Positions 1-64,000 of a stretch of DNA of 64,000 nt are shown piece after piece. This stretch comes from Clostridium sp. (GTDB taxonomy: Bacteria > Bacillota_I > Bacilli_A > RF39 > UBA660). Each line of letters opens with the position of its first letter. Position 1 is the first letter of the stretch. Both the position numbers and the translations under genes were made by a program. Location of the stretch: assembly GCA_022010095.1 (NCBI GenBank), contig CP091739.1, positions 1,054,001 to 1,118,000 of the forward strand. The letters run 5' to 3'. Below the pieces are notes generated by a model. The model was given only the letters and a program-made list of their open reading frames with translations, did not search any database and had not been told where the DNA came from.

Positions 1-1037
1 GATATTAAATTAGGTGAAGGTGTTCGTGAACTTGGTGGTTTATATGTAATAGGTACTGAAAGACATGATTCAAGACGTATTGATAACCAACTTCGTGGTC
101 GTAGTGGACGTCAAGGTGACCCAGGTACAACTAGATTCTTCGTTTCTATGGAAGATGATCTAATGGTTAAATTTGGTTCAGAAAAGATGAAAACCATTAT
201 GGAAAGTTTGGGAATCAGTGGAGACCAAGCTATTTCAAATAAAATGATATCTAAAAATATAGAATCTGCTCAAAAAGAAAGTAGAAGGATTTAACTTCGA
301 TAGACGTAAAGGATTACTAGATTTTTGATAACGTAATCTCTAAACAAAGAGAAATAATATATGAAAGACGTAATGAAATATTAGATAAAGATAGTATAAG
401 AGATAGAGTTCTTGATACATTTAAAGAATTTGTAACAGGACAAATCAATTCACACTTAAATGAAAATAATACACTAAGTGATAATGATATAGACAATATC
501 ATGGAACAATTTAATGCTCATTTACTTAAGAGAACTAAATTAAAGAAAGAAGATTTTTGAAGGTAAAAAAGCCTGATGAAGTAATTGATTTTTATCTATA
601 AAATAGTAGTAGAAGATTACAATAAGAAACTTGAAGATATTCCAGAAGAAATACAAAATGATTTTGAAAAAACAATTTCATTAAGAATAATTGATAAGTA
701 TTGGATGGATCAATTAGATGCAATGGAAAATCTAAAAGAAGGAGTAGGACTTCGTGGTTATGCTCAAAGCAATCCATTACAAGTTTATGCTTTAGAAGGA
801 TTCCAATTATTTGATAATATGATGGCAAGTATCAATGCTGAAATATCAAATTACTTATTAAATGCTGAAGTTAGACAAAATATTGAAAGAGAAGAAGTTA
901 AAAATATAAAGACTAATGATGGAAAAGAAGGAGTTAAAAAAATACACCTAAAAAAAGCAAAAAGAGAAAAAATCGGAAGAAACGATCCATGTCCATGTGG
1001 AAGTGGTAAGAAGTACAAACAGTGCTGTGGCAAATAG
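1..1037 (+). CDS. secA: Protein translocase subunit SecA, C-terminal part (5' end outside window)
   Basis: SecA is the cytoplasmic ATPase that drives preproteins through SecYEG. The visible part begins in the second nucleotide-binding fold ([21 protein letters not shown], positions about 58-120), continues through the helical scaffold and wing ([21 protein letters not shown]) and ends in the SEC-C zinc tail [15 protein letters not shown]. The frame breaks at about 283, 328, 555 and 588, each time at a run with one base too many. Since SecA is essential, these look like read errors. The last 13 codons are also the attachment site of the mobile element that follows, so the present 3' end is probably element-supplied. 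Identification is certain. Confidence 0.97.
996..1037 (+). other. Left attachment site (attL) inside secA
   Basis: This 42-bp stretch encodes [13 protein letters not shown] and the secA stop. It recurs at 45725-45766 and 46782-46824. Copies 1 and 2 differ only at third codon positions (GGA/GGC, AGT/AGC, GGT/GGA, AAG/AAA, CAG/CAA, GGC/GGT), so each preserves the SecA tail. The exact crossover point cannot be read from the sequence. Confidence 0.85.
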
Positions 1038-1099
1038 CCCATAAAATAAGGGTTTGCGAGATTTGAAAGGACTAAAAAAAGGTTGAAAAAAACCTCAAA

Positions 1100-1202
1100 T
1101 GTTTGTAAATTGTTTGTAAAAAAATTACAAAATGTTTGTAAAATAGTCCTCAAACCCTTATAAAATAAGGAAAAAAAATTTACAAACATTTTTTTACAAA
1201 CA
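1100..1202. repeat. Left-arm integrase-binding-like repeats TGTTTGTAA
   Basis: The 9-mer TGTTTGTAA occurs at 1100-1108, 1111-1119 and 1133-1141, and its reverse complement at 1180-1188 and 1194-1202. The same 9-mer recurs in pairs at the right end (45572-45591) and beside the other two att copies. Spacing and location fit arm-type binding sites of a tyrosine integrase. The cluster sits inside a larger dyad (TAAGGGTTTG near 1048 with CAAACCCTTA near 1151, and AGGACTA near 1068 with TAGTCCT near 1144). Confidence 0.6.
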
Positions 1203-1207
1203 AAATA

Positions 1208-1235
1208 AATACTAGCAATTTGCTGGTATTTTTTT
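1208..1235 (+). terminator. Rho-independent terminator after secA/attL
   Basis: A 10-bp stem AATACTAGCA / TGCTGGTATT (one G-T pair) with a 3-nt loop is followed by a T run. It probably replaces the native secA terminator and shields the element from secA transcription. Confidence 0.8.
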
Positions 1236-1268
1236 CATTTGCTAAGCAATTAGTGGAGGAAAAAAATT

Positions 1269-2567
1269 ATGGGAAATGTTTATGTTCAAAAAAGGGGAAA
1301 GGTATATCAATATCAATTTGCGATAGCATCTATTGATGGTAAAAGAAAATATAAAAACAAGTCAGGATTTAGAACAAAATCAGAAGCTATTGAGGCAGGA
1401 GTAAAGGCATATAATGAATATATAAATGTGGGACACTGTATAGAACCAAGCAAAATGTCTTATAGTGATTATTTAGATTATTGGATGAAAGAGCATTGTG
1501 AAATAAACTTAAAAGTATCACACAATTCAGGCATATCAAAATATTATAAAAATCATATAAAAACCTAAATTAGGTTTCTATATGTTATCTCAACTAACAA
1601 CATCAGTTATTCAAGAGTTTATAAACAATATATATTTAGAAAAAGGATTTTCAAAGAATTTTCTAAAAAACATATTGAAAGTTTTTAAAAAGGTTCGCTG
1701 GGATATGCAACCGATGTTGTTGGATTTATTAAAAGTAAACCCATCATTAAAGGTAAGACTACCAAAAATATGATATCCCTGACAGTGATCCTGTTTATAT
1801 ATTATCAAATGAGGAAGTAGAAAAAATATTAGAAAGATTTTCTAATAATCCTTGTGTATATTATGCATTTTTAACTGCTTATTATACGGGATTGAGAGTA
1901 TCTGAAGTTTTTGGGTTAACTTGGGATGATATTGATTTTGTAAAAAAAGAACTATAACAGTTAATAAAAAAATATTTTTAAAGAAAAAAATCAAGCAGGT
2001 GGAACAAAGAAAAAGACTAATAAGTGGAAATTCTACAACGGTTTGGTATTTTTGGTACTTGTAAAAACCAAAAGGAAGTTATAGAACTATTGAAATTGGA
2101 GATACTTTATTGAAAGCTTTAAAAAAATATAAAGAAGAACAAATACAGAATAGAAAAAGATTATGGAGATACTTTATATGAAACATTATAAGAAAATTGT
2201 AAATAATCCTTATAATAATAAACCAGAAATAAAGATAATAAATGCTTATGCAGAATTAGAAGTTCCATTAGAAGAAGTAAAGTTAGTCTTTTTTTAAAAA
2301 AAGAATGGAGTCTTTGAAGGTACTGATAGTTGTAAATATCCATTTAAAGTAATTCATTATGAATTAGGTATTCCATGTAGATTTCATGATTTTAGAGATA
2401 CTCATGCAACAAGATTGATTGAAGCAGGTGCCGATATTAAAGCAGTATCAAAAAGATTAGGACATAGCAATATAAGAACAACTTATGAGATTTATGTAAA
2501 GGTTACTACTAAAATGGAATCAGATACAGTAGAAAAGTTTGAAAGTATAGGACTTAATTTAGCATAA
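1269..2567 (+). CDS. int: Tyrosine integrase 1 (left end)
   Basis: Site-specific recombinase of the Tn916 integrase type, expected to catalyse integration at the secA tail. The N-terminal arm-binding domain starts MGNVYVQKRGKVYQYQFAI. The catalytic domain shows Arg in YYTGLRVSEVF, the HxxR box in HDFRDTHATRL, His in KRLGHSN and the nucleophile Tyr in RTTYEIY. About 430 residues, a normal family length. Breaks at about 1525, 1565, 1690, 1770, 1955 and 2150-2300 lie in A/T runs and bridge to one continuous protein. GTGGAGG precedes the ATG. It is clearly paralogous to the integrase at 44138 (near-identical first 60 residues), so this element carries two. Confidence 0.9.
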
Positions 2568-2576
2568 TTAACATAA

Positions 2577-3427
<851 letters not shown>

Positions 3428-4439
3428 TGATTTGTTTTCAACACAAGAGCAGAGAGATGATAAATTAAAAGAAAAAGTAGTAAATATAAGTTTAAATGAT
3501 ATTGATGACTTTCCTAAACACCCATTTAAAGTAATTGATAATGAAGATATGAAACAAATGGTAGAAAGTATTAGTGAAAATGGAGTATTAGTACCAACAT
3601 TAGTAAGACCAAAAGAAAATGGAAAATACGAAATGATTTCTGGTCATAGAAGAAAGTTTGCAAGTGAGTTAGCAGGACTAGAAACAATACCATGTATTGT
3701 TAGAGAGTTAACTGATGATGAGGCAACTATCATAATGGTTGATAGTAATTTACAAAGAGAGAAGATACTACCAAGTGAGAAAGCATTTGCTTATAAATTA
3801 AAAATGGAAGCATTAAGTCATCAAGGAATAAGAAACGATTTAACTTCTGCACCACTGGAGCATAAGTTTGTTTCAAGAGAACAAATAGCCAAAGAAAATG
3901 GAGAAAGTAGAGAACAAGTAAGAAGATATATAAGACTAACTGAACTAATACCACAAATACTTCAAATGGTAGATAATGATGCTTTGAAATTATCTCCAAG
4001 TATGGCATTTAGACCAGCAGTTGAAATATCTTATTTAAAAGAGGAAGAACAAAAAGAACTTTTAGATATTATGGAATGTTTTGTATGTACTCCATCATTA
4101 TCACAAGCACAAGATTTTAAGAGATTAAGCAAAGATAATAAACTTACAAGAGAGTATATGGAAACTATTTTAGAACAAGAAAAACCTAATCAAATACAAA
4201 CTCTAAAAGTTAATATGGACAAACTAAATAATATACTCCCCAACAAATCTTACAACTAATGAAGAAAGAGAAAATTATGTTGTTAAAGCAGTAAGTTTTT
4301 ATGGGAGGTGGTTGCAAAAAAAGAGGGAACAAGAAAAGAACGAAAGATAATGGGAGTATCTTTGCCAAAAAGTCCCCTCTTACAATCTCCCCTAAAAATA
4401 ATACTAACTATTATTACTAACTGAAAAAAATTAGTAGAT

Positions 4440-4468
4440 ATGACAAAATAGTTAAAGTATGCTACAGT
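4440..4468 (+). promoter_or_regulatory. Putative promoter of the surface gene block
   Basis: ATGACA (4440-4445) and TACAGT (4463-4468) are separated by 17 bp, with an extended TGC before the -10. They lie 27 bp upstream of the next gene, after a parB-distal gap with no other features. Confidence 0.45.
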
Positions 4469-4494
4469 AAAACAAAAAAGAGGAGTGATGAGAG

Positions 4495-5065
4495 ATGAAA
4501 ATAATACGAATTTTTATAGCTTTTGTAGTTGCGAGTTTGGTTGTTGGACTTGGAAGTGCTTTTAATGGGAAACCAGTAAAAGAACTAGATACAGCCAAAA
4601 CAAATCAAATTGAGCATGAAGAACAAAAAGGAAGTTAAAAACGATACTCAAATTGAAGAAAAAACAGAAGAAAACAATTTTGAAGAAGAAAGGTTATCAA
4701 CAAAAACTGTTGAAAAAGAAAAAAACATACCAGAGCAAAAGACAAATAATGAACAAAAAGAAAACAAACCTACTCAATCAAAACAAAAACAAGTTGAAAA
4801 AAGTGTAATCAAAGAACCAAAACAAGAAGAACAAAAAGAAATGACAGCTTGGGAAGAACTTGGAATGACAGAAGATGAATACTACAATAAACCAGCGTGG
4901 AGTTGGGCAAGAGTAGATTTTTCCTGTTGAAAAATATGGAAGTGAAGAAGCTTGTTTCAATGCTTGTATTAAATATGGTGAGGAAAGCGAAATGGGATTT
5001 TTCTTGTTCTACAATAAACAGTGCATCTGGTAGGTATTTAGGAGAAATGATTAAATTATTTTTAG
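4495..5065 (+). CDS. Membrane-anchored Lys/Glu/Gln-rich surface protein
   Basis: No family recognised with confidence. The ATG at 4495 follows AGGAGTGATG. The first 25 residues are one hydrophobic segment after MKIIR, a signal anchor or uncleaved signal peptide. A long charged, low-complexity linker (about residues 35-115, KEVKNDTQIEEKTEENNFE and similar) leads to a compact C-terminal domain with paired cysteines (EEACFNACIKYGEESEMGF). Breaks near 4615, 4915 and 5000 are bridged; removing one T from the run at 5058-5063 gives a TAG directly before the terminator. The position before the adhesin suggests a cell-surface or mating-contact role, which is inference. Confidence 0.6.
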
Positions 5066-5085
5066 ACACACGAGTGTCTTTTTTT
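5064..5085 (+). terminator. Rho-independent terminator
   Basis: Stem AGACAC / GTGTCT with loop ACGA and a seven-T run, directly after the end of the surface protein. Confidence 0.8.
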
Positions 5086-5114
5086 AATTTTGAAGAAAGA
5101 AAGGAAAGATAAAA

Positions 5115-7715
5115 ATGAAAAAAACAAAAGAATAATGTATGCTTTGATTAGCATACTTTTTTAACAATATTTTTTTCGGTATTACTAAAGTAAATGCCGA
5201 AGAATATAAAGGTCAAGCTATTTGGCCATCTGAAAAGATAGCAAATATCTATATTAGAAAATATAGAGAAGATGGATACATTAAGTATCAACAAGGAGCT
5301 TTTATAAGAAGAAGTGAGGATAATAAGTTTGTTTATTGTTTACAACCTTACGTGGATATAGACAATAACTTACCTTATTACAAGATAGCTAGAAGTGATT
5401 TTGCAGTATATCTTAATATGACAGAAGAACAATGGCAAAGAATATCACTTTTAGCATATTATGGTTATCAATACAAAGAGAATGGTTATGATCATTCAGC
5501 GAAAAAGTGGTATGTAATTACTCAAGTTATGATTTGGAGAACAGCAGTACCAACATCAAGAATTGTATTTACTGATACATTAAATGGTAAAGATTTACCA
5601 AATAAATTTGCTAGTGAAATAGCAGAAATGGAAGATTTATTAAATAAGCATTATACTAAACCAAATTTCAATATTGATGGAGTTAAATTACCAATTGGTA
5701 AAAGTATGGATTTTTACTGATACAAATGGAATACTAAATCAATTTACTATTTCATCAGTAGAAAATGGTGTAGCTAGTATAAATGGAAACACTTTAACAA
5801 TTACATCTAATTCAACAGAAAATGTTAAAGTTAAATTGATTAAAAAATTATCATATTGGTCATCTACACCAATCGTTTATTATTCTAATCATTCGCAAAA
5901 TGTTATGAGAGTAGGAAATGTTGATCCAATCCCAAAAAGCATAGAACTAGAATCTGTAGGTGGAAAAGTAGAAATCAATAAAGTTGATAGTGAAACTAAA
6001 AACAATATTCCTCAAGGAAACGCAACGCTTGGTGGTGCAAAATATGGAATATACAACTTGAATAATGAGAAGGTAGGAGAGATTACAACTGATGAAAATG
6101 GATATGGTATAAGTGATTATTTGCCTAGTTTAGGAGATTTTTTTATTTAAAAAGAACTATCACCTAGTAAAGGATATACTTTAGATAAAAAAAATAAATA
6201 TTCATTTATAGTGGATAAAGATAATTTACTTGCTAATGTAGAAGTTTATGAAAAAGTTATAAAAGCAGATTTTACTTTATTTAAAACATTTGCAAGTGGA
6301 ACAACAGGAATATTAAAAGGAGAACCTAATATAACATTTAATATTTATTTAAATGATTGTAACCCTAGACCACAATTAAGAAGTATTGAAAATAATAACA
6401 ATAGATGTTTTGTTGAGTCTATAATAACAGATGAAAATGGATATGCAAAAACATCTCTACCTTATGGGAAATATACTATTTCACAAGAGAATAATACTCC
6501 TAATTATGAGAAAGTTGAGAATTTTGAGATAGAAGTAAACGAGAATACTGGTAATAACATCTATAAATTATTAAGTAATGCTCCAATAGAAGCAAAATTA
6601 AAAGTTATTAAAACTGATAAAGAAACAGGAGAAGTAATTACAAAAAGCCGGTATTAAGTTTAAAAATTAAAAGATGTAAATACTAGTGAATATATTTGTC
6701 AAACAATAACATACCCAACAGCTAAAAAAGTATGTGAATATGAAACAGATGAAAAATGGAGTAATTATAACACCAGCTAATTTAGTTGGAGATTTTTCTT
6801 TTAGAAGAAGTAGAAAAATCAAGTTTTTAGATGGTTATGTTTGGAATAGTGAGGCAATGCCAATTCATATTGGAGAAGGTAGTGAAATATTAGTTGATAA
6901 AGATTATGGTGCTTTATTAGTAGTTAAGTTTGCAAATGAAAGAGTTAAAGGAAAATTAAATATCACTAAATATGGCGAAAAGTTAATTATAGATAATAAT
7001 ACTTTTGGATACGAAAAGATATTATTAAGTGAAGTAGAACTAGAACTTTATGCAAATGAAGATATTTATATTGGTGGTAAGAAAAAGTATTCTAAAGATG
7101 AATTGATAACAACTGTTATTACTAACAATGGGAAAGCAGTTATTGAAGATTTAGAGTTAGGAAAATACTATATAAAAGAAAAATCAACTGATAATAACCA
7201 TGTGTTAGATGAAAAATTATATACTTTTGAATTAAAGTATAAAGATCAATATACAAAAGAAATTGTTAAAGATGTAGAATTACAAAACTACTATAAAAAA
7301 GGAACTTTAGAATTTACTAAAACAGATTTAGTTAGTGGTAAACCAATTCCTAATACTTTAATAGAAATCTATTCAGATAAAGAACTTGAAGATGGAACAA
7401 TAGAATCTACTTTGATATTCTCTGGACTTACTGATGAAAATGGACAAATTACTATAAAAGATTTATTTATAGGGAAAAGGGCATATTATTGAAAAAGAAA
7501 GTGCAACAGGTTATCAAATAACAGAGGAAATAGTAGAGTTTGAAATCAAAGAAAATGGAGAAATAGTTAAAGCTAATTTAACTAATGAACAAATAGTTGA
7601 AGTACCAAATACAATAGCTAATGAGAGTAAATTATACACAGTAATTAGTATTACTTGTATGGTAGTAGGAATGGGGGTATTTCTTTATGTTTCTAAAAAG
7701 AACAAGAAAAAATAA
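5115..7715 (+). CDS. SpaA/Cna-B-type surface adhesin with C-terminal sorting region
   Basis: About 865 residues. A signal peptide (hydrophobic after MKKTKR, ending near VNAEE) is followed by a thioester-adhesin-like N domain (IWRTAVP; YCLQPYVDIDNN). Next come at least four SpaA/Cna-B prealbumin-fold repeats, each ending in a variant of TDENGYxxxxDLxxGxYxIKE (around 6090, 6430, 7150 and 7440). The C terminus has a sorting signal-like VPNTI (about 7601), a hydrophobic span (LYTVISITCMVVGMGVFLYV) and a basic tail KKNKKK. Breaks at about 5150, 5715, 6148, 6650, 6765 and 7480 are bridged. The sortase gene overlaps its 3' end, which argues for a dedicated substrate pair. Likely role: attachment of donor cells. 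Confidence 0.85.
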
Positions 7716-8375
7716 GAATATTGATAAAAAGGAGCAACTAATCAAACTAGTTGCTTCTTTCATTTTCTTAATTGGTTCTTTTATGTATATAGGTAGAATA
7801 GCATATAACTATTATGTTGAATTAAGAGATTACAATAAAGCACAGGAGTTTTTAAAAATAGGAAAAGAAGAAATTGAAGAAATTAAAGTAGATATTGATG
7901 AAGAAGAAATTAAAGAACAACCAAAACAAGAGGAAAAGAAAACATCTAATTATAACTATATAGGTGTTCTTGAAATCCCTAAAATAAATATTAAAAAGAG
8001 GTTTTTTTAAATATTAAAGATAAAAGAGAATAATGTTAATAAAAAAATTTACAAGTAATAAAGGGCAGTGATATGCCGAATGTTAAAAAAATGGAAATCT
8101 TATAATTGCAGCTCATTCTGGAAATAGCTATATTTCATATTTTTAAAAAAATCTATATAAATTAAGTAATGAAGATGTTGCCTATGTTTATTTCAATAAT
8201 ATTAAATATACATACAAAGTTTCTGGAAAAATATGATGCAGAAAAAAATGGTAAAGTAACAATACACAGAGATAATAAAAAAAGAATACTTTAACTTTAA
8301 TTACTTGTAGTCAAACAGATAAAAACTAAACAAATAGTTTATATTTTTAGAACTAGAAAGCGAGGAGAACTATGA
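7687..8375 (+). CDS. Class B/D-like sortase
   Basis: Cysteine transpeptidase that would attach the upstream adhesin to the wall or polymerise it. An N-terminal membrane anchor (about residues 18-40, LVASFIFLIGSFMYIGRIAY) precedes a charged linker and the catalytic domain. His is in AAHSGNS (near 8112), Cys in TLITCSQT (near 8300) and Arg in YIFRTR. About 230 residues. The ATG at 7687 overlaps the adhesin stop by 29 bp and follows a GGGGGT ribosome-binding site. Breaks lie near 8005, 8045, 8090, 8145, 8230 and 8280. The stop overlaps the next ATG. Confidence 0.88.
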
Positions 8376-8576
8376 ATAAGTATAATTTAAGTCAAATAAC
8401 AAAAAGTATTAGAAAAAAATATTTAAAGCAGGATTTAAGACTGAGAAAGATATTTTTAAATATAAAAACTAGATGATTTAACAAGAATACAAGATGTAAA
8501 TGGTAATGAAATAATTATTTTATTAGATTTAAAGAAAGCAATTAAGAACAGACAAATAATTGCTTTTTTTAAGTAA
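8372..8576 (+). CDS. Small hypothetical ICE protein
   Basis: Starts in an ATGA overlap with the sortase stop, with GAGGAGAAC as ribosome-binding site. Bridging breaks near 8420 and 8460, it reads MNKYNLSQITKSIRK, then a helical region with RIQDVNGNEIIILLDLKKAI, about 65 residues. No domain recognised. A terminator hairpin overlaps its last codons. Confidence 0.5.
8536..8570 (+). terminator. Rho-independent terminator overlapping a gene end
   Basis: Perfect 9-bp stem AAGCAATTA (8536-8544) / TAATTGCTT (8557-8565), then a T run to 8570. Confidence 0.75.
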
Positions 8577-8607
8577 TAGTGAAGAAACAAAAAGGAGGAA
8601 AAAGAAA

Positions 8608-8844
8608 ATGAATAATTATGAGTTTAATGTAAATTTGTATGAAAAAAATGAAAAATAACAGTAGTAGCAGAAAAATGAAGAAGAAGCTAGAAGAATATTA
8701 AAAAGATACACTAGATAGTATTACAGTTAAAGATATAAAAAGATAAACTATCTAAAAAAATATAGATGTAGAAATCAAAAGAAAGTAAAAGTAGTAGAAC
8801 AAGTATCTTTAAATAGAAATAAAGATAGGGGTGATGAAAGATGA
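8608..8844 (+). CDS. Small hypothetical ICE protein
   Basis: AAAGGAGGAAAA precedes the ATG. After bridging breaks near 8655, 8700 and 8780 it reads as about 75 residues: MNNYEFNVNLYEK, a segment resembling VVAENEEEARRILKDTLD, then a Lys-rich tail. The pattern (short beta strands, then an Ala/Glu helix) is common in small backbone proteins of Tn916-like elements. Function unknown. It overlaps the next start as ATGA. Confidence 0.5.
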
Positions 8845-9151
8845 ATGAAATAAAAATATCAGGTAAAGTTATTAAGAAAGATGTATTTGATAATGAATTA
8901 TTTACAAGATTTATTTTTAGAAATACCTACAAAGATGAAAGTTATAAATGATAATAAGATAGAAAGAGTTAATAACTATATATCATTTATATTATTTACA
9001 CCTTGTATAAAACGACTTCCCAGAAATAAATAAAAAAATACCTATATTGAAATTAGGGGAGAAATATTAGGAAATAGTAATAAAAAGCGAAGAAATAGAT
9101 GATTGTTTAGTAATATTTCCGAAAACTATTAGGAAAGGAGTGAAGATATAA
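8841..9151 (+). CDS. Hypothetical ICE protein, possibly nucleic-acid binding
   Basis: About 100 residues once breaks near 8920, 9010 and 9040 are bridged. It begins MNEIKISGKVIKKDVFDNEL and ends LVIFPKTIRKGVKI. The strand-rich start (KISGKV...FTRF) is reminiscent of OB-fold proteins, but no diagnostic motif is present, so I do not name it. It overlaps both neighbours by a few bases (ATGA and TAATG), which indicates translational coupling within the small-gene block. Confidence 0.45.
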
Positions 9152-9469
9152 TGCCACATCAAACAAGAACACCATCTACACAATTATCATTATGTAAAGA
9201 TTTATTTAATCAATTAGTGGGTATTTTTAGATTTTTAATATAAAAAAATGAATATTGAAGATGAAAAAGTTTTTCAACTACTGCAGAAAAAAACTAAAAA
9301 AATAAATTACTTACATATTCAGTACCTAGAGTTAATAATGATGATATAGAGTTTGTAGATGTAAGATTTTTTTCCTAACGAAGCAAGTGATATGATTTGG
9401 CAATTATTATTACGAGCTGAAAAAAATGATAATGTAGAAGATTATTATAGTAAGTTAATTGAAAAATAG
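9151..9469 (+). CDS. Small hypothetical ICE protein
   Basis: Begins MPHQTRTPSTQLSLCKDLFNQ in a TAATG overlap and ends in an acidic helix (FFPNEASDMIWQLLLRAEK...DYYSKLIEK). Breaks near 9235 and 9285-9300. About 105 residues, no recognised domain. Position just before the giant methylase-helicase gene suggests a role in DNA processing, unproven. Confidence 0.45.
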
Positions 9470-9508
9470 AGAACAAAACCAAATAAAGAAAGAGAGGTAA
9501 ATAAAAAA

Positions 9509-12500
9509 ATGGCTACAACATTAGTAGATATTAAAGAAGTCTATAATGAAACGATTGCTGATATAACCTCTGATTCAAGAAAATGGCAATCGTTTTTAAG
9601 TTGTGCCTCAAAGAACTATAAGTATGATTTTGATGAGCAATTACTTATATATGCTCAAAGACCAACTGCTATAGCTTGTGCTAGTTATGATACTTGGAAT
9701 AGTAAATTAAATAGAATAATTAAAAAAGGTCATAGTGGTATAGCACTAATAACTGAAAAGTATGGTAAACCATCTATAAGATATGTATGGGATGTATCAG
9801 ATACTCAAAGTATGTATGGTAGAAAAGGTAAAAAGGTTAGAGTTTGGAATGTAGGAATAGCTTATCAAGATCAAGTTGTTGAGGCACTAGAGAATAGATA
9901 TGGAGAACTAGAAAACAAAGATACTTTTATTGATAGTTTAAAATCAGTTGCGACTATTTTAGTAGAAGATAATATAACAGATTATATTGATTATTTACTA
10001 GATAATAAAGAAAAACACGAGATTAGTAAATATAGATAATGATTTAATTATTCAAAAAAATATAAAAAAACATACTTCAAAAAAAGTATTGCATATATGC
10101 TTATAAATAAATGTGTAGGTAATGCTGATAAAGAGTTTTTTTATATACTGATTTTTCAAGATATTATAATGTTTCAAGATATAGAGAGTGTTGTAAGTTT
10201 AGGAACTGCTACAAGTGATATTAGTGAAATGACACTACTTAATATTTATGAAACACTAAAAAATATAAGAATAAATGAAATAGAAAAAATTCGTACATTT
10301 GATAATGATAAAAATATAGTTTATGATAAAGATGAATTAAAGGAGAGGAGTGAAGTAAATGATAACTTACAAAACAGTAGGAGATTACAAGATACCGAAC
10401 TTGAAAGTGAAAGAGAGAAACTTCAACATAGGGAAATATGGTCTTATGAGGTTGGATTACCTAAAGAGCAAGAAGAAACCTTTATACGAGCAAATGAAAA
10501 TCAAGGATATACTAGCAGAACACCTATTGGAGATAGATACGACAGCCGAGATGAGAGTGAACTTGATAATGAAAGAATTGATAACACAGGAGAATATAAC
10601 AGAGAACTTGAAGATGGAAGACCCAATGAAGTGGACAGGACTAATGAACAACTTGAAGAATCAAGCAGAGGAGATAGTAATAAAGGAGTTAATCTTCAAC
10701 TAACACAAGAGAATACTAATAACAGTATTCTTTTTTTCAGATAGTAGAAAAAGATATTGTTGAAAGTGAGTTAATAACTAATTTAGAAGATTTAGATGAT
10801 ACTAACTCATTTACTGTTGCAAGAGTTAAAAACTAATTTATACTGTGTAGAACTTCATTATATAAATGGAATAGCAACAGTTGAACTAGGAACTAGAACA
10901 AACGAAGACACTTGGGAAAATGAAATAGTAGAGGCAGACTGGTTTAATAAAGGATTATCAACAGATGCTTTATTTGATAAGCTAGAGCAAATATTTAATG
11001 ATGAATTTTCTTCAGTTATTTATATGTATGATAAAAACGATGGAGAAATAGGATTACTTTATGATGTATTAAATAAATACAAGATAAAATGATGTTGAAC
11101 TAATGTATGATGATAAAGATAATCTGATTGCAATGGATGATGAAAAATATTTGGTATGGCAAAAGAATTTTTATAAATTTATATTTGATGAAGTTTTTTT
11201 AATTATGATAGCAATAATATTCCCACATTATTAAATGAGGAAGATTATAATAAATTAAAAAGAATATGCTAGTAAATATGAAAAAAAGAAGAAACTAAAT
11301 TACCAACTGAAAAAAAGAAAAGATAATAATACCAAGAAGTGAAAAAGCACAGTTATCTTTATTTGCTACAAAAGAGCAAGAGTTTGCAGATGTTATAGTT
11401 GATATGTTTAATAATTGTTCTAAAAGATACAATATGGGAAAAACAGTTTTTGAAATAAGAAAAAGTAGAACTGGAAAAAAATGGAAACATATTAAGTCTA
11501 AAAAAAGAAATCTAACAATATCATTAGAAAGTAGTAATAATACTAATCATGATACTAGTTTTACTTATTTTTAATACTGATAAAACAAGTGAATTAAGGT
11601 TAAAAGAACAAATAGAAAGTAATAAATTATTTAAAATGCTTGAAAAAGATAAAGACTTTGCTATTAGAGTTACTCCAGATAGTATATATGTTTATTATCA
11701 TAATTTTTGATGATAAAGTATTAGATTTAAGTGTTGATAAAGAAGAAGTATTAGAAGATATAAATAATAAAGATAATACTTTAATAATTGATGATTTAAA
11801 AGAAGAAAAAATAGAAGTTCCTATTAAAAGAAAGCCAAGAGAAGTTAGTTATGTCCTTCATCCAGAAATACCATTAGAAGATAGAATAAATTACAAGATA
11901 CATACTGATTATTTAGGTGTGGGAACACCAAAGGAAAGATATAGAAATAATATTAAAGCAATAAATGTTTTAAGAAAGTGTGAGAAAGAAAATAGATATG
12001 CTACAAGTGAAGAACAAGAAATACTTTCTAATTATGTTGGTTGGGGTGGATTATCAGATGCTTTTGATCCAGAGAAATGGACGGATGAGTATTATGAATT
12101 AAAAGAACTTCTAACTGAAGAAGAATATAATCAAGCCAAAGAATCAACATTAACAGCTTTTTATACACCACCAGTGGTAATTCAAGCAATGTATAAAGCA
12201 CTATCTAATATGGGACTTGATAAAGGAAATATATTAGAACCCGGTTGTGGTATAGGAAACTTTATTGGACTTTTACCGAATAATGATAAGTTGAAAATAT
12301 ATGGAGTAGAAAAAGATATAATAAGTGGAAATATAGCAAGACAGTTATATCAAAAGTCATCTATTGCAGTTAAAGGATTTGAAGAAGTAAACTATTCAAA
12401 TTCTTTTTTTGATGTTGCAATAGGAAATGTTCCATTTGGAAATATTCCTGTAAGTGATAAGAAATATGATATGAGAAACTTCTTAATACATGATTACTTT

Positions 12501-15500
12501 TTTGCAAAAGCCATAGATAAAGTAAGACCAGGAGGAATAATAGCATTTATTACATCTCAAGGATTTATGGATAGAAAGAATGATGATGTAAGAAAATATG
12601 TAGCAAGTAGAGCAGATTTAATTGGTGCTATAAGACTACCTAATAATGTATTTAAAGATAGTGCAGGAACTACTGTTACCTCAGATATAATATTTCTTCA
12701 AAAAAAGAGATTCAATTACAGACATAATGCCAGAATGGATAAATATTGATACTGATGAAAACAATTTAAGAATAAATAAATATTTCATTGATAATCCTCA
12801 AATGATACTTGGAAAAAAATGGAACTTATATCAACACCATTTGGGGAAGAACCAGCATGTATTCCATTAAATGATATGAAATTAGAAGAAATGCTTAATA
12901 ATGCAATACCAAATGTTAAAGCAGAAATAAAAAGATTATAAGATTGATGATATAGCAGATAATGAAGATTTATCTGTTGAAGCTGATATGAATGTAAAAA
13001 AAACTTTTTCTTATGCTTTAATAGATGATGTAATTTATTATAGAGAAAAATAGCAGAATGTATCCTCAAAACTTATCAGAAACTGCTGAAAATAGAGTTA
13101 AGAATTTAGTTAAACTAAGAGATATAACAAGAGAAATTATTAATTTGCAACTAGATAATGCTAGTGATAATGAAATACAAGATAAACAAAAAAAGAGTTA
13201 AACGAATTATATGATAAGTTTGTTAAAAAAAGTATGGACTTATTAACAGCCGTGGTAATGCTAGTGTGTTTTCAAATGATGGAAGTTATTTTCTTTTATG
13301 TTCACTTGAAGTTTTTAGATGAAAATGGAAATCTAAAAAAAGGAAAAGCTGATTTATTTAATAAAAGAACAATTAAACCTAAATCAAAAGAAAGAATTAT
13401 TGAAAATGCAAGAGATGCTTTAATAGTATCAATGCAAGAAAAAGCAAAGGTTGATATATCTTATATGCAAAAATTATGTGGATTAGATATAAATAAAAAT
13501 GCTTGAAGAATTAGAAGGGGAAATATTTAGAGTTCCTGAATATGGTAATCCAAATTATTGGGTTACAGCAGATGAGTATTTATCTGGTAATGTTCGTGAG
13601 AAATTAAAAGTAGCAAAACAGTTTGCCTTTGAAGATAGTAGTTATCAAAAATGTAGAATATTTAAAGAAAGTAATTCCAAAAAGATATTCCACCTACTGA
13701 AATAAGTATAAGAATAGGTGCAACATGGATACCAGAAGATATAATTACTAACTTTATTTTTAGATTTAATAGATGCTAGTTTCTATGCTAGAAGAGATTT
13801 AAAAGCACATTATTCTGATGTCACAGGAGAATGGAATATTGAAAATAAAAGTTGTGATAGAAATACTATTGCAGTTACATCTACTTATGGAACTAATAGA
13901 GCAAATGCTTATAGACTAATAGAGGATGCACTTAACTTAAGAGATACAAAAAAATCTTTGATTATAACTATGATGAAAATGGTAAAAAAAGTTGCAGTAT
14001 TAAATAAAAAAAGAAACAGCAATAGCTCAAGCTAAACAAGATAAAAATTAAACAAGCATTTCAAGATTGGGTATGGAATGATCAAGAAAGAAGAGAAAGA
14101 TTAACATATCTTTATAACGAAAAAGTTTAATGCAATAATTCCAAGAGAATATGATGGTAGTCATATAACATTTGATGGAATAAATCCAGAAATAACATTA
14201 AGACCACATCAAGTAAATGCAATAGCAAGAGTTTTATATGGTGGAAATACTTTACTAGCTCATGAAGTTGGGGCTGGTAAGACTTTTGAAATGGTGGCAA
14301 GTGCTATGGAAAGTAAAAGATTAGGACTTTGTAATAAGAGCTTGTTTGTAGTACCTAATCACATAATAGAACAATTTGCTAGTGAGTTCTTACAACTTTA
14401 TCCAAGTGCTAATATACTTGTTTCAACTAAAAAAGATTTTGAAACAGCAAATAGAAAGAAGTTTTGTTCAAGAATTGCAACAGGAGAATGGGATGCAGTT
14501 ATTATAGGACACTCTCAATTTGAAAAAATACCGATGTCTATTAAAAGACAAGTTGCTATATTAGAGCAACAACTTCAAGATACATTAAAGGGAATAGAGG
14601 ATTTAAAAAATCATAATGGAGAAAGATTTAGTATTAAAGCATTGATGAAAACGCAAAAGTCTATTGAGAAAAAATTAGCTAATCTAAATAGTACATCAAG
14701 AAAAGATGATGTTATCAATTTTGAAGAATTGGGTGTAGATAGATTATTTGTTGATGAAGCACATTATTATAAAAAAACTTATATCTTTATACTAAAAATG
14801 AGAAATGTAGGGGGGATTGCTCAAACAGAGGCACAAAAGTCTAGTGATTTATTTATGAAGTGCAGATATTTAGATGAAATAACTGGTGGAAAAGGAATAG
14901 TATTTGCGACTGGAACACCAATTTCTAACTCTATGGTGGAACTCTATACTATGCAAAGATATTTGCAATACGATAAACTTATAGAAAGTAAGTTACAACA
15001 TTTTGATGCTTGGGCTTCAACTTTTGGAGAAACAGTAACAGCAATAGAACTTGCACCAGAGGGAACTGGTTATAGAACTAAAACTAGATTTGCTAAATTT
15101 TATAACTTACCAGAGTTAATGAATATGTTTAAGGAAGTTGCTGATATAAAAACATCTGATACTTTAAATTTGCCACTACCTAAAGCAAATTATGAAAATA
15201 TTGTAATAAAACCAAGCCAAACTCAATTAGATTTAGTAAATTCATTAGGAGAACGAGCTGAAAAAGTAAGGAATAGAGAAGTAGATTCAAAAGTAGATAA
15301 TATGCTTAAAATCACTAATGAGGGTAGAAAAATAGCACTAGATCAAAGACTAATAAATGAATTATTACCAGATTATGAGAATAGCAAAATAGATACTTGC
15401 TCACAAAATATTTATAGAATATGGGAAGAAACAAAAGATAAAAAGTCTGCTCAATTAGTATTTTGTGATTTATCTACTCCAAAAGGAGATGGCTCATTTG

Positions 15501-16659
15501 ATGCTTACACTGATTTAAAAAATAAATTAGTAGAAAAAGGTATATCAGAAAACGAAATAGAGTTTATTCATAATGCTAATACAGAATTACAAAAACAAGC
15601 ACTATTTGCAAAAGTAAGAGCAGGACAAGTAAGAGTTTTAATGGGTAGCACCGTTAAAATGGGTGCTGGAACAAACTGCCAAGATAGACTAATAGCACTT
15701 CATGATTTAGATTGTCCGTGGCGACCTAGTGATTTAATACAAAGAAGTGGAAGAATTATAAGACAAGGTAACCAAAATAAAGAAGTATATATTTATAGAT
15801 ATGTAACAGAAAAGACATTTGATGCTTACCTTTATCAATTAGTAGAGAATAAACAGAAGTTCATATCTCAAATAATGACATCTAAAACACCTGTTAGAAG
15901 TGCTGAAGATATAGATGAAGTAGCACTTTCTTATGCAGAAATAAAAAGCACTTGCAGCTGGGAATCCATTGATAATTGAAAAAACTGAATTAGATACTCA
16001 AGTATCAAAAATTTAAAACTTTTAAAAACAAAGTTATCTAAAATGAACAATATGATTTAGAAGATAAAATTTAAAAAAAGAAGTATCCTAATAGAATAAA
16101 AAGAATTAGAAAAAAATATTGAAAATTATAAAAGTGATATTGAATATCTAAGCGATAATTATAGTAATGAAGATAGTTTTACTGGTATGAGTATCAATGG
16201 AATAACATATTCTGAAAAACAAGATGCTGGTGTGAAGATAATTGATGAATGTAAAAGTATTATAAGTGATGAAACAAAAGAGATAGGAGAGTATAAAGGA
16301 TTTAAAATGGAGTTAAAGTTCTTTGCATTTATGAAAGAATATAACTTAATTTTTAAAGAGAAATTCTACTACTATTGTTAATCTAGGAAATAGTTAACTA
16401 GGAAATATTACAAGAATTGATAATGCACTAGATAATATATCAAGTCATTTGTTAGACTCACAAACAGAACTTGAAACAATAAAAAAAACACAACTTGAAA
16501 AAGGCAAAATTAGAGTTTGGTAAAACCATTTAGTCAAGAAGTAGAATTAAAAAGAAAAAAACAAAAAAAGATTAAATGAAGTTAATAGATTATTAAATAT
16601 GAATGAGAAAAACTAATGAAATATTAGATGATGATGTAGAAGAAGTAGAGCAAAAATAG
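9509..16659 (+). CDS. Giant polyvalent protein: DNA methylase-like plus SNF2-type helicase
   Basis: About 2,380 residues, the size usual for the conserved large polyvalent protein of Tn1549-like elements. The N-terminal domain ([20 protein letters not shown]) is followed by a charged linker (about 10350-10740). An N6-adenine methylase fold comes next, with motif [12 protein letters not shown] (near 12238) and GNVPFGN (near 12422) in the NPPY position. Then an SF2/SNF2 helicase: Walker [12 protein letters not shown] (near 14262), VDEAH (near 14750), [10 protein letters not shown] and [13 protein letters not shown]. Many homopolymer breaks (around 10035, 10740, 10835, 11090-11290, 12705-12960, 13190, 13690, 13745, 13955-14045, 14125, 15970-16620). 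Probably acts in processing, protecting or replicating the transferred strand. Confidence 0.88.
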
Positions 16660-16660
16660 A

Positions 16661-16730
16661 CAAATGTATAAAAAAACAGCTACGAAAGATAATTTGTACA
16701 TTTGTTAAATGCTCTTTATAGTTTTATAAT
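16661..16730 (+). promoter_or_regulatory. Promoter with operator-like inverted repeat for the XRE gene
   Basis: TTGTTA (16702-16707) and TATAAT (16725-16730) are 17 bp apart. An inverted repeat CAAATGTA (near 16661) / TACATTTG (near 16697) ends on the -35, a plausible autoregulatory operator. Confidence 0.6.
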
Positions 16731-16753
16731 GCTTTATGAAAGGTGGAAGTATT

Positions 16754-17384
16754 GTGGATGTAGAGAGAGTTAAAGAAAGAAACAAAAGAGTTGCTAAAGC
16801 TAATGCAGAATTAAAAAAGATAATTTCATATAATGTTAGATATTACAGAACTATAAAAGGAATGAATGAAGATGAATTAGCATCATATCTTGGTAAAAAA
16901 GGACAATATATTAAAAAGTTAGAAAATGGAGAGTTAAAAGCTAATCCTCCTATTGATACGATTGATAAGATAGCTTGGGCTTTAGGTGTTCCTTTTGTTG
17001 CAATAATTAAGGATAGGAATGAAAAAAATGAAAAAAAGATAAATAGTTTTTTTAAGACAAGTTATGAAACTTTTTGGGTATTTTGTTTCTGATATGCAGT
17101 TAGATTTACAAAAAGAGAAAAATAAAGTATATTCTAAATTAGAAATGAATAATCAACAACTTTTAAAAAAATATCCTAATGTAAATAAGATACTTGAAAG
17201 TACAAATCCTAATAACTTAAATAGTAAAGAATGTCTAGCTTTAATAGAAATACTAAAAAAAATCTTTTTAAATCAAAAAAAGTATATAGAACTAGAAGAA
17301 ATGTTTTTTAAGGGACAATATGAAATGTTATATACATTAAATAGAATGAATTATTTTGATAAAGATATTGACAATAAAAGTTAA
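16754..17384 (+). CDS. XRE-family transcriptional regulator of the ICE
   Basis: The N-terminal half holds a Cro/cI-type helix-turn-helix (MNEDELASYLGKKGQYIKKL, then NGELKANPPIDTIDKIAWAL). The C-terminal half is a helical, Lys/Asn-rich domain (ILESTNPNNLNSKECLALI). A GTG start at 16754 is preferred because AAAGGTGG lies 8 bases upstream; an earlier in-frame ATG would overlap that ribosome-binding site. A break near 17070 (TTTTT for TTTT) joins both halves into one protein of about 210 residues. The upstream dyad suggests it represses itself. Likely a backbone regulator rather than cargo. Confidence 0.75.
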
Positions 17385-17411
17385 TATCTTTTTTTAGATT
17401 GGAGGAAGAAA

Positions 17412-18089
17412 GTGAAATCAAATAAAAACATTATTAGCTGAATTAAATAATAAATTAGAAAAAAAGAATATAATGAATTTATTCAAGAAATAATAAAATT
17501 AAATCCTTTTAAGTATTATAAATAAAACCTATGAAATAACTTTAAAAACAGGAAATTAAAGATTTATATGTTGGTAGTGATATTCTTGATAGATATGAAA
17601 TTAAAGCACTTCTTGAAAGAAATAATACATTAAAAATACTTATATGAGTCTTGGCTTGAATATGATTTTTGATATTCATAAGGAAGTGGAAGAATTAGTA
17701 CAAGAAGATATAAATGAACTATGTAGGGAATATGTTGATAAGCATCTATTAAATTGTAAAGATGATAATAAGTATATTATAATTAGTGACACATTAGAAG
17801 AACTAAATAATTATGATTTTTGTTATCATTTAAAACAAAAATATGGACTAGGAAAGTATGAAACTTTAAGTCCATTATTAGTTAAAGAAATACTTGATAG
17901 TGGTGGAACAAGATATTTATATGACTTTCTTAATGATGTTAAAGATAACGAACAATTAAAATATTTAGTAGATATAAATACCTTTTAATAGTAATTTTTT
18001 TATAATAACATTGAAGAAAAGATATTACCTATTTTTAAAAAGAAACTATAACAAGAGAGAAAAAGCAAAAAGATAAAGAGGAAAGATAA
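17412..18089 (+). CDS. DUF3848-like ICE protein
   Basis: Starts at GTG 17412 behind GGAGGA. The N-terminal 90 residues (EFIQEIIKLNPFKIINKTYE, then the region ending YEIKALLER and YLYESWLEYD) follow the pattern of DUF3848 proteins of Tn1549-like elements. The second half (DSGGTRYLYDFLNDV) is not recognised. Breaks near 17422, 17460, 17520, 17555 and 17990. It ends in a TAATG overlap with the primase gene, so the two are probably co-translated. Role unknown. Confidence 0.6.
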
Positions 18090-19064
18090 TGGCATACTTT
18101 ACTCAAGAACAGATAGATAAAGCAAAAAGAAATAGATGTATTATCTTATTTGCAAAAATATAAAAACCCAGATGAATTAGTATATGAATCAAGAGGTACA
18201 TATCACACAAGAACACATGATAGTTTAAAGATAAGTAATGGTAAATGGTACTGGTTTTCAAGAGGAATTGGAGGGATTACAGCACTAGAATATTTAATAC
18301 AAGTAGAAGAATATTCATTTACTGAAGCAGTAGAACACTTAATTAACCAAAAAGGAATAGAGAAAAAATACATACCAAAGATACAACTGACTGAAAAAGA
18401 AAAAGATAAAAAAAGTTAGTTCTACCGAATAAATCTAAATATAATGATAGAGTAATTACTTATTTAACTGATAGAGGAATAAGTAAAAACTATAGTAGAA
18501 GAATGTATAAATAAAGGTTATATTTATCAAACTTATCCACATAATAATGTAGTTTTTGTGGGATTTGATGAAGAAAATAATCCCAGATATGCAGGTGTTA
18601 GAGGAACAAATGCAAGTAGATATATGTGCGATGCTTATGGTAGTGATAAAGCATTTTCTTTTAAATTAAAGGCAGTTATTCCAAATAATGAAGTTCATAT
18701 ATTTGAAAGTGCTATTGATTTATTATCTTATGCGACAATAAAAGAAATGAAAAATGAAAAATGGGATGAAGAAAATTTATTATCTCTAGCAGGAGTTTAT
18801 CAAACTTCAAAAGATGTAATAGGTAGTAAAGTGGCTAAAACAATAACAACTTATTTAAAAAATAATCAAAATATAGATACAATTATAGTGCATTTTGATA
18901 ATGATAATGCAGGAAGATTAGCAACTAAAGCATTAGAATATTCTTTATCAGATAGTTATAAAATAATTGATGCTCCAGCAGAAAGTGGAAAAGATTATAA
19001 TGATTTTTTATGTAATTTAAAAAATATAAACTGGAAAAGTAAGTATCAAGTTAAAGAAAGATGA
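18089..19064 (+). CDS. DUF3991/Toprim primase-like protein
   Basis: About 325 residues. The N-terminal DUF3991-type domain (ISNGKWYWFSRGIGGITALEY) is followed by a Toprim fold with Glu in HIFESAIDLLSYA (near 18710) and the acidic pair in VHFDNDNAGR (near 18892). Such proteins act as element-encoded primases, probably priming complementary-strand synthesis after transfer. Breaks near 18128, 18415 and 18488. It is the last gene of the processing block and is followed by a hairpin cluster. Identification is good; direct evidence of priming activity is absent. Confidence 0.82.
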
Positions 19065-19069
19065 AAAGG

Positions 19070-19164
19070 AAGTCTTGGTGTAGACTAAGACTTATGTCTT
19101 AGCCAGCACTGCAAATGTCCTCCTAACATTTGCTGATAGTTAGGGAAACCCTAAACCCCTTTTT
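19070..19164 (+). other. Cluster of three hairpins (attenuator, terminator or oriT candidate)
   Basis: Within 95 bp: CTAAGAC / GTCTTAG (19085-19102), GCAAATGT / ACATTTGC (19111-19133) and TTAGGG / CCCTAA (19140-19154), then CCCC and five Ts. AAGTCTT (19070-19076) is complementary to AAGACTT (19087-19093), so hairpin 1 has a competing fold. It is intergenic, at the start of cargo pocket 1. Function undetermined. Confidence 0.6.
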
Positions 19165-19210
19165 GTTAGTATATATACACTTTGTTAAAAAAAGAATAAA
19201 GAAAAAAATA

Positions 19211-19219
19211 TGATATAAT
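19211..19219 (+). promoter_or_regulatory. Extended -10 promoter of the lipoprotein array
   Basis: TGATATAAT, with no good -35 at 17 bp, stands about 50 bp upstream of the first lipoprotein ATG. Confidence 0.55.
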
Positions 19220-19239
19220 TATATATAGAAGTGACAGAT

Positions 19240-19274
19240 AAATAGTAATTTGTTGAAATGGAGGATTGATTATG
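19240..19274 (+). repeat. Leader repeat copy 1
   Basis: Contains AGTAATTTGTTGAAATGGAG and GATTGATTATG, identical to copies at 19868-19897 and 20680-20710. It supplies the GGAGGA ribosome-binding site of the first lipoprotein. It lacks the upstream CAAATTAC arm seen in copies 3 and 4. Confidence 0.8.
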
Positions 19275-19838
19275 AAAAAAACAATTTTAACTATTTTATT
19301 ATGTGGGGTTATGGCTTTAGGATTAACAGGATGTGGCAAGTCTAGTGTAGAGGATGCTAAAAAAGATTTACAAGAAAGTCAAGAAAAATATGGTTCCGTT
19401 GAAAAAGAAACAACTGATGCTTTAGTTGCAAAATTTAATACTGAAGTAATGGATAATGATGGTTCTTCTTTAAATCCAGCATCAACTGATTATTTAACTG
19501 AATATAATAATCAGTATTGGTATGGATTACTTGATGGAGTTTCATTAGTAATTGTTCCAGAAAAATATACAGGAGATAAAGCAACTGACATTGTAGATTA
19601 TATGCTCATTTATGTAGATAAAGCTAGTAAGTATGGTGATGATGCACTTACATATGCTAAACATTTAATAAAAGCAAATTATAATGAGGCAACGGAAACT
19701 GAAATTAATACATTATTAGATGAAGCAAAAACTAAATCGACTACTGGTAAAACAGCATATAACGGAAAAGGTATCTCTGTTGGTTATTTAGATAGCAGTG
19801 ATTATTATCAATATCAAGTATTAAGATTTTACAAATAA
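19272..19838 (+). CDS. Putative lipoprotein (cargo pocket 1)
   Basis: Intact at 188 residues. The lipobox is LGLTGCGKS: signal peptide MKKTILTILLCGVMALG, then Cys as the mature N terminus. The mature part begins with a charged helical stretch and continues as a globular domain (LVIVPEKYTGDKATDIVDY) of unknown family. GGAGGA sits in the shared leader repeat. Its signal peptide is nearly identical to that of the lipoprotein at 20708, although the mature parts are unrelated, so leader and signal sequence seem to have been duplicated in front of different bodies. Function unknown. Confidence 0.8.
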   Translation: MKKTILTILLCGVMALGLTGCGKSSVEDAKKDLQESQEKYGSVEKETTDALVAKFNTEVMDNDGSSLNPASTDYLTEYNNQYWYGLLDGVSLVIVPEKYTGDKATDIVDYMLIYVDKASKYGDDALTYAKHLIKANYNEATETEINTLLDEAKTKSTTGKTAYNGKGISVGYLDSSDYYQYQVLRFYK

Positions 19839-19844
19839 TTATAA

Positions 19845-19897
19845 TTTATTGATTAGTTAGACAAGTAGTAATTTGTTGAAATGGAGGATTGATTATG
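19845..19897 (+). repeat. Leader repeat copy 2
   Basis: ATTAGTTAGACAAGTAGTAA continues into the shared TTTGTTGAAATGGAGGATTG and the start codon at 19895. The left arm of the inverted repeat is degenerate here. Confidence 0.75.
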
Positions 19898-20645
19898 AAA
19901 AAAATATGTATCAGCGTAGGGATTGTTTTGATAGGACTTATTGCAATGGGAATTATAACAAACTATATAGATAGTGGTAGAGTAACAACAGGACATGAGC
20001 CAAAGTATTGTATCAAAATAGTTAATAATGATGGCAGTAAAGTGACATATTGGGGATTAGGTTATAAAGTTATTAGATATGTTGGAGTATCGCCAAATGA
20101 ACCTTATGAAAATAATATTGGCGTTAAAATGGGTAGTTGGTTTATGAGATACGAATTAGAACAAAAAAACTTAGCGCAAAAAGAAATCAATAATTATATT
20201 ATTAATTATTTAGAAGATAATAATGATATATCTAATTTTTGCATTCAGTTATGTGGATGATATAACTAATAAAGTAATAGTTGGTTTAATAAATAATAGT
20301 AAAGAAGAACAAGAAAAGTTTATTAAGAAAGTATTTATTGATGATGAAGCAAAAATATTAGATGCTATAAATAATCAAGAAATAATAAAAATTTGTCGAA
20401 TCTAAAGATGTTTTTTTGAGGGAAAAATCATTGTTGCAGAAGAAAACTATATAACTGTTGAAGTGTTAAGAGATAGTAAATCATTTAAAGTGAAGGATAA
20501 AGTAACAATGAAAATATCAAGGCCAACAAATGGTACAAATGATTATTATGCAGTAAATAATAAAGTAAGAGTTACATTTAGTGGTTTAATTGAAGATTCA
20601 AATCCACCACAAATCAATGCAGTAAATATAGAACTTATATCGTAA
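19895..20645 (+). CDS. Membrane-anchored DUF3221-like protein
   Basis: An N-terminal hydrophobic helix (ISVGIVLIGLIAMGIITNYI) without a lipobox Cys anchors the protein. The middle part (GSKVTYWGLGYKVIRYVGVS) is unassigned. The C-terminal 75 residues (KIIVAEENYITVEVLRDS, then RVTFSGLIEDSNPPQINAV) resemble the small beta-barrel of DUF3221 proteins. Breaks near 20240, 20395 and 20415 are bridged to about 248 residues. It shares the repeat leader with its neighbours. Extracytoplasmic role, otherwise unknown. Confidence 0.65.
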
Positions 20646-20647
20646 TG

Positions 20648-20710
20648 CAAATTACAATTTAGTAATTAGTTAGAAAAATAGTAATTTGTTGAAATGGAGG
20701 ATTGATTATG
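20648..20710 (+). repeat. Leader repeat copy 3 with complete inverted repeat
   Basis: CAAATTAC (20648-20655) pairs with GTAATTTG (20681-20688) around ATTAGTTAGAAAAATA, followed by the shared ribosome-binding region and ATG at 20708. Confidence 0.8.
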
Positions 20711-21180
20711 AAAAAAACAATTTTAACTATTTTTATTATGTGGGGTTATGGTATTGGGAATGACTGGTTGTGGAAAGCAAAAAAATGAATTTGATATAGG
20801 AAATAAGTCTGATATTAAAATTTCACAAAATGATGTTATAATGACTATTAAAGAAGGAACATTAACAAATAAAAAGTGCAACTTTAATTTTTAACTAATA
20901 ATAGTGATAAAAAAATTTTTCAATATGGAACTCCATATGAAATAGAAATTAAAAAAAGATGGAGAATGGCATAAAAATAAATGTGGAATTGAGTTTTTAC
21001 TATGCCTGCTTTTTCAACTTTCGAGCAAAAAGAAAATAAAGAAATTGAAATTAATTGGGAAAAATGGATATGGTAAACTTGAAAAAAAGGAACTTATAGA
21101 ATCATAAAAGGAATTGATTATGAATATGAAGAGGGAAAAATACAAATCTTTTTAATATAGCAGTTGAATTTACTATTTAA
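20708..21180 (+). CDS. Ig-like (Big_14-type) lipoprotein
   Basis: After bridging breaks near 20738, 20870, 20915, 20955, 21065 and 21145 it reads as about 150 residues: a lipoprotein signal ending GMTGCGK, then a bacterial Ig-like domain (FDIGNKSDIKISQNDV; EGTLTNKSATLILTNNSD; KGTYRIIKGIDY). The C-terminal GxYRIIK pattern is typical of this fold. A close paralog, alignable at DNA level, lies at 40178-40649 in cargo pocket 2. Likely exposed on the cell surface; the ligand is unknown. Confidence 0.75.
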
Positions 21181-21183
21181 TAA

Positions 21184-21226
21184 CAAATTACAATTTAGTA
21201 ATTAGTTAGAAAAAAATAGTAATTTG
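21184..21226 (+). repeat. Leader repeat copy 4
   Basis: CAAATTAC (21184-21191) / GTAATTTG (21219-21226) with the same interior as copy 3. Downstream it diverges into AAAGGTGG, the ribosome-binding site of the VanZ-like gene. A weaker relative lies near 21846 before the next gene. Confidence 0.75.
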
Positions 21227-21251
21227 TATTTCGAAAGGTGGTAACAATTAT

Positions 21252-21824
21252 ATGTTAGAAACATTTTTTTGAATGTTGTTCCTATTACTATAATAGTGGG
21301 AATAATATATGTTATTTATAGAATTATTAAAATTAAGAAAAAAACAAATTATCAGTTAATTATTTTTTTATGAAATAGTTAAATTTATTTTTTTGTATGT
21401 TATTTAACTGGATTAATAAATCTTGTACTCGTTCCAAGCAATCTTTTGGTCGCATTTTTTTGGTTTTTATGTAAAAAAAATGGATACTCTACAGGAGATA
21501 GTTTAGGTTGGTTTTTCTGGAAGTTTCAATTTTTGTTCCATCATTATACAAATATTTAATTAAAAGTGAGCTTTCGATAGGTACTTGGATACGAGATATG
21601 CTAATAGGTAATATGTTGATGTTTATTCCAATGGGAATTATGTTGCCATTAGTTTTCAAAAAAACATAAATAAAAAAAGAATATATTTGTTATTGCTATT
21701 TTTAATTACTTTGTCAATTGAAATATTACAACCGATAGTTGGTAGAAGTTTTGATATTGACGATATAATCATGAATTTTATTGGAAGTATTATTGGATAT
21801 CTAGCAGTTACAATTTTTTTATAA
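21252..21824 (+). CDS. VanZ-like membrane protein
   Basis: Several hydrophobic helices with the VanZ hallmark stretch GNMLMFIPMGIMLPLVF, followed by SIEILQPIVGRSFDIDDIIM, in which the (Q/E)xxxxxR(x)nDxDDxxxN pattern is clear. About 190 residues after bridging breaks near 21272, 21370, 21455, 21515 and 21655. VanZ relatives are linked to low-level teicoplanin resistance in some enterococci, but most are of unknown function. No vanHAX genes are present. It belongs to the repeat-separated cargo array. Confidence 0.8.
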
Positions 21825-21900
21825 AATTGAAAGAAACAAACAAATAAATTACAATTTTTTTGTTAAATAAATATAAATTTGTTATAGAAGGAGGAAACAA

Positions 21901-22289
21901 ATGAAAAAAATGAATTGATAATTAAAAAAATGTTTAAAGTGTGGAGCATTAGTTGAGGTAATTAATGACTGTAACTGTGATGAGTGTGGAATAACTTGTT
22001 GTGGTGAACCTATGGTAAAGGTAATTTCAAATAGTGTTGATGCATCGTTTGAAAAAAACACATTCCAACTTTTTGAACATAGAGGAGATGAAATACTTGT
22101 AAAAAGTAAATCATGTTATGGAAAAAGAACATTTTATTGAATGGATTGCACTGGTTAATGACAAAGATATTTGCAAAGTTAGATTGTTACCAGAGCAAAA
22201 TGCAGAATGTAAATTTAAATATATAAAAAGGATCAAAATTATATGCATATTGTAATAAGCATGGGCTTTGGTCTTGTGATGTAAAATAA
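21901..22289 (+). CDS. dfx: Desulfoferrodoxin-type superoxide reductase
   Basis: Reduces superoxide to peroxide without releasing oxygen, typical of anaerobes. The N-terminal desulforedoxin-like domain has CLKCGALVEV and ITCCGEPM (rubredoxin-type Fe site). The C-terminal SOR domain has the Glu-Lys-His start (EKHIP, near 22051), a His ligand in NHVMEKEHFIEWI and the Cys/His pair in YAYCNKHGLW (near 22240). About 125 residues, family-typical. Breaks near 21907, 21930, 22055, 22070, 22095 and 22225. GAAGGAGG precedes the ATG. It is carried as ICE cargo and may protect cells during oxygen exposure or transfer (inference). Confidence 0.85.
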
Positions 22290-22396
22290 TAGTTATTTGT
22301 ATTATAATTGTTAAAAGTCTTTGACAAAGTTCCAAAGACATTTGGTAGAATGCAAATATCAACTCATATATAATTGTAAGTGAAAGGAGAGATAGA

Positions 22397-22972
22397 ATGA
22401 AATTGGGAGATAACATTTTAAAATTAAGAAAAGATTGTAAACTTTCACAAGAACAATTAGCAGAAAAAGTTGATGTTACTAGACAAACAATATCAAATTG
22501 GGAGCTTGGCGAAACTTCACCAAATCCTGAACAGTTAAAATTATTATCTAAAGCATTAAATGTTAACATTGATGAATTATTAAATAATGACATTAAACAA
22601 GTATTAGTAGAAAAAAAGTAAATAATACTGAAAAAAACTTGTCGAGATAATAATTAAGATACTAAAAAGTTTTGGAAATAATTTTTATTGTTGGCTTTGC
22701 TATTATTATTTTCATAAATATTATGTTTGGTGCTAAAAAAATATTCTATGACTATAAAAAGGAAAATCAAACTGTTCTTCTTAGTTGTCAACTAAATAAA
22801 GAAAAGTACACTTATCTAATAGAATATGATAAAGATGATAATATTGTTGATGCAAGTGGTAGTGACTATATTATAAATGTTGTTAAAGATAAAAAGTTTA
22901 ATAAAGCTAAAATATTAGTGAAATATATTGAATCATATTTTTGAAGATAATCGGTGGGAAATGTTAATTTAA
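22397..22972 (+). CDS. XRE regulator with transmembrane segment
   Basis: Residues 5-58 form a Cro/cI helix-turn-helix (LSQEQLAEKVDVTRQTISNWE). A break near 22615 leads into a hydrophobic helix (IIFIVGFAIIIFINIMFG) and a short domain predicted outside (QTVLLSCQLNKEKYTYLIEY). The design, a DNA-binding head on a membrane anchor with an external module, suggests direct coupling of an external signal to transcription. Ribosome-binding site GAAAGGAGA. A similar architecture occurs at 36804. No target is known; the divergent spacer before it has no clear operator. Confidence 0.7.
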
Positions 22973-22990
22973 TAATATATTTTATAGATA

Positions 22991-23017
22991 AGATCAATTT
23001 ATATTGGTCTTTTTTTA
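22991..23017 (+). terminator. Rho-independent terminator closing cargo pocket 1
   Basis: AGATCAA (22991-22997) / TTGGTCT (23004-23010) with one G-T pair and a T run. Confidence 0.7.
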
Positions 23018-23041
23018 TTTTGAAGAAAGCGAGGGAAAAAA

Positions 23042-23388
23042 ATGAGAAAAAAAGAACACATAAAAAAAGAATTTTTTTGGTTCAATGATGAAGAAGAAAA
23101 ATAGAATAAAAAGAATTATGTAATAAAAAGTGGAATGAATGAAAGTGATATAGTTAGAAATCTTATAATGGGTAATGATATAAAAAGAAGCTCCAAGTAA
23201 TAAATTTTACGAAGTTGTTAGGGATTTAAGGTCAATATCTAATAATATAAATCAACTTACAAGAAAAAGCACATTCACTTGGCTTTATAGATGAAAGAGA
23301 ATATAGAGAAGAAGTAGTTAGACTTGATATTATAATTGATGACTTAAAATTACAATTTCTAAATAAGAATATAGCAGGTAATAAATGA
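23042..23388 (+). CDS. MobC-like relaxosome accessory protein
   Basis: About 112 residues after bridging breaks near 23052, 23070, 23100 and 23190. The N-terminal part is a ribbon-helix-helix-like region (KSGMNESDIVRNLIMGNDI), the C-terminal part the MobC helix (VVRDLRSISNNINQLTRKA). It would bind oriT and help the relaxase nick. It lies 60 bp upstream of the relaxase gene, the usual order in this ICE family, so oriT is likely nearby. Confidence 0.8.
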
Positions 23389-23449
23389 TATTCCTTTTTT
23401 TATATGCTTGTTTAAGAGTGTCTAGTGAATGTTCTAGGATAGAGGAAGA

Positions 23450-24772
23450 ATGGCAACAACAGGAATATGGAAAGTTGAAAAAAGATTAGACCATGTTATT
23501 GACTATGTTATAAATCCAGAAAAAAACAATGAAAGATGGAGATTATCAAGAATTACATAAATTAGATGGTTATGAGAAATTAAATTATGAAACTGAAGAA
23601 GAATGTTTTGTATCAGCTTTAAATTGTTCTACTCATAGACCATACAAAGATATGATGCTTACTAAAGAGTTATATGGTAAGAAAAGTGGAATACTTGGTT
23701 ATCATGCTTTTCAATCATTTAAAGATGGAGGAATTACTCCAACACAAGCACATTTAATAGGAGTTAAATTAGCAGAAGAAATATGGGGAGATAGATTTGA
23801 AGTAATAGTTAGTACACATACAAATTGTAAACATATTCATAATCATTTTGTAATCAATTCAGTATCTTTTTAAAGATGGAAAAAAAATATCACGATAGTA
23901 GAGAAACTTATGCACTTATTAGAGATCTATCTGATACTTTATGTGAGGAATATGGATTAAGTGTTGTTAAAGATAAAAAAGTTAAGAAAGTTAACTATGA
24001 TAATTATTATCAAAGTTATGTTAAAAAGACAAATTACCATACATTTGCTAAACAAGATTTAGATAGAGCAATAGGTATGGCAGTGTCTTATAAAGATTTT
24101 TATCAACATTATAGAAAAAAAATGGGATATGAGATAAAAAGAAAGATATGGAAAGTTAAGTATAAGAAGAAGTCCATATAAAAGAAATATTAGAATTGAA
24201 AGGGCATTTGGTAGTGATTATTCCATAGATAATATAAATAGTAGAATTGAAAATACACACCTACCAAGAATACCTTTTATTGAATCATATAATAAAGAAT
24301 ATAATTATAAAAAAAGAATATAAAAAAACAAAGCACATGGATTATATGGACTATTCAAACATTATTGTTATATTTTTAAAAAGTTTATCCAACTAAATAT
24401 CCTAGAAAAGTGCTTCCAGTAAATATTAGATTAGACTTAAATAAAATGGAAGAAATATCAAATCAAACAAGACTGCTTGTAAGGGAAAAAAATAGAAACC
24501 AACGAGCAGTTTTTTTGTTTTATAAAGAACAGATAAATAGAGAGATTCAAGAGCTTATTAGTAAAAAAAGCATAATCTATGGATAAAGCATAAAAAGAGT
24601 TAAAACAGAAGAAGAAAAATTGTTAATTCGTAGTCAAATAAATGAAATCACTAAAGAATTAAAGGCAAAACGAAAGGAGGTGGTTTTATGTGATGGGATA
24701 GAAAAAAGAAGTAAAGATATAGAAGAAAGTATCAAGGAACTTGAAGAAAAGAGAAAGGAGAGAGACAAATGA
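23450..24772 (+). CDS. MobA/VirD2-type relaxase (MOBP family)
   Basis: Nicks oriT and stays bound to the 5' end of the transferred strand. The N terminus shows the family start (ATTGIWKVEKRLDHVIDYVI), the candidate catalytic tyrosine region, and the metal-binding histidines in HTNCKHIHNHFVINSV (near 23817). The C-terminal half is charged and coiled-coil-like. About 440 residues with breaks near 23525, 23865, 24118, 24160, 24300, 24365, 24515 and 24585. The stop overlaps the ATG of the next gene (ATGA), so PcfB is translationally coupled. Confidence 0.88.
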
Positions 24773-25567
24773 ATTCAAGTGAAGCCGCAGAGCAAATGGT
24801 CAAGTTTTCTATTGAGGGAATTGAAATGTTATTAAGAGTAAGTGGAACTGGTGCAGAAAGAATAGCAGTTATGCTTTATACAATGTCCAAAGATAAACAA
24901 ATGACAAAAGGTAAAACATCACTTAACAAAATGTTAAAATCTGGTAGTCCACTTCAAATATTTTCAGTTAAAGCAAGTGAACTTAAAAAGTTTGAAAAAG
25001 AGGCAAAAAAATATGGCATACTTTATACTGCTTTAATTGATAAAAATATTCCAGATAATGATGGCATAGTGGATATTATGGTAAGAAGTGAAGATGCATC
25101 AAAAGTAAATCGTGTTGTTGAAAGATTTAAACTTGCTCAAACTGATAACATTACAATTAGAAATGAGATAGAAAAAGACAAGATGGAAGAAATGATGAAA
25201 GAAGCTAAAGAAAAAGGTATTCCTGTTATTTCTGATGAGGAAAAACTTGCTAATGACATATTAGCAAAACCAATTCAAAAGGAGAAAAGTGAAGTATCAA
25301 ACCCCGAAGTGGCAAAGACACAAAAACCTCTGTCAGAGCCCAACTTAGAGAACTTAAAGGTACAGGAAGGTGTTATTAAAGAAAATAAACCTTCTGTTCG
25401 TAAATTACTTCAAAGATTAAAAAGATGAAGTAAAGTATAGAAATGTTCCAAAGGATTATAGGGAAACCTTAAAAAAAGGTCAGGAGGCAGTAGAAATTGA
25501 TGTTAATAAAAAAACAAAAAAACAACATATACTCCCCGATGGTAAAGTTAAAAAAACAAAAGTTTAA
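24769..25567 (+). CDS. PcfB/DUF3801-family conjugation protein
   Basis: The first 130 residues match the PcfB family: MLYTMSKDKQMTKGKTSLNK, then LKKFEKEAKKYGILYTALID and MVRSEDASKVNRVVERFKLA. PcfB of pCF10 is a relaxosome accessory factor that connects the relaxase to the coupling protein. A longer, charged tail follows; after a break near 25425 the frame continues (DEVKYRNVPKDYRETL) to about residue 265. It sits between relaxase and ArdC-like genes, consistent with that role. Confidence 0.82.
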
Positions 25568-25592
25568 AAAAATGGAAAGGAAAGATAAAAAA

Positions 25593-26441
25593 ATGAAAGA
25601 AGAAACTAAAGCATCTTATGATAAAGAGGCATATATTAAGAAAAAAAGAGAACAATTAGATAATGCATATAAAACTATTGATGAGGGATTAGAAGAAATA
25701 ACTACTAATCCCAATTTTTTTAAAGAGTATTTAACAGTGCAAGGTAAATTTGATTTATATACACCTAGAAATGCTATTTTAATCGCTAAACAATTACCTA
25801 ATGCAATACAGTTAAAAGAAATGAAAAAGTGGATTGAAGATAATATCAGTTTTAAAAGTAAGTATCCTAAAAAAAGATTGTTATACTTGATCCTAGAGAA
25901 CCATACACTACCAAAGATGGTAGAACAATAAAAGGATATACTGCGAAAGAACTTGTAGATATATCTGAAACTAATATGAAACCATATACTAAAAACTTAT
26001 GATAAAAAAATGATATTACAAGCACTATTACACGAATGTCCTATGGATGTTAAAAGTGTTGATAGTTTGGAGAATGATTTATCTTCTAAATGGGATACAG
26101 AAAATAAAGTATTGTATTTATGTAGGAATGAAGATAGTAATATAGCATTTAAAAACAGCAATAACAGAACTTGCTAAAAATAAATATATATGATAATACA
26201 AAAAGAAGTTGATAATGAAAAAGCAGAATGTGTAGCATATATGTTATGTAAAAAAATATGGCTTTGATATTGAATTTGATAATATAGAAAAAAATTACTG
26301 AAAGATTTAAAGATATGGAAAAAGAAAGATGTTGTTAACGAACTAACATCAATGAAAGAATCAGTTAAGGAACTTAATAAACAAATTAGTGATTATGTGC
26401 AAGAAAATATAAAACAGAAGAATAAAGAACAAGAAAGGTAA
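25593..26441 (+). CDS. ArdC/LtrC-like zincin-type protein
   Basis: The N-terminal domain (FDLYTPRNAILIAKQLPNAI) corresponds to the ssDNA-binding ArdC-N fold found in Tn916/Tn1549-family proteins, with the downstream VILDPREPYTTKDGRTIKGY segment. The C-terminal half resembles a degenerate zincin but I see no clear HExxH. The start at ATG 25593 is chosen because AAAGGAAAG lies before it; an upstream ATG at 25572 has none. Breaks near 25875, 25990, 26150, 26190, 26250 and 26320. Possible role: antirestriction or protection of incoming single-stranded DNA. Confidence 0.68.
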
Positions 26442-26443
26442 TT

Positions 26444-26776
26444 ATGAAAGATACAATAAAGTGTGAATTTACTGTTGAAGAAAGTAATTTAATTATAAAA
26501 TCACTTAATTTATTAAGAAACTATTTATCAAAAGCAAGAAAGAACAACAGAAACTGTTGATGAAATAATTATTAAGATAACTGAATATGGGAAAATAGAA
26601 ATAGATAAGTATGAAATAGGAATAATTATAAATGCTTTAAATAATTATAGATATAAATTAAAAAAAGTATGAATGAGTCAAGAAGTGAAGTAAATGAGCT
26701 TTTGTTAAGATTATTAGATGATAGTGAAAAAGTTAGTAAAAAAAAAAGTCCTTTCAAGGATAATCACGAGAGATAA
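26444..26776 (+). CDS. Small hypothetical ICE protein
   Basis: Starts 3 bp after the ArdC-like stop and ends in TAATG with the VirD4 gene. It reads MKDTIKCEFTVEESNLIIKS and, after breaks near 26535 and 26665, an acidic helical part (SRSEVNELLLRLLDDSEKV), about 108 residues. The first part resembles small ICE proteins that contain two repeated helix pairs (NLIIKSLNLLRNYL and IGIIINALNNYRYKL). Function unknown. Confidence 0.55.
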
Positions 26777-28634
26777 TGGAAGAAGATAAAAAAAGACAAA
26801 TAATAATCTTATCAATTATAGGTATAATTCCAATTATATGGATTGCACTTTTAATAGCACCTTATTCTAATGATGGAATATCAAGTATAATAAAAAACAA
26901 TAATCAAATATTTAATAATCCATTTAATATTAAGATATGTGAGAATAGTTTGAATACTGTTCTTTTTTTATTAGTTATATATATTGGTGGAATAGTTCTA
27001 TACTTTTCCACAAGAAAAAATTATAGAAGAAACGAAGAATATGGAAGTGCTAAATGGGGAAGTGCAAAAAAATATCTGCAAGAAGTATCAAGAAAAAAAT
27101 AGCAATAACAACAAGATACTAACTAGAAATGTTGAAATAGGACTTGATGGTAAGAAACATAGAAGAAACCTAAATGTATTAGTATGTGGAGGAAGTGGAG
27201 CTGGTAAAACTAGATTTTATGCAAAACCTAATATAATGCAGTGTAGTTGCTCTTTTTGTAACATTAGATCCAAAAAGGAGAAATATTAAGAGATACTGGT
27301 TATTTACTGGAACAAAAAAAGGTTATGAAGTAAAAAGTCTTGGATTTAATCAATATGGATAAAAGTCATTGTTATAATCCGTTTGTATATTTAAAAAGTG
27401 ATAATGATGTACAAAGACTTGTGACCAATCTTTTTAAATCAACAACACCAAAAGGAAGTCAAAGTAATGATCCATTTTGGGATACAGCTGCATCAATGCT
27501 TTTACTATCCCTAATATTTTATTTATGGTATGAAGCACCAGAAGAAGAACAAAACTTTACTATGGTAATGGAGATGTTAAGAGCAGGAGATGTTAAAGAA
27601 GATGATGATATGTATTCATCTCCACTTGATTTATTATTTGAAAGATTAGAAGAAAAAGAATCCAGAACATATTGCTTTTGAAATACTACAAAGATTATCA
27701 CTCTGGAAGTGCTAAAAACACTAAAAATCAATTCAAATAACATTAGCATCAAGATTAGAAAAGTTTAATTTAAGAAGTCTAGCAATGCTTACTATGACTG
27801 ATGAATTAGATTTGCCAAGTTTAGGAGAGAAGAAAACAGCATTATTTGCTTTAATACCAGATAACGATACATCATTTAATTTTATAGTAAGTATTTTATA
27901 CACTCAATTATTCCAACAATTATTTTTATTTAGCAGATCATAAATATGGTGGAAGTTTACCTATTCCAGTTCATTTTGTAATGGACGAATTTCCAAATGT
28001 AAGTCTTCCTGATGACTTTGAAAAAATTCTTTCCGTCATGAGGTCAAGACAGGTTTCAGTGTCTATTATTGTTCAGAATATAGCTCAAATTAAGGCACTT
28101 TTTGAAAAACAATGGGAAAGTATTTTAGGTAATTGTGATGAGTTTTTATATCTAGGTGGTAATGAGCAAAGCACTCATAAATATGTTAGTGAACTTATGG
28201 GAAAAGAAAATTTAGATTTAAACACTTATGGTAAATCACATGGAAGAAATGGTAATTATTCAACAAATTATCAACAAACTGGTAGAGATTTAATGACACC
28301 AGATGAAGTTAGAATGTTAGATAACAAGTATGCAATTTTATTTATTAGAGGAGAAAGACCGATAAAAGATTTGAAGTATGATATTTTGAAACATCCTAAC
28401 ATAAGTCTTACTACTGATGGTCATGCTCCATCATATGAACATGGTAAAGTAAATAATGCTATTGCAACTATAACTGTTGATTATGATGCAATAAATTATG
28501 ATTTCAAAGATATAGAAGTAGTAGCAAATAATTATGAGGTAATATCTAGTGAAGATATGGAAAGTTATTTAAATAGAAAGAAAGGAAATGATAAAAATGA
28601 AGAACAAAAAGAAAAGTATAGAAAAGAAAATTAA
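26776..28634 (+). CDS. VirD4/TraG-type type IV coupling protein
   Basis: Inner-membrane ATPase that delivers the relaxase-DNA complex to the secretion channel. Two N-terminal transmembrane helices (about residues 8-27 and 55-75), Walker A CGGSGAGKTRFYAKP (near 27187), Walker B VHFVMDEFPNVSLPDDFEK (near 27973) and the conserved RGERPIKDLKYD end. About 615 residues, normal size. Breaks near 27075, 27255, 27310, 27345, 27660, 27725 and 27920. The C terminus overlaps the pilin-like gene. All motifs are intact. Confidence 0.9.
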
Positions 28635-28926
28635 AAAAGGATATAAGATTTATGTATTAGCACTTGTTGGAATAAGTAGTTTAAGTATGTTTACTCCAAA
28701 TGTTTTTGCAGCTGATGATCCTATAACAGTTGTAAATAACTTATCAGACTTTATATTCCAACTAACAAAAGTAGTAGGTGGAATTATAGCAGGATATGGA
28801 GTTGTCCAAATTGGACTATCTTTTACAAATCACGATCCATCACAAAGAGTTAATGGAGCATTGTTTTGTGTAGGAGGAATTATTGTTATGTGTGCTAAAG
28901 CTATACTTACAAGAATTGCTGGTTAA
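28597..28926 (+). CDS. Maff2-like VirB2-type pilin/transfer membrane protein
   Basis: A Sec signal peptide (basic MKNKKKSIEKKIKKG, hydrophobic core, cleavage after VFA) is followed by two transmembrane helices (LTKVVGGIIAGYGVVQIGL and GALFCVGGIIVMCAKAIL). This is the Maff2 family of Tn1549-like elements, with VirB2-like topology. ATG 28597 is preferred over 28588 because the GAAAGGAA ribosome-binding site is at proper distance. It overlaps the virD4 end by 38 bp. Confidence 0.78.
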   Translation: MKNKKKSIEKKIKKGYKIYVLALVGISSLSMFTPNVFAADDPITVVNNLSDFIFQLTKVVGGIIAGYGVVQIGLSFTNHDPSQRVNGALFCVGGIIVMCAKAILTRIAG

Positions 28927-28932
28927 AAGTAT

Positions 28933-28958
28933 GGGTAGAAGTTAATTTCTACCCTTTT
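28933..28958 (+). terminator. Hairpin terminator/attenuator between pilin and VirB6-like genes
   Basis: Perfect 8-bp stem GGGTAGAA / TTCTACCC, followed by TTTT. A partial terminator here would make the pilin transcript more abundant than downstream genes. Confidence 0.65.
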
Positions 28959-28981
28959 ACTTATTATTAGGAGGTGTGAAA

Positions 28982-29830
28982 ATGTTAATATTAGCCAGTG
29001 GTAATTGGGTAGTAAATAATTTAGAAAATGCAATAGATACTTGGAATGATAAATTAAGTGAGATATGGCAAATAATTACACAATCACCTGAAGCATTTAA
29101 AGGTGGAACAATATGGCAAGTAATACTTAAAATAAATGGTGCAGTACAAGCAATAGGACTAGCATTATTAGTCTTATTTTTTGTTATTGGAGTAGTAAAG
29201 ACTTGTAGTTCTCTTGCAGATGTTAAAAAGCCAGAACATGCAATTAAATTATTTGTAAGGTTTGCAATCGCAAAGGGAATAGTAACTTATGGGCTTGATT
29301 TAATGTTATCTATTTTTAAAATAGTGCAGGGAGTTATATCAACAATAATGAAGTCTGCTGGTTTTGGGACTGTTACTAAAACAATTCTTCCCCAAGAAAT
29401 AGTTAAAGCAGTAGAAAGTTGTGGTTTTTTTGAATCTATTCCATTATGGGCAGTAACATTGATAGGAGGATTATTTGTAACAGTATTATCATTCATAATG
29501 ATACTTACTGTGTATGGCAGATTTTTCAAATTATATTTATATACTGCTATTGCACCAATACCTTTATCAACAGTAGCAGGAGAACCTACACAAAGAATAT
29601 GTGCAAGTTTTTTAAAATCATTTACAGCAGTATGTTTAGAAGGAGCAATAATAGTGTTGTCTTGTATTATTTTTTCGTTATTTGCATCAAGCCCACCAGT
29701 AGTTGATACAAGTGCAGCTGCAGTTACTCAAGTGTGGAAATATATTGGGGAACTCATCTTTAATATGTTAGTTTTAGTTGGAACTATTAAGATGAGTGAT
29801 AGAGTTGTAAGAGAAATGATGGGGTTATAA
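28982..29830 (+). CDS. VirB6/TrbL-like conjugation membrane protein
   Basis: 282 residues with at least six hydrophobic segments (for example AIGLALLVLFFVIGVVKTC, WAVTLIGGLFVTVLSFIMI and CLEGAIIVLSCIIFSLFA). The arrangement and conserved YTAIAPIPLSTVAGEPTQR stretch fit the VirB6/TrbL channel subunit of Tn1549-like elements. ATG 28982 follows GGAGGTG at the proper distance. The gene is intact, notable in this error-prone sequence. Confidence 0.82.
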   Translation: MLILASGNWVVNNLENAIDTWNDKLSEIWQIITQSPEAFKGGTIWQVILKINGAVQAIGLALLVLFFVIGVVKTCSSLADVKKPEHAIKLFVRFAIAKGIVTYGLDLMLSIFKIVQGVISTIMKSAGFGTVTKTILPQEIVKAVESCGFFESIPLWAVTLIGGLFVTVLSFIMILTVYGRFFKLYLYTAIAPIPLSTVAGEPTQRICASFLKSFTAVCLEGAIIVLSCIIFSLFASSPPVVDTSAAAVTQVWKYIGELIFNMLVLVGTIKMSDRVVREMMGL

Positions 29831-29832
29831 AT

Positions 29833-30772
29833 ATGAATTATAGAATACTAAAAAAATAAAGAATGATATAGAATTATTTTTTTAAAAAGAAAATATAGAA
29901 CATCAAAAATAAACATATTGATTATATTTTATTTAACCCTAAAAACTAATGATACTTATGTTTTGGCAAGTGATAATTATGATGATGCAATAGAGTTTAC
30001 TCCATATACTAAAAACTGAAAGAGGTGGTTATACACAAGTACCAGAATGGGATTATAACTTTGATTACTGTATTTATAATTATTTGGAAGAAGGATTAAA
30101 AAAATAGGATATATGACTGATGATGTTCATTATTCTATTTGGAACTCAATAAATGAATTGTACCCTAACGACATTGAATATAAAAATGGAGTTCAAGAAT
30201 ATTTGCAATATTGTAAGGAAAAAAATATTACAAAAAGAGTATTTAGATAAGAAAACAGGATTAAATACACCTAATATAATGAAATATTATAAAAAAATAA
30301 ATATGTAAAAGTATTAGAAAAATTGGGAAACTGATTATGGAGATTTAAGGTTTAGGGCAATTCTATATGAAAATGGAAAAAGCTAAAGCATATATTATTG
30401 CTAGTTATGATGAGGATATAGAAAAATGTAGAAGATTTAATTTATAAAGATTTTTGACAAATATTTAGAATTACCAAAGATATCTAAATGTTCTAAACTA
30501 TTACAAAAAAATCTACGATAATGTCTGTGAATCATCTGCGACAATGTGTCATATTACAAAAAGATGAGTGGAAAGATTATTACGAAAAATCTTTTTTTAA
30601 TGAAATAGATATTATTAAATTAAAAAGAAGAAATAAAAAAATACAACTTAGAAGATGTTATTACTCTTAATAATTACGAATATAAAGTAATTGGTTGGGG
30701 AGATTTAGAAACAAGATTTAATGACGATAGAAATATAGAAAAAAATAAAAAAATAAAGATAAGGAGAGATAA
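29833..30772 (+). CDS. Secreted hypothetical protein of the ICE transfer region
   Basis: Begins 3 bp after the VirB6-like gene. Bridging many breaks (near 29858, 29885, 29940, 30020, 30105, 30225, 30300, 30440, 30590 and 30640) gives about 305 residues. There is a basic start, a hydrophobic segment resembling INILIIFYLTLK with a possible cleavage after VLAS, and a body with GGYTQVPEWDYNFDYCIYNY and a repeated Tyr/Asn/Asp-rich pattern. No family recognised. It lies where other Tn1549-like elements carry variable genes. Confidence 0.5.
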
Positions 30773-30777
30773 ATTAA

Positions 30778-31043
30778 ATGAATAGAAAAATTAGATAATG
30801 GTATATTTCTAATAGATGTAGGATATAGAAATGATATTCCTATTGCTCTTGTAGAAAAAAACATTATAATGAAAAATGTTGAATATATAATTGCATTTAA
30901 TTATAAAATTGACAACAATAAAATAAATTGGGGCTATGGTTATTATTATGATAAAAAAACATAGACAAAGCTATGGAAGATTTTAAGAAAGTATTAGCAG
31001 GTCATAATCTTGCTGATACTTTTTTTAAGAAAGAAAGGAGTGA
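30778..31043 (+). CDS. Small hypothetical ICE protein
   Basis: ATG behind AAGGAGAG. Bridged (breaks near 30790, 30855, 30955 and 31025) it reads MNRKLDNGIFLIDVGYRNDI, then NVEYIIAFNYKIDNNKINWG and a helical end (MEDFKKVLAGHNLADTF), about 85 residues. No recognised domain. Its beta-rich body and short helical tail resemble small soluble ICE proteins of unknown role. Confidence 0.5.
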
Positions 31044-31049
31044 TAAATC

Positions 31050-31593
31050 GTGCAATACGAGATAAAAAGATAACAAAGTAATAGTTGATAAAGATTCATT
31101 TAACGAAGAAAGTGAAATACAATACTTAAACTTTGTTTTTAGGATATGATTTATTAAATAATTTTTTTATAAAGACTCTATATATTCGGAATGTGATGTT
31201 AATTATGATTTTTAGTGATTATTTATCAAGAAAGTTTATAAAAAAAGTGAAGAATATCAAAATACAAAATATTCTACATATGAAATGTTAGAAAAGTGGT
31301 TAAAAAAATAACATGAAAAACAATAAAAAAAGAATATGAAGAATTTATAGGTAAAGCAAAAAGACATATATGTAGTTGGTAATTATATTTGTATAGTAGA
31401 TGATTATAACTATGATAATCCTAAAGAAAGTATAGTTATGATTTATAAAAAAACAATAAAGATTATAGAAACGGAGATTATTTAGAGCAAGTATCATTAT
31501 CAAATGATAATATAAGAAAAAAATATTAAAGATTATATAATAGACACCTATAATGTTAAAAAAACTATAAAGAATATGAGAGGTAATATATGA
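31050..31593 (+). CDS. Hypothetical ICE protein
   Basis: A GTG start behind AAAGGAGTG. It begins MQYEIKDNKVIVDKDSFNEE (one break near 31070), contains VVGNYICIVDDYNYDN, and ends near the next ATG. At least eight breaks make the exact protein uncertain (about 175 residues). Composition is acidic and Tyr/Asn-rich like its neighbours. No family recognised. Confidence 0.42.
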
Positions 31594-32044
31594 GTAGAGA
31601 ATTGTTTAAAAGTATGGTTTATAAAGATAATAAAGTTTATACAAGACAGTGTAGTAATAATGTTAATCCTAAAAATTATGATAGAGAAGAAAATAAAGAA
31701 CTTACTAGATTATATCAAGAAAAGGGACAAGAAGATTTTGAAAAGTATTTTCTTACTAATCTAATATTGGAAGGTAATGTAGAAATATTAAGTGGGTGTA
31801 ATAATACCTTAAGAAGATTAAATTATCTTGCTAATTTATTATGGAAAGATAAAGAGTTTATAAAATTAAGAAATAAAGAAGATGAGATATTTAGAAAATC
31901 ACTTAATACTAAAAATAGAAGAAGAAAAAAATGATATTCAAATAGAATTTAAGAATATTAAGGAAGATATAAAAAAACCATGTATCTTCCTTTTTATGAT
32001 AATCATACAAGACTAAATAAAAAAATATAGAAAGAGGTAGGTAA
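31590..32044 (+). CDS. Hypothetical ICE protein
   Basis: The first 105 residues are one open frame (MSRELFKSMVYKDNKVYTRQ; FEKYFLTNLILEGNVEILSG; RRLNYLANLLWKD). A break near 31915 extends it with a charged helix and an end near IERGR. No recognised domain. It overlaps the previous stop by a few bases and closes the block of lineage-specific genes before DUF4314. Confidence 0.5.
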
Positions 32045-32071
32045 ATATGGAAAAACAGAGGAAAGATTGAA

Positions 32072-32316
32072 ATGATTAAAAAAATAAATATCCTGTAGGG
32101 ACAAGAATTAAATTAAATTATATGGATGATAATTATTCAGTTCCAAGAGGGACATGTGGAACTGTTGAATATGTAGATGATGAGGGACAAATTGGAATGA
32201 AATGGGATAATGGAAGTTCATTATCTTTAATTTATGGTGTTGATAGTTTTGAAATTATTACTAATAAAGAATTAAATCATAATTTTAAAAAAAATAAAGA
32301 TGAAAGGGGAAGATAG
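32072..32316 (+). CDS. DUF4314 family protein
   Basis: About 80 residues. The diagnostic segments are YPVGTRIKLNYMDDNY, GTCGTVEYVDDEGQIGMKWD and LSLIYGVDSFEI, a small SH3-like beta barrel found in Tn1549-like elements. ATG 32072 lies behind GAGGAAAG, with one break near 32085. It immediately precedes the PrgI gene. Role unknown. Confidence 0.8.
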
Positions 32317-32318
32317 AA

Positions 32319-32648
32319 TTGGAAGTAAAGATAAATAGAGAAATAAGAAATTACACGGAACATTTATTTTTTGGATTATCAATAAGACAATTTATATGTG
32401 CTATATGTGGTTGTTTGGTAGCAGTAGGACTTTATTTTATATTTAGTCCTATTTTTAATAAAGAGATTACTTCTTGGATATGTATTATAGGAGTCATACC
32501 ATTTGCAGGTATTGGCTTTTTTAAATATAATGGTATGAATTTAGAAGATTTTATTATCACTTGGATAAAATCAGAAATACTTATACCTAAAAAGTTAAAG
32601 TTTGTATCTGAAGATATGTATTATGAGATGACTAAAAAAATATTATAG
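32319..32648 (+). CDS. PrgI family conjugation membrane protein
   Basis: 109 residues, intact. Family pattern: INREIRNYTEHLFFGLSIRQ, then two transmembrane helices (FICAICGCLVAVGLYFIFSP and ITSWICIIGVIPFAGIGFF) and a basic C terminus. PrgI proteins are VirB3-like partners of the VirB4 ATPase, and the VirB4 gene follows. The start codon is TTG at 32319 behind AAAGGGGA. Confidence 0.85.
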   Translation: MEVKINREIRNYTEHLFFGLSIRQFICAICGCLVAVGLYFIFSPIFNKEITSWICIIGVIPFAGIGFFKYNGMNLEDFIITWIKSEILIPKKLKFVSEDMYYEMTKKIL

Positions 32649-32678
32649 AAAATAAAGCAAGGGAGGAGTTTAATAGAA

Positions 32679-35010
32679 ATGATAAAATCAATCAACAATT
32701 TAAAGAAACAAGAAAAAGATAACTTTAATATTCCAAAGTCCATTCAACAAGTAATACCAATTCAAAGAATATGGACTGATGGAATATTTTTTTAGTTGGT
32801 AAGAACAAATACTCACAAACATTTAAGTTTAGTGATATAAATTATGCAGTAGCATCAAAAGAAGATAAAGAGGCAATGTTTTTTTAGAATATGGGGAGTT
32901 GCTTAATTCCTTTGATAGTGGAGCAACAACTAAAAATAACTATTGCTTTAAGAAGAATAAATAAAAAAGATTTTGAAAAAGAAATATTATTACCATTTAA
33001 AGAAGATGGATTAGATATTTATAGACAAGAATATAATCAAATGCTACTTGATAAAGCAGTAAATAGTAATGGAATGGTAAGAGAAATATATTTAACTATA
33101 TCAGTGTTTAAAAAAAGTATAGAAGATGCTAGAAATTATTTTAGGAGAGTATCAACAGATATTGTATCTCATTTAGCAAAACTAGGAAGTAAATGTATAG
33201 AACTTGATGCTAGAGAAAAATTAAGAATAATACATGATTTTTATAGAATTGGAGAAGAAGTAAATTATAATTTAGACATAAAAGATTTTTATAAAAAAAG
33301 GACATAACTTTAAAGATTATATATGTCCAGATGGATTTTTCATTTAAAAAGATTATTTTTGAAATGGGGAAAAAAAATATGGTAGAGTTTTTATTCTTAA
33401 AAAGAGTATGCAAGTTATATAAAAAGACTCTATGATAGCAGAACTTACAGATATGAACTCTAATATGATGATGAGTATTGATATTATACCAATTCCTACG
33501 GATGAGGCAGTTAAAGAAGTTGAAAATAGATTACTTGGGGTTGAAACTAATATAACTAATTGGCAAAGAAAACAAAATGCTAATAATAACTTTAGTGCAG
33601 TAATACCATATGATTTAGAACAACAACGAAAAGAAAGTAAAGAATTTTTGGATGACTTAACAACGAGAGATCAAAGAATGATGTTTGCTAATTTAACTTT
33701 GGTTATAACAGCAGATACTAAAGAAAAATTGGATGCAGATACAGAAACAATACTTATTACAGGAAGAAAGCATTTATGTCAGATAGCACCTTTAACTTAT
33801 CAACAAATGGATGGATTAAATACAGCACTTCCTATTGGAGTTAGAAATGTAAAAATATTAAGAACTTTTACAACTGAAAGTTTATCTGCTTTAATGCCTT
33901 TTAGAGTGCAAGAGATTATGGATAAAGGTGGAATATATTATGGTGAAAATGCTATTAGTCATAATTTAATAATGGTAAATAAAGAAAATCTACAAAATCA
34001 ATCATCATTTTTTTGCTTGGAGTACCTGGAAGTGGTAAAAGTTTTAGTGCAAAAGAACTAATAGTGTTTTTAGCTTTATCAACTGATGATGATATTATGA
34101 TTTGTGATCCAGAAGGAGAGTATTCAGCACTTGTCAAAGCACTTGGTGGGGAAGTAATAGAAGTATCAGCAAGTAGCAAAGACCATATAAATCCTATGGA
34201 TATGGTTGAGGGATATGGAGATGGACTTAATCCTGTTATTGATAAATCAGAGTTTGTACTTTCACTGTTTGAACAGTTAGACAAAACAGGATTAGGTCCG
34301 AAAGAAAAATCTATAATAGATAGATGTACTCAATTAACATATGATGAATATCATAAAACCGGTGCTGTTCCGACTCTTATGACTTTAAGAGAAAAACTAT
34401 TAGAACAACCAGAAAAGGAAGCAGAATCACTTGCTTTAACTCTTGAAATGTTTACTAATGGAAGTTTAGATGTATTTGCTCATGAAACTAATGTAAATAT
34501 TAGTAGTAGAATAGTAAGTTATGATATTTATAAACTTGGTAAACAATTAAAAACAATGGGGCTTTTAGTTATAACAGATGCAATGATAAATAGGGTATCA
34601 GATAACTTTAAGAAAGGTAAAAAGAACTCATATATTTATAGATGAGATTCATGTATTATTTGAAAATGAATATTCAGCAACATTCTTTAATAGTGCTTGG
34701 AGGCAATTTAGAAAAAGAAATGCTTATCCAACAGCAATAACACAAAATGTTCAATATTTACTAGCATCAGTAGATGCTACTACAATGTTATCTAATAGTG
34801 AGTTTATAGTAATGTTAAAATCAAGCATCAGCTGATAGAAAAGAGTTAGGGGAATTACTTAATATTTCTAAATTACAAATGTCTTATATAACTAATTCAG
34901 ATATTGGCTGTGGACTTATTAGATATGGTAGTAGTCTTGTTCCTTTTGTTAATAAATTCCCAAAGAATACAAAGTTATATAAACTAATGACTACTAAACC
35001 GGGCGATTAG
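32679..35010 (+). CDS. VirB4/TraE-type conjugation ATPase
   Basis: Energises assembly and function of the type IV channel. The N-terminal domain of about 430 residues (IPIQRIWTDGI; RDQRMMFANLTLVITADT) is followed by the ATPase: Walker A GVPGSGKSFSAKE (near 34018), Walker B FIDEIHVLFENEYS (near 34640) and the downstream TQNVQYLLAS arm. About 775 residues, family-typical. Breaks near 32790, 32885, 33297, 33340, 33400, 34010, 34618 and 34828. AGGGAGGAG lies before the ATG. The CHAP gene starts directly after. Confidence 0.9.
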
Positions 35011-35011
35011 T

Positions 35012-36553
35012 ATGAAAGAAATTAAAAAGAAAGAAAAAATAAAAGGAACAATAAAAACTCTTGATAAAGGTAAAATAGCGACAGGTAAAGCAAAGTCTAA
35101 CATAGTTAGTATTAAAGAACGAGGAGAGAATAGTTATGGTAATACTAATGAAAATAATGCAAATGAGTATGCAGTTAATAGATTAAGTGCTGGTGGAAAA
35201 CTTGCAGTATATAATTCTGGTAAAATTAAAACAAGAGGTAATGAGGCAGTAAGAGATACAAAAGATAATTTTATTAAGACAAAAAAATAAGATTAAAACT
35301 ATAAAATCTAAACTAACTGAAAAAAAGAATATTAAAGAAGTTAAGAAGAAGATTAAAACAAGTAAAAAAAGATTGTTAAAGATACTCCAAAAGTTGTTAA
35401 ACAAACTGTTAAAACAACTGAAAGAGCAAAAATGTTAGCTGTTAAAACTGCAAAAACAACTTATAAAGGAATTAAAACAGCATTTAAAGCAACTGTATCA
35501 ATGGTAAAAAGGAATTATTGCTGGAACAAAAGCACTAATCTCTTTACTACTTGCTGGTGATTGGGTTGCAATAATTATAGTTGTTATTATTTGTTTAATT
35601 GGTCTTATTTGTACTTCTTGGTTAGGAATATTTTTTTCTAGTGAAAGCACAGGAACAGTTCCTATGAGTAGTGTAGTAAAAGAAATAAATAAAGAAATGG
35701 CTGATAGGATAGTTGAGATACAAAATAGTAATATTCATGATGATTATAAAATAGAATCAGATCGTGCAGAATGGAAAGATATTCTTGCTATATATACTGC
35801 TAAAGTAACAAAAGGTAATAATTCAGCAGATGTTATTACTATGGATGATAAGAAAAAACAAGAATTAAAAAAAATCTTTTGGGATATGAATACTATTAGT
35901 TATGAAGTTAAAGATGAAAACAATAATACGAGCTATGAAATAAGTTTTGATAATCCACAAGATAAAATAACTAAAAAAAAGTATTATATATTAAAATAAC
36001 TCACAAGACAGTAGATGAAATGATGAATATGTATTTTTTTAATCCTATGCAAAAAGAACAAATTAAAAATGCTTTAAGTGATGAATATGCAAGTATGTGG
36101 TCATCTGTAATATATGGGACACCAGTTGGTAGTCCTGATATGGTACAAATAGCATTATCACAAGTAGGTAATGTTGGAGGAGAACCATATTGGAGATGGT
36201 ATGGTTTTAAAGAAAGAGTAGAATGGTGTGCTGTATTCGTGAGTTGGGTTGCAAATCAAAGTGGATATCTACAAGCAGGTGTTATTCCTAAATTTTCTGG
36301 TTGTCAAACAGGAATTGACTGGTTTAAAGCGATGGGAGAATGGCAAGAAAAAGGATATACCCCTAAAGAAGGGGATATAATATTTTTTGATTGGGAAGTA
36401 GATGGAAAAGTTAATCATGTAGGAATAGTTGAAAAAGTGGAAAATGGAAAAGTATATACAGTAGAAGGTAATTCCACTGACGATACTTGCAGACAAAAAG
36501 AATATTCTATAAATAGCAAAGTTATATTTGGTTATGGCACACCAGCATATTAA
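35012..36553 (+). CDS. CHAP-domain peptidoglycan hydrolase of the transfer apparatus
   Basis: About 510 residues. A Lys-rich N-terminal region (KTIKTLDKGKIATGKAKSN and repeats of the KTxKK type), one transmembrane helix (VAIIIVVIICLIGLICTSWL) and an external part that ends in a CHAP amidase/endopeptidase domain: Cys in WCAVFVSWVANQSGY (near 36226) and His in VDGKVNHVGIVEKV (near 36413). It resembles the CD1107/CD1108-type wall hydrolase of Tn1549-like elements (VirB1-like function, opening the wall for the channel). Breaks near 35285, 35365, 35508, 35627 and 35990. Its 3' end and terminator are duplicated at 40662. Confidence 0.88.
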
Positions 36554-36584
36554 AAGGAGAGCTTTGCTCTCCTTAATTTTTAAT
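36554..36584 (+). terminator. Strong rho-independent terminator after the CHAP gene
   Basis: 9-bp stem AAGGAGAGC / GCTCTCCTT with a TTT loop, then AATTTTTAATTTTT. It closes the transfer operon. Confidence 0.88.
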
Positions 36585-36623
36585 TTTTCAATACGAAATT
36601 CTATAATTTTTAGCTTACTCGTA

Positions 36624-36632
36624 TGATATAAT
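36624..36632 (+). promoter_or_regulatory. Extended -10 promoter (cargo pocket 2)
   Basis: TGATATAAT, about 170 bp upstream of the next start. The region 36640-36800 is AT-rich with no ORF. Confidence 0.45.
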
Positions 36633-36803
36633 AGATGTATAGTAGTAAATTTTATTTGTTAGTAAAATTTGCTTAGAAAAAAATTAATATTAGTAAATTA
36701 TACATAATGTGAATTAAGTATTTTTTTGATGATATAAAAAAATAAACGAGAAAAATATTATTTGACAATAAATATATTCTGGTGAATTATAGGAGGTTAT
36801 AAA

Positions 36804-37909
36804 ATGAGTAATGATGATAAAAGAGGAAAAATTATTATCTGAACTTCGTAAAAGAAAAAATTAACACAAAGGGATTTGGGAGATTTAATAGGATATACAG
36901 ATAAAAAAATATTTCAAAATGGGAACGAGGTATCTCTTTTCCAAATAATCCTAATATTATAAATAAGTTAGCAGAAATATTTGAAATTAGTGTAGAAGAA
37001 TTAATGTATGGAGAATTAAGAGGTAAAAGCAAATGAAACAGAAATTCGAGAAAAATTTTTGCTAATCAATATAAAAAAATAATTACAATAAATATAGAAA
37101 AAAATATTTTTAATTATTATAATCTCGTTCCTGTTATTTGTAATTATTAGCCTAATATTAATATATTTCATTTATATTAAAAATTCTATATCTGTTTATT
37201 CTCTAATTATAGAAGATAATAATTTTGATGAATTAAATTCAACTATAGTTATAACTAATAAAATAAATATACTAAATTTTTAATAAAATAGTTAATAACG
37301 ATAATATTAAGTTATTAAGTTTATATTATGAAGATAAAAAGTGGCAAAAAATGAAGTTTTTTTAGTGGGAAAAAAACGAAAAATTATTATATTGAAGAAA
37401 GTAGAAGTTATGACGAGTATTTTTTAGATAAATTAATCAATAATAAAGTTTATCTTGAAGTAAGTTATGAGAACACTGATAGAATAGATGTTATACCAAT
37501 AAGTGTTGAGAGAAAATATATAAACGATAACATTTTTTTCCAAGAAAAAAATTAATTATGCTGTTGATCCTAAAAATGAATTATCTAATATAGATTTAAA
37601 TGAAAAAAATATCTTTATTAGGATTTGAAAATATAGATGGATATTATGAAAAAAAGATAAATAGTTCTGCCATTATGAGATTTAATATTGATACAATGAA
37701 TTTAATTATAGAAGTAAATATTGCTAATGATTTTGTAAAGATAAATAATAACTATTTTACTGATTCAATATTATGTGAAAAAAATTACCAAAAGATGGTA
37801 TGATTGAAACTAAAGAATTAAATATATTGAAAGAAAAAAAGATTATGAAACAAAAAAATGTAGTTCTATCGAAGATTATGCAATGTATATAAATTATATA
37901 AAAAAATAG
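36804..37909 (+). CDS. XRE regulator fused to a membrane-anchored external domain
   Basis: The N-terminal helix-turn-helix (LTQRDLGDLIGYTDKNISKWE) is followed by NPNIINKLAEIFEISVEEL. A basic stretch precedes one hydrophobic helix (about 37105-37175, SFLLFVIISLILIYFIYI). About 230 residues predicted outside follow (YIEESRSYDEYFLDKLIN; NTDRIDVIPISVERKYI; SAIMRFNIDTMNLIIEV). AGGAGGTT precedes the ATG. Breaks near 36833, 36905, 37022, 37275, 37355, 37540, 37605 and 37790. Same architecture as the protein at 22397 but with a larger sensor-like part. Probable one-component membrane regulator of the pocket; ligand unknown. Confidence 0.65.
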
Positions 37910-37919
37910 GTTAAAATGA

Positions 37920-37948
37920 GCATTCTACTACTTGTAGAGTGCTTTTTT
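37920..37948 (+). terminator. Rho-independent terminator
   Basis: GCATTCTAC (37920-37928) / GTAGAGTGC (37934-37942) with one T-G pair, then six Ts. Confidence 0.82.
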
Positions 37949-37957
37949 AAAATTCTA

Positions 37958-37966
37958 TGTTATAAT
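37958..37966 (+). promoter_or_regulatory. Extended -10 promoter
   Basis: TGTTATAAT about 23 bp before the start of the secreted protein, giving a very short leader. Confidence 0.55.
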
Positions 37967-37988
37967 CGACTTAGGGAAAGGTGAGATT

Positions 37989-38731
37989 TTGAAAAAGAAA
38001 TTAATTATACTATTTGCAATTTTATTAATCAATGCTATTTCAACGACATTTGTGTATGCACAAGAGAATTCAGCTTTACATAAAACACAAAGTGGTATAT
38101 TTATAGAAAATAGCATTTATAAAAAAACTATGTGAAATATATTCTGAAAAATTATATTGAAACAATTAGCCAAAAAAAGAATACGAAATAATTACTTCTA
38201 GTGATTTAGACGAAGTTAAAATTAATGAATATTACGATCCTGGGACAATAACAAGAGGTTCTTACTTTTCATCAAATGCTAAAAACTATTAGAATAGTTA
38301 AAAAAATGGTAATTATATTACATTGATGGCAGCATGGAAAAAAATGTACCGAATATAAAAAGTTACGATGTAATAGCTATAAGATTAGATAATGTTTCTT
38401 TAAATGGGGAATTTACATTTAAGCAGATGTATGTATCAAATGGTAAATTGACTGCTTCTTATGATAGTTATAAACAAAGTTTTTCCAATGGATTTGGTAG
38501 TTCTTTTTAAAGTTAAAAAAATGGTAGTAGTTTAGAACTTTCATTAACTTTTATGGTAAGTGGAAGTGGTAAAATTTATGGAAGTTATCAACATGCAAGT
38601 ACGACAGCTACATTGGAAGAAAGTAAAAAATATACAATTTCACATTTAGGATATGGTAAAAGTCATTAAGTTTAATGATAATGTAAAAAAATAAATATGA
38701 TGCTATGCCTGGTGTTGATATAAGTTTCTAA
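37989..38731 (+). CDS. Secreted protein of unknown family
   Basis: TTG start at 37989 behind AAAGGTGA. A clear Sec signal (MKKKLIILFAILLINAIST, cleavage after VYA) leads to a mature part that is Ser/Tyr/Gly-rich and probably beta-structured (YYDPGTITRGSYFSSNAK; FKQMYVSNGKLTASYDSYK; VSGSGKIYGSYQHAS). About 240 residues after bridging breaks near 38120, 38170, 38285, 38335, 38510 and 38665. It lies just upstream of a secreted trypsin-like protease, so it may be that enzyme's partner or substrate, but nothing in the sequence proves it. Confidence 0.6.
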
Positions 38732-38897
38732 TTATATAAGATTTAAAATTTTATATAAATTTTATACAGAATTAATGTTTTAACAATCCATGGTAGTTTA
38801 AAAACATAAAAAGAGAGGAGAGATGATACATAAAAATTAAAATATAGTAGTATGTTGTAAAAAGAATATAAAAAAAATATATGAAAGGAAGGTTAAA

Positions 38898-40070
38898 ATG
38901 AAAAAAAGAAATTTATTATTTTTTTGGTTTTTATCTATATTTGCATTATTAACTTTTTTTCAAATAATGCCAATGCATTAGAAATAAAATCAAAATATTC
39001 AGATGAAGAGATTAAATTAAATCAAGAAAGAGCTACATTAGCTGGAAAAAAATAGAGGCGTATTTTTAAAGGGTTGAATTATCCAAATTATTTTGGCGAA
39101 TTTATATTAGTGATGATTCTAGATATGTTGTAGTACAGATAGTTGATAATAATGTTTTTAGGCATAAATGAAAAATGAGAAAAAGTGAATTGGAAAAAAA
39201 TTGTCAAAAAAAGAAAGAAGTGAAATTAGAAAGTGTTAAATATTCGTATAAAGAACTTGAAAGAGCAAATGAATCACTAATTGAATCTATTAGCGAAAGT
39301 AAATTTTTCTAATGATGTTACAGCATTTTTATATTGATGTTGAGAATAATACGGTAGGTATAGATGTTATAAACGATAATTTGGCAAGAACACAAGCAAA
39401 TTTAAAAGAAAAAATGGTTACTTCGGACTTATTTACTATCAGAAAAGTAAAGTCAAGCACAAAAAAATATGCAACAGTATTTAAGGCTGGAAGTGGATTT
39501 AGGATATATTCAACAACTCCAATTAATGATTATGATTGTTCTGTTGGATATAGAGCAAAACTTGGAAATGATTATGGATTTATTACTGCGGGACATTGTT
39601 TTAATAGTTCATCTACAATGACTTCAGGTGTTGGAAGTGTAAAAAGTAATAAGTTAAGCAACGGAATAGATGCGGCATTCGTTAAAACAAATTCTGGTTA
39701 TAGTGTTGAAAATAAAGTATATGCTAGCGGAGGAAAAACTACAAAACTTAATACATTGGCTGTTTGTCCGTTTTTAGGGAAAGGAGCTATTATTGCAAAG
39801 TCAGGAAGAAGCACTGGTTATTCAGAGGGTAAAGTAACTTATGCAACTTTTCAAGCAGTAGATAATGGTGTGGTAATGAAACATTTAGTAGGAACAAATG
39901 CAAATGCATATTTTGGTGATAGTGGAGCACCTGTATATATACCTACAACTTCTTCTAGTGGTGCTACATTAGCAGGAGTATTAAGAGGCGGACAACCAAA
40001 TACAGATTACACAATGATTTTTACTAAAGAAGACCAAATTGCTGCAGCAATAGGATATTCAAGATATTAG
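38898..40070 (+). CDS. Secreted trypsin-fold (S1, streptogrisin-like) serine protease
   Basis: Signal peptide (MKKRNLLFF..., ending near NALE) and a pro-region of about 130 residues (KSKYSDEEIKLNQERATLAG; LKEKMVTSDLFTIRKV), then the chymotrypsin fold. Catalytic His is in YGFITAGHCFNSS (near 39575), Asp in NGIDAAFVK (near 39663), Ser in AYFGDSGAPVY (near 39908). The pro-domain plus protease layout resembles the alpha-lytic protease/streptogrisin group. About 390 residues. Breaks near 38925, 38955, 39045, 39065, 39165 and 39305; the catalytic part is one intact frame. Ribosome-binding site GGAAGGT. Confidence 0.85.
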
Positions 40071-40177
40071 AAATATACAAATGACTTATTATGAAGATTA
40101 TGCAATAATTTGCTTTCACACAAGATTTGATGATATGTATAACTATAACATATAATGATAATGGAGGAAAAAAGATT

Positions 40178-40649
40178 ATGAAACGCATAACATTGATTGC
40201 TTTGATGTGTATAGGTGTGATTTTAGGAATGACAGGTTGCGGAAAGTCAAAAAAAGAATTTGATATTGGGGATAAGTCTGATATAAAGATTTCACAAAAT
40301 GATGTTACAATGACTATTAAAGATGGAACATTAACAAATAGTGGTGCAACTTTAGTTTTTAATTAATAATAGTGATAAAAAGGTTTTCAATATGGAAATC
40401 GTATGAAATAGAAATTAAAAAAAGAAGGAGAATGGCATAAAATAAATGTGGAATTGAATTTTTACTTTACCCGCATTTCACCTATTGCCAAAAGAAAGCA
40501 AAGAAATTGAACTTAATTGGGAAAAATGAATATGGTAAACTTTCAAAAAGGTACTTATAGAATCATAAAAGGAATTAATTATGAATACGAAGAGGGAAAA
40601 ATACAAATCTTTTAATGTAGCCGTTGAGTTTATTATCAATAGAAATTAA
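40178..40649 (+). CDS. Ig-like (Big_14-type) lipoprotein, second copy
   Basis: ATG 40178 follows TGGAGGA; an in-frame upstream ATG is ignored because the signal peptide starts at MKRITLIALM. The lipobox is LGMTGCGKS. The body (FDIGDKSDIKISQNDVTMTI; GTLTNSGATLVFNNNSD; YGKLSKGTYRIIKGINYEYE) is nearly the same as that of the lipoprotein at 20708. Breaks near 40366, 40382, 40400, 40465, 40525 and 40612. About 155 residues. It is the last gene of cargo pocket 2, directly before a remnant CHAP gene end. Confidence 0.75.
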
Positions 40650-40661
40650 ATATAAATAGGA

Positions 40662-40696
40662 AAGTAATATTCGGTTATTGGAAACCTGCATACTAA
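40662..40696 (+). pseudogene. 3' remnant of a second CHAP hydrolase gene
   Basis: The last 11 codons (KVIFGYWKPAY and stop) and the following hairpin match the end of the CHAP gene at 36519-36584 (KVIFGYGTPAY). No other part of the gene is present, so the pocket between the two ends looks inserted by recombination. Confidence 0.7.
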
Positions 40697-40699
40697 AAA

Positions 40700-40730
40700 G
40701 GGAGAGCTTTGTTGCTCTCTTTAATTTTTT
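40700..40730 (+). terminator. Duplicate of the CHAP terminator
   Basis: GGGAGAGC / GCTCTCTT with loop TTTGTT, then TTAATTTTTTT. Homologous to the terminator at 36554. Confidence 0.82.
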
Positions 40731-40784
40731 TGTTTAGAAAGTAGGATTTTTTTACTGCTAATTTACTGCATACTACTACATAAT

Positions 40785-41310
40785 TTAATCAGTTAATTTA
40801 TTTGTCATAAAATTGTATGTAACTGATAATTTTAAAATAATCCATAAAAATGCTTTATCAACATCTTCGTCTTTTAATAGATTTGATATACAATATCGCT
40901 TTAATGTATCATATTTGACAGGTGCTTTGATATTTCTATCATCTTTCATAAATAATTTTTTTATTAAATCATCAGCAATACATTCTCCATTATCTTCAAT
41001 TTCATTAAATATATGTTTATCTTTTTCTTTTAGTTTTTTGTTAAATGAATAACTAAAATAATCTGTTACCTCTTGAATATCATAATATTTCTTCTCTATA
41101 TCGTCCATATTCAAAGATTCAATTTTAGTTAGATAATAGTTAATTGTATCTTCAATAATCTGTTTTTGTGTATTCTTATCAAGTTTTATGCACTCTGGAA
41201 GATTATTTAATAGACTATAATTGTATAATACATCTATTACATTATTTACTTTTTTTATCAAAAAAAGTGATTGTTTCGTTTACTGCTTCATTATTAGTTT
41301 TTGTTTTCAT
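40785..41310 (-). CDS. Hypothetical protein, the only minus-strand gene in the ICE
   Basis: About 175 residues, all-helical in appearance, Asp/Lys/Ile-rich. With one break near 41263 the start extends to ATG at 41310 (MKTKTNNEAVNETITF). Inside are LPECIKLDKNTQKQIIEDTI and YCISNLLKDEDVDKAFLWII. No recognised family. It faces the XRE gene at 41479 across a 170-bp region with strong dyads, so the pair may form a switch in which the XRE protein controls this gene. Confidence 0.6.
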
Positions 41311-41397
41311 ATTAATTATTAGCTCCTTTTTTCTAATCTACCTACTTTCTTACACACACATATTTCGTCAATTTTTTTCCTTGTAATATAATATATT

Positions 41398-41464
41398 AAC
41401 CATAACTTACTACATAGTTGGTATGGTTAAATATTACATAACTTATTACAATAGTAGTAAGTTA
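41398..41464. promoter_or_regulatory. Divergent operator region with nested dyads
   Basis: TAACTTACTAC (41403-41413) pairs perfectly with GTAGTAAGTTA (41454-41464), and AACCATA (41398-41404) with TATGGTT (41422-41428). It lies between a minus-strand gene and an XRE gene; TAATATAAT near 41384 may be part of the leftward promoter. Confidence 0.6.
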
Positions 41465-41478
41465 AGAGTAAGGAAGTG

Positions 41479-41751
41479 ATGATTATTAAGAGCAAAAATT
41501 ATTATGAAAATCATGCTCGTAAGATTCTAGCAAATAATATTGTCTATTTTAGAATTAAGAAGAATTGGTCACAAGAAGATTTTGCCGATGAACTTGGGAC
41601 AACTCCTACTTATGTTTCTGGTTTAGAAAATGCTAAAAGAAATACGAGGATTGATTATATAGGTCATATTGCTGATACTCTTGGCGTTTCTATTGAAGAT
41701 TTATTTATAGAAAGACCAACCGTAACTAATCACCGAATACCTAGACGATAA
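41479..41751 (+). CDS. Small XRE regulator (C-protein-like)
   Basis: 90 residues, intact, almost only a helix-turn-helix: NNIVYFRIKKNWSQEDFADE, TTPTYVSGLENAKRNTRID, then TLGVSIEDLFIERP. Size and layout resemble controller proteins and small ICE repressors. Start at ATG 41479 after AAGGAAGTG, although the spacing is short. Dyads immediately upstream are its likely binding sites. It is probably the regulator of the right-end module. Confidence 0.75.
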   Translation: MIIKSKNYYENHARKILANNIVYFRIKKNWSQEDFADELGTTPTYVSGLENAKRNTRIDYIGHIADTLGVSIEDLFIERPTVTNHRIPRR

Positions 41752-41878
41752 GAATGCTAATAGTATTCTTTTTTTATGTGCCAATTCCATTATAACACCA
41801 AAATTACAGTATTTCATTTGTTTTTAATACTTTTTTTATGAATCTTGCTATAAAATAATAGGAAAAACTAAATTATTG

Positions 41879-41887
41879 TGATATAAT
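41879..41887 (+). promoter_or_regulatory. Extended -10 promoter of the HU gene
   Basis: TGATATAAT, 29 bp upstream of the ATG. The preceding 41760-41870 has no ORF; a T run near 41768 may end the XRE transcript. Confidence 0.6.
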
Positions 41888-41915
41888 TAAATTGTAGGTT
41901 AGGAGGTAAGATAGA

Positions 41916-42209
41916 ATGAAAAAAAATCAGAAATGATAGAAGTTTTTAGCAAATAAAACAGGATTAACAAAAAGCAGATTGTGAAAAAAAGTGTTTTTAA
42001 TGCAACTTTTGATTTATTTAAAGATGAATTAGCAAAAAGGTGAAAAAAAGTTTCAGTTTCAGGATTTGGTGTATTTAAGATTTCTGAAAGATCAGCAAGA
42101 GAAGGAAGAAATCCTCAAACAGGGGAAAAAAATTAAAATTGCAGACTAGTAAGTCAGTTAGTTTTTAAAAGCAGGAACTGAATTAAAAAAACTAAAATTA
42201 ACTAATTAA
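41916..42209 (+). CDS. hup: HU-family nucleoid protein encoded by the ICE
   Basis: Histone-like DNA-bending protein. Recognised by MIEVLANKTGLTK, FNATFDLFKDELAKGEKV, the GFGVFKISERSAREGRNP signature of the DNA-embracing arm, and TGEKIKIADSKSV. About 93 residues, normal length. Breaks near 41922, 41955, 41985, 42040, 42127 and 42160. AGGAGGT precedes the ATG. An element-borne HU could serve as host-independent bending factor for excision or oriT complexes, or silence the element; that is inference. Confidence 0.88.
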
Positions 42210-42238
42210 ATAATAAGTTAAATTAAAAGAAAATCTAT

Positions 42239-42274
42239 AAGCAGTAATGACAAAGGTTATTACTGCTTATTTTT
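42239..42274 (+). terminator. Rho-independent terminator after HU
   Basis: Perfect 10-bp stem AAGCAGTAAT (42239-42248) / ATTACTGCTT (42259-42268), followed by ATTTTT. Confidence 0.88.
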
Positions 42275-42359
42275 AGAAAGTGTGAAAAAAATATGTAGAA
42301 ATATAAGTACAATCTTAATTATGTTATAAGTAGGAAAGTTATACAGGAAAGTAGGAAGT

Positions 42360-42529
42360 ACCACCTCTAATTGCTTATGAAATTAGTAATTAAGCATTGT
42401 TTAAAGAGTGGTGGTGCTATGAGGCAATATTGTGAAATTGTTGCAGTAAAAAAAATAGATTTTGTAATAAAAACGGATGTCAAAGATATTCACGAACGGG
42501 ATATTTTTTTGACATCTTTTTTTGTTTAA
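42360..42529 (+). CDS. Leader peptide (36 codons) in an attenuator
   Basis: The ORF runs from ATG 42419 to TAA 42529 (MRQYCEIVAVKKIDFVIKT...FFV). Its ribosome-binding site GGTGGTG lies in a foldable region: ACCACCTCT near 42359 can pair with AGAGTGGTGGT near 42405. The last third of the ORF overlaps a terminator hairpin. The layout recalls leader ORFs such as orf12 of Tn916. That a 36-residue peptide is made is likely but not certain. Coordinates include the upstream hairpin. Confidence 0.55.
42476..42523 (+). terminator. Attenuator hairpin inside the leader ORF
   Basis: GATGTCAAA (42476-42484) / TTTGACATC (42508-42516), extended by GATAT / ATAT, followed by seven Ts. Ribosomes translating the leader would melt its left arm. 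Confidence 0.7.
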
Positions 42530-42555
42530 TCAATGTTAATCATTTCATTCGTGGA

Positions 42556-42600
42556 CCTCCATATCAATTTAGATTTTTAAAAATTTGAATTGATAGGAGG
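42556..42600 (+). promoter_or_regulatory. Shine-Dalgarno-masking hairpin before the sigma-like gene
   Basis: CCTCC plus TATCAATT (42556-42569, one bulged A) pair with AATTGATA plus GGAGG (42588-42600). The ribosome-binding site of the next gene is therefore base-paired in a 13-bp stem. Confidence 0.7.
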
Positions 42601-42606
42601 ATAGAA

Positions 42607-43094
42607 ATGCAAAAAGCATTTAAATAGAAATAAAGGTAAATATAATCCATATACATTGGATATTGATGAAAAAAACAAATACTTATATAGTAGAGTTTAA
42701 GGATACAAAAAACATTATTCATAGAGTAGAAGTATCAGAGAAAGTATATGAAGCATTTGATAGATTTGAACTTGAAGATATTTCCCAGATTCATAAAATC
42801 AAAAAAATATATTGAAAGAAATGAAGTATATGAGGAAACACTCTTTCACAAGTCAATAAATGCCTCTATTTCAGTTGAAGATGAAGTAGAGTATAAATTA
42901 TTAAGTGAGGACTTAAAAAAAGTGCTATAAACAAATTAAATGATATTCAGAAAAAGAAGAATACAAAAAAATACTTCTTTGAGAATAAAACTTATGAGGA
43001 AATAGCTAGTGAAGAAAAACTGTTCAAAAAGTCGCAGTAAAATACTCTATTGATATAGCTCTTGAAAAAAATTTCTAAAAAAATTAAAATTTAG
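42607..43094 (+). CDS. Sigma-70-like regulatory protein of the ICE (Tn916 orf7 type)
   Basis: About 160 residues. The N-terminal 60 (NPYTLDIDEKTNTYIVEF; KNIIHRVEVSEKVYEAFDRF) match the family of small ICE sigma-like proteins. The C-terminal part (NKLNDIQKRRIQKYFFENK, YEEIASEEKCSKSAVKYSI) is a sigma region 4-type helix-turn-helix. Breaks near 42625, 42670, 42775, 42805, 42918, 42955, 43015 and 43065. In Tn916, orf7/orf8 activate transcription of the transfer genes; a similar role is expected here. Translation appears limited by the hairpin over its ribosome-binding site and transcription by the attenuator upstream. Confidence 0.75.
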
Positions 43095-43120
43095 ACTTAA
43101 CTTTTTGCTTATAAAGTGCC

Positions 43121-43170
43121 AAACAAGTGAGAGGAGTAAATATTATTCTTTCTCACTTGTTTCATTTTTT
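43121..43170 (+). terminator. Rho-independent terminator after the sigma-like gene
   Basis: Perfect 12-bp stem AAACAAGTGAGA (43121-43132) / TCTCACTTGTTT (43151-43162), then CATTTTTT. Confidence 0.9.
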
Positions 43171-43185
43171 GAAACTAATTGTTCT

Positions 43186-43475
43186 TTGACAATTTGGTTA
43201 ATCACTTAACAAATACATTCTCATTATGACTGGAAACGGTTAGCACATTAGTAAGTACGCTTGTCGGTAAATACTTGACTATAAATATTAAGTTGCTCTT
43301 AATACTGCGATAACAAGTAATGAGTATAATGATACTTTTGAGTAGCCACAGACTCAATCAATGGGCTCAACTCTGTGAGAACCACAGGGAGGTGTAATTC
43401 CTATGGAACTAATTAGCAATTAGTCGTTTGTTAAGTCCCTGTATTAGGGGAGTAAGTATAATTCTAATACATAAA
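43186..43475 (+). ncRNA. Structured non-coding leader upstream of xis-int
   Basis: A gene-free stretch less AT-rich than its surroundings, starting after TTGACA (43186-43191). Hairpins in order: TATTAAG / CTTAATA (43286-43304), AGTAT / ATACT (43323-43336), TTGAGT / ACTCAA (43338-43357), CTGTG / CACAG (43373-43387), ACTAATT / AATTAGT (43408-43424), CCCT / AGGG (43437-43449). GGGAGGTG at 43387 is followed by a six-codon ORF at 43402 (MELISN). CACAGA (near 43347) could alternatively pair with TCTGTG (near 43372). I do not recognise the RNA class. Confidence 0.5.
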
Positions 43476-43497
43476 TAAGAAAGGAAAAGATAAAAAA

Positions 43498-43701
43498 TGA
43501 AAGAAAAAGAATATAATATAAAATTTAAAAAGGTAAGTGAAAATGAAATAGTAGTAAGTGCTAAAAAAATAAGAAAAGATGCTATGAATAAAAGCAAGGG
43601 AGTTATTTAACTCTGATTTAAAGGACATTGATATAAATAATATTACTAAATACTATTATGTAATTGAAATAAACAATAAAAGAAATGTTAGTAAAGGTTA
43701 A
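43498..43701 (+). CDS. Small hypothetical ICE protein
   Basis: AAGAAAGGAAAAG precedes the ATG. MKEKEYNIKFKKVSENEIV, then VSAKKIRKDAMNKARELFNS after a break near 43592, and a Tyr-rich end (YYYVIEINNKRNVSKG). About 66 residues. Small proteins of this kind often precede xis in Tn916-like elements. No domain recognised. Confidence 0.55.
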
Positions 43702-43703
43702 TA

Positions 43704-43869
43704 ATGGAAAGATATAAGGTTATAGTAATAAAAAAATATGTCTTTGATTTAGATGGTAAAGATAAAAAAAAGGAGTAATGGAACAATTAGATTACATTGT
43801 TAATGAAACTAAATTACTTGATATGCCTTATGTTAAAAAAAGATTTAAAAAGTTAAAATTAAAAAAATA
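43704..43869 (+). CDS. Small hypothetical ICE protein
   Basis: Starts 2 bp after the previous stop. Bridging breaks near 43730 and 43765 gives about 52 residues: MERYKVIVIKYVFDLDGKDK, then MEQLDYIVNETKLLDMPYV and a basic end. Unknown function; the ORF is short but in a tightly packed block with xis. Confidence 0.45.
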
Positions 43870-43895
43870 AGAAGAAAAAAATTAAAGGAGCTTAA

Positions 43896-44130
43896 AATGG
43901 AAAATATGTTAATTTATAGTGTTAAAGAAGTTGCAAAAAAATATTACATACTAGCCCTAATTATGTTTATAGTTTGATAGAAAAAAAGGATACTTACCAG
44001 CTATTAAGTTGGGTAGTGTTAAAGTTTTAAAATCTTCATTAGAAAACTTTTTAAAAAGAAAATGAGGGAAAAAGATTTTTTTCTAATTTATCAAATGTTG
44101 ATAATTTGGATTTATCTATAAAAAAATTAA
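43896..44130 (+). CDS. xis: Excisionase (Xis), MerR-like winged helix
   Basis: About 75 residues after bridging breaks near 43937, 43982, 44060, 44072 and 44122: MENMLIYSVKEVAKILHTS, NYVYSLIEKGYLPAIKLGSV, then KVLKSSLENFLKEN. This is the DNA-binding-domain pattern of Tn916-type excisionases. AAAGGAG precedes the ATG. It ends 7 bp before the integrase gene, the classical xis-int arrangement, and would direct Int toward excision. Confidence 0.8.
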
Positions 44131-44137
44131 GTAATAA

Positions 44138-45422
44138 ATGGGTAATGTCTATATACAGAAAAGAGGGAAGGTATATCAATATCAGTTTGCTATTGCACCT
44201 GTTAATGGTAAAAGAAAATATATAAACAAATCAGGATTTAGAACTAAGTCAGAAGCCATTGAGGCAGGTAATAAAGCATATAATGAATATAAAACTGCTG
44301 GTGTACCTTTTAAGGAATGTAATATATCTTATAGTGATTATTTAGATTATTGGTTAGAAAATTATTGTAAGGTTAATCTTAAATATAATACAATACAATC
44401 TTACAAATCACTAATAAATAAATATATAAAGCCAAAAATTGGAATGTATAAGCTTTCAACTATAACAAGTGTAGGACTAAATACATATATTAGTAATTTA
44501 TGTGAGGAGTACGATTTTTCAAGATCATATTTTAAAAATATATTAAAAGTAGTAAAAGGATCTTTTCGTGATGCTTGTACTAAATATGGTCTTATAAAAT
44601 ATGATCCTGCTATACAATTAAGATTACCAAAGATGGATAAATATGAAGAAGATATTAAACATTTATATTCAAAGGAAGAAATAGAAAGAATACTTGAAAG
44701 ATTTAAAGATAATAGTCCATTTACTTGTGCCTTTTTAACATCTTGTTTTACCGGTATGAGAACAGGAGAAGTATTTGCATTAACTTGGGATGATATTGAT
44801 TTTGAAAATAAAATAATTGATGTTAAACATAGTATCTATGATAAGCCAAAAAGATATAAAAGGTAGATGGTATATAGGAACAACTAAAAACCTTTTAAAG
44901 GAAAAAAAGAGAAAAATACATATGAGTGAAACTTTATGTAATGCTCTAATAAATTTTAAGAAAAAGGCAAGACTATATATAAAAATAAGTGGTTTAAATT
45001 ATAATTATTATCATATAGAGGATGTTGTAAACGAGTATGGTAAAAAAATTGAACAAAGAATTGTTAAAAAGTAGTTTAAGTGATATAAACTCCCAAAAAA
45101 ATTGATTTAGTTTTTTTGTTAAGGAAGATGGAACTTATGTTGGAACTGATTTAATAAATTATCCTTTTTAAAATTATACATAATGAATTAGGAATAACAA
45201 AATGTAGATTTTTACGATTTAAGAGGAAGTTATGCTACGACGATATTAAAGAATGGAACAGAATTACGAGATGTTGCTGATATATTAGGACACAATAATG
45301 TTGAAACCACTGAAAACTATTACATATCAAGCACTAATGATTCGAGAAAAGAAGCAACTGTTATTTTTGACAATGTTATGAACTCTGATGTTATAAATAA
45401 AATAATCAAATACGAGGTATAG
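44138..45422 (+). CDS. int: Tyrosine integrase 2 (right end)
   Basis: About 425 residues. N-terminal arm-binding domain MGNVYIQKRGKVYQYQFAI, core-binding domain (SYKSLINKYIKPKIGMYKLS), catalytic domain with Arg in CFTGMRTGEVFALTWDD, Arg in FYDLRGSYATTIL, His in ADILGHNNVETTE and Tyr in ENYYISS. In the HxxR box the usual His is replaced by Tyr (YDLR), a variant tolerated in some integrases. Breaks near 44862, 45075, 45098 and 45170-45205. It lies 300 bp from the right att copy and is a diverged paralog of the left-end integrase. Confidence 0.9.
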
Positions 45423-45559
45423 CATTGTTTTTTCTTTGAAAAAAGTGTATAATAATATTAGTTAAATGTAGATGAACCACATTGTTTTATAACAAAACTG
45501 CAAATTTATGTTTTGTACATTTTACTATTAATGTTTATTATTATATAATGTGATTAAGC

Positions 45560-45724
45560 AAATGCAAACAATGTTTGTAATTTGTTTGTAAATCACAAAA
45601 AAAGATAATACTAATAGTACCAATAATACCATAAATAAAAACTGTTATTAGTCTAGTAAATAAAGAAATAACAATAGTTATGATAATATAATAAATACTA
45701 TAAATACTAGAAAAAAATAGTTCT
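45560..45724 (+). repeat. ICE right-end arm (copy 1)
   Basis: Begins AAATGCAAACAATGTTTGTA and holds two TGTTTGTAA sites (45572-45580, 45583-45591) plus an AT-rich stretch of short inverted repeats. It is almost identical to 46616-46781. The gap 45423-45559 holds nothing else recognisable except a possible -10 (TATAAT near 45450). Confidence 0.85.
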
Positions 45725-45766
45725 TGTGGCAGCGGAAAGAAATACAAACAATGCTGTGGTAAATAG
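45725..45766 (+). other. Attachment site copy 2 (ICE/mini-element junction)
   Basis: Encodes [13 protein letters not shown] plus TAG with six synonymous differences from the secA copy. It marks both the right end of the ICE and the left end of the mini-element. Confidence 0.85.
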
Positions 45767-45917
45767 TCCATAAAATAAGGGATTGTGAGATTTAATAGGA
45801 CTAAAAAAAGGTTGAAAAAACCTCAAATGTTTGTAATTTGTTTGTAAAAAAATTACATAATGTTTGTAGAATAGTCCTCAAATTTTTTTATAGAATTAGA
45901 AAAATAATTAATACAAA

Positions 45918-45978
45918 AAAATGGAAAGGTATATCAATATTAGTTTGTTATTGTATCTATTAATGGTAAAAGAAAATG
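45918..45978 (+). pseudogene. Integrase gene fragment
   Basis: NGKVYQY, then (after one stop) FVIVSINGKRK, corresponding to residues about 9-30 of both integrases. At DNA level it aligns with 1296-1355 and 44165-44222. It is fused directly to the flavodoxin fragment, marking a large internal deletion. Confidence 0.75.
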
Positions 45979-45985
45979 ATTTTTA

Positions 45986-46152
45986 CTGGTAAAAACAGTT
46001 ATACCATTTTTTACATCAGCATCAAACACTCTTGGAAATAGTAGTGAAATTTTAGAAAATATTGTAGAAGGTGGTAAGTGACAAGATGGAAAAGATTTTC
46101 ATCTAGCGTAACAACTGATAAGTTTAAAAATAGGACAGATAGTTTAAAGTAA
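45986..46152 (+). pseudogene. Flavodoxin gene 3' fragment
   Basis: Reads LVKTVIPFFTSASNTLGNSS, EILENIVEGGK, stop TGA at about 46079, then QDGKRFSSSVTTDKFKNRTD. This is the C-terminal pattern of Flavodoxin_4 proteins (PFxTSxxxxxGxSxxxL, GxRFxxxxxxxxxxxW). The 5' part is missing and one in-frame TGA interrupts it, so it is non-functional. Confidence 0.65.
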
Positions 46153-46180
46153 TTAATAATAAAAGATAGGAGGAAATGAT

Positions 46181-46588
46181 ATGAATGTAGTTGGAACAAT
46201 GTTTTTTAAAAATGGTAGTTTATTAATTGATAAGCCTAAAAAAAGGCCAACATATCAAATGATAGGAGGAAAAGTTGAGCCTGGAGAAACACCATTGCAG
46301 GCCGCTATAAGAGAATGTCATGAAGAATTGGGTAATGATGCTTTATTTGATGAAAATGCCTTGGAATTAGTAATGGAATTCGATGAGATAGCCACTAGTG
46401 ATGGGGTTACACCAATTCACTTTTTATGTTTTTTTCAATATAACGGTATCCTTAATGGCGAGTTAACAACATCCGTTGAAATAGAAAAATTCTTATGGTA
46501 TCAATCAAAAAATGGGGATGAAATTTTATCAAATACTTTAAAACATAAAGTTGTACCATATTGTTTAGAAAAAAAGTTAATTAAGTAA
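46181..46588 (+). CDS. NUDIX hydrolase
   Basis: 135 residues, intact. The Nudix box is GGKVEPGETPLQAAIRECHE with ELG (GX5EX7REUXEEXGU; near 46267-46335). Such enzymes cleave nucleoside diphosphate-linked substrates (8-oxo-dGTP, ADP-ribose, NDP-sugars); the substrate cannot be told from the sequence. The C terminus (EIEKFLWYQSKNGDEILSNT) is typical of MutT-like proteins. ATAGGAGGA precedes the ATG. It is the only intact gene of the mini-element and thus its cargo. Confidence 0.9.
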   Translation: MNVVGTMFFKNGSLLIDKPKKRPTYQMIGGKVEPGETPLQAAIRECHEELGNDALFDENALELVMEFDEIATSDGVTPIHFLCFFQYNGILNGELTTSVEIEKFLWYQSKNGDEILSNTLKHKVVPYCLEKKLIK

Positions 46589-46615
46589 AAAATAATAAAG
46601 GTTGGTTGAAAGAGT

Positions 46616-46781
46616 AAATGCAAACAATGTTTGTAATTTGTTTGTAAATCACAAAAAAAGATAATGCTAATAGTACCAATAATACCATAAATAAAATAAC
46701 TGTTATTAGTCTAGTAAATAAAGTAATAACAATAGTTATGATAATATAATAAATACTATAAATACTAGAAAATATAGTTCA
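46616..46781 (+). repeat. Right-end arm (copy 2, mini-element)
   Basis: Direct repeat of 45560-45724 with only a few differences, including both TGTTTGTAA sites. Confidence 0.85.
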
Positions 46782-46824
46782 TGTGGAAGTGGTAAAAAAA
46801 TATAAGAATTGTTGTGGTAAATAG
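46782..46824 (+). other. Attachment site copy 3 (right boundary with the chromosome)
   Basis: Encodes [13 protein letters not shown] plus TAG if one A of the seven-A run is removed. It is more diverged than copies 1 and 2 (Gln to Asn) and may be the ancestral chromosomal half-site. Sequence to its right no longer resembles element ends. Confidence 0.75.
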
Positions 46825-46953
46825 CTTGTTTTTACAAAAAAATTAGAAAGTTAAAAATAAACATATTGTGGAAAAATCATTAATATAAAAAAATCAGCAT
46901 TTTTGGTTCAAGTTTAAGAACTTATCCACAAAAAAAATATAAAAATATGTAGT

Positions 46954-46990
46954 AAAGGTGTGAGCAAAGAATTTTTGTTCACACCTTTTT
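46954..46990 (+). terminator. Strong terminator, probably the original secA terminator
   Basis: 15-bp stem AAAGGTGTGAGCAAA / TTTGTTCACACCTTT with one G-T pair and a T run. No gene end precedes it except att copy 3 (a secA 3' end), which suggests it served secA before the insertions. The rest of 46825-47127 shows nothing. Confidence 0.75.
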
Positions 46991-47127
46991 AAAAAGATGG
47001 AATTAAAAAAAGAAATAAAGGTATAGAAAAAAATAATATTTAAGGAAAAAAAGCAGGAATACTAAGGATTAGTTTAAAAAGGATAAGTACTATTGATTTA
47101 TGGTAAGAAATTTATGATCGAAAATTT

Positions 47128-47182
47128 AATTTAATCTAATTCGATTAAATTGATTGTTTAATAATTTAAATACTAGTATAAT
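47128..47182 (+). promoter_or_regulatory. Promoter and operator-like dyad of the RhuM gene
   Basis: Perfect 9-bp dyad AATTTAATC / GATTAAATT (47128-47151, spacer TAATTC) just before TTGTTT (47154-47159) and, 17 bp on, TATAAT (47177-47182). Confidence 0.6.
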
Positions 47183-47224
47183 ATTTAATATAAATTTACA
47201 AAAAAAAAGGGGGTTAAAACTATT

Positions 47225-48292
47225 ATGAATAACAAAAATAATTGGAAATGAAAAGAACATTTTATTTTATAATGATGAAGAAGGCAATACAAAAGTAGAA
47301 GTACTATTAGAAAATGAAGATGTTTGGTTAAATGCAGAAGCATTAGCAACACTTTTCAATATTGATAGAAGTGGAATTGTAAGACATATTAACAATATTT
47401 ATAAAGATGAAGAGTTAGATGAAAATAGCACATGTGCAAAAAAATTGCACATGTGGGTAATGATGGTAAGCAAACTTACAATACTAAGTATTATAATCTT
47501 GATATGATTATTTCAATAGGCTTTAGAGCTAATTCTAAAAAAAGCAATTAAATTTAGGACTTGGGCAAATAAAAATAATTAAAAGATTATATGGTTCAAG
47601 GATTTGCATTAAATGATGAAAGATTTTTTTAAAAAGCAAAAAAAATCTGATCAAGAATATTTTTAAAAGATTACTTGAAAGAATTAAATTAATTCGTACA
47701 AGCGAGAGAATGTTTTATCAAAAAAATTACTGATATATTTGCTGAATGTTCAATTGATTATGATAAAAAAATAGTGATACTGCAATAACTTTTTTTATAA
47801 AACTATTCAAAAATAAATTTCATTATGCAATTACCGAAACACTCTCTGCTGAAATAGTTTATAAAAAGAGTAGATTCTACAAAAAGGAAAATATGGGACT
47901 TACAACATGGGAAAATTCACCTGATGGGAAGATTTTTAAAAATCTGATGTAATTATTGCTAAGAACTATTTAAATGAACAAGAAATTAAAAAAATTTAAA
48001 TAATTTAGTAAACTTATTTTTTTGGATATTGCTGAAAATAATGCAGAAAGAAGTATAATTATGTACATGGAAGATTGGAAAAAAACGAAGTAGAAAAATG
48101 CACTAAAAAGTTTTTCCATTATGAAATTTTTAGAAGGAAAAGGAAAAAAATCTCACATAAACAAGCAGTTGAAAAAAAGCAGAAAAATGAATATAAAAAA
48201 AATATAAAATTATCCAAGATAAAAAAATTATGTGTCAGATTTTTGATAAATTATTAAATGAAACAAAGCATATGAAAAAAATAAATAAATGA
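47225..48292 (+). CDS. RhuM-family (virulence RhuM/Fic-like) protein
   Basis: The N-terminal domain (VEVLLENEDVWLNAEALATL, then FNIDRSGIVRHINNIYKDEE and YYNLDMIISIGFRANSKKAI) is the phage-type DNA-binding module shared by RhuM proteins. The C-terminal half (YAITETLSAEIVYKRVDSTK; VNLFLDIAENNAERSIIMYM) is characteristic of RhuM. About 345 residues with more than ten breaks. RhuM proteins come from pathogenicity islands and are often near restriction or toxin modules; the biochemical role is unclear. It lies alone after the secA island, with its own dyad-bearing promoter. Confidence 0.82.
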
Positions 48293-48335
48293 TTAATATA
48301 AAAAAATTAAGAATTACAATTAACGTATAGTAGTA

Positions 48336-48344
48336 TGCTATAAT
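48336..48344 (+). promoter_or_regulatory. Extended -10 promoter
   Basis: TGCTATAAT about 24 bp before the nucleoside phosphorylase ATG. Confidence 0.55.
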
Positions 48345-48367
48345 TTAATAAAGGAAGTGATAAAAAA

Positions 48368-49138
48368 ATGATTTTTAGAAGAATATGATGAAACAATAAA
48401 TTCAACATTTGATCCATATGAAGTTGAAAATGTTATTGAAGGATTTCCAAAGACAGGTGTAACTTGTTTTTTTCAAAAAAATTATTTGATCAATTAGTTA
48501 ACAAATTTAATGGTATAGAAATAGCGCAATCATCAAATGGTAATGGTAAATTTCCCATATTTAAAATTAATTATGAAGGAAAAGACTTGGCATTATTTAT
48601 GTCTATAGTTGGTTCTCCTGCGTGTATAGTAGAGTACGAAGAATTATTTGTGATGGGCTTAGAAAGAATCGTTGTATTTGGAACATGTGGTGTACTTGAT
48701 AAATCAATAGATGATTTAGCTATTATAATTCCAAACTCTGCTATTAGAGATGAAGGAACAAGTTATCATTATGCAAAATCATCAAGAGAAATAACTATTA
48801 ATCCAAAATATCAAAAAGAATTTATTAATCTTTTAAAAGAACATAATTATTCATATGTAGTAGGGAAAGCATGGACTACTGATGCACCATATCGTGAAAC
48901 AAGAAAGAAAGTATTGGATAGAAAAAATGAAGGATGTATATGCGTTGATATGGAATGTTCAGCAATATCAGCATTGGCCCAATTTAGAAATAAAGAAGTT
49001 TTTCAATTCTTTTATGCAGCAGACAATTTAGATTCTGCTAAATGGGATCAAAGATCATTAGGTAACAATGAAAAATTAAGTGATAAAGAAATGATAGGAC
49101 TACTAGCAATTAAATTTGCTGTAAGTATAGACAAATAA
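48368..49138 (+). CDS. Nucleoside phosphorylase (Udp/DeoD superfamily)
   Basis: Cleaves nucleosides with phosphate to base and ribose-1-phosphate in salvage. About 255 residues. Phosphate-binding and core motifs: IVGSPACIVEYEELFVMGLE and FGTCGVLDKSI (near 48678), base-binding TTDAPYRETR (near 48876), and the VDMECSAISALAQF helix with the ribose-binding Glu (near 48945). The VDMEcsA pattern fits uridine phosphorylase-like enzymes best. Breaks near 48372 and 48465. Monocistronic by its promoter and terminator. Confidence 0.85.
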
Positions 49139-49168
49139 GGTGTTATTAAAATAATAGCATCTTTTTTT
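49139..49168 (+). terminator. Rho-independent terminator
   Basis: GGTGTTATT / AATAGCATC (two wobble pairs) and seven Ts. Then 49170-49290 is AT-rich spacer without features. Confidence 0.7.
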
Positions 49169-49298
49169 AAATAATAAAGAGTTAATAAAAAAACAATATT
49201 AAAAATATAAAATAATAGTTTTTAAATTTAATAAGTTATTCTAGATAAATTATTATAAATTAAACATCTATAATCATTGTTATTTTTATCCTTAAAAA

Positions 49299-49307
49299 TG
49301 TTATACT
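49299..49307 (+). promoter_or_regulatory. Extended -10 promoter of the ABC exporter operon
   Basis: TGTTATACT, 36 bp upstream of the ATG. Confidence 0.55.
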
Positions 49308-49343
49308 TTATATGTAATAAATAGTAAAAAAATGGAGAAAAGA

Positions 49344-50096
49344 ATGATAGAGGTTAAAAAAATGTAACTAAAGGTTTTTCAAAAGAAAAAAATAATAAAA
49401 AAATAAAATTGAAACATTTCTTGCTGATGACAATATCTCATTTACTGCAAGTGAAGGAGAAGTATTAGGAATTTTAGGACCTAATGGAGCAGGAAAAACA
49501 ACACTACTTAGAATGATATCCGAATAATGAAACCAGATAGTGGTGAAATATTAATTGATAATATGGATTATCAAAAGAATGATGAAAAGATTAAAAAGAA
49601 AATTGCGTTTATGTCAGGAAACACTAAATTATATAAAGATATATCACCTTATGAATTATTAAAAAAATGTGTGGTGAATATTATGAAGTTCCAAAAGACA
49701 AATTAGAAACAATTATAAATAATATTATTAAAAAGATTTAATATGGAATCATTTGCGTATCAAAAGAATTGAGAATCTATCAACTGGTCAATATCAAAGA
49801 ACTTGTATAGCACGTTGTTTGGTTCATAATCCAGAATATTATATTTTGGATGAAGCAACCAGCGGATTAGATGTTATTTCTAGTAAAACAATTTTAGATT
49901 TCATAAATGAAGAAAAGGCAAAAGGAAAATGTGTTTTATATTCAACTCATTATATGGAAGAAGCAGAGAATATCTGTGATAAACTTTTTACTTATCAATA
50001 AAGGAAAAAGTCATAAAAATATGGTAAAAAGAGATGAAATTATAAAGGAAACTAATACAACTAATATTAGAGAAGCTTTTTGAAGTTAATAGGTGA
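49344..50096 (+). CDS. NatA-like ABC transporter ATP-binding protein
   Basis: Walker [15 protein letters not shown] (near 49477), Q-loop region, signature [15 protein letters not shown] (near 49777), Walker [13 protein letters not shown] (near 49838) and switch His in [10 protein letters not shown]. About 250 residues. Breaks near 49362, 49390, 49525, 49662, 49728, 49765, 49985, 50025 and 50083. Paired with the ABC-2 permease that follows, it forms an exporter of the NatAB type; sodium, drugs or peptides are all possible substrates. Confidence 0.88.
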
Positions 50097-50101
50097 ATCA
50101 A

Positions 50102-51255
50102 ATGAATAATATAAAAAAATAACAATAAAAAGAACTTCGTTCTATAGTAAGAGATAAAAAAACATTTATTACTTTATTAGCTATGCCTTTAATTGGAATA
50201 TTTTTTGTCATTTTTTATGGAGCAGTATTTGATAAAAAAATGAAGTATTAAATCCATACAAAGTTGGAGTCGATTTCGAATTAAACACTATTGAAAAATA
50301 TAGTAAGTAGTGAGTGTCAATTAGAAACAATTAAATATGACAATTTAGATGAAATGAAGAAATCTTATAAAGATAAAGATATTAGTGCATACATAGATTA
50401 TAATGTGAAAGAAAAGAAATACTATTTTTATACCGATAATAGTCAAGAAGGGTATCAACTTCGTAGCCTAATAACTGGTTACTTTGAATCGCTAAAAAAC
50501 AATGAATTGTTAACATATATTACTGGAGACGGTATTGATTATGAAGAAGTAACTGGAAAATATAATTATGAATTTAAAGAATTAAAAGGAAGCGATTACC
50601 TACTTGTAATAATCTATTCAAGTTTATTTATGCTTATTTTTTTAGTGGAGTAATACAAACATCACAATCAATGGCAATATCAACAACCGTTACTGAAAAA
50701 GAAAGCGGGACTTTAGAAACTATATTGAGTTTTCCAATATCACAAAAAAAGAATTAATCGCAGGAAAATATATTGCTAATTTTATTGCTAGTGCATGTGC
50801 ATCAATAATTGAATTTTTATCAATTATTTTAACATTGTTTTTGTCAAGTCATTACTTCGAATCATTTAGTAAATTAAATTTTACTGTTTCACCAAAGAAT
50901 CTTATAATTGGTTTAATCATATGCTTAACATCATCACTTATAATCCCTGCATTAGCCACACTTTTAGTCGCAAATGCTAAAACTGCTAAAGAAGCAGGTA
51001 TTAAACTTGGATTTTTACAATACTTATCAATGATTCCAATGATTACTAACATGTTGAGTATTAAAACTGAAAGTTCGATTTATTATGCAATTCCAATTGT
51101 TAACAGTGTACAATCTCTTATGGATATATTTTTCAAATAACTTCAATGTAACAAATATATTAGTAACAATCATAAGTACTCTAATATTATCATTAATAAC
51201 AATGTTCATAATAATAAAAAAATATAATCAAGAGAAGGTGTTGTTTGGTGATTAA
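50102..51255 (+). CDS. NatB-like ABC-2 permease
   Basis: About 385 residues. One N-terminal helix (FITLLAMPLIGIFFVIFYG), a large external loop (DEMKKSYKDKDISAYIDYN), then five more helices (for example LIIGLIICLTSSLIIPALAT). The conserved TVTEKESGTLETILSFPIS coupling segment of NatB/CcmB-like permeases is at about 50690. Breaks near 50118, 50240, 50285, 50640, 50745, 51130 and 51220. The end overlaps the peptidase start, suggesting one operon of exporter plus extracellular peptidase. Confidence 0.85.
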
Positions 51256-53228
51256 AAAAATATAAAAATAAAACAAAAAAAATTATATTGCTTATATTGT
51301 TATACTTATTGCATTTATAATAGTAGCACTATATCTAAATAAAAAAATTATATTAATGATTATTATGAATATATTAATAAAGAAACTATTAAAGATAAAA
51401 AAAGATGGTTGGTCATATATAAATGATCTTAATGATGAAATATCAAAAGACACAAATAATATTATAAAAAGAAATAATAAATAATCCTAGTAATAACGAA
51501 GAAAAAAAATATTAAAGAACTTTATAATGAATATTTTTGATACAAGCGCTCGTAACAAAAAAATGGATTAAATGATTTAAAAACCATATTTAGACAGAAT
51601 TAATAAAACAAAAAAATATTAAAGAATTCATTAACGAAGCAATACAACTAGAAAAAAAGATTTAAGTATAGAATTATTAATGTCAAAAATCAATTATGAA
51701 AGACTTCAAAAACAGGAAAAAAATATTCTTTATATTACGTCAATTCCAATGGACTTTGATAATGCTGTTGATTATTATAGTAATGAAGATTTAATAAGTG
51801 TCAAGAATACTTTTAAACTATACAACAATAAACTATTAAAAAGAATATGGTTATACATCTGGTGAAGCACTAGATATAACAAATCAAATAAATGATTTCT
51901 ATATAGATATTGCAAACAATTCATTAACGCAAGATGATTTATTAAATACTGAAAAAAATACTACAATATTATTGATAGAACAAAGTTAAGCAAAATATAT
52001 ACTAATTTAGATGTTAATAATTATTTTAAAGAATTAGATTTATCAAATGTAAATAGATTTAGTTTAGTAGATGAACTGTTAAAAAATTAAATGAATACTT
52101 AACAAATGAAAATTTATCTTTATGGAAAAAAATCTAGCAACTATAAAGATTCTTCAAACATATGCAAATTATACTACTGAAAAATTATGAAAAAAATATT
52201 TAATAAGTTAAATACTGCTCTTAGAAGTAAAGAGTTATCTAAAGAAGAAACTGCATATGATTTAGTTAAACAAATTTATCCAAATGAAATATCTAGAAGT
52301 TATAGTAATAAATATTTAAATGATGATACTAAAAAAACTATATTTCTAATCTTATAATAAAAAAATAAATAAAGAATATGAAAGTATGATAAATAAGTCT
52401 TGGATGGACACAGAAACTAAAACAAAAGCGATACAAAAAAATTAAATAATATCAAAATAAATATTGGCACTACGTATAGGAAAGATTTTTTTCTTCTTAT
52501 TATGAATTTAATAATAGCATTTCATTAGTAAAAAAAATATCATCAATCTTAAGAAAGTTACCACTGCAAAGTCATATGCAATGTTAGATACTAATGAAAC
52601 ATATAATGCATTACCAGATTATACATTTAATGCATATTATGATGTTACTTCAAATTCAATTAACATTTTAACTGGAGGAACTAAGTCAATAAAAGATATT
52701 AACAATAGATATGAAAAATTTAGGTGGGATTGGTTTTATAATTGCTCATGAAATATCACATGCTTTTGATAATAATGGTTCTAAGTTTGATGAAAATGGA
52801 TTACTTAATAATTGGTATACAGAATCAAGTACTAAAAAAATATGAAGAACTTCAAAAATAAAGTTATAGAATATTATAATAAGTATGAAATCATACACAA
52901 TATTTCTAATAATGGAAAAACGTACAATAGGTGAAAAATATTGCTGATTTAGCTGCAATGGAATGTCTAACCAATATTTTTAACTAACGATAGGGCTTCT
53001 AAAGAAGATTATCAAAAAACATATGAATCATTCGCAAAAATATGGTCTAACAATTATAGTAAAAGTACAAAAAGTAATGCAAAGCTTTATAGATACACAT
53101 TCCACAAATGAAATAAGAGTGAATAGTGTATTATCATCAACAAATAAATTTTTATGAAATATATAAAAATTGATTCAAATGATTCAATGTATATTAAACC
53201 TGAAGAAAGAGTTAACATATGGTCTTAA
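51248..53228 (+). CDS. pepO: M13-family (PepO/neprilysin-like) zinc metallopeptidase
   Basis: About 655 residues. GTG start 51248, with a hydrophobic segment near the N terminus (about residues 13-32) as signal anchor. Catalytic motifs: HExxH in IAHEISHAFDNNGSKF (near 52745), the third ligand Glu and Asp in GENIADLAAM (near 52930), and the C-terminal Trp (ERVNIW, then Ser and stop). The substrate-shaping NAYYD motif is seen as FNAYYDVTSN. More than fifteen breaks, all in A/T runs. Cuts peptides up to about 40 residues, probably at the cell surface. Confidence 0.88.
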
Positions 53229-53243
53229 GTTAACTCTTTTTAA
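53206..53243 (+). terminator. Terminator overlapping the M13 peptidase end
   Basis: Perfect 11-bp stem AAAGAGTTAAC (53206-53216) / GTTAACTCTTT (53229-53239), then TTTAA. The stem spans the last codons. Confidence 0.8.
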
Positions 53244-53404
53244 TATAGATTATTTTATAAAAAAATAAATTTAAAACAAATTAAATATAATAATATATCA
53301 ATTATAATTAGAAAAAAATTAGAGATAGAAAAAAATCAATTTCTAAATATATTTAAATGCTGTTTCCAGTAAAAAAATATTATTATTTTTAATTTTTATG
53401 ATTA

Positions 53405-53413
53405 TGATATAAT
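53405..53413 (+). promoter_or_regulatory. Extended -10 promoter
   Basis: TGATATAAT, 18 bp before the S41 peptidase start; the leader is very short. Confidence 0.55.
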
Positions 53414-53431
53414 TAATTTAAGGGTGAAACA

Positions 53432-54669
53432 ATGAAGAAAAAAATATATAGAAGACCTAGAATATTTTTTTAAATTATGTAGAACTTAAAAAGAGGAAGT
53501 AATTTAGATAAAAAAATTACCCTAATGAAAGTAACCATTTAGATTTTTTTATTTTTTTACATAGTAAAAAAATGAATTAAAAAGAATTTATAAATATTTT
53601 TTTATGAGCAAGTACACTATAAAAAAATGATTATGATTTTTTTATTACTTAATGTGTTCTATCATAAAATATATGGGATCATATATGGATGCTCATACAA
53701 GTATAATTATGAATAATACCAATTCTTATCCCTTATCTATACAAGCAATTAATAATAAAATATATGTTACAAAAATGTTATGATGAAAAAAATATAGTTA
53801 TAGCGAACTTTTTGAAAATAAATGAAATTGATATAAATAAAATAATTGATGAATTAGAAAAAAATGCACTTGTTATGGAACATACGAACACTTTTTTTAT
53901 CCAAATTGCATTTTTTTACTTAAATGACAAGAATAAACTATTATCATTACCTAGTATTAGTGATAAATCTAAATATATAGAATATAAAAACAACGAAAGG
54001 TACTATTAAATTTGAAATAGATAAAGATTATTCTCAAGAACTTTTTTAAAAATAAAGAAAGAAGTTTTTTTCAACAAATTCAAATTAGAAATAATATATT
54101 AGTGTTAAAATATCCTAAATGTAAAGATAAATTTGTACCAAATATAGAAGAGTTAAAAAAATATAATTTATGCTAATAATATTGATACATTTATTTTTAG
54201 ATTTAAGGGGTAATACAGGAGGAAATTCTTCATTAATTAATCCACTAATAAGATATTTAGAACATTCTAAGTTAAATTTGTTTACTCTAGTAAATAGAAC
54301 GATATTTTCAAGTGGAAGAACTGTCGCAATAGAAATGCTTAGAATTGGAAGTAAAATAGTTGGACAAGATATTGGAACACCCATTAATTGTTTTGGTTCT
54401 ATACAGGAATATAACAAATTGCCTAATACCAAGTTTGTTTTTTCGTTGTCTAGCGCATATTTGTATGAAGATAGTGAAAAACATATTATGAAGGGCATAT
54501 ACACTAAAAAAAGAAATTACATGAAATGCCTAAAAAAACCTTTTATGAACCCAAATATTTAAAAAAATAGACCACTATATCAATTTAACAATAAAAAGAT
54601 TATAAATTAAAGCATGACGCTATGTTAGATAAATGTTGTGATTGGATTAACGATAATTTAAATAAATAA
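53432..54669 (+). CDS. S41-type (CtpA/tricorn-like) peptidase
   Basis: About 400 residues. The S41 core is clear: IDTFIFDLRGNTGGNSSLIN (near 54182), Ser in TIFSSGRTVAIEML (near 54302), then KIVGQDIGTPINCFGSIQEY. No PDZ domain and no signal peptide are visible. The N-terminal half (IKYMGSYMDAHTSIIMNNTN; VIANFLKINEIDINKIIDEL) fits the cap seen in Firmicute relatives. Ends with CCDWINDNLNK. Breaks about every 50-100 bp in 53440-53700, then near 54005, 54045, 54160, 54500 and 54560. Confidence 0.8.
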
Positions 54670-54733
54670 TAATTTTAATATAATAGTAATATAAAAAAAT
54701 TATTTTTCGTTATATGAAGGGGGATAAAAAAAT

Positions 54734-55189
54734 ATGTCAAAAAAAGATTAATGAAAATTTATTATACCATTTTTGGTAACAAGGCTATAAACATTCAGGA
54801 GAAAAGAACGTATTAGAGCAATTATAATAAAAACAATATATAGAAGATGAAAGATTTTTTTATCATCATTTATTAAAAATATATAATTCATTTTTTGAAT
54901 CAACAGGTTTCAAAAAGGAAATTATGGCTGATTTAATTATTATTTATATGGCTTTATCAAATGCTATTGTTGATTTAAATGAAGAAATATGTAGAGATAT
55001 TGTTAATCATGCTTCTATTGATACTATAGGTTATTATGGAGATATGATTGTTCAAAAATAATTTAAGAGAAATATGTGTTAATAAGTATTGGAATTATGT
55101 TTTTTTGAATTTTTATGGAAATAGTGATAAAGACAAAGAAAAAAATGCTTAAGAAAGAAAAAGAATTAAAGTGGTTTGCAAAAAAATAA
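54734..55189 (+). CDS. Hypothetical helical protein
   Basis: About 150 residues behind AAGGGGGA. Bridged it reads MSKINENLLYHFW, ..., RFFYHHLLKIYNSFFESTGF, KKEIMADLIIIYMALSNAIV, REICVNKYWNYVFLNFYGNS and a basic end. No domain recognised, no signal peptide. It stands alone between the peptidases and the glycan cluster. Breaks near 54750, 54790, 54830, 55060 and 55105. Confidence 0.5.
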
Positions 55190-55291
55190 AGATTAATAAT
55201 TTAACATAAAAAAATTACAATTTTATAAGAAAAAAACATGCATAAAAAAAGGCATTTTGTGATAGAACTGTGTAAAATAATTTTTCTGTTA

Positions 55292-55300
55292 TGTTATACT
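55292..55300 (+). promoter_or_regulatory. Extended -10 promoter of the glycan cluster
   Basis: TGTTATACT, 20 bp before the first glycosyltransferase gene. Confidence 0.6.
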
Positions 55301-55319
55301 TTACATAAGGTGTTTTTGT

Positions 55320-56650
55320 ATGAGAAGTTTTTTTAATAAAATTGAAAAAGTTTATTGTTAAAGTAAAAAAAGAGATGGACTAATCAGTGCTGTTAAAAAA
55401 AGCATTTATTAAAATTAAAAAAATGATTATTTATCAAAAAAATAGATATAGTAAGAAATATAAAATATATAAAACATAAAAAAAGAAATAAAAAAAGTTT
55501 ATTAGATGAAATGCTATATACAAAAAGAATATGACAGAATAATAATATGGAGAAGTTCTATTGGATGGAATATTCCATTATTTCAAAGACCACAACATTT
55601 ATCAAATATGTTAGCAAATCAAAAGAATGTTTAGTGTTATATGAAACAACTAAGCTGACTGATCCAGTTGACTTCATTTATAAAGTTAAAGATAATCTTT
55701 ATTTAGTAAATTATGATATTAGTTCATTTGTTAAATTACTAAATAGAAAGATGAAATATTTAAATAAACCAAAAATATTTATTTACAGCATCTACTTGTT
55801 GGGATTTAAGTGAAAAAAACAGTAAAAAAAATATATCAATAATGGATACAAGTTTATATATGATTATTTAGATGAATTGAGTCCAGTTCTTGCTGGTACA
55901 AATAAACTTCCATATAATGTTGAAGTAATACATAATTATGTTATTAATAATATTGATAACTGCATTGTAATATGTACTGCAGATAGGCTATATAATGATA
56001 TGGTTAATAAACGTAAAAGTAGCAAGAATATAGTTTTTGCATGTAATGGAGTTAATATAGAAGATTTTACTAATTTAAAAGAAAAAAAGTGAAATTAAGT
56101 GACGATTATTTAAACATGTTAAAAAAATATAAAAAGCCTATTATTGGTTATTATGGAGCATTAGCATCATGGTTCGATTATGACTTAATTAAGAAATTAG
56201 CCGAATCAAGACCAAACTATAATATAGCATTAATAGGTGCTAAATATGATGATTCTTATAACAAAAAAACAATTTAGAAAAATATGATAATATTTATTAT
56301 TTTGGACCTAAAAAAAGTATTATGAATTACCATATTATGCTAAATACTTTAACGTATGTACTCTTCCATTTGTATTAAATGATATAACAGCATCAACGAA
56401 TCCAATAAAAAGTATTTGAATATATGGCACTAGGAAAAACCTATCGTTACAACTTCACTTAATGAATGTAAAAAAATATGAATCTATTAACATCGCAAAT
56501 GATTATGATGAGTTTATAAAGTTGATTGATAAAATGTTAAACAATAATGACAAAAAAATTATTATAAGAAACTAAAAAAATTGAAGCAACTGAAAATACA
56601 TGGAGTAAGAAAGCAAATACAATTGTTGACGCATTAATTAACTATGAAAA
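55320..56650 (+). CDS. GT4-like glycosyltransferase
   Basis: Glycosyltransferase of the GT-B fold. After a basic N terminus come IIWRSSIGWNIPLFQRPQHL (near 55540), YKFIYDYLDELSPVLAGTNK and the C-terminal nucleotide-sugar domain: KPIIGYYGALASWFDYDLIK (near 56134), YAKYFNVCTLPFVLNDITAS and NPIKVFEYMALGKPIVTTS (near 56400). About 440 residues with breaks near 55350, 55395, 55525, 55785, 55815, 56090, 56270, 56310, 56410 and 56440. The QRPxHL start is shared with the transferase at 59017. Probably adds sugars to the wall glycopolymer exported by the TagGH-like pair. Confidence 0.82.
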
Positions 56651-57425
56651 AAACAGCATCATTTTTTTATCAATAGATGATGTTATTGAAGAAATACTAC
56701 TAAAAAAATATATACAAAAATTACAATACAAATATAAAAGATTTAGTTAGAAAAAAATATAAGTAAAAAAAGCAAAAAAAACATTTATTATAACAATTAA
56801 TTCAGAAACATGTATGTATTCTAAAGAAGATGAAACATATAGAAAAAAATGGTATTAGATAAAAAAATGTACTACTTGTACCAGATTCAATTTCAATCAC
56901 ATATGTCATGAAAAAAAGCATTCAAAGAAAAAAATAGATAGATATCCTGGAATTGATCTACTTGTTGATATATTAACTGATTTAAATAAAAAAAGGAAAA
57001 AATCATTATATTTATATGGATCTACAGAAAAAGTAAACAACGATATGGTAAAATATGTTAACAATAACTTTCCAGAAATTAGAGTAGTTGGTCATAAGAA
57101 TGGTTATCAAGAAGATGAGACAATTGTAGAAAACGAAATAATAAAAATTAAAACCAGATGCAATAGTAGTAGCATTAGATATACCAAAGCAAGAAATATT
57201 TATTAACAAAATATATCAAAAGCTAGATAAAGGAATCATGATAGGAGTTGGTGGTTCATTTGACGTCTTATCAGGAAATGTAAAAAGAGCCCCTATACTT
57301 ATGAGAAAAATTAATTTAGAATGGTTATATAGAATATTAAAAGATCCAAAAAAAGATTTAATAAGTTCTATAATAAAAAAATATAAAGTTTGTATTTTTC
57401 GAAAAAAAGAGGTATTAAAGAATGA
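56643..57425 (+). CDS. tagA: WecG/TagA/CpsF-family glycosyltransferase (GT26)
   Basis: Transfers ManNAc or a related sugar to an undecaprenyl-linked acceptor, an early step of teichoic acid or polysaccharide synthesis. Family hallmarks: NSETCMYSKEDETYRKM, RYPGIDLLVDIL (near 56943), LYLYGSTEKVN, PDAIVVALDIPKQEIFI (near 57155) and GVGGSFDVLSGNVKRAP (near 57244), then LMRKINLEWLYRILKDPK. About 255 residues. The exact start is uncertain (breaks near 56650-56780, also near 56865, 56930, 56993, 57145 and 57352). It ends in an ATGA overlap with the permease gene. Confidence 0.85.
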
Positions 57426-58227
57426 ATTTAATAAAGAAATTTTTTTAAAAAAATTTAAAAAAAGTATAAATTTTTTTGTTATTCCAATTAATCTCAAGAG
57501 ATTTTAAAGTTAAATATAAAAGGAGTGTACTTGGAATAGTATGGAGTTTATTATATCCAATACTAACAATGTGTATTTTTGCTCTTGTATTCACTAATAT
57601 ATTTAAAATTTCTACACCAGGAGTAAACTATTTAGTATACTTACAAACAGGACTTGTTATGTTTAATTACTTTACAGAAGCAACTAATTTATCTATGAGT
57701 AGTATTGTTGCAAACTTTTCATTAATAAATAAAGTATATATACCTAAATACATATTTCCACTATCTAAATGTTTATTCGTAGGTATTAACTTTTTATTAA
57801 CTTTAATTCCATTATATGCAGTTATCATATTTACTGGAACAGAAATAACATGGTTACATTTATTACTTCCATATGCATGTATATGTCTATTCATGTTTAC
57901 TCTTGGTATGGGATTAATACTTGCGACTATTTCTGTATTCTTTAGAGATATGTTTTATATATATGGTATTATTACTATGATGTGGACATATTTAACACCT
58001 ATTATGTATGATATAAATATGTTAGATAAAAAGTTTAATACCAATATTAAAAAAATTAATCCATTATATCATTATATTAATTTTTGCTAGAATGATAATT
58101 ATATATAAACAAGTTCCATCATTAGAATCTTGGATAGCATGTGCACTATCAAGTATCGTATTTTTTTAGTATTTGGCTTAATACTATTTAAAAAAAGAAA
58201 CAAGACAAATTTATATATTATGTATAG
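57422..58227 (+). CDS. tagG: TagG/RfbA-like polysaccharide ABC transporter permease
   Basis: About 268 residues with six helices. Hallmarks: SRDFKVKYKRSVLGIVWSLL (near 57495) at the N terminus and VFFRDMFYIYGIITMMWTYL (near 57935), then LTPIMYDINML. MNLIKKF at 57422 is taken as start because it overlaps the TagA-like stop and gives the normal N-terminal helix. Breaks near 57450-57490, 58085 and 58165. It exports a lipid-linked glycopolymer together with the ATPase that follows. Confidence 0.87.
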
Positions 58228-58240
58228 AAAGAGAGGAAGA

Positions 58241-59027
58241 ATGAAAAAGAATAATACATCAAAAAGGAAAATTATGCGGTTGAAATAAATGATGTCTCTA
58301 TGATGTTTAATTTAGGTATAGAAAAAAATTCATCATTAAAGCAAAAGATTATTGATTTAGTTACACATAAAAATATTAAAAATAAAGATGATAAGAATGA
58401 ATTTTGGGCTTTAAAAAATATAGATATTAAGATAAAAAAAGGTGAAGTTATAGGATTAATTGGAACAAATGGAGCAGGTAAATCAACGTTATTAAAAATA
58501 GTTGCTGGTGTAATGAAGCCAACAAAAGGTAAAGTGATTACTAAAGGAACTATATGTCCAATGATAGAACTTGGAGCAGGATTCGATATGGATTTAACAG
58601 CACGTGAAAATATCTATTTAAATGGAGCAGTGATGGGTTATTCAAAAGAATTTCTAGATTCAAAATTTGATGAAATTGTTAAATTCTCTGAGCTTGAAGA
58701 ATTTATAGATGTACCTATTAAAAAAACTTTAGTTCAGGTATGACTGCTAGACTTGCTTTTTCAATAGCTACAATAGTGGACCCTGAAATATTAATAGTAG
58801 ATGAAATATTATCAGTAGGTGACATATCATTTCAAAAAAAGAGTTTAGAAAAAATGATGAGTATGATTAATGGAGGTACAACTGTCATCTTTGTTTCACA
58901 TTCTATCGATCAAGTAAAAGAAATATGTTCACGTGTTATATGGCTAAATAAAGGTACAATAAAGAAAATTGGCGGTAAAGAAGTTTGTGATTTATTTGAA
59001 AATGAGGTTTTGGGAAATGAGAAGTAA
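58241..59027 (+). CDS. tagH: TagH/RfbB-like polysaccharide ABC transporter ATPase
   Basis: Walker A LIGTNGAGKSTLLKI (near 58452), the export-specific CPMIELGAGFDMDLTARENI (near 58555), signature FSSGMTARLAF (broken by one base near 58735), Walker B ILIVDEILSVGDISFQ (near 58790) and switch His in FVSHSIDQVK. About 262 residues, so without the extra C-terminal domain of B. subtilis TagH. GAGAGGAAG precedes the ATG. Stop overlaps the next gene start by about 10 bp. Confidence 0.88.
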
Positions 59028-60212
59028 AAAAAATGAAATTGAAGAATTAAAAAGAGTTATAAATTATTATGATTACATTTATAGAGATTATTCTATGAGA
59101 AAAATGTAATAAGATTTTTTTCACAAAAATTAAAAAAAGGAAAATTGCCTCTAAAACATATAAAGCAATAGTAGTTTATCCAGCAGCTATTAGTTGGGAG
59201 CCTATTCAAAGACCACATCATATATTAAGAGTACTAGGAGAAATGGGATATTTATGTTTCATTTTGTGTTGATACTAATTCAGCAGAACTCATATTCGAA
59301 GAAAAAAATATGATAATGTTTATTTAATTAATAAACAAGAAGAATTAATTCCATTAATAGGCAATAATAGAGTTATAGTTTTAATAACATATTTTTCTTC
59401 AATATTACTTTTGCTAAATTTTTTTACCAAATTCAACTATTTGGTTTGATATATTAGATAGATTAGACTTCTTATCATTATATAATAAATTATCAAAAAA
59501 AGGTATATGATGAATTACTTGAAAATGCTGATATTGTTACATATAGTGCTAATAGTTTATTAGAATATGCATCAAAAAGACATGATTCAATACTATTAGA
59601 AAATGCAGTAAATATAGAAGATTTCAAAAATAAAAGAAAAAAATTAATTTTTAATAAATATAAAGATATTAAACGAGTATTAGATAAAAAAAGAAGCCGA
59701 TCGTAGGTTATTATGGTGTAGTTGAAAAAGTGGTTTAACTTTAACCTAATAAAAAAACTTGATGAAACTAACAAATATTCAATTGTCATAATAGGACCAG
59801 TAAACGAAGACTTGGAAGATATGATAGATGAATATGATTTTTGGAAAATGTATATTTTTTTAGGAATGAAAAAAATATAGTGACTTAAAAATATTATGCT
59901 AAAGCATTTAATATAGCTATAATTCCATTCTATGTTAATAAATTAACTAATTGTGTTTCTCCAGTAAAATTCTTTGAATATGCTAGTATGGGACTTCCTA
60001 TTCTTAGTACAAAGATAAGAGAAATGACAAAATATCAATGTGAAGCAGTTAGATTAATTGATAGTAACAATATAATTAAAGAATGTGATAATTTACTATC
60101 TAGTGATATGGATCTAATTAGAAAAAAATGTAATGAAATAGCTATGAACAATACATGGGAAAAAAAGAGTAGAAACTATAGAAAAGATATTTTTAGGAGT
60201 GTTAAAAAATGA
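59017..60212 (+). CDS. GT4-like glycosyltransferase
   Basis: About 395 residues. Similar in layout to the protein at 55320: YPAAISWEPIQRPHHILRVL (near 59177), IWFDILDRLDFLSLYNKLSK, KPIVGYYGVVEKWFNFNLIK (near 59695), VSPVKFFEYASMGLPILST (near 59957). Breaks near 59105, 59120, 59260, 59310, 59400, 59500, 59650, 59690, 59730, 59845 and 59885. The 3' end overlaps the next start (ATGA). Probable side-chain glycosyltransferase of the same polymer. Confidence 0.82.
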
Positions 60213-62285
60213 ATGATTATGATTTAAGAGCATATAGATTATTAAGAAAAATGAAACTTGCACAAATTGCTAAAGCAAGTCTTATAATTAAAGATAGTGG
60301 TATAAAAGGACTAAACAATAAAAATAAATTCAAGACATCAATGGAAAAAGAATTCAAACGTTGATACAAGAGTATTTGAAAAACATAGAATTTAAAAATA
60401 AATAGTATAGATATAGTAGTAGATAAAGATATTGATATTACAAGCATTATGAATAAATTAGAAGGACTAAATGTTAGCTATAATTTGTTCTATATAATGG
60501 ATAAGCCTAAAGAAAGAGGACATTATTATGGAATAAGCGAATTATTTTTTTATATCAATATTTTATACAAAGATCATTTGTATTTATTACTAAAAGAAAG
60601 AAAAGTAAATTAAGAAAAGAATTTTATTATTGTATTCCATTAAGAGATAATAACTCATTAATCGAAAATATTAATAATCTTTTAAAATCTATTGATACAT
60701 TAAAAGTAATAGCTAATTACAATAACAAGGATAACATTACCGCAAAAGCAGCTACATTCTTTGACTATGATGGTAGTAATTATTATTCAGGCGGAGCAGA
60801 GAGATATCTTGTAGACTTACATGAAGTTTGTAAAAATTTAGGTTATAATATGGATATTTATCAAAATGCTAATTTCCCTTACATGAGAAAATTTAGAAAT
60901 ATAAATGTTATTGGTATGAAAGCAAAAGATATGCCATTAAACTATTCATTAGAATATATTACAGAACAAGCTAAAAATTATTCATGTATGACAAAAATAT
61001 TTTTTTCCAAAATTACATATATATTCTGCATTTTATGAATGTTTTTTCCATATTGTTCATCACCATCAATAGGAATAAGCCATGGAATTGCTTGGGATAA
61101 TAGAGGATGTGTTAAAACAAATGGTATTGATTGTTTTGGAATAGAAATGATAGAATGATTGAAAGTGCATTCATGTGTGATAAAATGGTATCAGTAGATA
61201 CTAATACAGCAAACTGGTTTCAAAACTATAGATTTCAACTTAGGAAATCAAAAAAATTAAAAGTAATACCAAATTATGTAGATACAAATGAATTTAAGCC
61301 ACAAAATGACTTAAAGAAAAAAAAGATAAGATTGTAATTACTTATCCAAGAAGACTATATGAACCAAGAGGAATGTATTTATTATTAAATATAGTAGATA
61401 AATTATTTAAAGAATATAAAAAAATATAGAAATTCATTTTTGTTGGAAAAGGATTTGATGAAGATGTAAATAAAATAAAAGAAAAAAATGAGAAAAAATA
61501 TCCAAATAGATTATTTTGTTACAGTTCAACACCTGAAAAAGATGAATGAAATATATAAGAAAACAGATATATCATTAATTCCAACTATTTATAGTGAGGG
61601 TACTAGTTTATCTTGCTTAGAAGCAATGGCAACAGAAAATATTGTTATTTCTACTAGAATAGGTGGGCTATGTGATTTAATAATTGATAATTATAATGGA
61701 TACTTAATCGAACCAACAGAAGAAGATTTATATAATAAATTAAAGTATGTATTAGATAATTATGATAAACAAGAAATAATAAAGAAAAAGAGCAAGAGAA
61801 AGTGCTGAAACATTTAATAAAAAAATAATTGGGCACAAAAAAATGGAAAAAAACGTTATTAAGACATTTAATATTAAATCAAAATCACAAACAATCTCTT
61901 TAATTGAATTCTATGTTAATGATATTGAAAATTTAAGACAAGAAATATTTGATAAAAATTAAAAGAAGAACTTATGAAAAAAATCAATTAATATATATTA
62001 GAAGCAAAAAGAAAGCTGAAATCGATAACATTAGTTGTGGATTATTACAATTAGTTCCGCTTTGATGAAGAAGTAGTAAGTAAGGCTAAAAAAATATATG
62101 TTGACAAAAAAATATTAAGAAAAAAATTGAACGTGAAGAAGAAATTGAATATATATAAAAGTAATTACAAATTATTAGACTTTAGTATTGAAAAATGATG
62201 ATGTGATAATGTTTGATAACAATGAATATAAATACAAGACAATAGAATTGTTTATGAATTAATAAAAAAATTACAAAGTAGATAA
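60209..62285 (+). CDS. Large GT4-family glycosyltransferase with N-terminal extension
   Basis: About 690 residues. The first 190 (YDLRAYRLLRKMKLAQIAKA; DIVVDKDIDITSIMNKLEGL) are an extension of unknown function. The GT4 core starts at YYSGGAERYLVDLHEVCKNL (near 60784, acceptor-site GGAERY loop), continues with GISHGIAWDNRG, VIPNYVDTNEFKPQ (near 61265), YPRRLYEPRGMYLLLNIVDK and IPTIYSEGTSLSCLEAMATE (near 61575). A helical tail (about 61870-62280) follows. Breaks about every 60-150 bp; the end at 62285 depends on the bridging chosen. Confidence 0.8.
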
Positions 62286-62467
62286 ATCTAATTTTTAAAA
62301 AAAGAATAATTAAGTATTGTGAAAAAGATAGATGAACCAAATTAATCTAAAAATGGATTTAGACCAAGTCAAAAAAATATAGATTTAAACCATTGAAAAG
62401 TGATATTTGGTTGTGATATTATAATAAAATATAAAATTATAAAAAGGAAAACAGGGTGGTTAAAAAA

Positions 62468-63177
62468 ATGGAAACTATAGTAGGAAACAAAGCAGTAAAT
62501 AATATAATTAATACAATTGAAAAAAACACATCCAATGAAAAAGCCAAGAATTGATGTAGATGAGGAACCTTTAAAATTACCAGAAATGGAAATTATACTG
62601 AGAATATTTACTGAAGGAAATAAGCTAACAGCAGTTACAATTTTAGACTGGAAATGGAGTTTATAAAAAAAGGAATACCTGAAAGTAAACAAATTATAGA
62701 TGAATTTATAAGTGAAACAGATTTATCAAATTTAATAAACTATATTCTAAAAACATTATCCATATATAGACAGCTTTAGTAATAGTACTAATTCAATAAG
62801 ATTAGGATTTGCTTTTTTTCACTAGACGAGAATTTATTTAGTGAAGAAGATTTAAGTATAAATCGTATAGTTTTTGAATATTGAAACATTTGACACAAAT
62901 TTAGCCCATCAAATGAGAGAATACTTAAAATTCATAATTATTAATTATAGAGAACAATTAGCGACAACAATGTGGTATGAAACAGAATATAAAAAAATAC
63001 TATACTGAATGGAAACAAAAATGTATAGATGGCATGAGTAGAGAAGATATAATTGATTTTTTTAAACACTTTACCAACAGAAAGTTTAAAAAAATATTAT
63101 TATCATCAATCGCAAATGAAAGATTTATTGAAATTCTTAAAGAGCAAGAGAAGAAATCAAAAAAAGTCAAAGCATGA
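62468..63177 (+). CDS. Hypothetical helical protein
   Basis: About 230 residues after bridging breaks near 62520, 62650, 62770, 62820, 62875 and 62985: METIVGNKAVNNIINTIEK, DEEPLKLPEMEIILRIF, MEFIKKGIPESKQIIDEFIS, MSREDIIDFFKHFTNRKFKK. No recognised domain, no signal sequence; the tail is Lys-rich. Preceded by GGGTGG. The gap 62286-62467 has only a few stop-rich frames. It is transcribed toward the EF-Tu-like gene but separated from it by a terminator. Confidence 0.55.
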
Positions 63178-63247
63178 AATTATTAAAACAAGAAGACAAT
63201 AAAAAGAACTGAAAATGTAAAAAAATATCTAATAATTAACGTAAATA

Positions 63248-63282
63248 AAAAGAGTAACACATCTATAAAGTTACTCTTTTGT
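63248..63282 (+). terminator. Rho-independent terminator
   Basis: Perfect 11-bp stem AAAAGAGTAAC (63248-63258) / GTTACTCTTTT (63270-63280). Confidence 0.85.
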
Positions 63283-63290
63283 GTTATACT
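63282..63290 (+). promoter_or_regulatory. Extended -10 promoter of the EF-Tu-like gene
   Basis: TGTTATACT directly after the terminator, 18 bp before the ATG; the leader would be only about 12 nt. Confidence 0.6.
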
Positions 63291-63308
63291 ATTTTTAGGT
63301 GAGTAGAT

Positions 63309-64000
63309 ATGGAAGATGAAAAAAAATCAAAAATAATAGGAATAGCAGTAATTGTTATAATTATAGTTGGTATAGGTACTATGCTTTTAATATCAAAGAA
63401 TATGCATAAACAAAATAATAACAAAACTACATCAACGTCAACGACTACATCAACAACTAAGAAGGCAGAAACAACTACTAAAAAGACAGAAGATACAAGT
63501 TCGTTTAGAATGGTAATTGAGGATATATTTACTGTATCAAATGGAATAACTATTGATGGAAAAATAAGCCAAGGTACAATACATAAAGGGAGATAAAATA
63601 GAAATTCTTGGCGACAATAAAGTGATAACAGCAGTAGCCAATAAAATATATATATTAAAGAAAGAAGTAGATTCAGCTACAAAAGATGACTATATCAGCA
63701 TACATATAAAAGATGTTAACAAAAGTCAAGTATCAAGAGGTCAAACTATCGCAAGTCCAAACACAATTAAAGCAGTAAGTAAATTTAAAGCGACAATATA
63801 TATAAATACATTAAAAAGAAGGTGGAAAAAGATACACCAATATTTAACAATTATAATTCTTTTATTCGTTTTTCAAAATAGAATCATATACAGGAAATAT
63901 TATATTAAATAATGATGCTGATGTAATTAATCCAGGAGAAACAAAAAGATGTAACAATTGAATTAGATACAACAGTTGCAATGGAAAAAAATACAACATT
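63309..64000 (+). CDS. Membrane-anchored protein with EF-Tu domains II and III, no GTPase domain (3' end outside window)
   Basis: Residues 1-8 are charged, 9-29 form one transmembrane helix (IIGIAVIVIIIVGIGTMLLI), and about 32-62 are a Thr/Ser/Lys linker (TTSTSTTTSTTKKAETTTKK). Then comes EF-Tu domain II: FRMVIEDIFTVSNGITIDGK, ISQGTIHKGDKIEILG (break near 63588), VSRGQTIASPNTIKAV. Domain III follows: KFKATIYINTLKEGGKRYTP (break near 63820), GNIILNNDADVINPGE, IELDTTVAMEKNTT. There is no P-loop, switch or NKxD motif. Topology is probably cytoplasmic N terminus with the EF-Tu-like part outside. A dedicated surface version of a moonlighting EF-Tu is one possibility. Confidence 0.8.

Follow-up and report, generated by a model that had tools for sequence, protein, structure and literature searches.

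A membrane-anchored EF-Tu paralogue lacking the GTPase domain and its predicted role as a surface binding module

The window gene and its intact relatives

The last gene of the window (the whole 64,000-nucleotide stretch of DNA that was analysed) lies at 63309-64000 and consists of a membrane helix, a Thr/Lys-rich linker and domains 2 and 3 (D2 and D3) of EF-Tu, with the GTPase (G) domain absent. Helix, linker and both C-terminal barrels were found between the ATG at 63309 and the window end, in keeping with a preliminary description of this DNA, and are laid out as follows.

63309..63332, + strand: start codon and short charged N-terminal tail (MEDEKKSK), with E4, K5, K6 and S7 invariant in 12 relatives
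63333..63392, + strand: single transmembrane (TM) helix (signal anchor), residues 9-28, placed from the hydropathy of the relative P0002 and a low-confidence helix in its model
63393..63503, + strand: Thr/Lys-rich linker, residues 29-65, the least conserved part of the family and of low model confidence
63504..63767, + strand: EF-Tu domain 2 barrel with a frame change inside (NCBIfam match, E 4.8e-12; PF03144 in the related locus L001)
63768..64000, + strand: EF-Tu domain 3 barrel, frame-broken and cut by the window end (tblastn of P0002; PF03143 in L001)

The window copy is damaged: about five frame changes (counted by eye) scatter its coding sequence across all three frames, and the window ends before the stop codon, tblastn of P0002 (248 residues) reaching residue 228. 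A second frame-damaged gene, the SecA fragment at window positions 1-1001, shifts frame twice relative to the SecA of G001, the genome that carries L001. A 75-aa in-frame piece of the window gene taken alone matched EF-Tu domain 2 (NF009373, NCBIfam, E 4.8e-12) and found EF-Tu in the PDB (best EF-Tu chain E 9.9e-10), which excludes a chance resemblance. Across the 102 in-frame codons compared between the window and L001 (D2 and the start of D3), dN was 0.27 and dS 1.54 (NG86), a dN/dS of about 0.17, which points to the protein being maintained by selection. Two of the three EF-Tu motifs quoted in the preliminary description were correct, while the third, EGGKRYTPIF, mixes frames, the relatives reading EGG[KN][DG].PI[FY]. 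The gene had also been credited with its own promoter, which was not borne out, a scan of 63100-63400 giving one weak promoter-like match against 2.5 expected by chance; an A+T-rich inverted repeat of 10 bp was seen by eye upstream of the gene.

A protein search with the read-through window protein gave 42 matches, of which 27 had both Pfam barrel domains and no PF00009 (25 of these aligned over 100% of the query), nine had one barrel domain recognised (P0022, P0023, P0026, P0028, P0031 and P0033-P0036) and six (P0037-P0042) were EF-Tus with PF00009. PF00009 was absent from all 36 non-EF-Tu matches and from L001, and since intact relatives without it exist, the absence of the G domain noted from the window is not a product of its frame errors. 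P0002 is itself the representative of 349 member sequences, and a wider profile search added P0043, of the same layout, among the best 120 of 3135 matches. Homologs of the kind that the preliminary description asked for exist: the 12 aligned relatives (alignment A1) are all anchor-linker-D2-D3 proteins of 245-249 aa, with a mean pairwise identity among 13 members of 0.58 in the linker, 0.72 in D2 and 0.80 in D3. An anchored, G-domain-less D2-D3 protein of conserved layout is thus supported, as is the idea of a purpose-built derivative. No relatives were found in the viral contigs searched; 90 plasmid and 16 phage records matched, with identities all below 60% and query coverage always short of 80%, and in the rows listed (5 plasmid, 10 phage) the named matches were tuf, the other phage rows being without annotation there.

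The L001 protein passes the Pfam cut-offs for both barrels (PF03144, 45.4 over 30.3; PF03143, 64.7 over 27). AlphaFold2 modelling of P0002 from a 34-row alignment yielded both EF-Tu barrels, as had been predicted, with a mean pLDDT of 83, at least 90 in 176 of its 248 residues, and block means of 92-98 starting at residue 61 and no higher than 50 ahead of it (alignments A2 and A3 comprised 34 and 24 chosen rows). Among the best 50 of 916 PDB matches to this model at E<=10, all were EF-Tu or EF-Tu-holding complexes, with a TMt of 0.93 to domains 2-3 of 5i4q_C. The transmembrane segment of P0002 (hydropathy 3.05 over 19 residues) is its only one, and no wall-sorting motif was seen by eye at the C-terminus. 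EF-Tu itself (TIGR00485; PF00009, PF03144 and PF03143) shares the D2/D3 fold, with about 40% identity between the anchored protein and the nearest EF-Tu of the same order, but the anchored protein has no G domain and instead carries a membrane anchor and stalk; the full-length TIGR00485 cut-off of 522.4 was reached neither by P0002 (141.0) and P0030 (135.2) nor by the longer relative P0128 (411.7; see below). Delivery of aa-tRNA by the anchored proteins without a G domain is unlikely.

Host, distribution and ancestry

A search of genome contigs gave five loci, of which only L001 has the full layout; it comes from a metagenome-assembled genome (MAG) labelled 'Tenericutes bacterium' (NCBI Mycoplasmatota; G001). 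L002-L004 proved to be ordinary EF-Tu regions, that of L004 running into the end of its contig, and L005 a short match. The SecA piece of the window shares 77-96% identity with 15 genomes of the G001 genus and 96% with G001 itself (18 genus genomes searched, 16 with any match), and on this sequence comparison the window host belongs to the genus of G001; the order may be RF39-like. A normal EF-Tu of 389-394 aa is also present in each of G001, G090, G178, G185, G205 and G206, in G001 within a 397-codon frame separate from the anchored gene.

Anchored D2-D3 proteins are rare, with 5 of 386 family genomes (G001, G090, G178, G185 and G386) giving a match at E 1e-8 to the N-terminal, anchored half, a query not expected to detect the type found in G206. 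A second, non-housekeeping D3 protein occurs in 3 of the 18 genus genomes (G001, G205 and G206), while in 134 class genomes, where most rows were judged by score and frame length, an intact anchored protein was found in G001 only, together with a remnant in G168 and a weak match in G275 (a 574-codon frame at 23.7 bits, below cut-off). Because MAGs are incomplete these counts are lower bounds. Of 13 short single-D3 frames fetched, nine (class, order and G185-genus samples) were EF-Tus cut by a contig end. The short D3 frame of G274 is a broken EF-Tu. With TGA read as Trp, G357 and G297 would each encode a full EF-Tu (402 and 407 codons, respectively), and the same presumably applies to a further 10 class genomes whose frames span 195-210 codons.

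The anchored proteins fall among the EF-Tus of the same order in a 72-row D2-D3 tree, which supports their descent from the EF-Tu of this lineage (trees were drawn without TU_L002, P0048 and P0095, missed by the trimming motif, and without L004 and other EF-Tus of <=380 aa). The G206 protein pairs with the EF-Tu of its own genus at weak support (88/50) and the other 13 anchored rows group together, the branch to the window type being about 2.7 changes per site. A single clade for the 14 anchored rows was rejected in the first tree (AU p 0.0076); with G386 added (15 rows) it was no longer rejected (AU p 0.28), and in the second tree 14 of the 15 rows lay on one side of a branch at 100/100. Since the rejection was lost on adding G386, two origins are possible but unproven. 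Among positions invariant in 46 EF-Tus, G206 keeps 43 of 53 in D2 and 48 of 48 in D3, and G185 keeps 42 and 46 respectively, with P0002 keeping 22 and 25.

Related architectures and gene surroundings

Other members of the group, from the same family or genus, are built differently at the N-terminus. In G185, G205 and G386 a zinc ribbon precedes the TM helix, linker and D2-D3; Zn_Ribbon_1 (Pfam) is over cut-off in G185, G178 and G386, the ribbon of G205 being recognised by sequence. G178 combines its zinc ribbon with a poly-Thr stalk, and G090 has a TM helix and a Pro/Gln-rich tail similar to the one on an anchored protein encoded nearby. The G185 relative matches positions 4-70 (ribbon and TM) of TcaA (NF053815) at 26.7 bits, but this is far below the cut-off of 550, its C-terminal part is EF-Tu and the window type (L001) has no zinc ribbon by Pfam. 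Two identical 309-aa copies are present in G185 (L028 5219-6148 and 11809-12738), and a near-identical copy was observed in G205 (L089 2805-3734), a different genus sample. Genes that we take to be recombinase-like match beside the G185 and G205 copies, and with the near identity of the copies this makes a recent transfer by a mobile element likely.

P0128 of G206 (506-516 aa) carries a TM helix and linker ahead of a complete EF-Tu with a degenerate G domain. It passes PF00009 (54.2 bits over 26.5) despite changes in its G1, G3 and G4 motifs; its model shows the TM helix and confident barrels, the G-like region being of mixed confidence. A query with its anchor and G domain returned, besides P0128, 66 proteins, none more than 35% identical and every one with PF00009 and PF03144, so that G206 is the one genome known to carry a TM-EF-Tu whose G domain has decayed. 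Remnants also occur, truncated (G168) or stop-ridden (G065) D3 pieces that both lie beside other anchored proteins.

A 526-aa protein of G158 (L091 1662-3242) was seen to combine a Pro/Gln-rich tail with a TM helix, recognised by eye but missed by the hydropathy scoring, and, by its sequence, with apparently a very degenerate EF-Tu G domain and a D3 remnant; with a D3 score of 20.9, below the cut-off of 27, it was left out of the counts. Domain-2-only proteins of the same order likewise hold an EF-Tu barrel without a G domain: L096 1810-2214 (G121) encodes a TM helix and a lone domain 2 (below the Pfam cut-off) and adjoins tuf, while L094 2150-2515 (121 aa) and L095 1922-2284 (120 aa) have a short amphipathic-looking start. 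These three differ from the anchored family in having one barrel only, two being without a TM helix by eye and the third C-in-like.

No neighbour was common to all loci seen, and there is no shared operon. The link proposed between the window gene and surface-glycan genes is weak: fragments of an ABC-2 exporter, an ABC ATPase and a glycosyltransferase lie 1.5-6 kb upstream, but one gene intervenes and the upstream neighbours in L001 differ. Downstream in L001, an MGDG-synthase/GT28-like glycosyltransferase begins 7 bases past the stop codon.

Topology and function

All 16 anchored proteins scored by hydropathy have one TM helix each. As regards the surface placement raised in the preliminary description, the net charges before and after the helix clearly favour N-in/C-out in G178 (+4/-2) and G090 (+2/-2) and weakly favour it in G185 (+3/+1). 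In most rows the window type is net neutral ahead of the helix and carries +1 to +4 behind it, a pattern that is ambiguous under the positive-inside rule and may lean C-in if anything; P0128 (+1/+2) is not decisive. A C-out orientation of the anchored barrels is nonetheless judged probable, given the charges of the relatives, the stalk and similarly built neighbours with surface-type domains. These neighbours include a zinc ribbon-TM protein at L091 3777-4565 and a Cys-rich protein with a Thr-rich stretch at L001 1080-2156, both of which look like ordinary surface proteins. Loss of the G domain would fit a compartment without GTP.

The preferred reading, about as likely as not to be right, is of a dedicated, exported, membrane-anchored EF-Tu paralogue predicted to act as a surface binding module. 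Here tuf would have been duplicated and the copy placed behind an N-terminal membrane anchor, with the GTPase domain decaying and then being lost. The two barrels, freed from translation, would after putative Sec-dependent export sit on a flexible Thr-rich stalk at the membrane's outer face and there, independently of a G domain, bind a ligand of host, mucus, envelope or neighbour-cell origin. A broader proposal, offered somewhat tentatively, is that gut Mycoplasmatota/Bacilli have fixed EF-Tu moonlighting genetically, through anchored, exported tuf copies in which a dead GTPase was kept for a while (G206) before the barrels alone remained, possibly more than once and partly via mobile elements. 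To our knowledge, extracellular binding is known solely for ordinary EF-Tu, in other bacteria.

Surface EF-Tu has been reported on many bacteria, with cell lysis often invoked and with binding sites that must evolve without harming the canonical role (passages in PMC6822514), and it moonlights there without a signal motif (passages in PMC5593925 and PMC6822514). In moonlighting EF-Tu (e.g., of Mycoplasma pneumoniae), as proposed here, EF-Tu sequence lies outside the cell, but there it is the housekeeping protein, whereas here it is a separate gene (G001) with its own N-terminal TM helix. Fibronectin binding by M. pneumoniae EF-Tu has been assigned to the regions where domain I ends and domain II begins and to most of domain III (passages in PMC5593925), and this partial reliance on domains II and III makes ligand binding by the anchored barrels plausible by analogy. 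A separate anchored, GTPase-free copy would answer the objections from the signal motif, the binding-site constraint and lysis; should the barrels lie outside, one could test directly for selection on EF-Tu acting extracellularly, and the family supplies ready-made domain 2-3 constructs as well as an intermediate whose G domain has decayed. A translational-GTPase relative with another role is also known in yeast Ski7, which differs in being eukaryotic and in binding guanine nucleotides (passages in PMC4933942). Among the open-access EF-Tu papers listed, judged by title and start of abstract, subscription journals lying mostly outside this set, no anchored G-domain-less EF-Tu was recognised.

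Alternatively, the barrels might face the cytosol, a tethered EF-Tu fragment recruiting tRNA, EF-Ts, ribosomes or the MreB cytoskeleton to the membrane. This would accommodate the window-type charges, and the TM and domain-2-only protein of G121 (same family), beside tuf, has a net charge of +5 after its helix, suggesting that its barrel faces the cytosol (C-in). The equivalents of E378 and R381 (E. coli numbering), which we take to be a tRNA T-stem contact, are moreover invariant in the 12 rows of A1. Other positions that we presume to contact tRNA are changed in P0002, which retains fewer than half of the invariant D2 positions and 25 of the 48 in D3; aa-tRNA delivery is hardly to be expected without a G domain, two relatives are clearly C-out and Thr-rich stalks are unusual in the cytosol. 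Such a tether is unlikely.

More doubtful still is a role as decoy or sensor where EF-Tu is under attack from toxins, phage or EF-Tu antibiotics. The G386 copy (L104 216-4666) adjoins a CBASS set of cyclase, E2 and 4TM effector, with a fragment that we take to be amidase-like just downstream, and the two G185 copies lie beside nucleases of the candidate-defence class PDC-S02 and recombinase-like genes; the 4.3-kb G205 contig has recombinase-like genes only. At the equivalent of Thr382 (P0002 residue 237), presumably the site in EF-Tu phosphorylated by the Doc kinase, all 12 rows of A1 have Asp or Glu, a residue choice resembling a fixed phosphomimetic. Set against this, no defence genes were seen by eye around the G001, G178, G090, G206 and window copies, variable regions are where such genes gather regardless, what we take to be the domain-2 antibiotic pocket is changed in the window type, and barrels outside the membrane would miss cytosolic toxins. 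That the gene is a pseudogene, mis-assembly or truncated EF-Tu is highly improbable: for all the frame shifts of the window copy, the G168 and G065 remnants and the chimera-like P0022 and P0025, the many intact copies (the 349 sequences behind P0002) with conserved anchor and barrels, purifying selection and a normal EF-Tu in the same genome contradict it.

Elsewhere in the window, the integrase-like ORFs at 1269-1568 and 44138-44866 have nearly identical N-termini (MGNVY.QKRGKVYQYQFAIA), and the approximately 43 kb between them hold genes that we take to be ParA/ParB-, conjugation- and NlpC/P60-like, so bounded a stretch being probably an integrative conjugative element. An Rfam pemK RNA (58.1 bits, over the gathering score) lies at 43326-43406, inside this mobile-element region.
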